A DNA stretch of 64,000 nt from Sulfurovaceae bacterium (GTDB taxonomy: Bacteria; Campylobacterota; Campylobacteria; Campylobacterales; Sulfurovaceae). This document shows, one piece after another, positions 1 to 64,000 of this stretch. Each line of letters begins with the position of its first letter. The first letter of the stretch is position 1. The position numbers were made by a program, and so were the translations under genes. The DNA lies in the NCBI GenBank assembly GCA_028715055.1, contig JAQTLE010000001.1, positions 310,001-374,000 on the forward strand, in the 5' to 3' direction. A model generated the notes under the pieces. The model saw only the letters and a list, made by a program, of their open reading frames with translations. It was not told the origin of the DNA and made no database searches.

Positions 1-379
1 ATGTTTTTGGAACAAGTGAACTAATCTGTGATGTTTGTTCGTATATATTTATCCAATTATAAATTGTTACAGCACTTAAATTGTTTTGTTTGCCAATTTC
101 TTCAACCTCGTTTCTTGAACGCTTCGTAAAAACCACATCTTTGATAATTTCATATCTTTTTTTGGCTTCTTCCCATTCTTTGTCAGAATAATTATCTATA
201 TGGTCATTGCTTAAATTTTCTGAAAGTTTTGAAGACAGTTGTTTTGTGTTCGCAATAATAATTATATTTGTAGTACAGTTTTCTAGCATTACTTCAGACA
301 AGCTCATTGTTTTAATAATTTTATATCGTTCGTTTTGATAATAGACTATAGAATCTTTTTTTAAATCAATCCTGCTCAT
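1..379 (-). CDS. tnsB: TnsB-like transposase (DDE integrase family), N-terminal part, runs off the window
   Basis: Not in the ORF track. Translating the minus strand from ATG 379-377 gives MSRIDLKKDSIVYYQNERYKIIKTMSLSEVMLEN...DKEWEEAKKRYEIIKDVVFTKRSRNEVEEIGKQNNLSAVTIYNWINIYEQTSQISSLVPKT, open to base 1. The W-A-R-I...R-V-E-I...VTIYNW-Y...SLVP pattern is typical of the TnsB/Mu-type N-terminal HTH region. It overlaps the tnsA stop by 14 nt. Confidence 0.75.
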   Translation of the reverse strand, partial: MSRIDLKKDSIVYYQNERYKIIKTMSLSEVMLENCTTNIIIIANTKQLSSKLSENLSNDHIDNYSDKEWEEAKKRYEIIKDVVFTKRSRNEVEEIGKQNNLSAVTIYNWINIYEQTSQISSLVPKT

Positions 380-1094
380 TTGTTAACCTCCGTTTATCTA
401 GTGTCGTTTTCATAGTTAGTTTTTGCTGCAAATCTATGATTTTGATGTGATTGAAAATATAGTTCCATACATATGGCAAATACTCCAATTGTTTTTGTTG
501 GTTGTCTGATAGACTTTCTATAATTTCTCTAATTGATATGCTACAAGACATATCTATGATTTTTGCTATGGCTTTTGTTTTAACATCTGATACTGGAATA
601 AAAACAAACTTATATATAAATTTTAAATTTTCCATGTATTGTTTTGAGAAATTTTGATCAGTAAATATCTCAAAATCTAAATTATATTCATTTTTAATAT
701 GTGCTCTTAAGGTTTTAATTTTTTGCTGAAGTTCAATGTCATTTTCTATTTCGTTTGCATATTTTACTTCAAACAATTTTTGACTATTAACTTTATATGT
801 TACCAATGTATCCGGTGTATATCGTCTTTTTTGGTCATCGCTATAATCATAAATCAAGCTCAGCGGCTGTTCCTCATATCTTAGTACTTGTTCATCGAAT
901 TCCAAAAACATATAAAAATCTCTTTCAAGCGTTGACTCAAATGCTATTTGAGTTTTGTTTTTATAGCTGGCAAAATAACCTGTACAAGAAATGTAACTTT
1001 TTTTAATTTTTCTGACACTCATATTAAGATTATATAGTATATTTTCTATATTTTTAATTGGTAGCATAGTTAAGTTTATTGTTGTGTTTTTCAT
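366..1094 (-). CDS. tnsA: TnsA-like heteromeric transposase endonuclease subunit
   Basis: VRKIKKSYISCTGYFASYKNKTQIAFESTLERDFYMFLEFDEQVLRYEEQPLSLIYDY...RRYTPDTLVTYKVNSQKLFEVKYANE matches the TnsA endonuclease core (E...D...ExK). The real start may be the internal ATG at 1022 (MSVRKIKKSY). Confidence 0.85.
   Translation of the reverse strand: MKNTTINLTMLPIKNIENILYNLNMSVRKIKKSYISCTGYFASYKNKTQIAFESTLERDFYMFLEFDEQVLRYEEQPLSLIYDYSDDQKRRYTPDTLVTYKVNSQKLFEVKYANEIENDIELQQKIKTLRAHIKNEYNLDFEIFTDQNFSKQYMENLKFIYKFVFIPVSDVKTKAIAKIIDMSCSISIREIIESLSDNQQKQLEYLPYVWNYIFNHIKIIDLQQKLTMKTTLDKRRLTNEQD
1068..1086 (+). repeat. TnsB-binding-site-like repeat A (agttaagtttattgttgtg)
   Basis: Shares the core [at]GTTAAGTTT-TT-TTGT with repeats B and C. 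Confidence 0.6.
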
Positions 1095-1118
1095 TTTAAT
1101 TAACCTTTTTGTTGTAAA

Positions 1119-1140
1119 TTGTTAAGTTTGTTATTGTAGA
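1119..1140 (+). repeat. TnsB-binding-site-like repeat B (ttgttaagtttgttattgtaga)
   Basis: Same core; 52 bp from repeat A (core to core). Confidence 0.65.
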
Positions 1141-1175
1141 AAAAAGATCTATTTTTAGCATTTTGTGCAATCTCC

Positions 1176-1201
1176 AGTTAAGTTTGTTCTTGTAGATGAC
1201 A
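1176..1201 (+). repeat. TnsB-binding-site-like terminal repeat C (agttaagtttgttcttgtagatgaca), inferred transposon terminus
   Basis: Same core; 56 bp from repeat B. Ends in TGACA (reverse complement 5'-TGTCATCTACAAG...), consistent with TGT...ACA Tn7-type ends. DprA-coding sequence begins immediately afterwards. Confidence 0.65.
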
Positions 1202-1714
1202 ATACTTGCTAGCGGAATTGATATATACTATCCTGCGGTAAATAAAGATTTATTAAAATCAATAGAACAACATGGCATGCTAATTAGTCAGTTTGAACCT
1301 AATTTTGCTGCAACAAATTGGAGTTTTGTTTTGAGAAATGAATTAGTTGTTGCCTTGGGAGAAGTATTGATCGTAACACAAGCACACATTGATAGTGGCT
1401 CTATGCGTTCAGTGGAATATGCACAAAAGATGGGAAAAAAAATATTTGTCCTGCCTCATAGAATAGGAGAGAGCGAAGGCACAAATAAACTTTTGCAAGA
1501 GGGTAAAGCATCCATCATATCAGATATAGAGAGTTTTGCTTCATTATACGGTAAAGCCCTAACTAATGATGCTATGGATAAAGATGATTTTTTTTATTTT
1601 TGTCAGCAAAATCCGATATTGGATGATGCTGTCGCCAAATTTGGCGAACGTATTTATGAAGCAGAACTTAGTGGTCAGATCATCATAAGCGAAGGGAGAG
1701 TTAAACTTATTTAG
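1202..1714 (+). pseudogene. dprA: DprA (DNA processing protein A), 5'-truncated C-terminal part
   Basis: ILASGIDIYYPAVNKDLLKSIEQHGMLISQFEPN...RNELVVALGEVLIVTQAHIDSGSMRSVEYAQKMGKKIFVLPHRIGESEGTNKLLQEGKASI is the C-terminal half of the DprA Rossmann domain plus tail. The conserved N-terminal half is missing. The predicted ORF start (1196) lies in transposon-end sequence. Confidence 0.85.
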
Positions 1715-2219
1715 ACAATTCTTTTATGATTGATTCAAGACCAGCTTCACTTATCATGCCAACTTGTATATATTGAACTACTCCCTTTTTGTCTACTACT
1801 ACTAAAAATGGTATAGCGCCAGTCCAATTTGCTCTGCCAGCTATATAGTTGACAAAATATCCAGCCTTTTCTTGAGAAACGGTTGAATAATTTATGCCAT
1901 TTGTTTTAGCGAATGCTTTTAACTGGGCATTATCGAATCCTTGAACTTCCATGCTTATTATTGCTATATTATTTTTGTATTTGGTTTGCAAGTTTTTATA
2001 GTGAGGAATAGACGCTAAGCAAGGAGGACATTTGTGTCCAAAAAATTCGAGAAAAACTATTTTGTTTTTAAGTTCATTGATTATCAAACCTTCTTTGGTA
2101 CCTTGTACATGAAAAACTTTACCATTAGTGTCGGTAAATGTAAAGTTTGTATTTTGTTTTGCTTGGGTCAAAACAGATAATACCAATAAGGACACCATAA
2201 ACATCAATATTTTTTTCAT
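1707..2219 (-). CDS. TlpA-like thioredoxin-fold protein with signal peptide
   Basis: Signal-like N-terminus, FFGHKCPPCLASIPHY CxxC motif and a thioredoxin-fold tail. Confidence 0.8.
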   Translation of the reverse strand: MKKILMFMVSLLVLSVLTQAKQNTNFTFTDTNGKVFHVQGTKEGLIINELKNKIVFLEFFGHKCPPCLASIPHYKNLQTKYKNNIAIISMEVQGFDNAQLKAFAKTNGINYSTVSQEKAGYFVNYIAGRANWTGAIPFLVVVDKKGVVQYIQVGMISEAGLESIIKELSK

Positions 2220-2376
2220 TTTTTAACCTTTTAGATTTTAAAGGTATCATCATAAATAATTTTTAGAGATACTTTAGTATATTGTACCTATTTTGTAATG
2301 AAAAAAAAGTAAAATTGTAAAAATTAAAGTAATGTTAGCTTATAATCCATTTTAAATTTAAATAAAGGTATATAAT

Positions 2377-3474
2377 TTGAACTTCAAATTTATAAAATCA
2401 ATTACGCCACTATTATTCTTAATAAATTTTTCATTCGGAGCTACCCTTGATCAAAAAATAGGTTCGATGTTACTGCTTGGTTACTACGGAACAGATGCGA
2501 GCGAGAATACCGAAATTTGCAAGGACATCAAAGAATATAATCTTGCAGGCGTAATACTGTTTGATTTCAATGTTGCCGATAAAACAAAACCAAAAAATAT
2601 TATTTCGCCATCACAGGTTGCATTACTTGATAAACAATTAAAAAAATGTTCTCCTGGCGGAAAACTTCTTATAGCCGTTGATCAAGAAGGCGGAAAAGTT
2701 CAAAGATTAAAAAGTAAATACGGATTTTACGGTAATTTTCCAAGTGCAGCAGATGTTTCGTTGATGAGCGAAAGCGATACAATTGCAATTTATGAAAAAA
2801 TGGCAAAAGAAATGAAAGATATAGGAGTAAATTACGATTTTGCCCCTGTTGTGGATCTGGCAATTAACCCTAAAAATGAAATCATTGTTGGAAAAGGCAG
2901 ATCATACGGCAAAGATCCTGATATTGTTTCAAAAAAAGCAAAACTTTTTATTGATATCATGAATAAGAATGGAATATTGACATCATTAAAACATTTTCCA
3001 GGCCATGGATCTTCGCTGGGGGATACACACAAAGGATATGTTGATGTTACAAACACGTGGAGCGATGTAGAATTGGAGCCTTATAAATTATTGTCAAGCA
3101 AAGCTGATAGTATTATGGTAGCCCATGTTTTTAACGCCAAATTAGATCCAAATAATCCTGCTAGTTTATCTTATGCAACAGTGACGAAGTTACTTAGATG
3201 GAAGCTTGGCTACAAAGGAGTTGTTATAACAGATGATCTGCAAATGGGCGCAATAACAAGCAAATATTCTTTAAGAGAAACTCTTAAATTAGCTATAAAA
3301 GCAGGCGATGACATATTGCTTTTCGGTAATCAGATAGATCCTAAAATAGCATTAAAACCAAAAGTGCTGGTTGATACCATAAAAGACTTGCTTGCAAAAA
3401 AAGAGATTAGTATAGAGGATATAGACAAAGCATACAATAGAGTACAAAAATTAAGATCAAAGTTAAGGAGTTAG
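2377..3474 (+). CDS. nagZ: Glycoside hydrolase family 3 beta-N-acetylhexosaminidase (NagZ-like), predicted exported
   Basis: AVDQEGGKVQRL, KHFPGHGSSLGDTHKG and ITDDLQMGAI motifs; TTG start with a signal-like N-terminus. Confidence 0.85.
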   Translation: MNFKFIKSITPLLFLINFSFGATLDQKIGSMLLLGYYGTDASENTEICKDIKEYNLAGVILFDFNVADKTKPKNIISPSQVALLDKQLKKCSPGGKLLIAVDQEGGKVQRLKSKYGFYGNFPSAADVSLMSESDTIAIYEKMAKEMKDIGVNYDFAPVVDLAINPKNEIIVGKGRSYGKDPDIVSKKAKLFIDIMNKNGILTSLKHFPGHGSSLGDTHKGYVDVTNTWSDVELEPYKLLSSKADSIMVAHVFNAKLDPNNPASLSYATVTKLLRWKLGYKGVVITDDLQMGAITSKYSLRETLKLAIKAGDDILLFGNQIDPKIALKPKVLVDTIKDLLAKKEISIEDIDKAYNRVQKLRSKLRS

Positions 3475-3577
3475 ATGTTTTAAAAGAGAAGAGATTAGCA
3501 TAGAAAACTTAGTATAGAAGATATAGAAAAAAGCATACAATAGGGGAATAAAATCAAAACAAAATCGAGGAGTTAAA

Positions 3578-5299
3578 ATGTTTAATATATCTAGCGTAAT
3601 CTACAATAAATTTCCAGGGTTTATGGAATCACCTAAATTTATTCAAAATATAGTCATACAATTTTTGCAAAATTTGTTTCATGAACAAGATTTTCAAAAT
3701 GTATATAAAAAAAATCATTTTGTCAGAGGTAATCAGTATGTAAGCAGTATGCTTAGGAACTTAAACATACAATATACTGTAAAACCAAACGAAATATTAA
3801 ATATCCCTTCAGGGGGCGGTTTAATTGTAATAGCAAATCATATAACAGGAGCTTCTGATGCCTTTTCTCTAGTTGAGCTTATAGCTAATCAGAGAGAAAA
3901 TAGAAAAGTTAGACTTCTGGTTAACAGTATGCTAATCGGAGTCAAACAAGCATCGGATATCATCATACCGGTTGATAATATAACAGGCGCAATCACTAAA
4001 AGCAGCTTAGAGAGTGTATACAAAGCGTTAAATAATGGTGAAGTTGTTGTTATTTTTCCTGCAGGAATTGTAAGTAGACTTACCATTAAAGGCGTCAAAG
4101 ATTCAGAATGGAAAGCGAGTTTTTTAAAAATTGCAAAAAAAACTTCAACACCGATTTTGCCAGTAAAAATAGACGGAAGAAATAGTGCTTTATTTTATTT
4201 TGTATCTATGATACTCCCTAAAAAAATAAGCGGCTTAATGCTTCCTCGTGAATTTGCAATAGCCGGTAAATTAAAGCCGCTGAATTTAAATATTGGAAGA
4301 GTTATCCCTCCATCTTCTTTTGAAGATAAAAATATTGAATTGGGCGGTTATGTAAATATGTTCTATAAACATCTTTATGGCATAGGAACAAACAAAAATG
4401 AAATTTTAAAAACAGAGACAACCATAGCTTCGCCAATCAATCCTATGTTGTTAAGAGGGGAGATAAGAGAAGCCAAGTTCTTAACAAAAACAAAAGACGG
4501 AAAAGTATTGGTAATTGCCGAGGCAAAAAAATCTCCGTTTTTGATAAAGGAACTTGGACGTTTGCGTGAAATTTCTTTCAGAGCAATCGGAGGCGGAACT
4601 AAATCATATCGAGATAATGATATGTATGATAATTATTATAAGCATTTGATACTTTGGAATGAAGAAGAGCTTGAAATAATAGGTGCTTATAGACTTGGCC
4701 TGTGTCGAGAAATTGTTTCTCAAAGAGGAATAGATGCTCTTTATACACATGATCAGTGTCATTTTGATCAACAGTTTGAAAGATATGTAGATCAATCTAT
4801 GGAGGTAGGTAGAAGTTTTGTCCAACCAAAATATTGGGGTTCGGCCGCATTAAATAATTTATGGAAAGGAATAGCTACTTATCTAGAATATCATCCAGAG
4901 ATCAGATATACATATGGGATCGTAACTATCAATGCTAATATGCCGTTAAAAGCAGCAACCGCTATTGTTTATTTTTATTCGCACCATTTTGCTGCAGATG
5001 TTCAGCTAATGAAGGCAAAAACAAGGTTCCATATATCAAATGACGATAAAGATAAATTAGAAAAACTTTTCAAAGGGTTATCTTATAAGGATGGGCTTGT
5101 TGTGCTTAAGCAATATCTTAAAAAATTCAATGTAAAGATCCCAACTTTGTTCAAACAATATCCTGAACTTTATAAAGAAGACGGCGTGAAATTTTTTGAT
5201 TTTAGTACCAACGATAAATTGCATGGCGTCATAGAAGGATTTATAATGACCGACAATTATAAAATGAAAGAAAATAGAAGAAAAAGATATGTTGCATGA
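3578..5299 (+). CDS. Fused PlsC-type acyltransferase + OlsB/hemolysin-like GNAT domain (OlsF-like)
   Basis: N-terminal PlsC-type region (IANHITGASDAFSL, IIFPAGIVSR-like). C-terminal OlsB-like region (GAYRLGLCREI, EVGRSFVQPKYWGSAALNNLWKGIATYL). Confidence 0.75.
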   Translation: MFNISSVIYNKFPGFMESPKFIQNIVIQFLQNLFHEQDFQNVYKKNHFVRGNQYVSSMLRNLNIQYTVKPNEILNIPSGGGLIVIANHITGASDAFSLVELIANQRENRKVRLLVNSMLIGVKQASDIIIPVDNITGAITKSSLESVYKALNNGEVVVIFPAGIVSRLTIKGVKDSEWKASFLKIAKKTSTPILPVKIDGRNSALFYFVSMILPKKISGLMLPREFAIAGKLKPLNLNIGRVIPPSSFEDKNIELGGYVNMFYKHLYGIGTNKNEILKTETTIASPINPMLLRGEIREAKFLTKTKDGKVLVIAEAKKSPFLIKELGRLREISFRAIGGGTKSYRDNDMYDNYYKHLILWNEEELEIIGAYRLGLCREIVSQRGIDALYTHDQCHFDQQFERYVDQSMEVGRSFVQPKYWGSAALNNLWKGIATYLEYHPEIRYTYGIVTINANMPLKAATAIVYFYSHHFAADVQLMKAKTRFHISNDDKDKLEKLFKGLSYKDGLVVLKQYLKKFNVKIPTLFKQYPELYKEDGVKFFDFSTNDKLHGVIEGFIMTDNYKMKENRRKRYVA

Positions 5300-5389
5300 T
5301 GTGTTTTTGATAATTTTTTGTATTTTATAGTTTTTTAATCCATTTGTTTATTAAGGAAAACTTGGTTAATATTCAAACCTAAACAATAT

Positions 5390-5406
5390 TGACCGACGGT
5401 CGGTCA
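5390..5406. promoter_or_regulatory. Perfect inverted repeat TGACCGAC-G-GTCGGTCA, candidate TetR operator
   Basis: 8-bp perfect arms around one central base, 15 bp upstream of the likely TetR start at 5422. Confidence 0.65.
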
Positions 5407-5421
5407 TATAAAAGAGGGATT

Positions 5422-6018
5422 ATGGCAATAGTTGTCGACAAAGAAGAAAAACGTCGTTCGATCGCACTAGCCTGTAAGGGGCTATTACTTGAAAATGGTA
5501 TAAAAAATCTTACGGTTTCTCAAATAGCTCAAGCCGCAGGTATTGGCAAGGGTACGATATATGAATATTTTGCAAATAAAGATGAGATAATTTTTGAGAT
5601 TATCACACTTTTTATAGACGAATTTCAACAAGATTTGATTAAGGTTATCGAAAATAATACACTTTGCAGTCGCGATAAACTGGAATATTTTATGATGTTG
5701 GTATTTTCCGAGAATTATAATAAAGAATTGGCAATATACCAAGAGTTTTTATCAATCGCCCTTAGCGGAGCTTTGTCGGATATTGTGGAATTTAGAAATA
5801 ATTGTCGTAATAGTTTTGAAGTCGTTTTGCATAGTATCATAGAACAAGGTATTAATAATAAAGAATTGCAACAAAATGCAAAAGTATTGATACCTATGAT
5901 ACGATATTTTCATACAGGATTGATCGTTGATGTGGCATTGGGTCAAGTGGATGCCAAAGAGGAGATCGACAAATTTTTAAATTCAATTTTTAACGATATT
6001 ATTTTGCAGGAGAAATAA
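5422..6018 (+). CDS. TetR family transcriptional regulator
   Basis: LTVSQIAQAAGIGKGTIYEYFANKDEI HTH. ATG at 5422 preceded by AGAGGG; the longer tracked ORF start (5389) overlaps the palindrome. Confidence 0.85.
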   Translation: MAIVVDKEEKRRSIALACKGLLLENGIKNLTVSQIAQAAGIGKGTIYEYFANKDEIIFEIITLFIDEFQQDLIKVIENNTLCSRDKLEYFMMLVFSENYNKELAIYQEFLSIALSGALSDIVEFRNNCRNSFEVVLHSIIEQGINNKELQQNAKVLIPMIRYFHTGLIVDVALGQVDAKEEIDKFLNSIFNDIILQEK

Positions 6019-7274
6019 TGAAAAAAAATATTTTTATTAGCATGGCATTGTTTTTGCCATATGCGATATATGCCAATGAAGTCGATTTGGGATCTTTGGT
6101 AAATAGCACTATGGTTTATCATCCGACTATTAAATCGTATGATTATCAATCAATGGCAAAAGAACAAGAACTTGAAGCTCAAAAACGAGCATTTTTCCCA
6201 ACTATTGATATAGGAGCTAGCTATCAAAATAACGATCCTATAAGCATAGTGACGCCAGGTGAAACGGATAGTGCTTATGCAGTCGCGGGCATAGATATAT
6301 TTGATGGCGGCAAAAAATACGCATTATATTCTTCAAAAAAATGGGATTATCAAGCATCTGTTTATGAAAAAGAAGCATTTTCTAAAAGCGTAGTATTGGA
6401 TATCATACAACGTTATTTTACTGTTCAAAAACTTCAATCAAATCTATTAGTACTAAATATAAAAGCAAAAGATTTAGAATATCAAATAGAAAGAGCTAAA
6501 CATTTTGTAACGGCTGGACTTGCGACACAAGACGATGTGGATAAATTACAAGCAGCATATGATAATAACGACTTTACCATAGACAGCACAACCTTTGCTT
6601 TAAAAGAACAAGAGGAATCTTTGAAAACACAAAGCGGCGTAGAATTCGATTCTCTAAAAGAAGCATCTTTGCAAGATCCAACAAGTGATATTTCATATGA
6701 AATGTACGACAAAACAAAACTTCTTGATGCGAAAGCAAATTCTGTTAAAGAAAGTTCAAAATCAGTCCTGTCGGCTTATTGGCCTCAAATACGTTTACAA
6801 GATACATATTCTGTTTTTAAATATGATAATGTTGATCCGGCAATAAGCTTGCCAGGCTTATTGGTAGATAATAAAAATTTACTCGCAGTTACTGCAAATT
6901 GGCGAATATTTGATGCCGGACAAATAAGTAAACAAAAAGAGTCACTGGCTTTGCAGAGTTTAGCCTTGCAAGAACAAAAAATAGGTTCAGATAGAGACCA
7001 AGAAAGTGCTTTTAGATTAGCCAAACAACGACTTGAAACCATGAAAAGTCAAATAAAAAGCACCCAGAGCGCACTTAAATCTACTCAGAGCACATATGAT
7101 ATTGTAACAAAAAAATTTGATGCGGGTTTGGTAGACAATGTCGCATATTTAGATGCACTCAATGAAAATAGTGCAACAATGTCCAGATATAAATCAGCAC
7201 TGTATGATTATGAAATAGCAAAATCTTTATATTATTATTTTGCAGGAAAAAACCCAAAGGAGTATATTAAATGA
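6018..7274 (+). CDS. TolC family outer membrane efflux protein
   Basis: Signal peptide, long coiled-coil repeats, position between tetR and RND genes. Confidence 0.85.
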   Translation: MKKNIFISMALFLPYAIYANEVDLGSLVNSTMVYHPTIKSYDYQSMAKEQELEAQKRAFFPTIDIGASYQNNDPISIVTPGETDSAYAVAGIDIFDGGKKYALYSSKKWDYQASVYEKEAFSKSVVLDIIQRYFTVQKLQSNLLVLNIKAKDLEYQIERAKHFVTAGLATQDDVDKLQAAYDNNDFTIDSTTFALKEQEESLKTQSGVEFDSLKEASLQDPTSDISYEMYDKTKLLDAKANSVKESSKSVLSAYWPQIRLQDTYSVFKYDNVDPAISLPGLLVDNKNLLAVTANWRIFDAGQISKQKESLALQSLALQEQKIGSDRDQESAFRLAKQRLETMKSQIKSTQSALKSTQSTYDIVTKKFDAGLVDNVAYLDALNENSATMSRYKSALYDYEIAKSLYYYFAGKNPKEYIK

Positions 7275-7975
7275 AAAAAATCATTGGATTATTTGCGATA
7301 GCAATATGTTACATACAAGCAGCAGAAGTATTTGCTACTTTTGAAACTACAGCAGGGCAAACTGCCAAGCTAGCTTTCAGCAGTAGCGGAATTGTTAAAA
7401 AAATATATGTAGATGTAGGCTCCAAAGTAAAAAAAGGAGATATTTTAGCTACATTACACAATGAAGATCTAGTGGCTCTTGTTGCTACAGCTAGAGCACA
7501 AGCAAAATTTGCAACTGAAGAATATAATCGTTATGCTCAAGTTAAAGATTATATTAATGCTTCCCAACTTGATTCATATGCACTAAAAAAAGAAAATGCA
7601 ATAACGCAGCTTCGATACAATGAATCCGTAATGTATAAAACAGTTTTAAAAGCACCATTTACCGGCGTTATTACTTCCAAGACTATAGAAGAAGGTGATG
7701 TAGTGACTGCTCAGGCAGCTACTCCTGCATTTAGAATGCAAAGCGTCGGACCAATGAAATTGGTTATAAAATATGATGCCAAATACTTCAATAATGTAAA
7801 AGTAGGGCAACCTTTCATATTTCAAATTGGCGGCCATGGAGCAAAATACAAAGCTACAATAAGAAAAATATATCCAACCATTGACGAAAAGACACAAATG
7901 GTAATGGCTGAAGCTTATATAAAAGATATGCCATCTGGACTTTTTGGTGCCGGCACAATAACAACAGGAAATTAA
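7271..7975 (+). CDS. RND efflux periplasmic adaptor (membrane fusion) subunit
   Basis: IVKKIYVDVGSKVKKGDILATL biotinyl-lipoyl-like motif; LKAPFTGVITSKTIEEGDVV. Confidence 0.85.
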   Translation: MKKIIGLFAIAICYIQAAEVFATFETTAGQTAKLAFSSSGIVKKIYVDVGSKVKKGDILATLHNEDLVALVATARAQAKFATEEYNRYAQVKDYINASQLDSYALKKENAITQLRYNESVMYKTVLKAPFTGVITSKTIEEGDVVTAQAATPAFRMQSVGPMKLVIKYDAKYFNNVKVGQPFIFQIGGHGAKYKATIRKIYPTIDEKTQMVMAEAYIKDMPSGLFGAGTITTGN

Positions 7976-10900
7976 ATGTATAAATTTGCCATAAATCGAC
8001 CTATTGCAACGTTGATGTATGTATTTACATTGATGATTTTCGGCTGGATCGCATTCCGTAATATGCCAATAGCCCTTTATCCTAATATTGATTTTCCAAT
8101 TGTAACGATCACGACAACTTACCCCGGAGCAGATCCAACTACCATGGAATCCCAAGTAACCGACAAGATAGAGGAGTCAGTGTCACAAATAGATGGTGTA
8201 GATATGATATCTTCTACCAGCAGTGAAGGTGTTTCAGTAGTTATGGTTAAGTTTTTGCTTGAAAGAAATATAGAAGATGCAGCAAATGACGTGCGCGACA
8301 AGGTGTCTTCCGTTATATTACCGCAAGATACTCAAAAACCGCTCGTGCGCAAGCTTGACGTGGGGGCAGCTTCTGTTGTAAATATTTTTGTAACTGCCAA
8401 AAAGAGTACTCCTCAAGAACTTATGTTGTTTGCCAATGAGAAGGTAAAACCGGCTTTGGAAAAAGTTATGGGAGTAGGCGCTATCAATATAATAGGATAT
8501 CAAGATAGAGAAATTAAAATATTACCAAATCCTTTTTTACTTACTCAACAAAATTTAAGTGTGTCTGATCTATATGGGATCTTGGCCAATGAAAATATCA
8601 AATCAGCAGGCGGAAAACTTATCAATTCTACTCAAGAATTGATTTTAAAAACTAATAGTGACGCGCTTAATGTCGAACAACTTAAGAACATAATGATAAA
8701 AGACGGTGTTCGACTAAGAGATGTTGCAACCGTTGAAGATACACTTAGTGATCCGACGAGTTTTTCATCTTATAACGGCACACAAGGTGTTATGCTTGAG
8801 ATTCAAAAGATATCAGGCGCAAACACTATAGAAGTAGTCGATTCGGTCAAAAAACGTTTACCGACATTAGAAGGACTTGCGGGCGATAAATTCGGCATAC
8901 AAGTTGTAAATGATACGTCAGCTTACATTATGCATTCACTTAAGGCAGTTGAGTTTGATTTGATATATGGATCATTTCTTGCGGCAATCATTGTTTTTGT
9001 ATTTTTGAGAAATTTTACTATAACACTTGTTTCGGCCGTATCTATACCTGTGTCTATAATTGGTACGTTTGCGTTGATGGATTATATGGGATTTGATCTC
9101 AATAAAATGACAATGATAGGACTTACCCTGGCTATTGGTATTATCATAGATGACGCTATAGTCGTAATAGAAAATATCCATAAAAAAATAGAACAAGGTA
9201 TGGATAAATTTAGAGCTTCAGTTGAAGGTGCTAAAGAAATGGCTTTTGCAATATTGGCAATATCGGCTATGTTGTTGGCCGTTTTTATACCTGTATCATT
9301 TATGGGTGGTATTGTAGGGAGATTTTTCAACTCATTTGCTATGACAGTCGGATTTGCTATCATTATTTCTTATTCAGTTGCACTTAGTTTGATACCAAGT
9401 CTTAGTGCAAGGGTATTGGATAGCAAAGAGAGCGAATTTCACAAAAAAACCGAGAAATATTTTAAATTGATCGAGAAAAAATATGAGACATTGTTAACTT
9501 CAGTGCTTAAAAATCGCAAAAAAACTCTTGTACTAGTTTTATTTATGTTTATTGTTTCTTTGTCGCTTTTCCCAAAAATTGGATTGGATTTTGTGCCTAA
9601 AGAAGATAAAAGTGAATTTGAAGTTCAAATAAAAGCACCTGCAGGTGTATCATTAGAGCAAATGAAAAAAGAATGCGATGCGGTAGAAAACGAAGTCAGA
9701 AAAGATCATAATGTACTGTATACAACTTTAGGCATCGGATACAGCACGGCTAGAGAGATCAATAAAGGCTTGATATATGTAAGGCTAAAAGAAAAAGATC
9801 AAAGAGAGATGAATCAAGAAGATATTGTTCAATCAATCAGGGATAGATTGAAACCGTTCAAAAAGAGACTCTTTATTACTGTTGCGGCTATTCCAAATAT
9901 TAAAGGAGCAGGCGTTAGTGTTCCTTATCAAATAATACTCAAGTCCGATTCTCTTGAAAGTTTATCTGTCGCCAAAAATAACCTGATTAAATATCTTTCG
10001 CAAAAAAAAGGTTTAGTCGATATTGATAGCAATCTAGACGATACCAAGCCACAGCTTACAATTACAATTTTAAGAGAGCAAGCTGCCAGATTGGGTGTGA
10101 GTGCAAAAGCAATTTCAACCCTGATCAGTGCAGCATTCTCCGGAGAAATAGAAATAGCAGAACTGGAAGAAAATGGTAAGGAGTATAATATAGTTATGCG
10201 TCTGCCGGATGATTACAGGCAATCATTGCAAGATATTAAAATGCTCCAAATCCGTTCATCAACTACAGGAGAACTAGTATTCTTGGACGGCTTGATAGAT
10301 ACTAAAATAGAAAACACAATGGCGAATATAAATCGAACCGACAGAGAAAGACAAGTTACTGTTTTTGCAGATCTTTTCGGTCTTGATCTAGGGAGTGCAG
10401 TAAGCTATACCGAAGCAAAAATCAATACTTTGTTGCCAAAAGGCGTTACTTATAGATTTGTAGGATTTGCAGAAGAAATGCAAAAAACCGGAAGTGAGTT
10501 TGGTTCAGCTTTATTTTTATCTGTTGTATTGATGTTTATTATTTTGGCAATTCTTTATGAATCACTTGTTCAGCCTTTTATTATAATGGTTGCATTGCCA
10601 TTAAGTATTACAGGAGTACTTTTGGCACTATTTTTAAGTGGACAGCATTTTAGCTTATTTGTTATGATCGGGTTCATGCTGCTCATGGGAATGGTTGGTA
10701 AGAATGCTGTACTTTTGGTAGATTTTGCAAATCACGCAGTTGATAATGGTAAAAAAATAGATGAAGCTCTTATCGAAGCAGGTGAAAAGAGATTACGTCC
10801 AATATTGATGACTACTATGGCTATGATCTTTGCAATGCTTCCTTTGGCATTTGGCGGGGATGTAGGCAGCGAAGTTAAATCACCTATGGCAATCTCTATT

Positions 10901-11020
10901 ATAGGTGGACTTTTGAGTTCTATGATACTTACGCTTCTTGTAGTACCGGTTATCTATTATCTATTTGCACCACTTGATATGCGTTTACGCAAATGGTATG
11001 GCGGAAAAATTGAAGATTAA
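7976..11020 (+). CDS. RND efflux permease (AcrB/HAE1-like)
   Basis: 1014 aa; FAINRPIATLMYVF, PNIDFPIVTITTTYPGADPTTMESQVTDKIEE, GIIIDDAIVVIENI, GKNAVLLVDFA. Confidence 0.93.
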   Translation: MYKFAINRPIATLMYVFTLMIFGWIAFRNMPIALYPNIDFPIVTITTTYPGADPTTMESQVTDKIEESVSQIDGVDMISSTSSEGVSVVMVKFLLERNIEDAANDVRDKVSSVILPQDTQKPLVRKLDVGAASVVNIFVTAKKSTPQELMLFANEKVKPALEKVMGVGAINIIGYQDREIKILPNPFLLTQQNLSVSDLYGILANENIKSAGGKLINSTQELILKTNSDALNVEQLKNIMIKDGVRLRDVATVEDTLSDPTSFSSYNGTQGVMLEIQKISGANTIEVVDSVKKRLPTLEGLAGDKFGIQVVNDTSAYIMHSLKAVEFDLIYGSFLAAIIVFVFLRNFTITLVSAVSIPVSIIGTFALMDYMGFDLNKMTMIGLTLAIGIIIDDAIVVIENIHKKIEQGMDKFRASVEGAKEMAFAILAISAMLLAVFIPVSFMGGIVGRFFNSFAMTVGFAIIISYSVALSLIPSLSARVLDSKESEFHKKTEKYFKLIEKKYETLLTSVLKNRKKTLVLVLFMFIVSLSLFPKIGLDFVPKEDKSEFEVQIKAPAGVSLEQMKKECDAVENEVRKDHNVLYTTLGIGYSTAREINKGLIYVRLKEKDQREMNQEDIVQSIRDRLKPFKKRLFITVAAIPNIKGAGVSVPYQIILKSDSLESLSVAKNNLIKYLSQKKGLVDIDSNLDDTKPQLTITILREQAARLGVSAKAISTLISAAFSGEIEIAELEENGKEYNIVMRLPDDYRQSLQDIKMLQIRSSTTGELVFLDGLIDTKIENTMANINRTDRERQVTVFADLFGLDLGSAVSYTEAKINTLLPKGVTYRFVGFAEEMQKTGSEFGSALFLSVVLMFIILAILYESLVQPFIIMVALPLSITGVLLALFLSGQHFSLFVMIGFMLLMGMVGKNAVLLVDFANHAVDNGKKIDEALIEAGEKRLRPILMTTMAMIFAMLPLAFGGDVGSEVKSPMAISIIGGLLSSMILTLLVVPVIYYLFAPLDMRLRKWYGGKIED

Positions 11021-11421
11021 GATTTGCTGGATTGGCTTTCAATATGCCTTTCTAGTATAATTGCGGCCGCCATAGAATCTATGCGGCCATCCTTGGAGTG
11101 TTTAAATACTCCAAGAGTGCGCTCTTTGGCTTCATTTGATGAGTTTTGCTCATCCTGGTAGACTATCTCTATGTCGTCAAGTTTTAGCAGTGATACAAAA
11201 TGCTTGATCCTTCTGCTCATTTCTTCACTGCTATTTCCTTCAAGCGGAAGTCCTACCACGAGCTTTTCTATTTCCCATTCTTTTAGAAATAGTTTTATAT
11301 CACTAGCGGCTTGATTACGATTTTTTCTTAAAATTGCATTTTGAGGTAAAACAATTTTATTATCTAAGCAAATAGCAATACCTATACGCTTCAGTCCGAC
11401 ATCGATACCGGCTATTTTCAT
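11017..11421 (-). CDS. ruvX: Holliday junction resolvase-like YqgF/RuvX
   Basis: IAGIDVGLKRIGIAI, VVGLPLEGN, YQDEQNSSNEA. Confidence 0.88.
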   Translation of the reverse strand: MKIAGIDVGLKRIGIAICLDNKIVLPQNAILRKNRNQAASDIKLFLKEWEIEKLVVGLPLEGNSSEEMSRRIKHFVSLLKLDDIEIVYQDEQNSSNEAKERTLGVFKHSKDGRIDSMAAAIILERHIESQSSKS

Positions 11422-11432
11422 AAACGCATTTT

Positions 11433-12659
11433 TTATGAACTAACTTTTGTTACAAAAGCTTCTTTGACTATATTTTCTTTTACGGAAATCAAAGTATTAT
11501 TAGCATCATTTCTGTCACTAAATGGACCTATTAGTAGTTTTGATGCTGTTTTACCATTTTCAGATACCGGCATTATAGTGTATGCATATCCATGAGATGC
11601 TATTTTTCTAAGAAATACCATATCCGGCTTATTTTTAAATTTACCAACTTGAACATAATAACTTTTACCGACTTTTTTCTCTACATTGGCTTCATGAATA
11701 TTTATTTTTGTATCAGATTCGCCAACAGTAGTTGAAGGGGTTTGCGTAGCAATTGTTTGTTGTGTTGATAAATTTTCTTTTTGCAATTCTGCATCAGATG
11801 CAGTCGGTATTTGCGCAGATGCTTCTGTAGATGCATGTTCCGTGATAGCCATATCAATAGGTTTTTGTATTTGGGTATCAGTATTTATAACAGGATTAAC
11901 TTGATTACTTTCTGCTACAGCTAATTGAACAGGTGTTTCTGTAGATGCATGTTCTGTGATAGCCATATCAATAGGTTTTTGTATTTGAGTATCAGTATTT
12001 ATAACCGGATTAACTTGATTACTTTGTGCTACAGCTAATTGAATAGGTTTTTCTACCTTTTGAGTTGCAACAGTAGCTTGAGCAATATAATTTTGCATTC
12101 TAGGTTGGAATGCTATAACTTGATTGCCTTCGTAGTATCTTCTGGCACCCAAGAATCTTTCTTTATAGTATTTACTGGTATAAAGATTACCATATGTAAT
12201 TTTTTTCTCTGCAGAGCTTGCTTGACTAAACCAGCCATCTCTTAAATATATCCCTACATGTGTAACTTTGCCAACTTTATTTCTGGTTGTATCGAAAAAT
12301 ATAAAATCACCGAATTTTAAATCTTTCATAACAATAGGCTCACCATATTTGATTTGTTCTCTTGCAACTCTTGGTATCTCAACACCCATTTTGCCGAACA
12401 TATAATATAAATATCCAGAGCAATCAAAGCAATTAGGACCTTCTTCTGCCCACACATATGGTTTGCCTTCCAGTTCTTTTATCATACAAGCAAGATTTTC
12501 TTCGCTGAATTGTCTGTCTTTTTGGGGTTTATATATAACATAGTTTGGATTTTTTGGAAATGTTTCATAAGAATACATTGTTGGCTGATGATTACAGCCA
12601 GTGAATAACAATACACCCAATACTGTGGATAATGATAGTATAATTTTTGAATTTTTCAT
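11433..12659 (-). CDS. NlpC/P60 family lipoprotein with C-terminal SPOR-type domain
   Basis: Lipobox LLFTGC; NCFDCSGYLYYMF and KVTHVGIYL NlpC/P60 motifs; C-terminal YYVQVGKFKNKPD SPOR. Confidence 0.85.
   Translation of the reverse strand: MKNSKIILSLSTVLGVLLFTGCNHQPTMYSYETFPKNPNYVIYKPQKDRQFSEENLACMIKELEGKPYVWAEEGPNCFDCSGYLYYMFGKMGVEIPRVAREQIKYGEPIVMKDLKFGDFIFFDTTRNKVGKVTHVGIYLRDGWFSQASSAEKKITYGNLYTSKYYKERFLGARRYYEGNQVIAFQPRMQNYIAQATVATQKVEKPIQLAVAQSNQVNPVINTDTQIQKPIDMAITEHASTETPVQLAVAESNQVNPVINTDTQIQKPIDMAITEHASTEASAQIPTASDAELQKENLSTQQTIATQTPSTTVGESDTKINIHEANVEKKVGKSYYVQVGKFKNKPDMVFLRKIASHGYAYTIMPVSENGKTASKLLIGPFSDRNDANNTLISVKENIVKEAFVTKVSS
11821..12048 (-). repeat. Two tandem 114-bp (38 aa) coding repeats in the NlpC/P60 gene
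   Basis: Copies 11821-11934 and 11935-12048 encode near-identical (P)QLAVA[QE]SNQVNPVINTDTQIQKPIDMAITEHASTE. Confidence 0.9.
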
Positions 12660-12730
12660 TTCAAAGACTTCTCCCCTTTGTCTTTTACGATTAATTTATA
12701 TATTATTACACACTGTATCTTAAAAATAAC

Positions 12731-13753
12731 TTATAAAATTAATATAGTATCACCATATGAGAAAAAACGGTAGTTTTGTAATATTGCCTCTTTATATATC
12801 TCTAATGTCTTCTCTCTTCCTATAAAACTTGCCACTAGCATAATAAGCGTACTTTTTGGCAGATGAAAATTTGTAAGAAGGTAATCAACTCTTTGAGGTT
12901 TGTTGCCAGGATGTAAAAACAGATCGCATTCTCCACTGGTTTGACCGGTCCTGCTAAAGTACTCTATTGTTCTTGTTACAGTTGTACCAACGGCAAGGAT
13001 AGGTTGATTGCTTTTAAGAATAGGGATTGCATTGTTAGGAATATGAAATTGCTCGGAGTGCATAGGATGTGATAGTATTTCATCGCAATCTACAGGCTTG
13101 AAAGTGCCGGCACCTACATGGAGCGTAAGCATATAAGTATCATGTTTTTGTTTTAGGAGTTCCAATAATTCAGGCGTAAAATGAAGTGACGCAGTGGGCG
13201 CTGCAACAGCACCGGCTTTGTCGGCAAATAAGCTTTGATATTCTATCTCATCTTCTTTGGTGTCATCTCTTTGAATATACGGCGGAAGAGGCATGTGGCC
13301 AATAGATTCCAAAATTTTTATCAAGTTTTCAAAATTTAAAACTTTTTCGTTTTTTTCAAATATAACTATCCTGCTACCATCATTATTTAATCCTATTACA
13401 GTAGCCATTAAATCATTTTCAAAAAAAAGCTTGGTTCCTATATTTACTTTTCCTCGAATCATAACAAGAAAATGGTTATCATAAAGTGGTTTATTTATAA
13501 GCAGCCCTACTGCACCACCGCTAGCTTTGAAACCAAAAATACGTGCTTTTATGACTTTAGTATCATTTAGAAATACGCTGCAATCTTTTGGTATAAATTC
13601 CAGTAGATTTGAAAAGGTAGTATGCGTAATAGTATCGTTTTTACGATCATAGACCAGTAATTTTGCACTATCGGCCGGATGTAACGGATGGCTGGCTATG
13701 AGTTCTTTTGGAAGTTCATAGTCATAACTTGTAGTTAAAAAGTCAAGATTCAT
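12731..13753 (-). CDS. queA: S-adenosylmethionine:tRNA ribosyltransferase-isomerase
   Basis: DYELPKELIASHPLHPAD, YQSLFADKAGAVAAPTASLHFT, LHVGAGTFKPV. Confidence 0.95.
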   Translation of the reverse strand: MNLDFLTTSYDYELPKELIASHPLHPADSAKLLVYDRKNDTITHTTFSNLLEFIPKDCSVFLNDTKVIKARIFGFKASGGAVGLLINKPLYDNHFLVMIRGKVNIGTKLFFENDLMATVIGLNNDGSRIVIFEKNEKVLNFENLIKILESIGHMPLPPYIQRDDTKEDEIEYQSLFADKAGAVAAPTASLHFTPELLELLKQKHDTYMLTLHVGAGTFKPVDCDEILSHPMHSEQFHIPNNAIPILKSNQPILAVGTTVTRTIEYFSRTGQTSGECDLFLHPGNKPQRVDYLLTNFHLPKSTLIMLVASFIGREKTLEIYKEAILQNYRFFSYGDTILIL

Positions 13754-14531
13754 TATCTACTTTAACAGGCATAGAATTATTTGATTTTTCTTCTTTGATT
13801 TCGGGATTGACCATCTTTACAATTAAAATAGATAATCCGTATAGAATAATAAGAGGAATTGCCATAAGAAGTTGAGACAATACATCAGGCGGTGTTAATA
13901 TAGCTGCCAATATGAATATAAGCACGACAGCGTATTTGAAAAAGTCAATTAATGTTCTATCCGTGATCATCCCTAATACGCCAAGTAAATAAGCTACAAC
14001 GGGAAGTTCAAATGCTATGCCGAATCCGATCATAATTTTAGTAAAAAATCCAACATAGTCTTCAATATTTATCATTGGAGTATATAAGAAAGATCCAAAT
14101 GTAATGAGAAATTTAAATCCAAGCGGAGTAACTACATAGTATGCAAAAAGTACACCTACCGCGAACATTACGGAACCGCCCACAATGAAAGGTATGATCA
14201 TTTTCTTTTCATTCGCATATAACCCAGGAGCTATAAAAAGCCATAATTGCAATAATATATATGGCAAAGCACCAAGAAATGCTGCAAAAAAAGAAACTTT
14301 TAGAGCCACGAAAAATGCTCCGCCGACTTGATGCGTGGTCACCATTCCCAAAGAAGCTTTTTTGGTTAAAGTCGAGGCACTCGCAAGCGCATCATTTAAT
14401 GGCTGTGTCACCCACGATAGTATTTCATTGTGAAAAGAAAAAGTAACAGCAAACATGATAAGTACGGCAACAACGGACAAGCCTATTCTTTTTCTCAATT
14501 CCACCAAGTGTGGTTTGATATCTTCAAACAT
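13743..14531 (-). CDS. tatC: Sec-independent protein translocase TatC
   Basis: HLVELRKRI, multiple TM segments, FGIAFELPVV, AILTPPDVLSQ. Confidence 0.95.
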   Translation of the reverse strand: MFEDIKPHLVELRKRIGLSVVAVLIMFAVTFSFHNEILSWVTQPLNDALASASTLTKKASLGMVTTHQVGGAFFVALKVSFFAAFLGALPYILLQLWLFIAPGLYANEKKMIIPFIVGGSVMFAVGVLFAYYVVTPLGFKFLITFGSFLYTPMINIEDYVGFFTKIMIGFGIAFELPVVAYLLGVLGMITDRTLIDFFKYAVVLIFILAAILTPPDVLSQLLMAIPLIILYGLSILIVKMVNPEIKEEKSNNSMPVKVDNES

Positions 14532-14926
14532 TAAATATCCTCATTGCTAGTTGATTGTTTTTTAAATGTAACGGTTTCTCTTTTTGTTTCTATATTTTCA
14601 TTAGGAGGGTTTATTTGATTGAAACTATTTTTAGCGTCCTGCACAGCTTTTTCAATCTCTACAGTTGGATTGATTTTGTGATTTTTGAAACTTTGAAGTT
14701 CATCAGTAGCATCATCAAGCTTTTTTTTGTAGCTTAAAGCTTCTTCTTTAAGGTCTGCAATGCGCATCTCGGATTCTATTGTGTGTTTGGCATCATCCAT
14801 AACTTTTTTTGCACTTTTTATAAACCTAGCTACTTTTACCATGGCTTCAGGCAACTTGTCGGGTCCAAGAAATAAAATAGCAATTATAACAATAAGTAAG
14901 AATTCATCAAATCCAATTCCAAACAT
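14531..14926 (-). CDS. tatB: Sec-independent protein translocase TatB
   Basis: FGIGFDEFLLIVIIAILFLGPDKLPEAMVKVARF; adjacent to tatC. Confidence 0.93.
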   Translation of the reverse strand: MFGIGFDEFLLIVIIAILFLGPDKLPEAMVKVARFIKSAKKVMDDAKHTIESEMRIADLKEEALSYKKKLDDATDELQSFKNHKINPTVEIEKAVQDAKNSFNQINPPNENIETKRETVTFKKQSTSNEDI

Positions 14927-14970
14927 GCTTTGTGCGCCTTATATTTTTGAGTTATTGTATCACAAAAATA

Positions 14971-16020
14971 TTAAGACATTAAGTAAAGTGCAATTTCATC
15001 ACTTATAAAAAAGTTGGGATTATAGTAATGTGTGGACGTTTGTATAAGCTTTCCTTCTGAAACTAAAAAATCAGCCTTGCGTTTTATGTCTTTATTGAAC
15101 AATGATTTTGCAATACCGATATTACTTCTAAGTCCTAAAAAAATCTTTTCGGTTAATATCTCTTCTTTGCTTAGCTGTTCTTCATTTATATCCAGCGGAT
15201 TTGAAATATATCTATCAATATCTATGGCAGGATAAAATCTAGTATCGTTTAAAAAACCTACTGCCCCGGCTCCGATTCCGATGTAATTTTTAAGTTCCCA
15301 ATATCCTTTGTTGTGTTTGGATTGATAAACGCCGAAATTGGATATTTCATAATGTTCAAATCCTCTTTTAGTGATCTCATCAGCTACAAAAAAAGCAAGA
15401 TTGTCATCGGTTTGTTTGTTGTCGGTTGTGAAGTTTGTACCTTCTTCTATGGTTAATTCATATGCGGATATATGGTCTATGGGTAGAGAGAAAGCAATAT
15501 CAATGTCTTGTTTTATTAATTTTTGTGTATCACCGTTAACATTATATATGATGTCTAGAGATAAATGTTCAAACCCAAGATCGTATGCATTTTTGATCGC
15601 ATTTATAGCTTGTGTTTTATCGTGAGCTCTACCTAAGCTGCGTAATTTTTGGTTATCAAAACTTTGAACACCAAAGCTAAGGCGGTTGACACCAAGAGTT
15701 TTCATGCTTTGTATCCAAGATAATGTTGCTGAATTTGGATTGGCTTCAGCTGTTATTTCTGCGTTCAAATCAAGGTAAGGACTTATAATAGAAAAAAAAT
15801 CTTGATAATATGACGGTTTGATTGTCGATGGAGTTCCGCCTCCTATGAAAACGGTTTTGATGTCTCCTTCGCCGGGCTTGAATCTTTGAATTTCATGTTC
15901 CAGCTGCATGCATATGCTTTCCATATATTTTTTTTGTGTATTGTGTTTATGCGTATAAGAGTTGAAACTACAATAATGACATTTCGAATCACAATATGGA
16001 ATATGGAGATATAATAGCAA
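14971..16020 (-). CDS. hemW: Radical SAM HemW (coproporphyrinogen III oxidase-like)
   Basis: LYLHIPYCDSKCHYCSFNSY, FIGGGTPS, GVQSFDNQKLRSLGRAH. Confidence 0.92.
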   Translation of the reverse strand: MLLYLHIPYCDSKCHYCSFNSYTHKHNTQKKYMESICMQLEHEIQRFKPGEGDIKTVFIGGGTPSTIKPSYYQDFFSIISPYLDLNAEITAEANPNSATLSWIQSMKTLGVNRLSFGVQSFDNQKLRSLGRAHDKTQAINAIKNAYDLGFEHLSLDIIYNVNGDTQKLIKQDIDIAFSLPIDHISAYELTIEEGTNFTTDNKQTDDNLAFFVADEITKRGFEHYEISNFGVYQSKHNKGYWELKNYIGIGAGAVGFLNDTRFYPAIDIDRYISNPLDINEEQLSKEEILTEKIFLGLRSNIGIAKSLFNKDIKRKADFLVSEGKLIQTSTHYYNPNFFISDEIALYLMS

Positions 16021-16155
16021 TAAGAGCCTTTTTTTATTTTGATAAATTCAAATGATTTTAACAACAAATGAGATAAAATAATATCAGAAAATATACTGAA
16101 ATTTGTTTGTTGTGATAAAATCAAATTTCTTGTAAATAGAAATGAAGTTATAATT

Positions 16156-16644
16156 ATGAGTCCCGTATCGTATAAAAAAAAGCGTTATCGTCAAAATGTA
16201 GCTGCCGTTATATTGTCACAAAAATATCCAAATGAATGTGAATTTTTTGTCGGTCAATGTAGTGGCATGAAAAACAGATGGCAATTTCCGCAAGGTGGAA
16301 TAGATGGAGCCGAGACGCCTAAAGAAGCTCTTTTGCGTGAATTGGAAGAAGAAATAGGCTGTAATAATATTGAGATTTTAGGTGAGTTTCCAGATTGGAT
16401 AACTTATGATTTTCCAAAAGTCAAAAAAACGATCAAAAGATATCCGTTTGACGGACAGACACAAAAATATTTTTTAGTACGGCTAAAAGATGATGCAAAA
16501 ATAGATTTGAGAGCATATAGTACCCCTGAATTCGAGGAATATGAGTTTGTGGCTTATGAGGAGCTATTCAAAAGAGTTACTTATTTTAAGAGAAAAGCAT
16601 ATCGCAAGGTGATCGATTATTTTATAAAAGAAGGATACATTTAA
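16156..16644 (+). CDS. rppH: RNA pyrophosphohydrolase (Nudix)
   Basis: WQFPQGGIDGAETPKEALLRELEEEIG Nudix box. Confidence 0.93.
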   Translation: MSPVSYKKKRYRQNVAAVILSQKYPNECEFFVGQCSGMKNRWQFPQGGIDGAETPKEALLRELEEEIGCNNIEILGEFPDWITYDFPKVKKTIKRYPFDGQTQKYFLVRLKDDAKIDLRAYSTPEFEEYEFVAYEELFKRVTYFKRKAYRKVIDYFIKEGYI

Positions 16645-16645
16645 T

Positions 16646-17851
16646 ATGTTGTTAGTACATAAATATGGCGGAACAAGTGTCGGTAGTTTGGAACGGATTG
16701 AAAATGTAGCAAATCGTGTTGCTAAAGTCAGAGATCAGGGAAATGATATCGTTGTTGTAGTTTCTGCAATGAGCGGAGAGACAAATAAACTAATCGATTA
16801 TGCTATGCATTTCACTCAAAATCCTGCTAAACAGGAAATGGATATGCTACTTAGCTCCGGCGAGAGAGTAACTGCGGCATTGCTATCTATTGCTTTACAA
16901 GCAAAAGGCTATGATGCAGTTGCAATGACAGGAAGACAAGCAGGAATAATAACAGATACCATTCATACATATGCCAGAATAGAATCGATTGATCCTTCTG
17001 CAATGAAGCAAGCTATAAAAGAAGGCAAAATAGTCATAGTAGCCGGCTTTCAGGGTGTAAATAAAGATGGAAATGTAACTACGCTAGGTCGTGGCGGAAG
17101 TGATCTATCAGCTGTTGCAATTGCGGGTGCCCTGAAAGCAGATGCTTGTGAAATTTATAGCGATGTAGATGGTATTTATACAACAGATCCTAGAATAGAA
17201 CCAAAAGCAAAAAAACTAGATACAATTTCATATGATGAAATGTTAGAAATGGCATCAATGGGAGCTAAAGTACTTCAAAATCGTTCTGTGGAATTGGCAA
17301 AAAAACTAGATGTCAAACTTTATGCTAAAAGTAGTTTTAGCGACAATGAGGGAACACTTATTACAAAGGAGGGTAACAATATGGAAGAAGTGCTGGTCAG
17401 CGGAGTAGTATTGGACAAAAATCAAGCAAGAGTTACTTTGCGAAATGTTTCCGATAAACCTGGAATTGCGGCCGAAATTTTTACAAAATTAGCCGATGAA
17501 GGTATCAATGTAGATATGATCATTCAAAATGTCGGCATAGACGGTTCAACAAATCTTGGTTTTACAGTGCCCGGCAATGAATTGGAAAATGCAAAAAAAG
17601 TTATTGAATCTTTTGATCATGATATAGGAAGCATGGATTTTGATAATAATGTATGCAAAGTCTCCGTAGTTGGAGTTGGTATGAAATCTCATGCAGGTGT
17701 TGCAGCTAAAGCATTTAGAGCATTAGCAGCAAATAATATCAATATTCAAATGATTTCAACCAGTGAGATAAAAATATCTATGATCATAGATGAGAAATAT
17801 GGCGAGCTTGCTATTCGCATGCTTCACGATGCATACAATTTAGATAAATAA
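16646..17851 (+). CDS. lysC: Aspartate kinase
   Basis: VHKYGGTSVG, TLGRGGSDLSAVAIA, ACT repeats. Confidence 0.95.
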   Translation: MLLVHKYGGTSVGSLERIENVANRVAKVRDQGNDIVVVVSAMSGETNKLIDYAMHFTQNPAKQEMDMLLSSGERVTAALLSIALQAKGYDAVAMTGRQAGIITDTIHTYARIESIDPSAMKQAIKEGKIVIVAGFQGVNKDGNVTTLGRGGSDLSAVAIAGALKADACEIYSDVDGIYTTDPRIEPKAKKLDTISYDEMLEMASMGAKVLQNRSVELAKKLDVKLYAKSSFSDNEGTLITKEGNNMEEVLVSGVVLDKNQARVTLRNVSDKPGIAAEIFTKLADEGINVDMIIQNVGIDGSTNLGFTVPGNELENAKKVIESFDHDIGSMDFDNNVCKVSVVGVGMKSHAGVAAKAFRALAANNINIQMISTSEIKISMIIDEKYGELAIRMLHDAYNLDK

Positions 17852-17855
17852 TACC

Positions 17856-18404
17856 ATGCAACAATTATTAACATGGACACTTCAGGCTATACGAGAGGAA
17901 AATTCTGATTTTTCATGGATGGAGGAATATCGATTTGAATGGACTCCTTTGGTCGGCAATGCCATATCTCGTATTATAGAAGGACAGAGTGTATTGATAT
18001 TGACAGATTCTCAGTGCAGATGGTTTGGTCATTATATTCAACACAAAATCAATGATGTTAATAAAAATAGACCGTTTTTGCCTTTCTATCAATTGAGCAA
18101 GTTATTTGTGCCTATGGATGAAATTCATTCTGTACAAGAGTTGCAGCTTGTTGAAGATATGTTGGATATTTCTTATCCAAATGGATATATCATTTGGTAT
18201 ATCGGACGAGGAGATCATCCCTGCACAAAGATCGCCTTTAAAAAAGATGATAGTTTTCTGTGGATTATAGATGATCAGGTGCAAAATAGTTTTCCTTTTA
18301 GAGGCAGCGATGCTCAATTGGATATAAAATTTTTGCAACTTTTTAAACTTTTTGATATAACATTATCCGCTGCTTTATTTGGAAATATAGAGATCGGATC
18401 ATGA
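17856..18404 (+). CDS. hobA: HobA-like DnaA-associating replication regulator
   Basis: About 180 aa between lysC and holB; QSVLILTDSQCRWFGHYIQHKIN...RPFLPF resembles HobA of Helicobacter/Campylobacter. Confidence 0.8.
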   Translation: MQQLLTWTLQAIREENSDFSWMEEYRFEWTPLVGNAISRIIEGQSVLILTDSQCRWFGHYIQHKINDVNKNRPFLPFYQLSKLFVPMDEIHSVQELQLVEDMLDISYPNGYIIWYIGRGDHPCTKIAFKKDDSFLWIIDDQVQNSFPFRGSDAQLDIKFLQLFKLFDITLSAALFGNIEIGS

Positions 18405-19051
18405 TATTAGGCAGTCAGGTCATCATCACGGATGATTTTGAACATACGATCGAACAGTTAGAGATACTTGGCACAAATCATAGATTTATAAATATTGTAA
18501 AAGAAGACAATTTTTTAGTAGAAGATGTTAAATATGTTATAGAAAAAGCTTCAATTGCCAGTGAAGAGGTCATGGTTATTATAATGGCATCTAAAAAATT
18601 TAGCGATATCGTCCAAAATAAATTACTTAAGATACTCGAAGAACCGCCGCCTAACAAAGAATTTATAATACTTACATCCCAAAAAGCAATGATACTAGAT
18701 ACGATTAGGTCACGTTTACCTATATCAATTGTACAGTATCATAAAATAGAACAAATATTAGATTTGGATATAAAAAATCTAACACTGCAAAGCGCATATG
18801 AGTTTATTCAAAAAAATCAAAGAACTACAAATCAGGATATGAAAACAATCTTAGAAGCTATTATAACTTCGGCAGTCAAAAGTAACAATTATCGTTTGGA
18901 TTTTAAAACCTTAGAGCTTTTTTCTGATGCTGTGTCGGTACTTTCTATCGGTTCATCGCCTCAGTTTGTTTTATCAACCGTGCTTTTAAAATTACTTGCA
19001 AATAAAAAGTCAAATTACCTATCCAAAGGAGCTTATAATGCAACTTTATAG
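18401..19051 (+). CDS. holB: DNA polymerase III delta' subunit (short form)
   Basis: NKLLKILEEPPPNKEFIILTSQ...ILDTIRSRLPI motifs. Confidence 0.85.
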   Translation: MILGSQVIITDDFEHTIEQLEILGTNHRFINIVKEDNFLVEDVKYVIEKASIASEEVMVIIMASKKFSDIVQNKLLKILEEPPPNKEFIILTSQKAMILDTIRSRLPISIVQYHKIEQILDLDIKNLTLQSAYEFIQKNQRTTNQDMKTILEAIITSAVKSNNYRLDFKTLELFSDAVSVLSIGSSPQFVLSTVLLKLLANKKSNYLSKGAYNATL

Positions 19052-20174
19052 ATTAAACATAAACGATCCAAAAGCATTTTTGACTTCTCTTGGAGTTGAA
19101 AGTGGCGGCATAAAAATTATTTCAAATAAAATGGAACTATTTTTTATTTACATTAAAGAGCTTAAAACTCCGGCAGTAAATATTCTTAAACAGGATGCTT
19201 TGAGCATTGGAGCAGAGCTTGCAGTGCCAAGCGGTGTTGTAACATATTCTAAAACGCACTATGATTGTTTACTGATAGGCAACAAGAAACATATTGAGAT
19301 TCTTTCACATAAAGAATTAGCTCAACCATTTGGACTTAAAAATGTAGCTAAACAGTTGGCTAGCTTTTTACAAACCAAAATCTATCCGATTCAAATTATG
19401 GGTATTGTAAATGCAAATAACGATAGTTTTTATTCACAAAGTAGATATGAAGCAAAAAATGCTGTTAATGCAATTTATAATATGATAGATGAAGGTGCCG
19501 ATATTATAGATATAGGTGCAATTTCATCTAAACCCAACTCTGTTATCGTGAGTGCCGATATAGAAATGCAAAGAATAAAAGATATTTGCGATACCATAAA
19601 GAGTCAAAAACTTTATGAAAAAGCAATATTCAGTATAGATAGTTATACCCCAAGCGTAATAGAATATGCATTGCAGAGCGGATTTAAAATAATCAATGAT
19701 ATTACCGGTGCCAGCAATGATAAGCTTATCCAATTAGCCTTGAAATATAATGCCAAACTCTGCATTATGCACATGCAAGGCACGCCTCAAACAATGCAAA
19801 TAAATCCTTATTATGATGATGTCATAGCAGAGGTGAGCGATTTTTTTGAAGAAAGGATCGCAAAATGTGAAGCATTGGGATTGTCAAAAGAAAATATCAT
19901 AATAGATGTCGGCATCGGATTTGGTAAAACCCTGGATCACAATATCACTCTTATTAAAAATATGAAACATTTTACTAAATTTGGATGCCAAATATTAGCC
20001 GGTGCTAGTAGAAAATCCATGATTGACAAAATAATTTCAACTCCTATAGAAGAAAGATTGGCCGGAACTTTGGCTATTCATCTGAAAGCTCTTGAAAATG
20101 GAGCCGATATTATACGATGCCATGATGTAAAAGAACACAAGCAAGCCATAGAGGTATATAAAGCCATAAATTGA
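19038..20174 (+). CDS. folP: Dihydropteroate synthase
   Basis: MGIVNANNDSFYSQS, EGADIIDIGAISSKPNS, CIMHMQGTPQTMQ. Start trimmed to ATG 19038 with AAAGGAG upstream. Confidence 0.93.
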   Translation: MQLYRLNINDPKAFLTSLGVESGGIKIISNKMELFFIYIKELKTPAVNILKQDALSIGAELAVPSGVVTYSKTHYDCLLIGNKKHIEILSHKELAQPFGLKNVAKQLASFLQTKIYPIQIMGIVNANNDSFYSQSRYEAKNAVNAIYNMIDEGADIIDIGAISSKPNSVIVSADIEMQRIKDICDTIKSQKLYEKAIFSIDSYTPSVIEYALQSGFKIINDITGASNDKLIQLALKYNAKLCIMHMQGTPQTMQINPYYDDVIAEVSDFFEERIAKCEALGLSKENIIIDVGIGFGKTLDHNITLIKNMKHFTKFGCQILAGASRKSMIDKIISTPIEERLAGTLAIHLKALENGADIIRCHDVKEHKQAIEVYKAIN

Positions 20175-20231
20175 TATTTTTATCGATTAAAAGGTATAAT
20201 CTAGACTAATAAAATATTAGGAATTGCAATA

Positions 20232-23521
<3,290 letters not shown>

Positions 23522-23525
<4 letters not shown>

Positions 23526-24310
23526 TATCCTCAATTGCCATAGGAGCTTTTGATGGCGTGCATTTAGCTCATAAGGTACTGATTGACAGCGTTGATGCCG
23601 TAGTCATAATAGAGCGAAATAGCGGAGTGTTGACTCCTGGATATTTAAGAACAAAACATACAAGTAAGCCATCTTTTTTTTATCATTTGGATAAAATTAA
23701 AGATCTTTGCGCTGAAGATTTTGTAGCAAAACTAAAAGCGGATTTTCCAAGTTTAGCAAAAATCGTAGTAGGATATGATTTTCATTTTGGGAAAGATAAA
23801 ATCGGGGATACAAAACTTCTAAAAAAACTTTTTGATGGCGAAGTTATCGTAATAGATACAGTTAAGAGCGAAGGTATACCCGTGCATTCTCGTGTAATAA
23901 AGGATGCTTTGAGAGCAGGGGATATTAAAACCGCAAATAAACTTTTAGGAAGAGAATACGAAATAACAGCCCAATCGATATCCGGCCAAGGTTTAGGAGC
24001 TAGAGAATTGGTGCCAACATTGAATCTAAGTATAAATGATTTTCTTTTGCCAAAAGAAGGTGTATATGCAACTCGCACTAAAATAGATGGATATTGGTAT
24101 GATAGTGTGAGCTTTATAGGACATCGTGTCAGCGCAGATTGCAATTTTGCAATAGAGACACATATTCTAGACAGAGATATAGGCATAATCAGAGATGATA
24201 TCAGCATCTCATTCGTAGCATTTTTGCGAGATAATCAAAAATTCAATAGACTAGAAGAGCTGAAAACGCAAATCGTACAAGATATAAAAGAGGCAAAGAG
24301 AATATTATGA
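23522..24310 (+). CDS. ribF: Bifunctional riboflavin kinase / FAD synthetase
   Basis: [45 protein letters not shown]. Start trimmed to 23522. Confidence 0.9.
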
Positions 24311-25017
24311 AAGATAAAGTATTTGAGACGGACATTCAAAAACAGTTCGAATTTGATGAAGCAGTAGCAAGTGTTTTTGATGATATGCTCGGTCGTTCTA
24401 TACCATTTTATGATGAGGTGCAAAAACTTATTATTTCATTGATACTAAAACAACAGGATGATAATAAAAAAGTGTTGGATCTTGGTTCGTCAACGGCTAA
24501 GTTTTTAATAGATTTACATTGTCAAATGAGCAAAAAGATGACACTAAAAGGCATTGACAATTCTGAAGCAATGTTGGTTCAAGCAAGAGCCAAATGCAAG
24601 GCGTATGATGTGAATATCGAGTTAGAATATGGTGACATAATCACATGTGAATTTGGAATTCAAGACTTTATAGTTGCCAACTATACTTTACAATTTATCA
24701 GGCCAATACAAAGAGTATCATTAGTCAAAAAAATATATGATTCTCTTGAAAATGGAGGAGTATTTTTGTTTTCAGAAAAAGTAGTTTTTGATGAAAAAAA
24801 ACTAGATAAAGTTATGATAGATATTTACTATGATCACAAAAAGGCCCAAGGATACAGTGCTTACGAGATAACAAAGAAGAGAGAAGCTCTAGAGAATGTA
24901 CTTGTGCCATATACAATCAGCGAAAATATTCAGATGTGCAAAGAAGCTGGTTTCGATAAAATAAATACCGTGTTCCAATGGGCAAATTTTGTGACTTTTA
25001 TTGCTCAGAAAACTTAA
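24307..25017 (+). CDS. cmoA: Carboxy-S-adenosyl-L-methionine synthase
   Basis: [46 protein letters not shown]. Confidence 0.93.
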
Positions 25018-25030
25018 TCATAACCTAGAC

Positions 25031-25083
25031 TTATTCACAGGTTTATTATATTTTTTAATAGAAGTTATTCACAATGTGAAAAT
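25031..25083. promoter_or_regulatory. Candidate DnaA-box pair (TTATTCACA x2) with a weak third opposite core
   Basis: Exact TTATTCACA at 25031-25039 and 25065-25073; TGTGAAAAT at 25075-25083. The TTCAC core fits the epsilonproteobacterial DnaA box. Confidence 0.4.
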
Positions 25084-25115
25084 GAGAAAAAAACCACGAT
25101 TTTTGGTTAAAAAAT

Positions 25116-25143
25116 TTGACATTTTTTTTTAATAGGGTATAAT
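25116..25143 (+). promoter_or_regulatory. Consensus sigma70 promoter upstream of aroG
   Basis: TTGACA (25116-25121), 16 bp, TATAAT (25138-25143). Confidence 0.75.
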
Positions 25144-25173
25144 CTTGCCACTAATTTTTTTAAGGATATTATT

Positions 25174-26523
25174 ATGAGCTGGACGCCACGGAGCTGGAGG
25201 AATTTTTCTATAAAGCAACAACCAATTTATCCAGACCAAAACACATTGCAAACAGTTGAGGCAGAAATTGCCGGTTATCCACCTTTGATATTTGCAGGAG
25301 AAGCACGCAATTTAAAAGCCGATCTTGCCCGCGCCGGTAGAGGAGAAGCATTTTTGCTCCAAGGAGGGGATTGTGCAGAGAGTTTTTCAAATTTTAATTC
25401 AACGTCAATTAAAAATCTTTTTAAATTAATGCTGCAGATGAATATGGTACTTATGTATTCTTCTGGTAAGCCTATCATTAAAGTTGGGAGAATAGCAGGA
25501 CAATTTGCTAAGCCGCGCAGTAGCGACCTTGAAGAGATAAATGGCGTAAGTTTACCTAGTTATCGTGGCGATATAATAAATGATATTGAATTTACCAGCG
25601 AAGCTAGAATCCCAGATCCTGCTCGTATGCTAAAAGCTTATAACCAATCGGCAGCTACAATGAACTTGCTTCGTGCATTCTCAAGGGGCGGAATGGCTGA
25701 TCTGGAACAAGTTCATCAATGGAATTTGGATTTCATCAAAGATCATGCGCTTGGTAAAAAATACGAAGAATTAAGCGATAAGATAGATGATGCCATGAGA
25801 TTTATGAGTGCATGCGGATTAGAGGTCAAAAATATTCCTCAGCTTCATCAAACAACAATTTACACATCCCATGAAGCATTATTGCTTAATTATGAAGAAG
25901 CACTTACTAGAAAAGATAGTCTGACCGGAGATTGGTATGATTGTTCTGCGCATATGCTTTGGATAGGCGATCGTACAAGAGATTTAAATGATGCACATAT
26001 AGAATATTTCAGAGGTATACAAAATCCAATAGGATGTAAAGTCGGACCAAGTATGAAAGAAGATGAGTTGATCTCATTGATAGATGCGCTAAATCCAAAC
26101 AATGAAGAAGGTAGATTGAATCTTATTGTTCGCATGGGAGCATCTAAAATAGGCGAATATTTTCCTCGTCTTTTACGAAAAGTAAAATCTGAGGGCAGAA
26201 ATGTTGTATGGTCCATTGACCCTATGCATGGCAATGTAGAAAAAGCCAGTTCCGGCTTTAAGACTAGAGATTTTGATAATATTCTAAGCGAAGTGAAACA
26301 ATTTTTTGCTATTCATGAAAGCGAAGGTACTATCGCAGGCGGAATTCATCTTGAAATGACCGGTGATGACGTAACAGAGTGCACAGGAAGCCAAAGCTGT
26401 GCCATTACAGCCGAAGGGCTTTCTAGCCGTTATCATACCCAATGTGACCCAAGGCTCAATGCTAAACAAGCCTTAGAGCTTTCATTTATGCTTTCAGATA
26501 CATTGGCTAAGGCCGGAAAATAG
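25174..26523 (+). CDS. aroG: Class II 3-deoxy-7-phosphoheptulonate synthase (DAHP synthase)
   Basis: [37 protein letters not shown] plant-type motifs. Confidence 0.95.
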
Positions 26524-26553
26524 TTTCTTGCTATACTACAAGAAAGCTATTTT
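26517..26553. terminator. Bidirectional intrinsic terminator between aroG and aroE
   Basis: AAAATAG-TTTCTTG-ctatacta-CAAGAAA-g-CTATTTT, symmetrical with A/T tails, between convergent genes. Confidence 0.8.
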
Positions 26554-27333
26554 CATAGCTTGTTCTATCTGATCCAATTTAAACTTGTGATTTGTAAAAT
26601 GATCAAATGCCAAAACACCTTGATTTAGCAGCATAGCACTTCCGTCTTGCGTTGGTTTATTTGCTTTTTTGGCAAGTTTTAAAAACGGCGTCTCTTTACC
26701 GTAAATTATGTCTATACAACCATTTGCATTATTAATTAAAGGCTCTAGTATAGATATTGGAGCAGGCAGATTATGATCTTGCAGACCGGCCGATGTCATA
26801 TTGGCTATTAAATCAAATGAGGCATCTGTGGGCAAACTTTCATAATCATAACATTTAAATCCACTTTGTATAAACTGCTTTAATCGTTCAGATGTTCTAT
26901 TTAAAATCGAAACTTGGTATCCCGCATCTCTTAGGATCATGCTAGTTGCTCCGGCTGTGCCTCCGGCACCGAGTATAAGGATGGTTTTTATATTATTAAA
27001 TTCATCAATAGCCTTCAAAAAACCAGGACCATCGGTATTGTATCCATGCAGTTTGCCATCTTTTAATACGATAGTATTGACGGCTTTAACTTTTTTTGCA
27101 AATTCATCACACCAATCACACGCTTCAAATGCAGCTTCTTTATGGGGGACCGTGATATTGGCTCCGCTCAACCCAAGAGATATAAAAGTATCTCGTAAAT
27201 GCTTGCCGTTTTCAAGCAGATATCGACTATAGCATCCGTTATATTTTAAGGCATGAAATGCAAAATTGTGCATAAGCGGGGATTTGGAATGAGATACCGG
27301 ATTGCCAAAAATGGCAAATAATTCTGAAAGCAT
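26536..27333 (-). CDS. aroE: Shikimate dehydrogenase
   Basis: FGNPVSHSKSPLMHN, GANITVPHKE, GYNTDGPGF. Confidence 0.95.
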   Translation of the reverse strand: MLSELFAIFGNPVSHSKSPLMHNFAFHALKYNGCYSRYLLENGKHLRDTFISLGLSGANITVPHKEAAFEACDWCDEFAKKVKAVNTIVLKDGKLHGYNTDGPGFLKAIDEFNNIKTILILGAGGTAGATSMILRDAGYQVSILNRTSERLKQFIQSGFKCYDYESLPTDASFDLIANMTSAGLQDHNLPAPISILEPLINNANGCIDIIYGKETPFLKLAKKANKPTQDGSAMLLNQGVLAFDHFTNHKFKLDQIEQAMKIAFL

Positions 27334-27336
27334 ATT

Positions 27337-28740
27337 TTATACTTGTTCTAATTCTTGAAGGGTGGCTACAAGGGCACCTAGTTTGTTATTAACTTCTAGA
27401 AATTCTAACTCAGGCTTAGAATCAGCTACAACTCCGGCACCTGCTTGAAGAATAATTCTATTTGGTTGGATTAAAGCAGTACGAATAGCAATCGCAGAAT
27501 CCATATTGCCGTTAAATGCGAAATATCCTACGCAACCACTATAAAAACCTCTTTTTAATCCTTCAAAGTGTGCTATAAGCTCCATCGCTTTGATTTTTGG
27601 AGCTCCTGTCATGGTTCCTGCAGTAAACGTTGCAGCAAAAAGATCGAACATATCTTTATCTTCGTTCAGTTTTGCTTCCACATCAGAGACCATATGCATT
27701 ACATGACTGTATCTTTCGACTCTCATCATCTCAGTTACTTTTACACTCCCGGTTTGCGCTACTCGGCCTACATCATTACGCCCAAGGTCAATAAGCATAA
27801 GATGCTCAGCGCACTCTTTTGGATCACTAAGCATTTCAAGTTCCAATTCTTTATCCCGCTGGCTGTTTTTGCCTCTTTTACGGGTACCTGCTATCGGACG
27901 CAATAAGATATCACCGTTATTTAATCTAACCATTACTTCAGGAGAAGAGCCACAAATTGCAAAATCTTCATATTCCAATAAAAATAAATACGGAGATGGA
28001 TTTTTGGATCTTAACAGTCTATAAAAACTAATAGGATCTATAGAGCCGTTTTGTGTGTATCTATTTGATATTAGTATCTGGAAAATATCTCCGGCACGAA
28101 TATGTTCTTTAGATTCTTCTATAATGGTTTTAAATTTTTCTTCATTAATGTTTAATCCGCCTTCTTGGAGAATTGCTCTTTTAAGTTTGGCAGGCATGTG
28201 CGGTTTTTCAAGAAGTGTTTCTATCTGTTCGATAGCATTTCCTAGAGATTTGTCATTTTGTATGATCGTTAATGTAGCATTTTTATGAGAGAAGCCAATG
28301 ATAACTTTTGGACGAATTAGATCCAAATCAGGAATATTTAGAGTATCTTCCAAGCCATCCATGCTTTTAGTCAATACCGGCTCAAATACCTTAACCATAT
28401 CATAACCTATAAAACCTATAAAGCCATCAACAAAGCTAAAACCGGCTTTGCTGCCAATTGATTGATAGTGTTCTTTATCTATTTTTGAATAATATGATTT
28501 TAGAAATGCAAAAGGGTTTTCCTGTATCGTTTTGACGATGCCGGTTTTATCCATATAAGAGGTTTTGTCGTTTTTGTATGTCAGTCTCTCTTTTGCACCA
28601 ATTGCAATAAAGCTAAAATTTCCTTCGTTATTATTGACTACACTTTCGAATAACATAGATATTTCATTAGGAAAAATATTTTTTAGCTCATTGTATAGTG
28701 CTACAGGAGTAAGTTGATCGAAAAGAATTGTTTTATACAA
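27337..28740 (-). CDS. trpE: Anthranilate synthase component I family protein
   Basis: RPIAGTRKRG, DPKECAEHLMLIDLGRNDVGRVA, FTAGTMTGAPKIKAMELI. Confidence 0.9.
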   Translation of the reverse strand: MYKTILFDQLTPVALYNELKNIFPNEISMLFESVVNNNEGNFSFIAIGAKERLTYKNDKTSYMDKTGIVKTIQENPFAFLKSYYSKIDKEHYQSIGSKAGFSFVDGFIGFIGYDMVKVFEPVLTKSMDGLEDTLNIPDLDLIRPKVIIGFSHKNATLTIIQNDKSLGNAIEQIETLLEKPHMPAKLKRAILQEGGLNINEEKFKTIIEESKEHIRAGDIFQILISNRYTQNGSIDPISFYRLLRSKNPSPYLFLLEYEDFAICGSSPEVMVRLNNGDILLRPIAGTRKRGKNSQRDKELELEMLSDPKECAEHLMLIDLGRNDVGRVAQTGSVKVTEMMRVERYSHVMHMVSDVEAKLNEDKDMFDLFAATFTAGTMTGAPKIKAMELIAHFEGLKRGFYSGCVGYFAFNGNMDSAIAIRTALIQPNRIILQAGAGVVADSKPELEFLEVNNKLGALVATLQELEQV

Positions 28741-28748
28741 AATAAACC

Positions 28749-29462
28749 TTATTGTTTAACTATAAAAGCAGATTTATTAATACGATTTTTGATATTTACC
28801 AATTCTTTTTCTGCCTTTGTTCTACTATCATATGGTCCGATTAGGAATTTTGAAATCTTAGTTTTGCCGTTCGGGAAAGTTTTTATTTGGTAATTATATT
28901 CGCTATTTTTTATGATAGATAAAAATGTTTCATTAGGTTTTGACGTAAAAGATCCTACTTGAATATAATATATTTCATTTTTTATATCAGTATTGACTTT
29001 GTTTGGTTTTATTGTGCTTTTGTTTGATTCTTTGTTTCCAGAAGTTGTTTCAACATTCGACTTCTTAAAAATAGATTTTCTATCAAGTATTTTTGGGGCT
29101 TGGATAGGTTTTGGATTTACTGCCTCTGCTTTAGTTTTATTTGAGTCATTTGAACTTGTATTAATATCTGTTGATGCGGGCAAAACAGATTGTTCATTTG
29201 CATTGTTAGCAGTTGTATTTGTGTCCTCTTTAATAGTATTGTTTGTTTCAAGTTGTAGATCCGGATTAGCCGTTTGGGTATAATTCTGTTCATTTATAAG
29301 CGGCTTTTCCGGTTCTTTTAAAAGTATTTTTGTAGAAAATATAGCAATTATAAGCACAATAATAATCAAAATAACAGTTGTTAAAATGCCTTTTAGATTA
29401 TTTTTTTGGTTTGCGTCTGTGCTGTCTATAATCAAATCATCAAGATTACTATGATCTTTCAT
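28749..29462 (-). CDS. SPOR domain-containing membrane protein
   Basis: One TM near the N-terminus, low-complexity linker, C-terminal YYIQVGSFTSKPNE...FLIGPYDSRTKAEKEL. Confidence 0.85.
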   Translation of the reverse strand: MKDHSNLDDLIIDSTDANQKNNLKGILTTVILIIIVLIIAIFSTKILLKEPEKPLINEQNYTQTANPDLQLETNNTIKEDTNTTANNANEQSVLPASTDINTSSNDSNKTKAEAVNPKPIQAPKILDRKSIFKKSNVETTSGNKESNKSTIKPNKVNTDIKNEIYYIQVGSFTSKPNETFLSIIKNSEYNYQIKTFPNGKTKISKFLIGPYDSRTKAEKELVNIKNRINKSAFIVKQ

Positions 29463-29543
29463 GATATTTTCTCCAAATATATAAATTAGTAAGATTATAC
29501 CATGATTTTATTTTTAACTTCTTGGAAATTATATATGCATTGG

Positions 29544-31133
29544 CTAGTTTGAATTTATAATATCAAGTTTTTTATTATAAATATTTGTTTTTGCGTCAAA
29601 AAATCCTAAAAGTGTATGAGGCAGATTTGCATGTGAATATGAATTATTTTCCTCTTGTTTTAGTCTGTCCAAGGAGAATTTCTGTTGCGTTTTACTTCCT
29701 AGCCATATCATCATTCCGATATGTGTCTGAGCATCAGGAGCAACTAGTTTAGGCAATCCATGCAGATATACTCCATTTTCTCCAAGTGATTCTCCGTGAT
29801 CGCTGGCATATAACATTGCTGTTTCAAACTTATTGTCATTTTGTTTCAATAATTCTATTACTTTATTTAAAAAATCATCCGTGTAAAGTATAGCATTGTC
29901 ATAACCATTACAAAGTTCTTTCTCAGAGCATTCTTCTAATTGATTTGTTTTACAAGTTGGTGTAAACTTTTCGTAAATTTTTGGATATCTTTTGTAATAT
30001 GCCGGTCCATGATTACCCATTTGGTGTAAAACTATCAATATATCTTTACTTTTATGATCGTCAATATAGGTTTGTAAACCTTTTAACATTCCTTCATCTC
30101 TGCACTCATCACCTTCGCAGACGGTGTTTATACTTGGTGTTCTATAATTTTCATATTCTACTCTTGTTGCAACACCTTTTGAATCTGAATTATTATCCCT
30201 CCACAATACATTTACGCCAGCTCTTTTCAGTACATCCAATACATTTTCTTGAGAGCGCGCTTTTTCGGTATCAATCCCATCATCTCCAAGAAATGAGAAC
30301 ATACAAGGAACTGATACTGCAGTAGATGTTCCGCATGAAGTTACATGAGTAAAATCAATTAAATTAGATTCTTTTTTTAGTTCCGGATTGGTATCCTTGG
30401 AATATCCATTAAGTGAAAAATGATCAGCTCTTGCGGCCTCGCCGACTACCATAATTACTAGTTTTCGTTCATTGTTCGGTTTAATTTTAACATCTGTTCC
30501 CAATTTGGTAAATGTAGTGTGTTTTGGAAATAAAGTTGAACTGGTATATTTGCCAAAGCTATAAATTGGAAATATTGGATTTGTATAAAATCTAAGAGGC
30601 TTATGTTCTCTAAAAAAAGACGAATAGTATGAGCCAAATACTAAAATAGTCATTACTATCACAGATAGAAATAATGTAGATATCAGAACCTTAATCTTAA
30701 GAGCTTGTTTAAAAGATGTGCGGATCAGAGGTTGTTTATATATATAAATTGATGGCAAAATACCCAAGAATAGAACAAAAGCTACTAGTTGCCAGCTAAA
30801 TAGATCAAGTGATTCATTAATATTTGTTTGAACGGCATTTTGCATCATACCAGTATCTATAACAACTTGATATGAATACATAAAATATGCCGAAAAAGCA
30901 GCTATTATAACAATGGTTATCAAAAAAGGTTTAGTCGTATGTTTTGAACTTAAAAGGGTAACCAATAGCACCAATAGGCTAAATAGCACCACCCCTAAAG
31001 AAATTATAAATAATATATTAAATCCACTAAATGTATAAGTTTCTGTTACTTTTGAAAAAAAAGTAAAATTAGCAAAAAGTACCAAAAATAGAGATATGAT
31101 AATTATTAGTCTAGTTGTTGAAATCGGTTTCAT
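29544..31133 (-). CDS. eptA: Phosphoethanolamine transferase (EptA family)
   Basis: N-terminal TM helices; VMVVGEAARADHFSLNGY, THVTSCGTSTAVSVPCMFS, YASDHGESLGENGVYLHGLP. Confidence 0.93.
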   Translation of the reverse strand: MKPISTTRLIIIISLFLVLFANFTFFSKVTETYTFSGFNILFIISLGVVLFSLLVLLVTLLSSKHTTKPFLITIVIIAAFSAYFMYSYQVVIDTGMMQNAVQTNINESLDLFSWQLVAFVLFLGILPSIYIYKQPLIRTSFKQALKIKVLISTLFLSVIVMTILVFGSYYSSFFREHKPLRFYTNPIFPIYSFGKYTSSTLFPKHTTFTKLGTDVKIKPNNERKLVIMVVGEAARADHFSLNGYSKDTNPELKKESNLIDFTHVTSCGTSTAVSVPCMFSFLGDDGIDTEKARSQENVLDVLKRAGVNVLWRDNNSDSKGVATRVEYENYRTPSINTVCEGDECRDEGMLKGLQTYIDDHKSKDILIVLHQMGNHGPAYYKRYPKIYEKFTPTCKTNQLEECSEKELCNGYDNAILYTDDFLNKVIELLKQNDNKFETAMLYASDHGESLGENGVYLHGLPKLVAPDAQTHIGMMIWLGSKTQQKFSLDRLKQEENNSYSHANLPHTLLGFFDAKTNIYNKKLDIINSN

Positions 31134-31800
31134 ATATCTCCTTTCTATAATAATATACTGCTTTTGCGATCAATAAAATTAAAATCCACGCTAAAAGCAT
31201 AGTTGTAACCGTATGTCCCATAAAATGATCTCCCACCATCATTTTATAAAGTCCCATTATCCAGCCAAGTGCCAACGCTCCAATTACTGCTAATTTTTTA
31301 TTGCGAGGCTTTTTAAATAAAAAATATAAACTAAGTAATGCAAAACCCCCGCTTGCATGTCCGGCCGGATAGCATTTTACTCTTGATGGCTGAACAAATG
31401 TGCTTGGATAGCTTTCCCACAATTTTGTTTTCGGGTATATGCCGCCATATCTGATCTCTTGGTTCGGGCATGGCATATTTGTAGTAGCTTTTAATCCTCC
31501 AGTTACAGACGGCACTATAATAAGAGACAAAAGTACTATCAAAAGTCCGGTTTGATACTTTTTTATAGTATTGTTTTTACGAAAAAATATCAAGGCTATT
31601 AATATTAATACGCCAAATACTGTAATGGCTTTTTTTGCTCCGCCATAGAAGATGCAAGATAGGAGTTTATTATTCTCATCTACTATCCACGTAGAATCCT
31701 TAAAATTATAAAACCAATCTTCAATTGTTATGTCAAGTGTAGTATATTGGAAAATTAATATACTGATTACAAGTAACAGTATAGTAGGAATAATTTTCAA
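31111..31800 (-). CDS. PAP2 family phosphatase (possible LpxE-type lipid A phosphatase)
   Basis: KATTNMPCP, CYPAGHASGGF, GDHFMGH PAP2 motifs; overlaps eptA. Confidence 0.82.
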   Translation of the reverse strand: MKIIPTILLLVISILIFQYTTLDITIEDWFYNFKDSTWIVDENNKLLSCIFYGGAKKAITVFGVLILIALIFFRKNNTIKKYQTGLLIVLLSLIIVPSVTGGLKATTNMPCPNQEIRYGGIYPKTKLWESYPSTFVQPSRVKCYPAGHASGGFALLSLYFLFKKPRNKKLAVIGALALGWIMGLYKMMVGDHFMGHTVTTMLLAWILILLIAKAVYYYRKEIYETDFNN

Positions 31801-31854
31801 TCTTTGCCTTTAATATTTTTAAAACGTAGTATCATAGTGAAAAATAGTTAACCA

Positions 31855-32376
31855 TTATTTAATGCGCTGATCAAATTCTGAAATTTCATAAGGTAAAGTA
31901 ACAATATTATAGGCTTCTGGCAGATTTTTACTAGGCAGTGTGCGCCATTCAACCGGAAGTTTCATGGCCAAAAGATTTGAGATATTTTCTAGTATTTCAT
32001 GCGCTTTATTTAATTCGGTTGATGGTACTGGAATAAAAATTTGCAAATGCCTATCGCTTTTTCCTTTGAACGTATAAAAAGATTTAATATTCATAGAGTT
32101 AAAAAGTTGTTTGGCGGTATGAAAAAATCTCATCGGTTCATCGCCTTTATATTCTAAAACAAGTAGATTGGTATACCCATTATTCAGCAAAGGGGAAGCT
32201 ACGATCATATCTTTTTTAAAATGTTGGGCTAAAACAGTATTGTCTAGATCCTCATTTATTCGTTCGAATTTTGCATAAAACGTACGATTATCAAATGCAA
32301 TCTTTTCTACAATATAGGTTCTTTTGACATAATAATGAGATCTATTAAATCCTAAGATATCCAAATCAATATTCAA
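31855..32376 (-). CDS. DUF1882-like conserved Campylobacterota protein
   Basis: About 170 aa, upstream neighbour glyA; tentative family recognition. Confidence 0.55.
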   Translation of the reverse strand: MNIDLDILGFNRSHYYVKRTYIVEKIAFDNRTFYAKFERINEDLDNTVLAQHFKKDMIVASPLLNNGYTNLLVLEYKGDEPMRFFHTAKQLFNSMNIKSFYTFKGKSDRHLQIFIPVPSTELNKAHEILENISNLLAMKLPVEWRTLPSKNLPEAYNIVTLPYEISEFDQRIK

Positions 32377-32384
32377 TTATGCCT

Positions 32385-33635
32385 CTAATATATAGGTTTT
32401 GTATACATAACAAATTTGCCGGCTAGTTCTTTCATCTCTTCTTTTATTTTAGCATGCAGATCTGTATCTTCGATATTGTCCAGTACATCAGCAATCTTGT
32501 TCGCAATAATCTCAAATTCAGCTTCTTTCATACCTCTACTGGTGAGAGCCGGCGAACCTACACGAATTCCAGATGTCACAAATGGGCTTCTTATTTCTCC
32601 GGGAACAGTGTTTTTATTGACCGTGATTCCTGCATTGCCAAGCGCTGCGTCAGCATCTTTGCCGGAAAATGGTTTATTAAGGAATGATACAAGTACTAGA
32701 TGATTATCCGTACCGTTAGATACTATATCGTATCCTCTGTTCATTAGTACATTTGCCAATACCCCGGCGTTTGCTTTAACTTGTTTGGCATATACTTTCC
32801 ATTCAGGGCTAAGATTGTGTTTAAAACCAACCGCCTTAGCCGCGATCACATGTACTAGCGGACCACCCTGGATGCCGGGGAATATAGCAGAGTTGATTTT
32901 TTTGGCGATCTCCTCGTCATTTGTAAGTATCATTCCGCCTCTTGGACCGGCAAGTGTTTTATGTGTAGTGGTCGTAACTACATGTGCATGCGGGAATGGA
33001 CTAGGATGCTCATCTGCAACTACCAGTCCTGCTATATGAGCCACATCAGCGAACAATAAAGCATTTACACTATCAGCTATCTCTCTAAATCTAGCAAAAT
33101 CAATCTCTCTAGCATATGCAGAGGCACCGCAAACTATGATTTTTGGTTGAACCAATTTTGCAATTTCTGCAACTTTGTCGTAATTGATTCTGCCATCAAG
33201 CTCAACGCCATAAAAGAAACTTTGATAGTTTTTTCCGGAAAAACTTACTTTGCTCCCATGTGTAAGATGTCCGCCATGGCTTAGATCCATACCGAGTATT
33301 TTATCTCCGGCTTGAAGTAATGCAGCATATACTGCGCCGTTAGCTTGGCTTCCTGAGTGTGGTTGCACATTTGCATAAGAACATCCAAAAAGCTTGCAAG
33401 CTCTATCGATTGCCAATTGTTCTACCGTATCGGCATTTTCGCAGCCACCGTAATACCTTTTGTTTGGATAGCCTTCTGCGTATTTGTTTGTCAATACACT
33501 ACCCATTGCTTCCATTACTGCTGGATGTGTGAAGTTTTCACTAGCTATCATCTCAAGATGATTTGTTTGTCGCTCTAATTCTTGCTCTATAGCATGAAAT
33601 ATCTCTGGGTCAAATTGTTCCATTGCATAACTCAT
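32385..33635 (-). CDS. glyA: Serine hydroxymethyltransferase
   Basis: [39 protein letters not shown]. Confidence 0.97.
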
Positions 33636-33656
33636 GTTTTTTCCTTCTTTTAAAAT

Positions 33657-35174
33657 TTAATCATTATTTATCTGTAAAGACGTCTCTGGTCTCATAGCCG
33701 GAAATAGAAGTACATCTCGAATAGAATGCTGATTTGTAAGCATCATAACAAGCCTATCTATACCTATTCCTTCTCCAGCTGTTGGCGGCATGCCGTAACT
33801 CAAAGCCCTTACGTAGTCCAGATCCATATGCATAGCTTCATCATCTCCTGTGACCTCTTTGGTGGCCACTTGAGCTTTAAATCTTTCATATTGGTCAATT
33901 GGATCGTTAAGTTCACTAAAGCCGTTTGCTATTTCTTTACCTGCGATGAATAGCTCGAAACGCTCAGCGATATCCGGATTACTATCGCTTCTGCGTGCGA
34001 GCGGAGAGATATCGATAGGAAAATCCGTGATAAACGTAGGATTTATAAGTTTGCTTTCTACGAAAGCATCGAAAAGTTCTGCTTGTAAATAACCAAGAGA
34101 TAAATTTTCATCTACTTTTACATTATTTGCTTTTAAATATTCCAAAGCTTTTGTCTTATCCATTGTAACATCAGAAGGTACTCCACCTATAGAAGTAAGG
34201 GAATCAATATACGATACTTTGGCAAATGGGGATTTGAAATCGATCTCCAATTCACCGTATGGCAGTTTGTTAGGTAATTTCAGCTCTACAAATAGATATT
34301 CAAATAATTCTTCAGTAATTTTCATAAGGTCAGTATAGCGATGATATGCCCAATAAAACTCTATCATTGTAAACTCTGGATTATGGGTATGGTCCATGCC
34401 CTCATTTCTGAAATTACGGTTTATTTCAAATACTGCTTCCATTCCTCCGACTATAAGTCTTTTGAGGTATAGCTCAGGTGCAATACGCAGGTATCTAGAT
34501 ACATCAAGAGCATTGTGATGAGTTATGAACGGTCTGGCATTCGCTCCGCCTGGGATAGGGTGAAGCATAGGTGTTTCAACTTCTAGAAATGTTCTGCTTT
34601 CGAAAAACCTACGCACTAAAGATACTATACGGCTTCTAAGTACAAATATATCTTTTACTTCCGGGTTCATGATCATATCCAGGTATCTTTGACGATATCT
34701 AAGTTCTTGGTCTTGAAGCCCATGGAATTTTTCAGGAAGCGGAGAAAGAGTTTTTGTGGTGATCTCAAATGATGTACAATGAAGTGTCAGTTCTCCTGTT
34801 TGCGTCACAAAAGGGTATCCGGTAGCAGTGATGATATCGCCTACTTCAATTAGTTTTTTGATTTTGTTATAGTAGCCTTCCGGTAGATCATCTCTGCTAT
34901 AATAGATCTGCACCATACCTTTGCTATCTTGAATCTTTGCAAATGCTGCTTTGCCCATTATGCGAAGCAGTTTTATGCGGCCGGTTAAAGTTACACTTTT
35001 TGCAGTATCTTTTTTCTCACCTTCTTCTAGCTCTTGAAGGTAGTTATATGTTTGTAAAAATGTATCAGAATCAATTGCAGGAGTTACAATATTCGGATAT
35101 GGATTGATTCCTTCTGATTTTAGTTCATCCGCTTTTTTTATGCGTTCTTGAATATATGGATTTTCAAATATCAA
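33657..35174 (-). CDS. lysS: Lysyl-tRNA synthetase (class II)
   Basis: [52 protein letters not shown]. Confidence 0.97.
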
Positions 35175-35635
35175 CTATTATTCCTTGTTAATGTTAGATT
35201 TTGGCATGATTGACATACACCTATGATCTTCATAGTATGGTCAGTCATTTTAAAATTAATTTTATTAGCTATCTCATGTTGTTGTTTTTCTATCACTTCG
35301 TCATAAAATTCAGTGATAATTCCGCATTGCTTGCACACGAGATGATCATGGTGTTTTTTGAGTCCAAATTCATATTTTTTGCCTTGAGCACCAAATGAAA
35401 TAGATGTAACAAGTCCCGCATCTTCCAATAGTGTCAATGTACGATAAACTGTCGCAATCCCTATTGTCATATCAGGATAAGTAATTTTAAGAGCATCATT
35501 TATCTCTTCTGGTGTAAAATGTCCATGGTTGTCATATAAGTATTTGACGATCAATTCTCTTTGCTTTGTATATTTAAGTCCGCTTTCTTTTATGATTAAT
35601 TTAAACTGCTCAAGTAAAACGTCATAATCTATCAT
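35171..35635 (-). CDS. fur: Fur family transcriptional regulator
   Basis: [10 protein letters not shown]...[30 protein letters not shown]. Confidence 0.92.
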
Positions 35636-36216
35636 ATTGTTCTCGTTGTATTATATTCTTTACTTTTATCATCCGGGATTTTATAAGTTGGAGCGGTAGA
35701 TGGTTTGAGCGTGTTTAGATTTATTTTTTTTGGGTCCAAATGAACCAAAAATACACCTGTTTTTATAAGATATGGGTACAAAATACTGTTATTGGTGTAT
35801 TTATCTAATTTATCCTTGAAAAGTGTAACGCTTGATAATGCCGTAAGGATAATTGCAAATACAACGAAATATTTTCCTCCTCCTGCAATAAATCCTAAAA
35901 TATTATTAATAATTCCCAATCCACTGGCATTTATTAATGTCGACAATAACGTTCCTAGCGATAAAGCCGTTATCCAAATAATTGCCAAGATTGCAAAAAA
36001 TCCAGCCAAGGTCAGTAGAGTTTTATTTTCTAAATGCAGCAAGTGATCACTGATAAATGTCGCCATCACGCCAGATAACCTAGAAGCCAAAAATATACCT
36101 AGAACAATGCCTATCAAACCAAAAATTTCTTTAAAAAATCCATTAATAAACCCCTTGATTCCTACAAGAATAACAATAGAGCCTATAATTAAATCAAGCT
36201 GATTTAAATTTTCCAT
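35632..36216 (-). CDS. CvpA family protein
   Basis: DLIIGSIVILVGIKGFINGFFKEIFGLIGIVLGIFLASR. Confidence 0.88.
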   Translation of the reverse strand: MENLNQLDLIIGSIVILVGIKGFINGFFKEIFGLIGIVLGIFLASRLSGVMATFISDHLLHLENKTLLTLAGFFAILAIIWITALSLGTLLSTLINASGLGIINNILGFIAGGGKYFVVFAIILTALSSVTLFKDKLDKYTNNSILYPYLIKTGVFLVHLDPKKINLNTLKPSTAPTYKIPDDKSKEYNTTRTI

Positions 36217-36290
36217 GAAAGCCTTTTGGTTAGATATGTATAATGTGCGTATTGTATCATCTTATAGTAAAATAAATCTTAGAGATATAG

Positions 36291-37364
36291 TTAGTAGAAA
36301 CCGCCTGGCATTAGTTTCAAGAGTTCATCTTGTTTGTTAGAAAACTGTAGGGCAATATCTTTTGAAATGATCTTTTGCTTTATTAAGGAAATAAGAATTT
36401 GTGTTTGTGTTTGCATACCGGTCTCTTCTTGGCCTAGCTGCATCTGAGAATAAATTTGATGTACTTTTTCTTCACGGATCAGGTTGGCTATGGCATGATT
36501 CATTGTCATTATCTCAGAAACTGCAATTCTTCCACCACCGATTTTTGGCAATAGAGATTGGGAAATAACAGCAACTAAGGATGAAGAGAGCATTGAACGG
36601 ACTTGCGGCTGTTCCTCCCCTGTGAATACATCGATAATACGGTTAATGGTACTTGGAGCAGAGTTGGTGTGCAAAGTCGCAAATACCAAATGCCCTGTCT
36701 CAGCAGCGGTCAAAGCAGCTGCAATGGTCTCTTTGTCTCTCATTTCTCCGACTAGGATAATATCCGGATCTTCGCGCATAGCATATTTGAGTGCAGTGGC
36801 AAATGAAGCAGTATCGCTTCCGACTTCTCTGTGTGAAAATACAGATTTTTTATTGATATGTACAAATTCCACCGGATCTTCAACTGTAATTATATGTTTT
36901 TGTTCGTGTTCGTTTATCTCATTAAGCATAGCAGCAAGAGTTGTTGATTTTCCTGAACCGGTCGGACCGGTAACTAGGATAATACCTTTTTCGCGTCTGA
37001 TAAGTTTTTTATAAATTGCCGGAGCGCCTATATCATCCAATGATGGGATAGCGATGGGAATAGGTCTAAAGGCTGCACACATTTCTCCCAAAGCATGATA
37101 ATAGTTCGCCCTAAAACGCACAACATTTTTTAGTTCAAATGAAAAATCCAATTCATAATTTTCTTCAAAATGTTTTTTTTGTTTATCCGAGATGACAGGA
37201 AAGCACATTTCTTCAATATCTTTGCTTGCAAGTTCTGGTTCATTAACCGGTTCAAGTTTTCCATCTAAACGAATAAGAGGTTTCGAGCGACTGATCAGGT
37301 GTAGATCAGATGCCTTAAGAGTAACTACATCTTGAAGTAATTTGGTTAAGTCGGAATGCAACAT
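36291..37364 (-). CDS. pilT: PilT-type type IV pilus twitching ATPase
   Basis: VTGPTGSGKSTTLAAM, ILVGEMRDKETIAAALTAAETGHLVFATLHTNSA. Confidence 0.92.
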   Translation of the reverse strand: MLHSDLTKLLQDVVTLKASDLHLISRSKPLIRLDGKLEPVNEPELASKDIEEMCFPVISDKQKKHFEENYELDFSFELKNVVRFRANYYHALGEMCAAFRPIPIAIPSLDDIGAPAIYKKLIRREKGIILVTGPTGSGKSTTLAAMLNEINEHEQKHIITVEDPVEFVHINKKSVFSHREVGSDTASFATALKYAMREDPDIILVGEMRDKETIAAALTAAETGHLVFATLHTNSAPSTINRIIDVFTGEEQPQVRSMLSSSLVAVISQSLLPKIGGGRIAVSEIMTMNHAIANLIREEKVHQIYSQMQLGQEETGMQTQTQILISLIKQKIISKDIALQFSNKQDELLKLMPGGFY

Positions 37365-37389
37365 AATATTTTTCCCAATAAATATAAAA

Positions 37390-37680
37390 TTATTCTATGA
37401 TAGCAGGCACAACAAAAAAATCATCTTTGCTTTGAGGCGCTTTAGATAGTATGCTCTTGATTACATCTTCTTGTCTAAGCGGCACATCTTCTCTCATCGG
37501 CGTTCCACCGGTTAGAGTTGAAAATGATGCATCAAGACCGCTTGTATCAAGTTCGCTTAGGTTTTCAACGTAAGCTACGATATCTGAAAGTTGATGAATG
37601 ATTTCTTCTTTTTTGTTATCATCGATTTTTAGGTGTGAAAGTTTTTCTAGTTTTTCTAAAATAGTATTATCTATCTGCAC
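37390..37680 (-). CDS. gatC: Asp-tRNA(Asn)/Glu-tRNA(Gln) amidotransferase subunit C
   Basis: LEKLSHLKIDD...DIVAYVENLSELDT, REDVP. GTG at 37680 preceded by AGAGGG is preferred to the tracked ATG at 37716. Confidence 0.9.
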   Translation of the reverse strand: MQIDNTILEKLEKLSHLKIDDNKKEEIIHQLSDIVAYVENLSELDTSGLDASFSTLTGGTPMREDVPLRQEDVIKSILSKAPQSKDDFFVVPAIIE

Positions 37681-37765
37681 ATTTCCCTCTTTATTTGAAG
37701 TTTTATTATTGTACATTAAATTTGTTTAAGATATAACTTTACAAGATATTTGCAAAGGATATGAG

Positions 37766-38104
37766 ATGTTGCAATCATTGGATATGAGCTCGCCTGAATT
37801 TTTAGAAGAGATCGAAAAAACAAAGCAATTTACATATAAAGTATGCAGTCAATTTGGCTTCGTGCATCATCCAAATGAAGATGTAAATGAAGGCGTTATT
37901 ATGGGGCTTGCTAGACATAAAATGTTATATGGCAAGAGGTTTTGCCCATGTTTTATGGTAATAGAAGAGAATGGCATGCATAAAAGTGCTGATAATCGTA
38001 TTTGTCCATGTAAGCCGGCACTTGATCGTGAAATTCCGGAAGAAGGTAAATGTCATTGCGGTATATTTTGCACCCCGGAATACGCAATGGCGAATCAAAA
38101 TTAG
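37766..38104 (+). CDS. Ferredoxin-thioredoxin reductase catalytic subunit-like protein
   Basis: RFCPCF...RICPCKPALD...GKCHCGIFCTPEYA: CPC-CPC-CHC motif set of the FTR catalytic chain. Confidence 0.85.
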   Translation: MLQSLDMSSPEFLEEIEKTKQFTYKVCSQFGFVHHPNEDVNEGVIMGLARHKMLYGKRFCPCFMVIEENGMHKSADNRICPCKPALDREIPEEGKCHCGIFCTPEYAMANQN

Positions 38105-38106
38105 AT

Positions 38107-39216
38107 ATGAACGTAATAGATATATTAATCAAACTACTTAGCTATAAGTCAATAACGCCAAACGATGATGGCGCATTGTCTTGGATAGAATCATATTTGA
38201 GTGATTACGAAGCACTGTATCACAACAAAGAAGGCGTAAAAAACCTTTTTCTTACTAAGCAATTTGGGAAAAGCGATGTACATCTTTGTTTTGCAGGACA
38301 TATAGACGTTGTCCCTGCGGGAGATGGTTGGAATAGTAATCCGTTTGTACCTATGGTTGAAAATGGCATGATATATGGCCGAGGTACACAGGACATGAAA
38401 AGCGGAGTTGCTGCTTTTGTGCAAGCTGCTAAGGATACAAAAGAGTTTCATGGAAGATTGTCTTTGCTTCTTACATCCGATGAGGAAGGTGATGCAACTT
38501 ACGGAACCCAAGAAATGCTCAGGTATCTTAAAAGTATCAATTTGTTACCGACCCATTGCATAGTCGCAGAGCCTACTTGTGAAAAGCAATTTGGCGATGC
38601 CATAAAAGTTGGCAGACGAGGGTCAATTAATGGCATTTTGCATCTTAGAGGTAAACAAGGACATGCAGCATACCCGGAAAAATCCGACAATCCTATACAT
38701 GCTATATCAAAGATATTATTTGATATAGCCGGAGTATATTTGGATAACGGAGATGAGTATTTTTCTCCGAGTACTTTAGTCGTTACCGACCTTCGTTCAG
38801 GTATGGAAGTTACCAATGTAACGCCTGGCACACTTAAAATGATGTTCAATGTCAGAAATTCTACGCATACAACAATAGATAATATCAGGTCATTTGTAGA
38901 AGAAAAATTAAAAGGATTGGATTTTACATTAGAGCTTTCGCAGTCTGCCTATCCATTCATAACTAGCAGCAAGGGTGTGCTTTCCAAGACAATCACAAAT
39001 GCGATAGAAAAATATTGTCACATAACACCAAAATATTCAACCGCAGGAGGTACTAGCGATGCAAGATTTATTGCTCCTTATGGCGTTGAGGTATTAGAGT
39101 TTGGAGTGATAAATGATACTATTCATGCACCAAACGAGAAAGTTAGTATCGATGAGGTTGAAAAATTATATAAAATTTTTACACAAGTTGTAAAAAATTT
39201 TCCAATTAAGGAGTAA
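38107..39216 (+). CDS. dapE: Succinyl-diaminopimelate desuccinylase
   Basis: FAGHIDVVPAGDGW, YGRGTQDMKSGVAA, TSDEEG, STAGGTSDARF. Start trimmed to 38107. Confidence 0.93.
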   Translation: MNVIDILIKLLSYKSITPNDDGALSWIESYLSDYEALYHNKEGVKNLFLTKQFGKSDVHLCFAGHIDVVPAGDGWNSNPFVPMVENGMIYGRGTQDMKSGVAAFVQAAKDTKEFHGRLSLLLTSDEEGDATYGTQEMLRYLKSINLLPTHCIVAEPTCEKQFGDAIKVGRRGSINGILHLRGKQGHAAYPEKSDNPIHAISKILFDIAGVYLDNGDEYFSPSTLVVTDLRSGMEVTNVTPGTLKMMFNVRNSTHTTIDNIRSFVEEKLKGLDFTLELSQSAYPFITSSKGVLSKTITNAIEKYCHITPKYSTAGGTSDARFIAPYGVEVLEFGVINDTIHAPNEKVSIDEVEKLYKIFTQVVKNFPIKE

Positions 39217-39218
39217 AA

Positions 39219-39629
39219 ATGAAAAAATTAATATTTATTTTCAGCATTTTATGTTCTATGGCTAATGCTGCAAATTTAAAGTGGAATGATGATTTTAATG
39301 AGGCAATATTGAAAGCAAAAAAGGAGCATAAGGCTTTGATGGTTATGGTGGAAAGCGAGCATTGCAGATGGTGCAAAGCTATGAATGAAACTACATTTAA
39401 TGACAATAAAGTCAAAGCAGGTCTTAGATCGTTTGTGTTGATTAAGATTATGCGCGATGACACCGAATCTATGCGTTTACTTCCTGATGTGGTAGGAGTG
39501 CCTACAGTGTTTTTTATGACACCGGAAAAAGAAATTTTAGAACAAGCAATAGGATTTTTCGAAGAGGAAGATTTTTTAATTTTTATAAATAATGCCAAAA
39601 AGAAATTTTATACAAAAAATAAACAATAA
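39219..39629 (+). CDS. Thioredoxin-fold protein (SoxW/DUF255-like), exported
   Basis: Signal peptide; VESEHCRWCKAMNETTF CxxC. Confidence 0.8.
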   Translation: MKKLIFIFSILCSMANAANLKWNDDFNEAILKAKKEHKALMVMVESEHCRWCKAMNETTFNDNKVKAGLRSFVLIKIMRDDTESMRLLPDVVGVPTVFFMTPEKEILEQAIGFFEEEDFLIFINNAKKKFYTKNKQ

Positions 39630-39633
39630 TACT

Positions 39634-40614
39634 ATGTCACTATTGCCAAAATACAACACCGCGGCATACAGCCTGATTTTGGTTACTTGCGCTATCATCA
39701 TCTGTGTTTGGTATAATGAATGCAATTTGTATGTTTTGGCATTATTTTTGCAAATATGGATATTCTTTGGAATATATACCTTGTATCGTTTGGACATCAT
39801 TCAAAGAGAATTGATGCATATCAACGAATGGACCAATGCGCCAAGGATCATACAAGAACAAGAATTGAGCACAGATATGCTTTCTGATTTACAATATTCT
39901 ATACAAAAACTTATCAAAAAATCGCAAAAAAAGAAAACTCTAAAAGAGAAAATGGATGCAAAGATCAATCTTAAAAATAGACAAAGAAATGATATGATCT
40001 CTGCTCTTGCTCATGAATTTCGCAATCCTATAGCAGCTATAATGGGATATGCTACTACACTCGAAGAAGATCATGATATACCTACTGAACTAAGAGACAG
40101 ATTTTTGACAAAAATTTACAATAATAGTCAAAAAATAGAAAATCTTTTGGCACGTCTGATCTTGTGGAATAAATTTGAAAGCGGAGAAGCTTCTTTGCAT
40201 GAAAGCACATTTGATATACATACATTAGCAAGCGAAAGCAGACAATATTTGCTTGAAAAATATCCAAATCGTATTATCGACATAGAGGGTGAACATCGAA
40301 TCGTAAATGCAGACAGAACTCTATTGGAGGTTGTTATGAAAAATTTGATGGAAAATGCACTTAAATACTCAAAAGATGAAGTAAAGGTAATAATTAATAA
40401 TGACTCTGTAGATGTTATTGATAAAGGTGTCGGAATTTCTAGTCAGGACATAGAAAAAGTTACTAAAAAGTTTTATCGTTCAGGTGAACATGCATGGGAT
40501 AATTCTATGGGGCTTGGTCTTGCCATTGTCAAGAAGATACTTTCATTGCATCATACGCATTTGGATATAAAAAGCGAAGAAGGAAAAGGCTCTGTATTCT
40601 CGTTTAATCTGTAA
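39634..40614 (+). CDS. Membrane sensor histidine kinase
   Basis: Two TM segments, ALAHEFRNPIAAIMGYA H-box, NLMENALKYS N-box, DKGVGIS G-box. Confidence 0.88.
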   Translation: MSLLPKYNTAAYSLILVTCAIIICVWYNECNLYVLALFLQIWIFFGIYTLYRLDIIQRELMHINEWTNAPRIIQEQELSTDMLSDLQYSIQKLIKKSQKKKTLKEKMDAKINLKNRQRNDMISALAHEFRNPIAAIMGYATTLEEDHDIPTELRDRFLTKIYNNSQKIENLLARLILWNKFESGEASLHESTFDIHTLASESRQYLLEKYPNRIIDIEGEHRIVNADRTLLEVVMKNLMENALKYSKDEVKVIINNDSVDVIDKGVGISSQDIEKVTKKFYRSGEHAWDNSMGLGLAIVKKILSLHHTHLDIKSEEGKGSVFSFNL

Positions 40615-40647
40615 AAGGGAAAATTGATTATTTAAAGTAAGTAGTTA

Positions 40648-40722
40648 TGGAGCGGGCGAAGGGATTCGAACCCTCGACCCTAACCTTGGCAAGGTTATGC
40701 TCTACCCCTGAGCTACGCCCGC
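40648..40722 (-). tRNA. tRNA-Gly (anticodon GCC)
   Basis: Reverse complement GCGGGCGTAGCTCAGGGGTAGAGCATAACCTTGCCAAGGTTAGGGTCGAGGGTTCGAATCCCTTCGCCCGCTCCA; encoded CCA. Confidence 0.95.
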
Positions 40723-40751
40723 ATCCAGATGAAGTTTTAAAAAGCAATTCA

Positions 40752-40836
40752 TGGTACCTTGGGTCGGACTCGAACCGACACGAGCAAGCTCACCAGATTT
40801 TGAGTCTGGCGTGTCTACCGGTTTCACCACCAAGGC
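40752..40836 (-). tRNA. tRNA-Leu (anticodon CAA)
   Basis: Reverse complement GCCTTGGTGGTGAAACCGGTAGACACGCCAGACTCAAAATCTGG...GGTTCGAGTCCGACCCAAGGTACCA; long variable arm, encoded CCA. Confidence 0.93.
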
Positions 40837-40970
40837 ATTTAATTGCAAGGCGAATTCTACAACGATTCAGCTTAAAGAGCCTTGAATTAATTGCAATATC
40901 CAATTTCTTCATATCAAATATTTTGGCTATAATACAGTAATTATATTATTTAAGAAAAATTGGAGTTAGC

Positions 40971-43247
40971 TTGAAAATAACAATGATTATAAGTGCCGTA
41001 TTGTTAGTTTATGGCGCATTTTCTACTTTTTTTCACGAAACATCGATGGTCGGCCAAATTGGAAAGAATATAGGCGATACCAACATCTCTCTTTTTGGTT
41101 ATATAGCATATATTAATTTATTGATCTTAATGTATCCTCTTTTTGAAGTATATAAAAAACAATATCTGCTTAAGCGTATAGATTTTTTTGTCGGATGGAT
41201 ACTTTTATTTATAGGTCTTGTTGTTTTTGGCGGCTTGATATTTTCTCCACAAAATGCCGGATTTTTAGGTTATTCTTTTGTTTTGTTCTTAGAGCCTTAC
41301 ATTGGTATGGCCGGCATATGGCTTTTTTGGTTTATGGTTATGATATTGAGTGCAATTTTAGTATTGGATGATGATTTTGACTGGGAAAACTTTTTTGACA
41401 AAATAATTAAAAAAAATAAAAAAGTCACATCATATTCACATAGATCAAGCAATGAAGATGACATTCACAAGATAGGTTTTTCGCAAAAGCTAAATGGTAT
41501 CGCAAACGGTTTGTTAAAAATATTTTCTTTTGTAAAAAATCCATTTGCAAACCCTGATAAAACAGTAGATGCATTTGCAAATGATGACATCATGTCTCAA
41601 GTTCATCAAAGAACGGCAAAAACTATACAGCCAATTCCTAAGGCAACAGCTAGTCATAATTTAAATAAATCAGCAATATCCACAAGTCGTATTGAACCGC
41701 TTGCGGAGATACAATCTATTGGGGTATCAACTAATATTTCAAATTTAAAAAAACAATCATTATCTTCAAATGTGGAGATCGTCAATGAACTTGAAGAAAA
41801 TTCCAAATTGTTGGCCCAAATAGACAAAGGTTTAGCTCCTCAGCCGAAAAATTTCAAATTGCCGAGATTGGATTTTTTACAAAAAGCACCAAAAGCATTA
41901 AAAAAGATAAACGAAGAAGAAATTGACCGCAAAATAAAAGAACTCCTGGATAAACTCAAAAAGTTTAATATAGAAGGGGATGTAGTGCGTACCTATACAG
42001 GTCCACTTGTAACTACTTTTGAGTTTAAGCCCGCACCTCACGTTAAGGTTTCTAAAATATTAGGATTACAAGATGACCTGGCTATGGCACTTAGCGCGGA
42101 AACCATAAGGATTCAAGCTCCGATACCGGGTAGGGATGTAGTGGGTATAGAAATTCCAAACGATACTATTGATACTATATATCTTAGAGAAATTTTAGAA
42201 AGTCCTTTATTTCAAGAATCAAAATCGCCTCTTACTGTGGCTTTGGGCAAGGATATAGTAGGCAAGCCTTTTGTGACAGATATCAAAAAACTTCCTCATT
42301 TGCTTATAGCAGGAACTACAGGAAGCGGTAAATCAGTGGGCATAAATGCAATGATATTATCTCTTTTGTATCGCAATGATCCTGATCAGCTTAAGCTCAT
42401 GATGATAGATCCAAAGATGTTAGAATTTTCAATATATAATGACATTCCGCATCTCATTACACCGGTTATTACTTCTCCTAAAAAAGCGATAACGGCTTTG
42501 GCAAATATGGTCGGAGAAATGGAGCGCCGTTATATTTTAATGGCAGAGAATCGTACAAAAAACATAGAAAACTATAACGAAAAAGTAACAAAAGATCGTT
42601 CAGCGTTACCATTGCCTTATATTGTTGTTATCATTGATGAGCTAGCCGATCTGATGATGAATGGCGGCAAAGAAGTAGAGTATTCTATAGCAAGACTTGC
42701 TCAAATGGCAAGGGCTAGCGGTATCCATCTTATTATCGCTACCCAACGCCCAAGTGTAGATGTCGTAACAGGGCTTATTAAAGCAAATCTTCCCTCAAGA
42801 CTCAGCTATAGAGTAGGTACAAGAGTTGATTCGAAAGTTATATTAGACGGTATGGGCGCAGAAAGCCTACTTGGACGGGGTGACGCTCTATTTACGCCTC
42901 CGGGGGCTGTTGGACTTGTGAGATTGCATGCCCCTTGGAACACAGAAGAAGAAATAGAAAAAATCGTAGAATTTCTTAAAGCACAAAGATCACCAGAGTA
43001 TGATGAAAGTTATTTGACTGCCGATGCGACAAACGGTAAAAGCGGAGATAGGATAGAAATGGATGATCTTGATCCGCTCTATGAACAGGCAAAAGAGGTG
43101 ATTTTAAATGATAACAAAACTTCAATATCCTATTTGCAACGTAAGTTGCAAATAGGATATAATAGGGCTGCAAATATAATAGAACAAATGGAAGCAAACG
43201 GAGTTTTAAGTTCTCCGAACAATAAAGGGAATCGAGAAATCATATAA
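40971..43247 (+). CDS. ftsK: FtsK/SpoIIIE DNA translocase
   Basis: N-terminal TMs; LLIAGTTGSGKSVGINAMILSLL; IDELADLMM; C-terminal gamma winged helix. Confidence 0.95.
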   Translation: MKITMIISAVLLVYGAFSTFFHETSMVGQIGKNIGDTNISLFGYIAYINLLILMYPLFEVYKKQYLLKRIDFFVGWILLFIGLVVFGGLIFSPQNAGFLGYSFVLFLEPYIGMAGIWLFWFMVMILSAILVLDDDFDWENFFDKIIKKNKKVTSYSHRSSNEDDIHKIGFSQKLNGIANGLLKIFSFVKNPFANPDKTVDAFANDDIMSQVHQRTAKTIQPIPKATASHNLNKSAISTSRIEPLAEIQSIGVSTNISNLKKQSLSSNVEIVNELEENSKLLAQIDKGLAPQPKNFKLPRLDFLQKAPKALKKINEEEIDRKIKELLDKLKKFNIEGDVVRTYTGPLVTTFEFKPAPHVKVSKILGLQDDLAMALSAETIRIQAPIPGRDVVGIEIPNDTIDTIYLREILESPLFQESKSPLTVALGKDIVGKPFVTDIKKLPHLLIAGTTGSGKSVGINAMILSLLYRNDPDQLKLMMIDPKMLEFSIYNDIPHLITPVITSPKKAITALANMVGEMERRYILMAENRTKNIENYNEKVTKDRSALPLPYIVVIIDELADLMMNGGKEVEYSIARLAQMARASGIHLIIATQRPSVDVVTGLIKANLPSRLSYRVGTRVDSKVILDGMGAESLLGRGDALFTPPGAVGLVRLHAPWNTEEEIEKIVEFLKAQRSPEYDESYLTADATNGKSGDRIEMDDLDPLYEQAKEVILNDNKTSISYLQRKLQIGYNRAANIIEQMEANGVLSSPNNKGNREII

Positions 43248-43262
43248 TCCAAAGGAAATATC

Positions 43263-43670
43263 ATGGCATATTTTAGTAATGCAAAAAAAGGTGATAAGGT
43301 TTATGGCCTAATATTTGGAAAAGGAAAAATTGTTAATATTTTTTCTGATAGCTTTTATTCGGTTATGGTAGAGTTCAAAAATGGATATGAAGTTCCTTAT
43401 ACCGATGAGGGAATCCCAGGATGGGGTAATTTTAAAAAACAAACACTTTTTTATCGTGATGATGTTGATCTATCTAACGAAGATTTTTCACCAATAGGAA
43501 AGGTTCTTTCTCCAAAAAAGATCATAAAGCTTCGCGAAAAGAAAAAGCTTCAAGTGCGATTGCCTTCTGGTATATGGACTAGTGTTAAAAAAGCAGACAA
43601 CGAATATGTAGAGAAAATGCTCAAAAAAGAGAAATATCATTTATTCAGAAAGAAAAAAGAGAAAAGATAA
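43263..43670 (+). CDS. Conserved hypothetical protein
   Basis: 135 aa, 16 bp after ftsK with AAAGGA upstream. Confidence 0.6.
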   Translation: MAYFSNAKKGDKVYGLIFGKGKIVNIFSDSFYSVMVEFKNGYEVPYTDEGIPGWGNFKKQTLFYRDDVDLSNEDFSPIGKVLSPKKIIKLREKKKLQVRLPSGIWTSVKKADNEYVEKMLKKEKYHLFRKKKEKR

Positions 43671-43817
43671 TCATTATTCTCTTGGTTATAAACAGTTTTT
43701 TTGTAACCATATGATACAAATCTCACAAGCAGTTATATTTGGGTTTATATCTGTATAGTTTTTTATATTTTTTGAGTTAGTATAATGTAATAAATTTTAC
43801 AACTCAAGGGAGATTTA

Positions 43818-46391
43818 ATGGCACTTATAGAAGACTATAAAAAACATACACAGGAGCGTGCCACACTAGGTGTTCCTCCATTACCACTTAACTCAACTCA
43901 AGTAGCCCAATTGGTAGAATTACTAAAAGCAGATAAACTTGAAGATGAAACATATTTATTGGATTTAATAGAAAACAAAGTACCTGCAGGCGTAGATGAT
44001 GCTGCTTATGTAAAAGCGGCATTTTTAAATGCAATTATTCAAGAAGATGCTATATGCCACGCAATAGATAAAGTACATGCTGTTAAGATTCTTGGAAAAA
44101 TGCTTGGCGGATTCAATGTGGGGCCACTTGTTGAAGCATTAAAACACTCTCATGTAGAAGTAGCACAAGCTGCAGCTGATGAGCTTAAAAATACTATCTT
44201 GGTCTATAATTCTTTTAATGATGTTAAAGAGCTTATGGATCATGGCAGTGTATTTGCAAAAGAAGTGATCGAGTCTTGGGCAAATGCTCAGTGGTTTACA
44301 AACAAACCAGAGCTTGCCAAAGAGATCACGCTAACTGTTTATAAGATCCCTGGTGAGACAAACACAGATGACCTTTCACCGGCATCTGAAGCTTTCACAA
44401 GAGCAGATATTCCTCTTCATGCAAACTCTATGTTGGGTGCAAGAATGGAAAAACCGCTTGAGACTATGGCAAAACTCAAAGAAAAAGGTCATCCGCTTGC
44501 ATACGTAGGTGATGTCGTAGGTACCGGAAGCAGTAGAAAATCAGGTATAAATTCAGTTCAATGGCATATGGGTGCTGATATTCCTGGCATTCCAAATAAA
44601 AGAACAGGCGGTGTAGTCATAGGTAGCATCATAGCTCCTATTTTCTTCAATACAGCAGAAGACAGCGGATGCCTTCCTATCCAAGCTCCTGTGGATTCAT
44701 TGGAGACGGGAGATGTAATAACAGTTAAACCATTTGATGGTGTGATGGAAAAAGATGGGACAATAGTTTCAACATTTGAACTTGCTCCAAATACAATGCC
44801 TGATGAGATGAGAGCAGGAGGCAGAATACCGCTTATTATTGGTAAAGGACTAACTGCAAAAGCCAGAGCAGTTCTTGGGCTTGGAGCTTCTGATATATTT
44901 ATGACTCCAGAGCAACCGGCAGATAATGGCAAAGGTTATACTTTGGCTCAAAAAATGGTAGGTAAGGCATGCGGCGTAACCGGAATTAAGCCAGGTGTTT
45001 ATTGTGAGCCGATAGCCACAACAGTTGGCAGCCAAGATACAACCGGGCCAATGACTAGAGATGAGATCAAAGAACTCGCAGCTCTTGGTTTTGGAGCCGA
45101 TATGGTAATGCAGTCATTTTGTCATACTGCAGCTTATCCAAAACCTGCAGATATCAATCTTCAACATACTTTGCCGGAATTCTGGACAAGCAGAAGCGGC
45201 GTAATACTACGCCCGGGTGACGGAGTTATCCATTCATGGTTAAACAGACTTTGTTTGCCGGATACTGTAGGTACGGGCGGAGATAGCCATACTAGATTCC
45301 CTATAGGTATCTCTTTCCCTGCTGGTAGTGGACTTGTAGCTTTTGCAGCAGTCACAGGTATGATGCCTCTTACTATGCCTGAATCTGTATTAGTAAGATT
45401 CAAAGGCAAAATGCAACAAGGCATTACTTTGCGTGACCTTGTAAATGCTATCCCACATCAAGCTATCAAAGAAGGATTGCTTACTGTTGATAAAAAAGGC
45501 AAGAAAAATATTTTTGCAGGTAGAGTGCTTGAAATCGAAGGTTTGGAAGATTTGAAATGCGAACAAGCATTTGAACTATCGGATGCATCAGCAGAGAGAA
45601 GTGCAGCAGCTTGTACTGTTAAACTAAACAAAGACTCAATTGCAGAATACCTAACTTCCAATATCGCTCTAATAGAACAAATGATAGCAGAAGGTTATCA
45701 AGATGCAAAAACATTGCAAAGACGCGCAGACAAAATGAAAGAATGGCTCAAAAATCCAGAGCTTCTAGAGGCTGATGCTGACGCGCAATATGCTGCAGTT
45801 ATCGAGATTGACCTAGATCAGATCACTGAGCCGATATTGGCATGTCCAAATGACCCGGATGATGTAGCAACGCTAAGTGAAATACTGGCTAATGACAATA
45901 GACCAAAGACTATAGATGAGGTATTCGTAGGCAGTTGTATGACAAACATAGGACTCTTTAGAGCATTGGGTGAAGTACTTAAAGGCGAAGGTCAAGTATC
46001 TACTAAATTATGGGTTACACCACCGACAAAAATGGATGAAAAAACCCTAATAGAAGAGGGTTATTATTCTATCTTTGGAGCTGCTGGAGCACGTACAGAA
46101 ATACCCGGATGTTCACTATGCATGGGTAACCAAGCACAAGCAACCAAAGGCAATACGGTATTTAGTACAAGCACTAGAAACTTTGACAATCGTCTAGGCC
46201 GTGATACTCAAGTTTATCTTGGATCAGCAGAGATGGCAGCAGTTGCTGCGCTTTTAGGCAAGATCCCTACTAAAGAAGAGTATATGAATATTGTGACTAA
46301 AAAAATCAATGATACAAACAGAGATAATGTTTATCGTTATCTCAACTTTGATAAAGTAAGTGCAGAAGAACTCAAAGCGATGGTTCGCTAA
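43818..46391 (+). CDS. acnB: Bifunctional aconitate hydratase 2 / 2-methylisocitrate dehydratase
   Basis: Full-length 857 aa; [56 protein letters not shown]. Confidence 0.96.
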
Positions 46392-46396
46392 AAATA

Positions 46397-46424
46397 ACAT
46401 ATGACATTTTATGTCATGTGTTTT
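46397..46424. terminator. Intrinsic terminator after acnB
   Basis: ACATATGACAT-TTT-ATGTCATGTGT followed by TTT; convergent gene pair. Confidence 0.75.
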
Positions 46425-46425
46425 G

Positions 46426-47193
46426 TCAATCTATCATTTTAAAAAGCGCCATTATAATTTCTGCGGCGATCAAAATAATTATTATCCATTCTAAAAATTC
46501 GCTTCTTTTGTGATTGATTATGTCCATGACAAGCATAATATCTTCTTGTATTTGAGAGAGTTTTGATAAAGCTATTTCATGCCTGTCATGCAGTTCCAAG
46601 GTTTTTGCAAGAGAATTGTATAGGTGTTCCGCTTCTTCGTTGTCCCATAATATATTTGGTTTGTCCAGCAGCAATAGATTGCCGACCATATCATGACGAG
46701 TCAATACTAAATGTTTCGCAAATTCCATTATGTGGCTACGGCTGATTGATATAAATCTATTGGTTAATTCAAGAATATCCCGACTTTTAGTAAAAAGAAT
46801 ATCCAGTTTTTTTTCATATTTCTCCAAACCAACACTTTGCGCAACAGCTAAAGCTATAATATTAAAATTAAGTGCAGATGTTTCTTTTAGTACGATCTCC
46901 TCATTTGTGATCAAAAATGGAGTCAGGAGGTTGCCATCTGTTCTAATGACATAATCTTGAGTTATATCATCGTCAGCTTGTGTGAAAATATCTAACGTTA
47001 TTAATGCTTCTATAATCGTTTTTTTATTGTCTGCAATAATTGCAAGTACCCCGAAAGGCACTAAAACTATGTGTAGATGGTCATTATATCCATAATACCC
47101 GTTTTCGATACCTTTGTTGAGCTTGATATTCAATAACTCTGCTATTTTTGTTTTGGTTATATTTTTTTGGAGACTCAAGGCTAAGAGATTCAT
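46426..47193 (-). CDS. RMD1/YagE (DUF155) family membrane protein
   Basis: C-terminal HDMVGNLLLLDKPNILWDNEEAEHLYNSLAKTLELHDRHEIALSKL...RSEFLEWIIIILIAAEI. Confidence 0.8.
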   Translation of the reverse strand: MNLLALSLQKNITKTKIAELLNIKLNKGIENGYYGYNDHLHIVLVPFGVLAIIADNKKTIIEALITLDIFTQADDDITQDYVIRTDGNLLTPFLITNEEIVLKETSALNFNIIALAVAQSVGLEKYEKKLDILFTKSRDILELTNRFISISRSHIMEFAKHLVLTRHDMVGNLLLLDKPNILWDNEEAEHLYNSLAKTLELHDRHEIALSKLSQIQEDIMLVMDIINHKRSEFLEWIIIILIAAEIIMALFKMID

Positions 47194-47247
47194 TCAACAC
47201 CTCTTTTATTATAATATCTGTCATTATAATTAAATACAATGCAGTTG

Positions 47248-47628
47248 TCAATTATTACTGAATATCTCTTTCATTATTGCTGCAGTCTCTGGGCTAAATC
47301 TAGACGGCTTTCCATCTTTTACAAATACCAGCGTACTAGTTATGCTAAATAGCTTTTCATCATTTCTAAAAATCTCTTGTTTGAGTTCTAGCGATGCACC
47401 GCCAAGTTTGAGTATTTCATGACGTACTTCTATCATATCGCCCAATTTGGCAGACGCTATGAAATCAGCAACTATATGTTTGACAACGAAATGACCGCCG
47501 TCAATAGCAGGAGATGATCCTCTGGAAAAAAACAGTTCGCTTCTGGCTCTCTCGCAAAACTTTAGGTAATTCGCATGATATACGATACCACCAGCATCGG
47601 TGTCGTCGTAATATATTCTTATTTTCAA
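47248..47628 (-). CDS. ybgC: YbgC/FadM family acyl-CoA thioesterase
   Basis: [30 protein letters not shown] hotdog thioesterase motif; TTG start in this copy. Confidence 0.92.
   Translation of the reverse strand: MKIRIYYDDTDAGGIVYHANYLKFCERARSELFFSRGSSPAIDGGHFVVKHIVADFIASAKLGDMIEVRHEILKLGGASLELKQEIFRNDEKLFSITSTLVFVKDGKPSRFSPETAAIMKEIFSNN
47486..47627. repeat. 142-bp direct repeat, copy 1 (5' end of intact ybgC)
   Basis: Identical to 49184-49325 except one T/C difference. Confidence 0.97.
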
Positions 47629-47853
47629 TATAAAAATCCTTTTTTAAATTAAAAGATTATACAAAATACGAGCTTTGACCATTACTACAAAATCTAGGAA
47701 ATAAAAATCAATTAAAATTACAGAATAGATCGTGTAAGGTGATATTTATTATGTTTTTTTACGCTACGGGGGTGCCCAAGCTAGAATTATAAAACAAAAC
47801 ATATTCATCGAGATAATATGAACTATAGTTTATATAAATGTCACCATTATCTG

Positions 47854-48436
47854 TCATGAAGGATCATCGGCATATGCATTTACCTCAATTGTGCCTAAAT
47901 CAATTACTTTGTCATCATAATTGTAATCCCACGGCATACCGCCGGCAGTTATCATTGTGGCTTGACCAGTAAGTTGAGGATCAGTAGAAATAGCGATTGG
48001 TAAATTTGCTACACAATCATATATATAATAACCAACATCTTTGCCGAATTCTCCACCAGCAACTCCAAATCCAGTAGCAGCAAGTGTACCGGCGCTTACG
48101 AATCCACTAGGCCCAGAATCAGCAAGACCTTCAATGCCAAACAACCATCCTCCAAAAAGTCCGCCTATAGCAGAACCAGCATACCCTCCAATTGTATCAA
48201 CTATCTCTCTGTCAGTATCATCGGAGGCATAAATACTGACACTGTCTATCGCATAACCTGGGATCCGCCTATTACATTCACATATGATTTACCACCATCT
48301 GGTAATAATCAGTAGCAGATAGAACTTCAAATCCCGCCCCAAATGTATCAGCAGTGCCACTTATTATATCTAAGCTTGTGATGTTAGAATCAGTCATATT
48401 AGTAGCATATGGATTTGTATTATAAAGTAGATTCAT
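47854..48436 (-). pseudogene. Gly-rich protein gene split by two apparent frameshifts
   Basis: ATG 48436: MNLLYNTNPYATNMTDSNITSLDIISGTADTFGAGFEVLSATDYYQ(fs)DGGKSYVNVIGGS(fs)GYAIDSVSIYASDDTDREIVDTIGGYAGSAIGGLFGGWLFGIEGLADSGPSGFVSAGTLAATGFGVAGGEFGKDVGYYIYD... Three consecutive frames together give one plausible protein. Confidence 0.6.
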
Positions 48437-48439
48437 ATT

Positions 48440-49021
48440 TTATCCTTTTAATTTTTTTAATAAGCACCAATTCATAAATAACCATATACTTAAAGATTTT
48501 GGCATGATTACTACTCCCCACATAACAGTAAATATACTTATGCCAAATCGAGATTGTATGAGATTATTAATAACAAAAAATTTATGTCTATTATTGTTAT
48601 AAGAAGCTAATATATCTGAACCATTATAGAAATTATGGCTACTAAAAAATATATACCAAATTGCTATTGTGAGAAATATATATCTTAACATAAACATCCA
48701 CTTTTTATAAAATAATACTTCCGAAAGCCATTCGCGATTTAATATCTGGATATATATCGAATAACCAAAAAGCAGAGGAATCATTATCCACATTATCGAT
48801 AGCTCCAACGATACTATCTGCGTGATTTTGCTGGCATTTGACATGACACTGATACCCGGCACCAAAGATGACATTGTATTGATTAGCCATTGGCAAGGTA
48901 CACACGAAGCCACCATTTTTTCTGTGAGCATTTGCGGAAAAACAAAAAGAAATACCATTACTATATTAGTTAAATATGGAAATAGTGGTTTTATTCGTTT
49001 TTTTTCAATTTTGTTTAGCAT
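48440..49021 (-). CDS. Hypothetical multi-pass membrane protein
   Basis: 193 aa, several hydrophobic segments; directly upstream of the Gly-rich gene on the same strand. Confidence 0.6.
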   Translation of the reverse strand: MLNKIEKKRIKPLFPYLTNIVMVFLFVFPQMLTEKMVASCVPCQWLINTMSSLVPGISVMSNASKITQIVSLELSIMWIMIPLLFGYSIYIQILNREWLSEVLFYKKWMFMLRYIFLTIAIWYIFFSSHNFYNGSDILASYNNNRHKFFVINNLIQSRFGISIFTVMWGVVIMPKSLSIWLFMNWCLLKKLKG

Positions 49022-49183
49022 ATCACTGTATCATTTTTTATGTATCACTTATATTTTTCCTTTTTTATATTATTATATATAATGAAATTATTTATAATAC
49101 TTTTCGATTATAAATATTAACTATACAATGTTAATTTGATATTAATTTACAAAAAAGAATAGAAGCAAAAAATTACGCTTGTT

Positions 49184-49325
49184 ACGAAATGACCGCCGTC
49201 AATAGCAGGAGATGATCCTCTGGAAAAAAACAGTTCGCTTCTGGCTCTCTCGCAAAACTTTAGGTAATTCGCATGATATACGATACCACCAGCATCGGTG
49301 TCGTCGTAATATATTCTCATTTTCA
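49184..49325. repeat. 142-bp direct repeat, copy 2 (truncated ybgC 5' remnant)
   Basis: Encodes (GTG)[47 protein letters not shown] and then diverges. Confidence 0.95.
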
Positions 49326-49362
49326 CTCTAAAAAATCCTTGTATGATAATTGTTTGATAATA

Positions 49363-49788
49363 CTAACTAAGTGCAAATCTTTTAAGCGAACCGGCATCAA
49401 GTGCTCCTGAAGTTCTGTTTGCTTCTTTTCCGTTTTTAAATAGTATCAGAGTAGGGATACCGCTTATACCAAATCTGCTTGCCAAAAGTTGTTCATTCTC
49501 TGTATTTACTTTTGCAAATAAAACTTTCAAAGGAAGAGTAGATGCTACTTGCTCAAATGTAGGTGCCATCATGCGGCATGGTCCGCACCATGGTGCCCAG
49601 TAATCAACCAAAATCGGCAGATCATTGTTGGCGATATAATAATCAAAATTTTTAGATGTCAGTTCTACCGGTTTGGTGTCAAGTAAAGATTTTTTGCAGT
49701 GGCCGCAGTTTGCTTTTTGATAACTATCTTTAACCGGAAGAGAATTAATTTTAAAACAGTGTTGGCATACAACTTTCAAATTTTGCAT
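49363..49788 (-). CDS. trxC: Thioredoxin 2 (TrxC-like, N-terminal zinc ribbon)
   Basis: VCQHCFK...CGHCKKSLL plus DYWAPWCGPCRMMAPTFEQ. Confidence 0.92.
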   Translation of the reverse strand: MQNLKVVCQHCFKINSLPVKDSYQKANCGHCKKSLLDTKPVELTSKNFDYYIANNDLPILVDYWAPWCGPCRMMAPTFEQVASTLPLKVLFAKVNTENEQLLASRFGISGIPTLILFKNGKEANRTSGALDAGSLKRFALS

Positions 49789-49871
49789 TTTAAAACTCCT
49801 AGATGATATTTTTCCAAATTATCTCATATATATGTTAAATATACAAGTTTTTGAAATATTAAATATTAACT

Positions 49872-50690
49872 CTATTTTTTAAAAGCTATAGTTTTTATTT
49901 TTTCATATCCCAAAAACAACATCATCCCAATTACACTCACAAGTATGATAGTAGCTCCAGTGGTTAGGTTGTAATAGTATGAAACAACTAGGCCTGCAAT
50001 GGTAAACATCATCGATATTATGCTAGATATTATCATCATGCCAACTAGGCTTTGGGATAGCTTCTCGGCTATAAAAACTGGTATCGTTAACATAGCAATA
50101 ACCAGTATCAGCCCCACTACTTTCATGGTCATCACAATGCCAAGAGATGAGATGACGAGTATCAGCGTATAAAAAAGCGGTACGTTTATGCCTCTGATAG
50201 CTGCATATTCACTGTCATAAGAGACCGCGAGTATATTTCTGTATCCAAATGCTACCACTATCAATATCGTCGCAAAAATGCTCAGCATTGCGTAAATATC
50301 GTTTGTTTCGACAGCCAGTATCGAACCAAAAAGATAGCTCATGAGATCTACATTGTATCCAGGTGTTAGGTCAATAAGTATCACTCCTATTGCCATCCCT
50401 GTAGCCCATATAAGTCCAATGAATGTATCCATTCTTTCTTTATACTTTAGTGTTAAAAATGCCATAAGTATCGAAGCAGCTACGGCAAATATGGAAGCTC
50501 CCAAAAATATAGGAAGACCCAAAAATATAGCGAGCCCAATACCGCCGTATGTAGTATGTGCTATTCCACCCGCTAAAAATACCATTCGGTTAATCACTAT
50601 AAGAGATCCTATGATCCCAGATATAAGGCTTACTAATATCCCTGCTATAAGTGCATTTTGCATAAAATCTACACTAAATATATCAAGCAT
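49872..50690 (-). CDS. znuB: Metal (Zn/Mn) ABC transporter permease
   Basis: FMQNALIAGILVSLISGIIGSLIVINRMVFLAGGIAHTTYGGIGLA. Confidence 0.85.
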   Translation of the reverse strand: MLDIFSVDFMQNALIAGILVSLISGIIGSLIVINRMVFLAGGIAHTTYGGIGLAIFLGLPIFLGASIFAVAASILMAFLTLKYKERMDTFIGLIWATGMAIGVILIDLTPGYNVDLMSYLFGSILAVETNDIYAMLSIFATILIVVAFGYRNILAVSYDSEYAAIRGINVPLFYTLILVISSLGIVMTMKVVGLILVIAMLTIPVFIAEKLSQSLVGMMIISSIISMMFTIAGLVVSYYYNLTTGATIILVSVIGMMLFLGYEKIKTIAFKK

Positions 50691-51426
50691 TTTTACCTCT
50701 GAACATTTGCATTAGCTCTACTTCACAAAAATGTCCGTCAAGCGGCGGTGTGACGGAAAATTTATTTGTTGTATTGTGGAGTGTAAGATTTTTGTTTATG
50801 TACGCCACTTTATTCGCATAGTTTAGAGTGACGGATATATCGTGGCTGACTACTATGATAGTCATGTATCTGTTAAGCTCTTTTAATAGCTCATATATTT
50901 GTTTTTGCCCGTTAACATCGATGCTTGCAGTTGGCTCGTCAAGCAACAATAGAGCGGGGTGGTTGCAAAGAGCGCGCGCTATCATGACCCTTTGTCTCTG
51001 GCCACCGGAAAGTAGTCCGATTTTGGTATTCGCGAATTCCTGCATACCTACTTGCGCAAGTGAGCCCAAAGCACATGCTATCTCTTCTTTGCCGTATCCG
51101 AAAAGCGGTTTTTTGGCATTGATGTGTCCCATTAGGACCACTTCGATAACTTTAATAGGAAAAGAGGTGTTTATATTCGTGTTTTGAGGTACATACCCAA
51201 TCTTAGAAAGATCATCAGTTGAGTTTTTACCGTTAATGGTTATAGTGCCGATTTTTGTTTTTAATATGCCAAGGATGAGTTTGAGCAGTGTGGATTTTCC
51301 GCCACCGTTTGGACCGATGACTGCCAAAAAATCTTTTTCGTTTAGAGATAGATTTATATTTTCTAATACACTGTCACCATTATACGCGAAACTAAGATCT
51401 TTTATCTCTAAAATTTTTTCATTCAT
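50683..51426 (-). CDS. znuC: Metal ABC transporter ATP-binding protein
   Basis: VIGPNGGGKSTLLKLILG Walker A, LLSGGQRQRVMIARAL, LLLLDEPTASID. Confidence 0.87.
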   Translation of the reverse strand: MNEKILEIKDLSFAYNGDSVLENINLSLNEKDFLAVIGPNGGGKSTLLKLILGILKTKIGTITINGKNSTDDLSKIGYVPQNTNINTSFPIKVIEVVLMGHINAKKPLFGYGKEEIACALGSLAQVGMQEFANTKIGLLSGGQRQRVMIARALCNHPALLLLDEPTASIDVNGQKQIYELLKELNRYMTIIVVSHDISVTLNYANKVAYINKNLTLHNTTNKFSVTPPLDGHFCEVELMQMFRGKNA

Positions 51427-52280
51427 TTGTATTGTGCTATTGCCTTTGCAAAACTTATCATATATGAATGCCAATTATATCCAAGGTTAGATATTTTTAC
51501 TACAGGTATATGAAGTGTATTCGATATTTGTGTTGCACTTTTTGATGAAAACTCCGGAGCAACAAATATTGCTTTTATATGTTCCTTTTGGGCTACTTTG
51601 ATGAGGTTTACAAGGTCTCTTGGTTTTGGTTCTTTGCCCTCAAGCTCAACAGGCATCTGGACAAGGCCGTAATACGAAGCAAAATATCCCCATGATGGAT
51701 GATAGACCATAAACTTGCTTCCTTTTGGAGTGTTTTTAAGTATTGATCTTATTTGTAAATCAGTTTGTTTTATAGAAGCAACAAGCTTTGTATAGTTAGC
51801 ACCGTATTGCGTACTGTTTTTTGGATCTAGTTTTATAAGTGCATTTTTGATGTTGGTCGCCATTATTATTAGATTTGCAGGACTTGTCCACACATGCGGA
51901 TCAAGTTCGTTTTCATGATGTGCATGATCATGCTCGTCTCCATCATGGTGGGCTGCCATTTTTATCTTTTTGATGCCTTTGGCGGTATCTATGATAATCA
52001 TTTGTCTGTTTTGAGATCTAAATCTTCCCATCCAAGCCTCTTCAAACTCAACGCCGACTGTAAAATACGCTTTTGCTTTTGAGATAGCTATCATTTGTGA
52101 TGGTTTTGGCTCATAAGAGTGTGGGCTAGCGCCCGCGGGTATCATATATGTGCAATTTACATTTTTCCCACCAATGGAATCAACAAGGCTTTTTTGCGGT
52201 GCTATTGAAGTTACGACATCGATACTGGCAAATAAAAAGTTTGAGAGTATTGCTAACAGCACAAAATATCTAATATTCAT
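51423..52280 (-). CDS. znuA: Metal ABC transporter substrate-binding protein with His-rich loop
   Basis: Signal peptide; AAHHDGDEHDHAHHENELDPHVWTSP; MVYHPSWGYFA. Confidence 0.87.
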   Translation of the reverse strand: MNIRYFVLLAILSNFLFASIDVVTSIAPQKSLVDSIGGKNVNCTYMIPAGASPHSYEPKPSQMIAISKAKAYFTVGVEFEEAWMGRFRSQNRQMIIIDTAKGIKKIKMAAHHDGDEHDHAHHENELDPHVWTSPANLIIMATNIKNALIKLDPKNSTQYGANYTKLVASIKQTDLQIRSILKNTPKGSKFMVYHPSWGYFASYYGLVQMPVELEGKEPKPRDLVNLIKVAQKEHIKAIFVAPEFSSKSATQISNTLHIPVVKISNLGYNWHSYMISFAKAIAQYK

Positions 52281-52358
52281 TATATTCCTTGTCACATTTA
52301 TTGTCAAATTATAATTTTTAACCACTTCAATGCTACTTAGTTGCATTTAAAATATTAG

Positions 52359-52371
52359 GAGTAAATTACTC
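52359..52371. promoter_or_regulatory. Palindrome GAGTAA-A-TTACTC in the divergent znuA / 82-aa ORF intergenic region
   Basis: 6-bp perfect arms between divergent genes. Confidence 0.35.
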
Positions 52372-52433
52372 TTAATTTCTATTTAAGCGTAGTTTGATAT
52401 GATGAGATTTCCAAAAATATACAAGGATTTTAA

Positions 52434-52682
52434 ATGACGAAAATACATATACTTAAAGAGTGCGGTTGTTTTAGAGATAGCGACTTTGTAAATAATGAAA
52501 CTTTCAAATCAAAAGACGATGCACTTTTGAAAGCTAAACATATGGTAGAGCATATGAACAATGAGTTCTGTGGCAAACATAATTTTACGATTTCTGAAGT
52601 AGGCGATGAGCTTCAAATAGCAGCCCAAATGAATGAAACTAAAAAAAGCAGTGGATGCTGCGGTGGTGGACACTGTTCGTAA
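52434..52682 (+). CDS. Small Cys-rich protein (C-terminal CCGGGHCS)
   Basis: 82 aa, AAGGA upstream, ECGCF and SSGCCGGGHCS motifs. Confidence 0.7.
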   Translation: MTKIHILKECGCFRDSDFVNNETFKSKDDALLKAKHMVEHMNNEFCGKHNFTISEVGDELQIAAQMNETKKSSGCCGGGHCS

Positions 52683-52735
52683 GTTTTAGTTACCATGAAC
52701 TAGTTTCAATATATAAAAAGAGTTATTTTTTCTTT

Positions 52736-52865
52736 GATACTTTTTCTCACAGAGAGTGCAAGCACAAGAGAAAAGTATCACAAAATCGTCGTCTTCACGA
52801 ACCGCGACGCATTATTTCTGCGAGGATTTCTCGAAATAGTGCTGCTTTTCGAACGCTCAGACGAC
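52736..52865. other. Structured convergent intergenic element (two successive hairpins)
   Basis: Stem 1: GATACTTTTTCTC (52736-52748) / GAGAAAAGTATC (52768-52779). Stem 2: outer GTCGTCT (52788-52794) / AGACGAC (52859-52865), nested GCATTATTTC (52809-52818) / GAAATAGTGC (52833-52842), inner GAG/CTC. Confidence 0.55.
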
Positions 52866-52914
52866 ATTATTTGATCTTGTCATTAGATTTTCTCATATAA
52901 CCTGCGTGTTGTAA

Positions 52915-53142
52915 TCATTCTTTTGTTACCCACACATCACCGTTTTTTTCATATTTATGCTTCACAGCTGCCCATGCTACCTTGCGTGCTGTTTCATCTC
53001 TGGAAGAATCGTCAAAACGTTTTTCCGGGCTTGCATATTGATGCCAAGCGTTGTTGAATGCCTCTCGGAAAATATCTTGTGCATGTTTAGGCAGCACGTG
53101 TTGTAAGCTGTCAGGTAGATCTTCATTTGTTTTGTATGGCAT
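52915..53142 (-). CDS. chaB: ChaB family protein
   Basis: MPYKTNEDLPDSLQHVLPKHAQDIFREAFNNAWHQY...ARKVAWAAVKHKYEK. Confidence 0.88.
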   Translation of the reverse strand: MPYKTNEDLPDSLQHVLPKHAQDIFREAFNNAWHQYASPEKRFDDSSRDETARKVAWAAVKHKYEKNGDVWVTKE

Positions 53143-53152
53143 AGCGACTCCT

Positions 53153-53527
53153 TTATGATAATATTATAATTAGGCCGAGCATCAGGGCAAATACGGCAAT
53201 CACCGCAGTAGCTGCACTTAGCCATAGTATGTGTACACGATTTGTTTCTATGCGATTAATCAGTTGCGTATTTTGGTCAGCTAGTCCTTTAATGAGTTCT
53301 GAGGATGCAAGTATTTGGCTTTGCAGATCAGATACTGCAGCTTCCAGTGAGGATATTGTTTGAGATTCGGACATGGTATGCGGTTTCGAATAAGAAATCT
53401 CTTTTAGATGAGTCTTTTTTGCTACCACATTCCATAATTTTTTAGCACCTTCTGCGACCTTTGGCGCATTATTGATGACCTCAGACCATGGAACGCTTGT
53501 TAGTACAGTGAGCAAACCTACTGCCAT
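53153..53527 (-). CDS. Hypothetical coiled-coil protein with C-terminal TM helix
   Basis: 124 aa; NAPKVAEGAKKLWNVVAKK, coiled-coil, C-terminal hydrophobic segment. Confidence 0.6.
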   Translation of the reverse strand: MAVGLLTVLTSVPWSEVINNAPKVAEGAKKLWNVVAKKTHLKEISYSKPHTMSESQTISSLEAAVSDLQSQILASSELIKGLADQNTQLINRIETNRVHILWLSAATAVIAVFALMLGLIIILS

Positions 53528-53665
53528 GAATACCTCCTATGAGATTGACGATAGTTAACCATTTATTAGTATACAAAAAATCTCTTACTATTGCAAGGAA
53601 TATGACAATCTGAATAATGCTGTTGTTTCCACATTTTATGCTAAAAATTCAATACAAAATAGCAG

Positions 53666-54856
53666 TCATTTTTTATTACGATACCAGATACGGTAGATGG
53701 CATTGGCCTTGTCATCTGATACAAGGAGAGAGCCGTCTGGCATAACCATTAGATCGACAGGCCTCCCCCAAGATATAAAGCCATCGAGCCACCCTTGGGC
53801 AAATACATCGTATGACGGAGGGTGACCTTGAGTAAAACTGACAAGACTTATACGGTAGCCTATAGGCGGGATGCGATTCCATGAGCCATGTTCGGCTATA
53901 AATATCTGGTTTATGTATTTTTTTGGAAATTGTTTGCCGGTGTAAAAGCGCATGCCCAAAGGAGCGACATGAGGACCAAGTTCCCTAATGGGTTTGGTAA
54001 AATTATTACAGTTCTTCCCTTTACTGAATTCGGAGTCTGCAAGATCATTGCCATAGCAATATGGAAAGCCAAAGTGCATTCCTTTTTTTTGGGCCATATT
54101 TAGTTCGTCCGGAGGTATGTTGTTACCCATCCAATCCCGACCATTATCAGTGAAAAAGAGGACGTGGTTTTTTGGATGCCAGTCAAATCCAACGCTATTT
54201 CTTATGCCTCGTGCAAAAATCTCAAGCCCGGTTCCATCTGGCCGCATTCGCATGATAGAGCCATAGCGCTGATCGCTGGGATCACAAGTATTACAAGGGG
54301 CACCAACCGGTATGTATAGATATCCGTCAGGTCCAAAACGAATGAACTTCCATCCATGATGAGTATCTTTAGGAAAGGTATCATTGACGACAATAGGGCG
54401 TGGCGGATTACTCAGCCTGCTTTCGATGTTGTCAAAGCGCAAAATACGGTTAATCTCAGCGACATATAGAGCACCATTATAAAAAGCAACACCATTCGGG
54501 GTATTGAGTCCGCTTGCTATAATGAAACGTTTGTCAGCACGAAAGTCGCCATTGATGTCTTGAAGTGCATATACTTTTCCTTCGCTACGGGAACCAACAA
54601 AAATAGTACCATGCTGCCCTATAGCAAGAGAGCGGGCGCCTTCAATGTCGTGAGCATATATGTCGATATGAAAACCGGAAGGTAGTTTAATAGTGCTTAG
54701 CTTTTCTGAGAGATTGTCTGCATGGGCGAGGCAGAAAAAGAACATGATGAGAAAAAAAGCACTGTTTACATTTTGCAATAGTGATCTTGATGAATACTGT
54801 ATTTTTGTACGCATGATGCCATTATGATCTTTTTGATATGTTTTATGATCATTCAT
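53666..54856 (-). CDS. PQQ-dependent sugar (sorbosone/glucose-type) dehydrogenase-like beta-propeller
   Basis: LPSGFHIDIYAHDIEGARSLAIGQHGTIFVGSR, LRFGPDGYLYIPVGAPCNTCD, ARGIRNSVGFDWHP, FIAEHGSWNR. Confidence 0.85.
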   Translation of the reverse strand: MNDHKTYQKDHNGIMRTKIQYSSRSLLQNVNSAFFLIMFFFCLAHADNLSEKLSTIKLPSGFHIDIYAHDIEGARSLAIGQHGTIFVGSRSEGKVYALQDINGDFRADKRFIIASGLNTPNGVAFYNGALYVAEINRILRFDNIESRLSNPPRPIVVNDTFPKDTHHGWKFIRFGPDGYLYIPVGAPCNTCDPSDQRYGSIMRMRPDGTGLEIFARGIRNSVGFDWHPKNHVLFFTDNGRDWMGNNIPPDELNMAQKKGMHFGFPYCYGNDLADSEFSKGKNCNNFTKPIRELGPHVAPLGMRFYTGKQFPKKYINQIFIAEHGSWNRIPPIGYRISLVSFTQGHPPSYDVFAQGWLDGFISWGRPVDLMVMPDGSLLVSDDKANAIYRIWYRNKK

Positions 54857-55194
54857 TAAAGTTCCTTGCTATATGCGTTCCATAGTTTCTTAGCATATTC
54901 TGCAATCTTTGATAAATCTTACGTCCAAGAATTTGGAATTTTGGATTTGTCGGCAAATAACCAGCCTGTCGGCCCCCATGGTACTTGTGCATTTAGACCG
55001 TAATACTTCATTTTTCCAAGCTCTGTTTCTATCTCTTCATTTATATTTGTAGGATATACGCTGCCATTTTCTAGAAGAACGCCGAATTGTCCTTCGGATT
55101 TCGTTCCTTTATTGGTGAAAAATACATACAATTCCCAATCGCCTGCTTTGTAGATGCGATACGGTTCTGAGTGTTGTGATTTTTTGTTTTCCAT
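54856..55194 (-). pseudogene. Small hypothetical gene with one in-frame TAA (54919-54921); 91 aa before the stop, 20 aa after
   Basis: Frame continues as ...SKIPNSWT*DLSKIAEYAKKLWNAYSKEL*. The final TAA overlaps the next gene's ATG (TAATG) and AAGGAA sits inside the extension. Confidence 0.6.
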
Positions 55195-55415
55195 GTTTGT
55201 TATTACTCCCTTTTGATAATAAAAAAGTTCTAACTATTTATCGGCGGAGAGTTGCTCTACCTATTAAAAGTATATAACAAATATCATGTTATTGCAAGGA
55301 ATATGATTATTTGATAATGGTAAATTCATTCCAATTTCGTGGGAATTATAGAAAATGTTAGAAGAACTTTTGGATATGGGGGGAGATAATAATAGTAGCC
55401 TAAACTTTTTTATGC

Positions 55416-55438
55416 GTTACCACGGAAACCGTGGCAAC
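55416..55438. other. Stem-loop downstream of the adhesin gene
   Basis: GTTACCACGG-AAA-CCGTGGCAAC, 10-bp stem with one mismatch; no clear U-tract. Confidence 0.5.
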
Positions 55439-55451
55439 AAAAGAATGGTCA

Positions 55452-56183
55452 TTACCAAGACCAAGCAGCACCGGCACCTACAGTAGTTTCACCGCTGCCG
55501 CCTGTGCCAACGCTGGCTTTAAATATGCCATCATTATTGAAACGCCAGCTACCACCTAGCGCTACTGCATTTTCGCTGTTATAATTCCCATAACCGATAC
55601 CAAATGAATAAGTTTTACCTTGATCCACTTGAGGGATATTAGCGAGAGCCGCAGTAGCAGCTATACCTTTAGAAAGTGATTTTTCTGTGCCATTCAATTG
55701 GTTGAGGTTTATCGCGTCCGTACCTAAAGTACCAGGAGCAACGCCGTGGATTTGGTTGCCATTCATATTAAGAGTACTATAAAGATCACTGCCGCCTTGA
55801 GCATTGCTATAAATTGACATTAGTGGCACTGCACCACCCGTCGTGCCCATATCATTTACAACAAATCCACCATAAGTTAAACCATCATTATTTACATTAA
55901 GAATTATGTCATTAGCACCAGATAGTGTAGTGTCACCAGTTATACTGTTCAAATCTAAACTGTTTAAACCAGTGAGGCTGCTGCCGCCGTAGATTGTACC
56001 GCCAACCGCGACGTCATTACTAACGAAAGTGCCGCCAGTCGCAGTGACCGTTAAGGTATCAGCTGTGTTAGTTGTAGTAAATGTACCACCAGTACCAGCA
56101 TCTATATTAGTAATTGCATATGCACCACTAGTTAATCCCAACATAGCTATCGCTGCCAAACTAAATTTTGTAAATTTTTTCAT
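55452..56183 (-). CDS. Small YadA-anchor trimeric autotransporter-like protein
   Basis: Signal peptide MKKFTKFSLAAIAMLGLTSGAYA; C-terminal KSLSKGIAATAALANIPQVDQGKTYSFGIGYGNYNSENAVALGGSWRFNNDGIFKASVGTG...GAGAAWSW. Start 56183 preceded by AGGAGA. Confidence 0.8.
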   Translation of the reverse strand: MKKFTKFSLAAIAMLGLTSGAYAITNIDAGTGGTFTTTNTADTLTVTATGGTFVSNDVAVGGTIYGGSSLTGLNSLDLNSITGDTTLSGANDIILNVNNDGLTYGGFVVNDMGTTGGAVPLMSIYSNAQGGSDLYSTLNMNGNQIHGVAPGTLGTDAINLNQLNGTEKSLSKGIAATAALANIPQVDQGKTYSFGIGYGNYNSENAVALGGSWRFNNDGIFKASVGTGGSGETTVGAGAAWSW

Positions 56184-56380
56184 AATAATACTTCTCCTTA
56201 TATTGTATGTTCTCATGTCTGCAATAAATGCAAAAATGATACTTATATTATTGTTCCATACGCTATTGCGAATGCACCAACTAACAAGTCAACAACCAAC
56301 GATTCGGTATAGTTATATAATTACTCCTTATAAAGTTTAATTACATATAAACTATAGCACGATTAATACTTAAATGTCAA

Positions 56381-56616
56381 GATAAACAAGAAATTTTTTG
56401 TAAATTAATGAAAATCATCATTTTTTCTTGTTCTTTTTTTTCTAAAGCAAAACTCATAAATAATCTTGTATTGCCATTGTGGCCGCGCTATATTTGATAA
56501 AATTTCTCTTATTTAGACTATATTATATAAAAAATGAGGAAATGGCTAGAAGCAAAGATAAATAAGAAATTTTTTTTAGTTAATGAAAAGGTAGTATTTT
56601 TATTGGTCTATTTTTT
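56381..56616. repeat. Degenerate direct repeat pair (56381-56440 and 56557-56616)
   Basis: gataaacaagaaattttttgtaaattaatgaaaa... versus gataaataagaaattttttttagttaatgaaaa... Confidence 0.45.
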
Positions 56617-56660
56617 TCTCGAATAAAAGTCATTGTGATTAACAAAGTAAAGAAGGGATA

Positions 56661-57023
56661 TTACGAAAGTACCTCTATCAATCTATCGCAAAAGATCTCA
56701 AACTCCGGTAGGTCGAGCTCTATATCTCTTTGTTGCACTCCCCACATAGGTTCAGGAAAGTGGCTATCTAGCTCAAATCTAGCCATGATATGCCAATGCA
56801 CATGAGGTAGATAATTGCCAAAGCTGGCTATATTGATCTTTTTGGGATTATAGTATGCTATCATCTCTTTTTCGATTATGTTTAGCAGTTTGTATATATG
56901 CAGTTGAATGTCCCACGGCACTTCACTCATCTCTTTATATGGATGTTGCGTGAATATCTTGACCCAGGGGGTGGAGCTTTCGTGACGTTCTATGCGTATT
57001 TTATCGTCTTGGTATATGATCAT
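56661..57023 (-). CDS. HIT family protein
   Basis: HVHWHIMARFELD HIT-like motif. Confidence 0.82.
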   Translation of the reverse strand: MIIYQDDKIRIERHESSTPWVKIFTQHPYKEMSEVPWDIQLHIYKLLNIIEKEMIAYYNPKKINIASFGNYLPHVHWHIMARFELDSHFPEPMWGVQQRDIELDLPEFEIFCDRLIEVLS

Positions 57024-57469
57024 TATCTAAGCCTTTGGATTTTTAATTTACCTAGTCTAAAAAGGCTAGAAGCTTGTCCGTTTGATCCTAATGGAGTCAC
57101 TATGACATCAGCGTTGCTATAGGCGAACTCCTCATCATACTCTTCGCCGCTTAAATTGGCTGAGGTGCTATATGCCCAGCCAAGGCGATTTAGAAGCATA
57201 TTATGATGGGCATCTTGTACTACGCGGTATGAATCGCTATTTGGCATGATAAATGTGGTTTTAGTTGATCTTCTAACTCTATTGGCATGCGCTGAGGGTA
57301 CTCTAGTGAGCTCATTTAATCTATCAAGCGACGGGAGGGTGGTGATAAATAATTTGTTCTGCGGTCTTTGTTTTATAGAGTTTAATTTTTGTGCATTTTG
57401 TGATACGAAACCGATAGCAGTATCGGTTTGTGTGAGGAAAACAAAATCTTTGAATTGCTCACTAGTCAT
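57023..57469 (-). CDS. Sua5/YciO/YrdC family protein
   Basis: FLTQTDTAIGFVSQ, KQRPQNKLFI, LGWAYSTSANLSGEEY. Confidence 0.85.
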   Translation of the reverse strand: MTSEQFKDFVFLTQTDTAIGFVSQNAQKLNSIKQRPQNKLFITTLPSLDRLNELTRVPSAHANRVRRSTKTTFIMPNSDSYRVVQDAHHNMLLNRLGWAYSTSANLSGEEYDEEFAYSNADVIVTPLGSNGQASSLFRLGKLKIQRLR

Positions 57470-57483
57470 TGGTAAATACCGGC

Positions 57484-60400
57484 TTAGCTTAGATAATCTT
57501 GAATGGCTTTTGGCTCTAAAGTATTGCCGCTTTTTTGAAGTTCACTGATAGCTTGGGCCGTCGCTCTTGCAGCTGCTATTGTTGTAAAATAAGCAACATT
57601 TGCACTCAAAACAGACTGACGAATGATCTTCGCATCGTTTTTGCTAGATTTATTATCGCTTGTATTGATAGCAAGCGCAATTTCGTCATTTTTGATCATA
57701 TCATCGATATTTGGCCTGCCCTCAGAAACTTTGAGTACTTTTGTTGAAGCGATTCCTGCTTCTTCAAGTATGGTATGAGTGCCGGAAGTAGCCACTATCT
57801 CAAAGCCTAGTTTACAGAACATTTCGCCAATTTCTCCGGCAAAACATTTATCATTCCCAGTTAGAGATAAAAACAATTTACCTTTTAGCGGAAGATTGTT
57901 TTTGCTGGCAAATTGGCTTTTTGCGAAACTCATTCCGAAGTTATCGCTTATTCCCATGACTTCGCCTGTAGATTTCATTTCAGGACCAAGGATCAGGTCT
58001 GAGCCTGGAAGTTTATTGAACGGGAATACAGCTTCTTTTACAGCTATATGGCCTTTAAGATTTGGCTCCATAATAGTTTTGTCAAAATTTACAACATTAA
58101 AAGTATCATAATATGCCAGTGCTTCTTTGAGGTCTCCTTGCATCATGACTCTTGTAGCTACTTTTGCAAGAGGTAAACCTGTAGCTTTACTCACAAACGG
58201 TACTGTACGAGAAGCTCTTGGATTTACTTCTATGAGATAAATTTCTCCCTTGTGAATAGCAAATTGGATATTAAGAAGTCCAATTACTCCAAGACCCAAT
58301 GCGATCTGGGCAGTTTGTTTTTTGACATCTTCTTGAAGTTCCTGTGATATCGATATAGGAGGCAATGAACATGCGCTATCTCCGGAGTGAATACCAGCTT
58401 CTTCGATATGCTGCATAACGGCACCTACATAAACATTTTTGCCGTCACATATAGCATCTACATCAAGTTCTATAGCGTTATCTAGGAATTTGTCAATTAG
58501 AACCGGGGCGTCGTGCGATACGCTTACTGCTTCATCCATATATTGTTTTAATTCATTATCCGCGTAAACAGTTCTCATGCCTCTACCGCCAAGAACAAAA
58601 CTAGGACGTACAAGTACCGGATAGCCTATACGATTTGCAATAAGCATAGCATCCTCTTTGGTAAATGCCGTACCGTTATCAGGCTGTCTGAGTCCCAGAT
58701 TTTCGATAAATGTAGAAAATTGCTCTCTATCTTCTGCTAGATCAATTACTTTTGCTGAAGTGCCGGCTATTTTGGCTCCTATTGCCGTAAGTTTTTTAGC
58801 TAGTTTTAGAGGAGTTTGTCCGCCGAAATGGACTATGACGCCATCCGGATTTTCTTTGGCTATAACATTTCTGACATGTTCAAAATCAATAGGCTCAAAG
58901 TATAATATATCACTGGTATCATAATCGGTTGATACAGTTTCCGGATTACAATTGTACATGATAGAAGTTATCCCCATTTCTTCAAGAGCAAAAGAAGCAT
59001 GTACGCAGCAATAGTCAAATTCGATACCTTGGCCTATGCGGTTTGGTCCGCCGCCTATCACGAGGACTTTTTTCTTGTCATTGTTATCATTTTCTTGGGC
59101 TTTATCGATATTCATTATATTTGTCGTAGAATAAAGATAAGGGGTAAGTGCTTTAAATTCAGCGGCACATGTATCGACTTCATTATATTCGAGCACAACC
59201 CCTAATTTTTCTCTAGCTGTATAGACATCATTTTCGCTAATTTCTAATCCGTCTTTTTGACTTATCAGTGATGCTATCATAATATCGCTAAAGCCTTCAC
59301 TTTTTATGCGGCGCATAAGAGAAGCATCGTTAAGATAAGATGTATCGATGTTTTTTTCACTTATGATCAATTCTTCGATTTGATACAAAAACCATCTATC
59401 TATTGCTGAAAGCTCATATATCTTTTCTATGCTAAGTCCTCTGCGGAAACCTTCAGCTACATATAATATGCGTTTTTCATTTGGTCTTCTAATTTCTCTA
59501 AGCAGTGTTTCTTCATCGCATTCTATGCTGTCAAAGCCGGTTAGTCCAGTCTCTAAAGAACAAAGAGCTTTTTGGAAAGATTCTTTGAATGTACAGCCTA
59601 TGCTCATTACTTCGCCTACACTCTTCATCGCAGTTGTGAGAGTGGAATTAGCTTGCGGAAATTTCTCAAATGCAAATCTAGGTATTTTTGTAACTATATA
59701 GTCAATAACAGGTTCAAAACTAGCAGGTGTTCCTGTGATATCATTTGTAATCTCATCAAGAGTATATCCAACTGCAAGCAAGGTTGCAACTTTGGCAATA
59801 GGATAGCCGGTAGCTTTACTTGCAAGGGCAGAAGAACGGCTTACCCTTGGATTCATCTCAATAACTATCATGCGCCCGGTTTTTGGATCGATGGAAAATT
59901 GTACGTTTGATCCGCCGGTATCGACGCCGATCTCTCTTAAGATCCTAAAGCTTGCATCACGCATATGCTGATACTCTTTATCTGTAAGAGTAAGCGCAGG
60001 AGCTATTGTGATACTATCTCCTGTGTGTACGCCCATCGGGTCAAGGTTTTCTATCGAACAGACTATGATGCAGTTATCGGCTCTATCTCTGATAACCTCC
60101 ATTTCATATTCTTTCCATCCCAAAAGAGATTCTTCTATTAGGATTTCGTTAATAGGACTTGCTTCTAGGCCGCCTTTTGCGATCTCTTTAAATTCATCCA
60201 TATTATAAGCCACACCTGAACCGCCGCCGGCTAGTGTATAAGACGCTCTAATGATGAGAGGAAATCCTATTTCTTTTGCTGCATTAACTGCTTCGTCAAG
60301 ATTGTATGCATATTTTGATATAGGAATATCCATTCCTATTTTTATCATTGCTTCTTTGAAAGCTTGTCTGTCCTCGCCCTTTTTGATGGCTTCGGGATTG

Positions 60401-60747
60401 GCTCCTAAAAAAATGATGTTTTCTAGCATTCCACGCTCATGCATGCTCATGGCGACGTTAAGTGCAGTTTGTCCACCCATAGTCGGCAATATAGCATCTA
60501 CGTTCTCTTTTTCGATTATTTTAGCTATAACCTCTTCGGTAATCGGTTCTATATATGTACGATCAGCGAATTCCGGATCTGTCATAATGGTAGCCGGATT
60601 TGAATTGATCAGTACTACTTTATATCCAAGTTCTTTTAGTGTTTTGGCAGCTTGGGTACCGGAATAGTCGAATTCGCAGGCTTGACCAATAACAATTGGA
60701 CCTGATCCTATAAGTAAAATAGTTTTAATATCGTTGCGTTTTGGCAT
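57484..60747 (-). CDS. carB: Carbamoyl-phosphate synthase large subunit
   Basis: 1087 aa; [33 protein letters not shown]; duplicated ATP-grasp; MGS domain. Confidence 0.97.
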
Positions 60748-60816
60748 GAAGTATGACCCTTAGGTTTTTAGTTTTATATTATACCCTAATACCTCTTAAA
60801 CTCCCAAAAAGAGAGT

Positions 60817-61938
60817 TTAAAATGCGTCTAAATTGGATTTTAGTTTTTCTTCCGGAGGTGTTGTTTGCTGCTGTGAAGCAGGTTCTTGTGGCGTGTTTTG
60901 TTCGGAACTCACAGGAGAATTTTGCTTGCGTGGCCGTTGTTTTATCGGCCTAGAAGATTCTATTGGAGTCGGCATTTGTGCATCTTTTAGTTCAGGATTT
61001 ATTGTATCCTCTTGTGTTTGATCTACTTCCACGAGCGGCGTACTGGATAGGGATGATGGAGTTTTTGGCAATGTAGCATTAAGATCTCCTGTTGCTTTTG
61101 GTGTCATTTGTGCAGGTGTTTGCATAGGAATACTCGCATAATTAATTTTATCCGGGTTAAACATCGTTGGTTTGGCATTTGTTATCATAAAGAACAATTT
61201 AGGATGATAGAGATCATTGTATGTGTTTATATACGCGACTTTGTAGCTACCTTGCTGTTCCACCTTGCTAACAATACCTACCGGGATATTAGCATAAAAT
61301 ATACCGTCTAATCCACTTGTAAATACTTTATCGCCTTGTTTTATATTGAACCATTTTGGAATAAATTGTACTGTTGTTAATTTTTCACCGCCGCCTATAG
61401 CAACTCCAGGAGCCATTTGTGTTCCTACATATACGGAATATCGACATTTATCATCAGAAGTTAAGTAGCCATATAGTTGATCATTTTCAAATCTTGCTAC
61501 ACCGCCGACTACATTATTTTGGATCAATCCATAAATTCTGTCGCTTGATACATTTTTAGGTTTCGTTAGGATTATTTGTGAAAAATTATTGAATTTAACA
61601 TAAGATATTGTTTGTACCAGATCTACACCGTTTTTTACCGATAGATTTTTCAGAGATGGGAAAACACCACGAAGTATTTTGGTTTGTTCTATATAACTTT
61701 TTTGTTCAAGAAGTTTTAGTTGTAGTTCTTTGTTTTTTTCTTTCAGTTTTTCAATATGATTTTTTTGATTGATGTAATCTTCATTTATATTCTCTATCGA
61801 AACAAGAATATTTTGATATGTATGTTTGATAGGAATTAGTACATCGGTTATTTTAATAGCAATTTTATTATTACTATGTGTAATAAGTGCTGCTAAAACA
61901 ATTAGCAGCATGATAATGGTGACAATTTTAGTTTTCAT
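60817..61938 (-). CDS. mreC: Rod shape-determining protein MreC
   Basis: N-terminal TM, coiled coil, GVVGGVARFENDQLYGYLTSDDKCRYSVYVG; low-complexity C-terminus; adjacent to mreB. Confidence 0.9.
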   Translation of the reverse strand: MKTKIVTIIMLLIVLAALITHSNNKIAIKITDVLIPIKHTYQNILVSIENINEDYINQKNHIEKLKEKNKELQLKLLEQKSYIEQTKILRGVFPSLKNLSVKNGVDLVQTISYVKFNNFSQIILTKPKNVSSDRIYGLIQNNVVGGVARFENDQLYGYLTSDDKCRYSVYVGTQMAPGVAIGGGEKLTTVQFIPKWFNIKQGDKVFTSGLDGIFYANIPVGIVSKVEQQGSYKVAYINTYNDLYHPKLFFMITNAKPTMFNPDKINYASIPMQTPAQMTPKATGDLNATLPKTPSSLSSTPLVEVDQTQEDTINPELKDAQMPTPIESSRPIKQRPRKQNSPVSSEQNTPQEPASQQQTTPPEEKLKSNLDAF

Positions 61939-62962
61939 ATGCTATGTGTTGCAATGAGTCAAGTTGTTCTAAGGCTTTACCCGTACCTCTTGTGACGGCA
62001 AACAATGGATCTTCTGCTACGAAAACCGGTAGTTTTATAATGTCTGATAAATATTTATCCAAACCTCGTATTAATGCACCACCACCGGTAAGAACTATAC
62101 CGTTTTCTACAATATCACCTGCTAGTTCAGGCGGAGTTTCTTCAAGTACAGCTTTGAGTGCATCTACAATCTCAGCAATAGTATCACTCATTGCAGTTCT
62201 CATATGTTCGCTTGTTACTTCTATAGATACCAAGCTGCCTTCTACTTGGTCTCGTCCGTATACCACAGCAGTCAATTCTGTTTCTAACGGTACAGCGGTT
62301 CCTATGCGGATTTTTAGATCTTCTGCTACTCTTTCCCCTATTAGGAGATTGTAGTTTTTCTTGATATAATCCATGATAACTTGGTCTAGTTTATCGCCGG
62401 CTACTCTGATAGATTTACAAAGTACAAGTCCTCCCATAGAGATCACACCGATCTCTGTTGTTCCTCCACCTATGTCAACTACAAGATTGCCATGCGGTTC
62501 TTTTACGGATAGATCGGCCCCGATCGCAGCCGCCATAGGCTCTTCAATGAGATATACAGCTCTTGCACCCGCATTTAATGCAGATTCTTTTACAGCTTTT
62601 CTTTCTACCTGAGTAATGCCGTAAGGTACACAAATCATTACTCTTGGGCTAAAAAATCTTTTACGTTTATGTGCTTTTTCTATAAAGTGGCGGATCATCA
62701 TTTCTGTTACATGAAAGTCAGCGATAACTCCATCGCGCATCGGTCTGATCGCTTTGATATGAGCTGGAGTTTTGCCGGCCATTTCTTTTGCTTCATGACC
62801 GACTGCTAATATTCTTTCTTTTCCGGCATGATCATATTGTACGGTCACGATAGATGGCTCATTTATAACAATCCCTTCTCCTTTTACAAGTACCAACGTA
62901 TTTGCTGTACCTAAATCTATAGCTAAATCATTAGAGAACATACCCATTAATTTTTTAAACAT
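61928..62962 (-). CDS. mreB: Rod shape-determining protein MreB
   Basis: DLAIDLGTANTLVLVKGEGIVINEPSIV, DIGGGTTEIGVISMGG. Confidence 0.97.
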   Translation of the reverse strand: MFKKLMGMFSNDLAIDLGTANTLVLVKGEGIVINEPSIVTVQYDHAGKERILAVGHEAKEMAGKTPAHIKAIRPMRDGVIADFHVTEMMIRHFIEKAHKRKRFFSPRVMICVPYGITQVERKAVKESALNAGARAVYLIEEPMAAAIGADLSVKEPHGNLVVDIGGGTTEIGVISMGGLVLCKSIRVAGDKLDQVIMDYIKKNYNLLIGERVAEDLKIRIGTAVPLETELTAVVYGRDQVEGSLVSIEVTSEHMRTAMSDTIAEIVDALKAVLEETPPELAGDIVENGIVLTGGGALIRGLDKYLSDIIKLPVFVAEDPLFAVTRGTGKALEQLDSLQHIAYEN

Positions 62963-62986
62963 TTTAAATATCCTTTTTAGTTAATT

Positions 62987-64000
62987 TTAAGCACTTTGCT
63001 TGTGTTTGATATACAAAGGTTTTGATTCTTTGCTTACAGCGCCTGGCGTAATGACAACTTCATAGCCTTCAAGCTCCGGTAATTCATACATACTTTCTAG
63101 TAATAATTCTTCTAAAATCGAGCGAAGTCCTCTAGCACCTGTTTTTCTTTCAATTGCTTTTTGGGCAATAAGATTCAAGGCTTCATCTTCAAAGGTAAGA
63201 GTGACGTTGTCAAGTTCAAAAAGCTGTTTATATTGTTTAATTAAAGCATTTTTAGGCTCAGTTAAAATCCGTACCATATCTTCAACAGTTATTTTTTCCA
63301 AAGTGGCAAAAACATGAAGTCTTCCTATGAGTTCTGGAATCATACCATAACTTACCAAATCATCTGGCTCTACAAGATTCATTATGTCATCTTTGTCCAT
63401 TTTGCTTCGTTTTTCTTGTTCGAAGCCCAAGACATTTGCCCCCTGTCTTCTTCTGATTATTTCATTAAGGCCGTCAAATGCACCACCGCAAATAAATAGA
63501 ATATTTGATGTGTCTATTTGTATAAAATCTTGATTTGGATGTTTTCGTCCACCTTTTGGCGGGATATTAACTATAGAACCTTCTATGATCTTTAGCAATG
63601 CTTGTTGTACACCCTCGCCGGAAACATCTCTAGTGATCGATCTATTCTCGCTCATTCTAGCAATTTTATCTATTTCATCTATGAAGATAATACCTTGTTC
63701 AGTTCTCTGGACATCTCCGTCTGCGGCTTGAAACAATTTGACAAGAATATTTTCAACATCTTCACCGACATAACCCGCTTCTGTCAGGCTGGTAGCATCT
63801 GCTATTGCAATAGGAACATTTAAAAATTTAGCAATACTTTGAGCTAAAAGCGTTTTTCCGCTTCCAGTAGGACCTATCAATAAAATATTAGATTTTGCTA
63901 TTTGCGTATCTTCATCCGCATTGGTTTTTTTAAAAATTCTTTTATAATGATTATAAACAGCCACGGATAATGTTTTTTTAGCATTATCTTGTCCGATCAC
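62987..64000 (-). CDS. clpX: ATP-dependent Clp protease ATP-binding subunit ClpX (N-terminus outside the window)
   Basis: [62 protein letters not shown]. Confidence 0.96.

Follow-up and report, generated by a model that had tools for sequence, protein, structure and literature searches.

A Tn7-like element inserted in the competence gene dprA of a Sulfurovaceae bacterium carries an intact dprA of foreign origin

A complete Tn7-like element of 20,539 bp (C1:290663-311201, C1 being contig JAQTLE010000001.1) interrupts the competence gene dprA of a Sulfurovum-like bacterium of the Sulfurovaceae, known from a draft genome of 1.76 Mb in 23 contigs (99.97% complete). The window, i.e. the whole stretch of 64,000 nucleotides that was analysed, corresponds to C1:310001-374000, so that a window coordinate plus 310000 gives the C1 coordinate. 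We consider it likely that the element uses dprA as its attachment site, with TniQ as the most likely chooser of the insertion point, and that the intact foreign dprA it carries most likely replaces the gene broken by the insertion.

The features of the element and its flanks are collected in the table below. Its termini read TGTCATATACAAG... at one end and ...CTTGTAGATGACA at the other, and ATACT stands on both flanks. The right, tnsA-side end holds three spaced repeats of 18-20 nt (starts at 1066, 1118 and 1174 of the window; offsets 9, 65 and 117), while the left end at C1:290663 opens with TGTCA and holds two abutting repeats (offsets 9 and 29). A preliminary description of the window had recognised a Tn7-like end with tnsA, the start of tnsB and a three-copy repeat array ending at 1201, and Pfam, PADLOC and the repeat analysis agree with it; the far-end repeats and the second ATACT that it foresaw are both in place. 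By its defining features as read from sequence, namely an operon of TnsA endonuclease, TnsB DDE transposase and TnsC ATPase, a TniQ/TnsD-family protein, TGT/ACA ends with several TnsB-type repeats and a 5-bp target duplication, the element is classed as Tn7-like. Its ends would be cut and joined by TnsA and TnsB, with TnsC as the regulator. The abutting-repeat end faces the 5' half of dprA; in relatives inserted at argJ and mnmG, the same end faces the 3' end of the target gene, so that tnsE and the target share one orientation. Insertion here splits the host dprA, and tnsE points the same way as the gene.

Table. Features of the Tn7-like element and the interrupted dprA (window, window coordinates; C1, contig coordinates)
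Feature	Position	Strand	Remarks
host dprA 5' half	C1:290391-290662		beyond far end of element
ATACT, second copy	C1:290658-290662		target-site duplication
tnsE (divergent)	C1:290719-292371	+	550 aa
internal intact dprA	C1:292374-293150	+	258 aa
two-partner secretion pair	C1:293333-295081 and 295090-300870	+	large protein with PT-VENN pre-toxin domain
88-aa ORF	C1:300842-301108	+	
DNA methyltransferase	C1:301364-302629	-	
two further ORFs	C1:302632-303693 and 303686-304258	-	no assigned function
SMC/RecF-like ATPase	C1:304242-306224	-	
tniQ	C1:306471-307589	-	372 aa; PF06527 4.9e-22
tnsC	C1:307586-308554	-	
tnsB	C1:308511-310379; N-terminal part at window 2..379	-	622 aa; PADLOC TnsB 1.3e-35 (full protein)
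tnsA, complete	window 366..1094 (C1:310366-311094)	-	242 aa; PF08722 (TnsA_N) 1.6e-13, PF08721 (TnsA_C) 5.2e-5
tnsA-side end of element	window 1..1201		TGTCA...TGACA termini, 5-bp duplication at both ends; continues left to C1:290663
TnsB-binding-type repeat 3	window 1068..1085	-	ACAACAATAAACTTAACT on - strand
TnsB-binding-type repeat 2	window 1120..1137	-	ACAATAACAAACTTAACA
TnsB-binding-type repeat 1	window 1176..1193	-	ACAAGAACAAACTTAACT; identical to outermost far-end repeat
terminal TGACA	window 1197..1201		
ATACT, first copy	window 1202..1206		target-site duplication
host dprA 3' half	window 1202..1714	+	PF02481 7e-26; site A insertion

As described earlier, DprA C-terminal coding sequence begins directly after the element, and its PF02481 match spans profile positions 102-210 only; the 5' half, expected from that description, was found beyond the other end. 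When the element and one ATACT were removed in silico, the two halves joined in frame (...GADNTIAIL-ASGIDIYYP...), giving an open reading frame of about 259 aa. In two congeneric genomes dprA is uninterrupted, with 85% (G068) and 81% (G185) identity over 600 bp across the site, and the copy interrupted here is vertical in the DprA tree. That the junction is an assembly artefact or a binning chimera is hardly conceivable: the genome is a draft in 23 contigs, but both junctions of the element lie within one 553-kb contig, the 5-bp duplication is exact, the empty site is perfectly in frame, and independent assemblies, some of them single-contig, show these junctions too. A complete host dprA elsewhere would have made this copy an old remnant; the only complete dprA of the genome sits inside the element. 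The earlier claim that the host has lost DprA is therefore doubtful here, since the element holds an intact, full-length dprA of foreign origin.

To see whether the insertion recurs, we searched about 400 genomes of the order, together with named GTDB genomes, for split dprA. Twelve genomes have one, and all twelve hold a related element of one clade: G000 (this genome), G183 (Sulfurospirillum sp. UBA2217), G214, G027, G261, G208, G321, G120, G399 (Sulfurimonadaceae) and the Sulfuricurvum genomes G400, G401 and G402. Both element ends are on one contig in 10 of these (on different contigs in G120 and G400), and the 5-bp duplication is perfect in every case. The insertions fall on two fixed points about 34 codons apart. 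Site A was used by five elements (duplications ATACT in G000, GTTTC in G183, GTGGC in G214, TGATT in G027 and GTTGT in G261), four at the identical base and the fifth shifted by 2 bp, and site B by seven (TCCAA in G208, TCTAA in G321, TATGG in G120, TTTGC in G399, AAAAA in G400, AAGAA in G401 and AAAAA in G402), all at the identical aligned base. Thus dprA, which the preliminary description had proposed as the attachment site from a single case, is a recurrent attachment gene of this Tn7-like clade. The rejoined native dprA is open in 12/12, with no stop in either half, suggesting recent insertion or rapid turnover. In the literature we searched, no report was found of dprA as a Tn7-like attachment site. 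A plasmid search returned only distant TniQs (best 30%); in the genomes, a contig scan with a single TniQ protein as query gave no match and one with a TnsB alignment succeeded. The elements at G183, G214 and G399, from different families, have in common a cargo pair of metallophosphoesterase-like proteins, named by eye from sequence.

The same clade also uses the 3' end of argJ, and a sister group with the same gene set uses the 3' end of mnmG across Campylobacterales (loci L046, L047, L049-L051 and L053-L057); neither hits a competence gene there. Genome G336 has two copies of one related element (L042, C1:700000-719999, and L043, C1:1662500-1682499), one immediately behind the argJ stop codon, the other next to or inside the flhF coding sequence, a pairing that would fit two targeting routes.

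The 550-aa protein at the left end gave no Pfam or PADLOC match by itself. Homologues are present in 26 of 399 genomes of the order, and 8 of 17 aligned family members match Pfam TnsE_C (PF18623; best 3.7e-4), this genome's own copy not being among the eight. In a Foldseek search with its predicted structure, the seven best PDB matches were all TnsE C-terminal domains (prob 1.00; 5d17, 9d5l). The protein is thus a divergent TnsE. Remote TnsEs near the left end are known from Tn6022-like elements (Faure et al. 2023, PMC10293859), and here TnsE might provide a second, replication-linked route. We had also considered the protein as a new target selector and dropped the idea, as its profile and fold are those of TnsE and its tree is at odds with the insertion sites. 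In four dprA elements, G027 (L153/L154), G208 (L155), G261 (L156) and G399 (L265/L266), TnsE is shortened to 341-421 aa, lacks the N-terminal part and has a long branch.

The preliminary description suggested that the element may carry a new target-selection protein. As to an additional gene, this did not hold: the universal proteins are TnsA, TnsB, TnsC, TniQ and TnsE only (TniQ was unseen in G400 alone, where the element is cut by contig ends), and neither a TnsF-like gene nor any further ORF is common to all elements. What stands is a candidate among the core proteins, since the TniQ tree alone fits the sites. In this tree the five site-A elements form one clade (100/97) and a single site-B clade is not rejected (p 0.29). 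Grouping by site is rejected by the TnsB tree (2e-4 for site A, 3e-81 for site B), and the TnsC tree rejects it for site B (0.0013) but not for site A (p 0.12). The site-B element G208 is instructive: its TnsB is 63% identical to that of G000, against 55% for the site-A elements G027 and G261, whereas its TniQ is 39% identical to that of G000, against 52% for the same two. Considering that G208 is close in TnsB, distant in TniQ and inserted at site B, tniQ seems to have been exchanged along with the target preference. Because no other core protein has a tree that agrees with the insertion points, the short TniQ itself is most likely the selector of the fixed point, site A here, perhaps by direct contact with the DNA. 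The predicted TniQ structure is of low confidence (pLDDT 69), and the fold search with this model gave weak matches to TnsD and TniQ structures at low TM-scores, which did not show a DNA-binding selector domain.

Selection of dprA by TnsE or some other factor instead of TniQ is unlikely in our view. TnsE is universal in the clade, and TniQ is short at 372 aa, and TniQs of this kind often depend on a partner selector (PMC10293859); against this, one clade per insertion site is rejected by the TnsE tree, which has some long branches (p 7e-6 for A, 9e-31 for B), the site-B Sulfuricurvum elements group in TnsE with an argJ element, and beyond TnsABC, TniQ and TnsE no gene is shared by all elements that could serve as another factor.

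The internal dprA starts 2 bp behind tnsE, in the orientation of both tnsE and the target gene, and lacks an obvious ribosome-binding site. It is 51% identical to the interrupted gene. The frame is intact, the Rossmann/SLOG domain is complete (PF02481 2.6e-52), and the protein matches H. pylori-type DprA structures (PDB 4ljr/5mll, 8e-41); its NCBIfam dprA score falls short of the curated cut-off, a score read with no native control of this phylum alongside. The best matches in the order-wide search came from six genomes of group f16/g24 (61-67%), and in the tree the copy falls among Sulfurimonadaceae DprA. The internal dprA is thus of foreign, Sulfurimonadaceae origin. Four of the 12 dprA elements carry such an intact copy, namely G000 and the three of Sulfuricurvum, where it has the same orientation and a separate origin; well-supported branches of the DprA tree force at least two origins. 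Between G401 and G402, the internal dprA with its close flanks (about 0.9 kb) is the only cargo that aligns, a short dprA remnant aside. Among the Sulfuricurvum elements, on which selection was measured, the dS of the internal dprA is 0.46, similar to the 0.38-0.63 of the tns genes, so it has travelled with the transposon, and with an omega of 0.09-0.13 it is under purifying selection. G402 also has a second, short dprA C-terminal remnant (contig C12, about 8659-8777; L261) besides the intact copy. We also dropped the idea that recoding lets the spare gene escape targeting, because its site-A peptide, NTIMVAGTGLD, equals that of the natural target in G214.

The other eight dprA elements have no spare, and searches of their genomes found no other full-length dprA of this type; ComEC is kept in 8/8 hosts tested. 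These elements appear to leave dprA-null hosts. Fourteen related elements inserted elsewhere, with both ends in hand, carry no dprA. Cargo dprA is commoner in the elements that sit in dprA (4/12 against 0/14). The difference is suggestive, with a naive p of 0.033 that becomes 0.16 when the copies are counted as two acquisitions, and is not significant with related elements counted once.

What the spare gene is for can be read in several ways. Insertion into dprA might be pure competence sabotage that stops the host from curing itself of the element by transformation, the internal dprA being incidental cargo. The eight elements without a spare, in whose genomes the searches gave no other full-length dprA of this type, and the retention of comEC agree with this, as do mobile-element insertions in comM and other competence genes (PMC4774983, PMC11472951, PMC10293859). 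We nevertheless find it quite improbable as the whole explanation: an intact dprA is present in four elements and was acquired at least two times, purifying selection kept it in Sulfuricurvum as the rest of the cargo was exchanged, chance carriage of exactly the disrupted gene on two occasions is unlikely, and the argJ- and mnmG-inserted relatives disrupt no competence gene. It is very unlikely, too, that the internal DprA serves the element instead of the host, be it by ssDNA binding or RecA loading during element transfer or as a DprA-like antitoxin. The gene does lie directly behind tnsE in G000, and DprA-like ShosA antitoxins exist, one structure (9vzo) being a weaker match to the internal DprA; however, in length and domain pattern the protein resembles an ordinary Campylobacterota DprA, the tree places it within host DprA clades, the Sulfuricurvum copies have other neighbours and do not adjoin tnsE, and the gene is absent from the 14 non-dprA elements.

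We therefore prefer replacement of the broken gene. The host dprA promoter could drive the internal dprA, which lies 2 bp behind tnsE in the same orientation, and if the foreign copy takes over, insertion into a conserved gene would cost the host little. Such rescue is not obligatory, because 8/12 dprA elements have no spare. For the clade as a whole, we lean towards a specialisation on two fixed dprA points through a short TniQ without a partner selector, in which 'target-gene repayment' evolved at least twice, a foreign intact copy of the broken gene having become a quasi-core gene under selection, and in which gene-killing and gene-replacing strategies coexist.

Among known systems, the layout is closest to Tn6022, the Tn7-like AbaR backbone in comM (Faure et al. 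2023, PMC10293859): both have TnsABC and a short TniQ (369 aa in Tn6022, 372 aa in this element) at one end and a remote, divergent TnsE on the opposite strand near the other, and both insert at a fixed conserved point within the coding sequence of a competence gene. In contrast to Tn6022, the target is dprA in 12/12 (or the argJ 3' end in relatives) and not comM, none of the 12 elements has a TnsF gene, which lies next to tniQ and selects the target in Tn6022, and four carry an intact copy of the target gene. Since the TnsF and comM features are missing, the element is not filed as Tn6022. With Tn7 (tnsABCDE, attTn7 at glmS), it shares the TnsABC core, a TniQ/TnsD-family protein, TnsE, TGT...ACA ends, the 5-bp duplication and a dedicated chromosomal site; unlike Tn7, which inserts downstream of its target, it interrupts the gene, encodes TnsE at the opposite end, and turns the abutting-repeat end to the upstream part of the target with the tns operon at the other end. 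The mnmG sister group has the same gene set and far-end TnsE, with TnsB mostly about 39-45% identical, but inserts just after the mnmG coding sequence, a safe site, and carries no dprA where both ends are in hand. Recurrent disruption of competence genes is also known from prophages and islands in comM, comYC and comFA (Croucher et al. 2016, PMC4774983), which use integrases and not Tn7 machinery, and the available part of that paper mentions no carried replacement.

Sabotage has been proposed for mobile-element insertions in comM (PMC4774983, PMC11472951). The question at stake is whether such elements enter competence genes to block curing by transformation, or because these genes are conserved and dispensable. 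A carried replacement differs from the sabotage view and is the most economical reading here, while other members of the same clade would sabotage. Having some members that leave the host dprA-null and others that bring a replacement, this one clade makes the question testable. Following comM, dprA would be the second competence gene to serve as a dedicated Tn7-like attachment site, and TniQ alone is a candidate minimal selector for fixed points within coding sequence.

The remaining cargo lies outside the window. PADLOC named no defence system in it and reported the methyltransferase only. This enzyme belongs to a four-gene operon (C1:301364-306224; L008:1364-6224) with a 353-aa protein bearing an EIKW nuclease-like motif, a 190-aa protein and the SMC/RecF-like ATPase, possibly an uncharacterised defence operon. 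The two-partner secretion locus (C1:293333-301108; L007:7333-15108) encodes a ShlB-type transporter and a TPS/haemagglutinin-repeat protein of 1926 aa with a PT-VENN pre-toxin domain. It looks like a contact-dependent inhibition locus, and the 88-aa ORF could be a candidate immunity protein.
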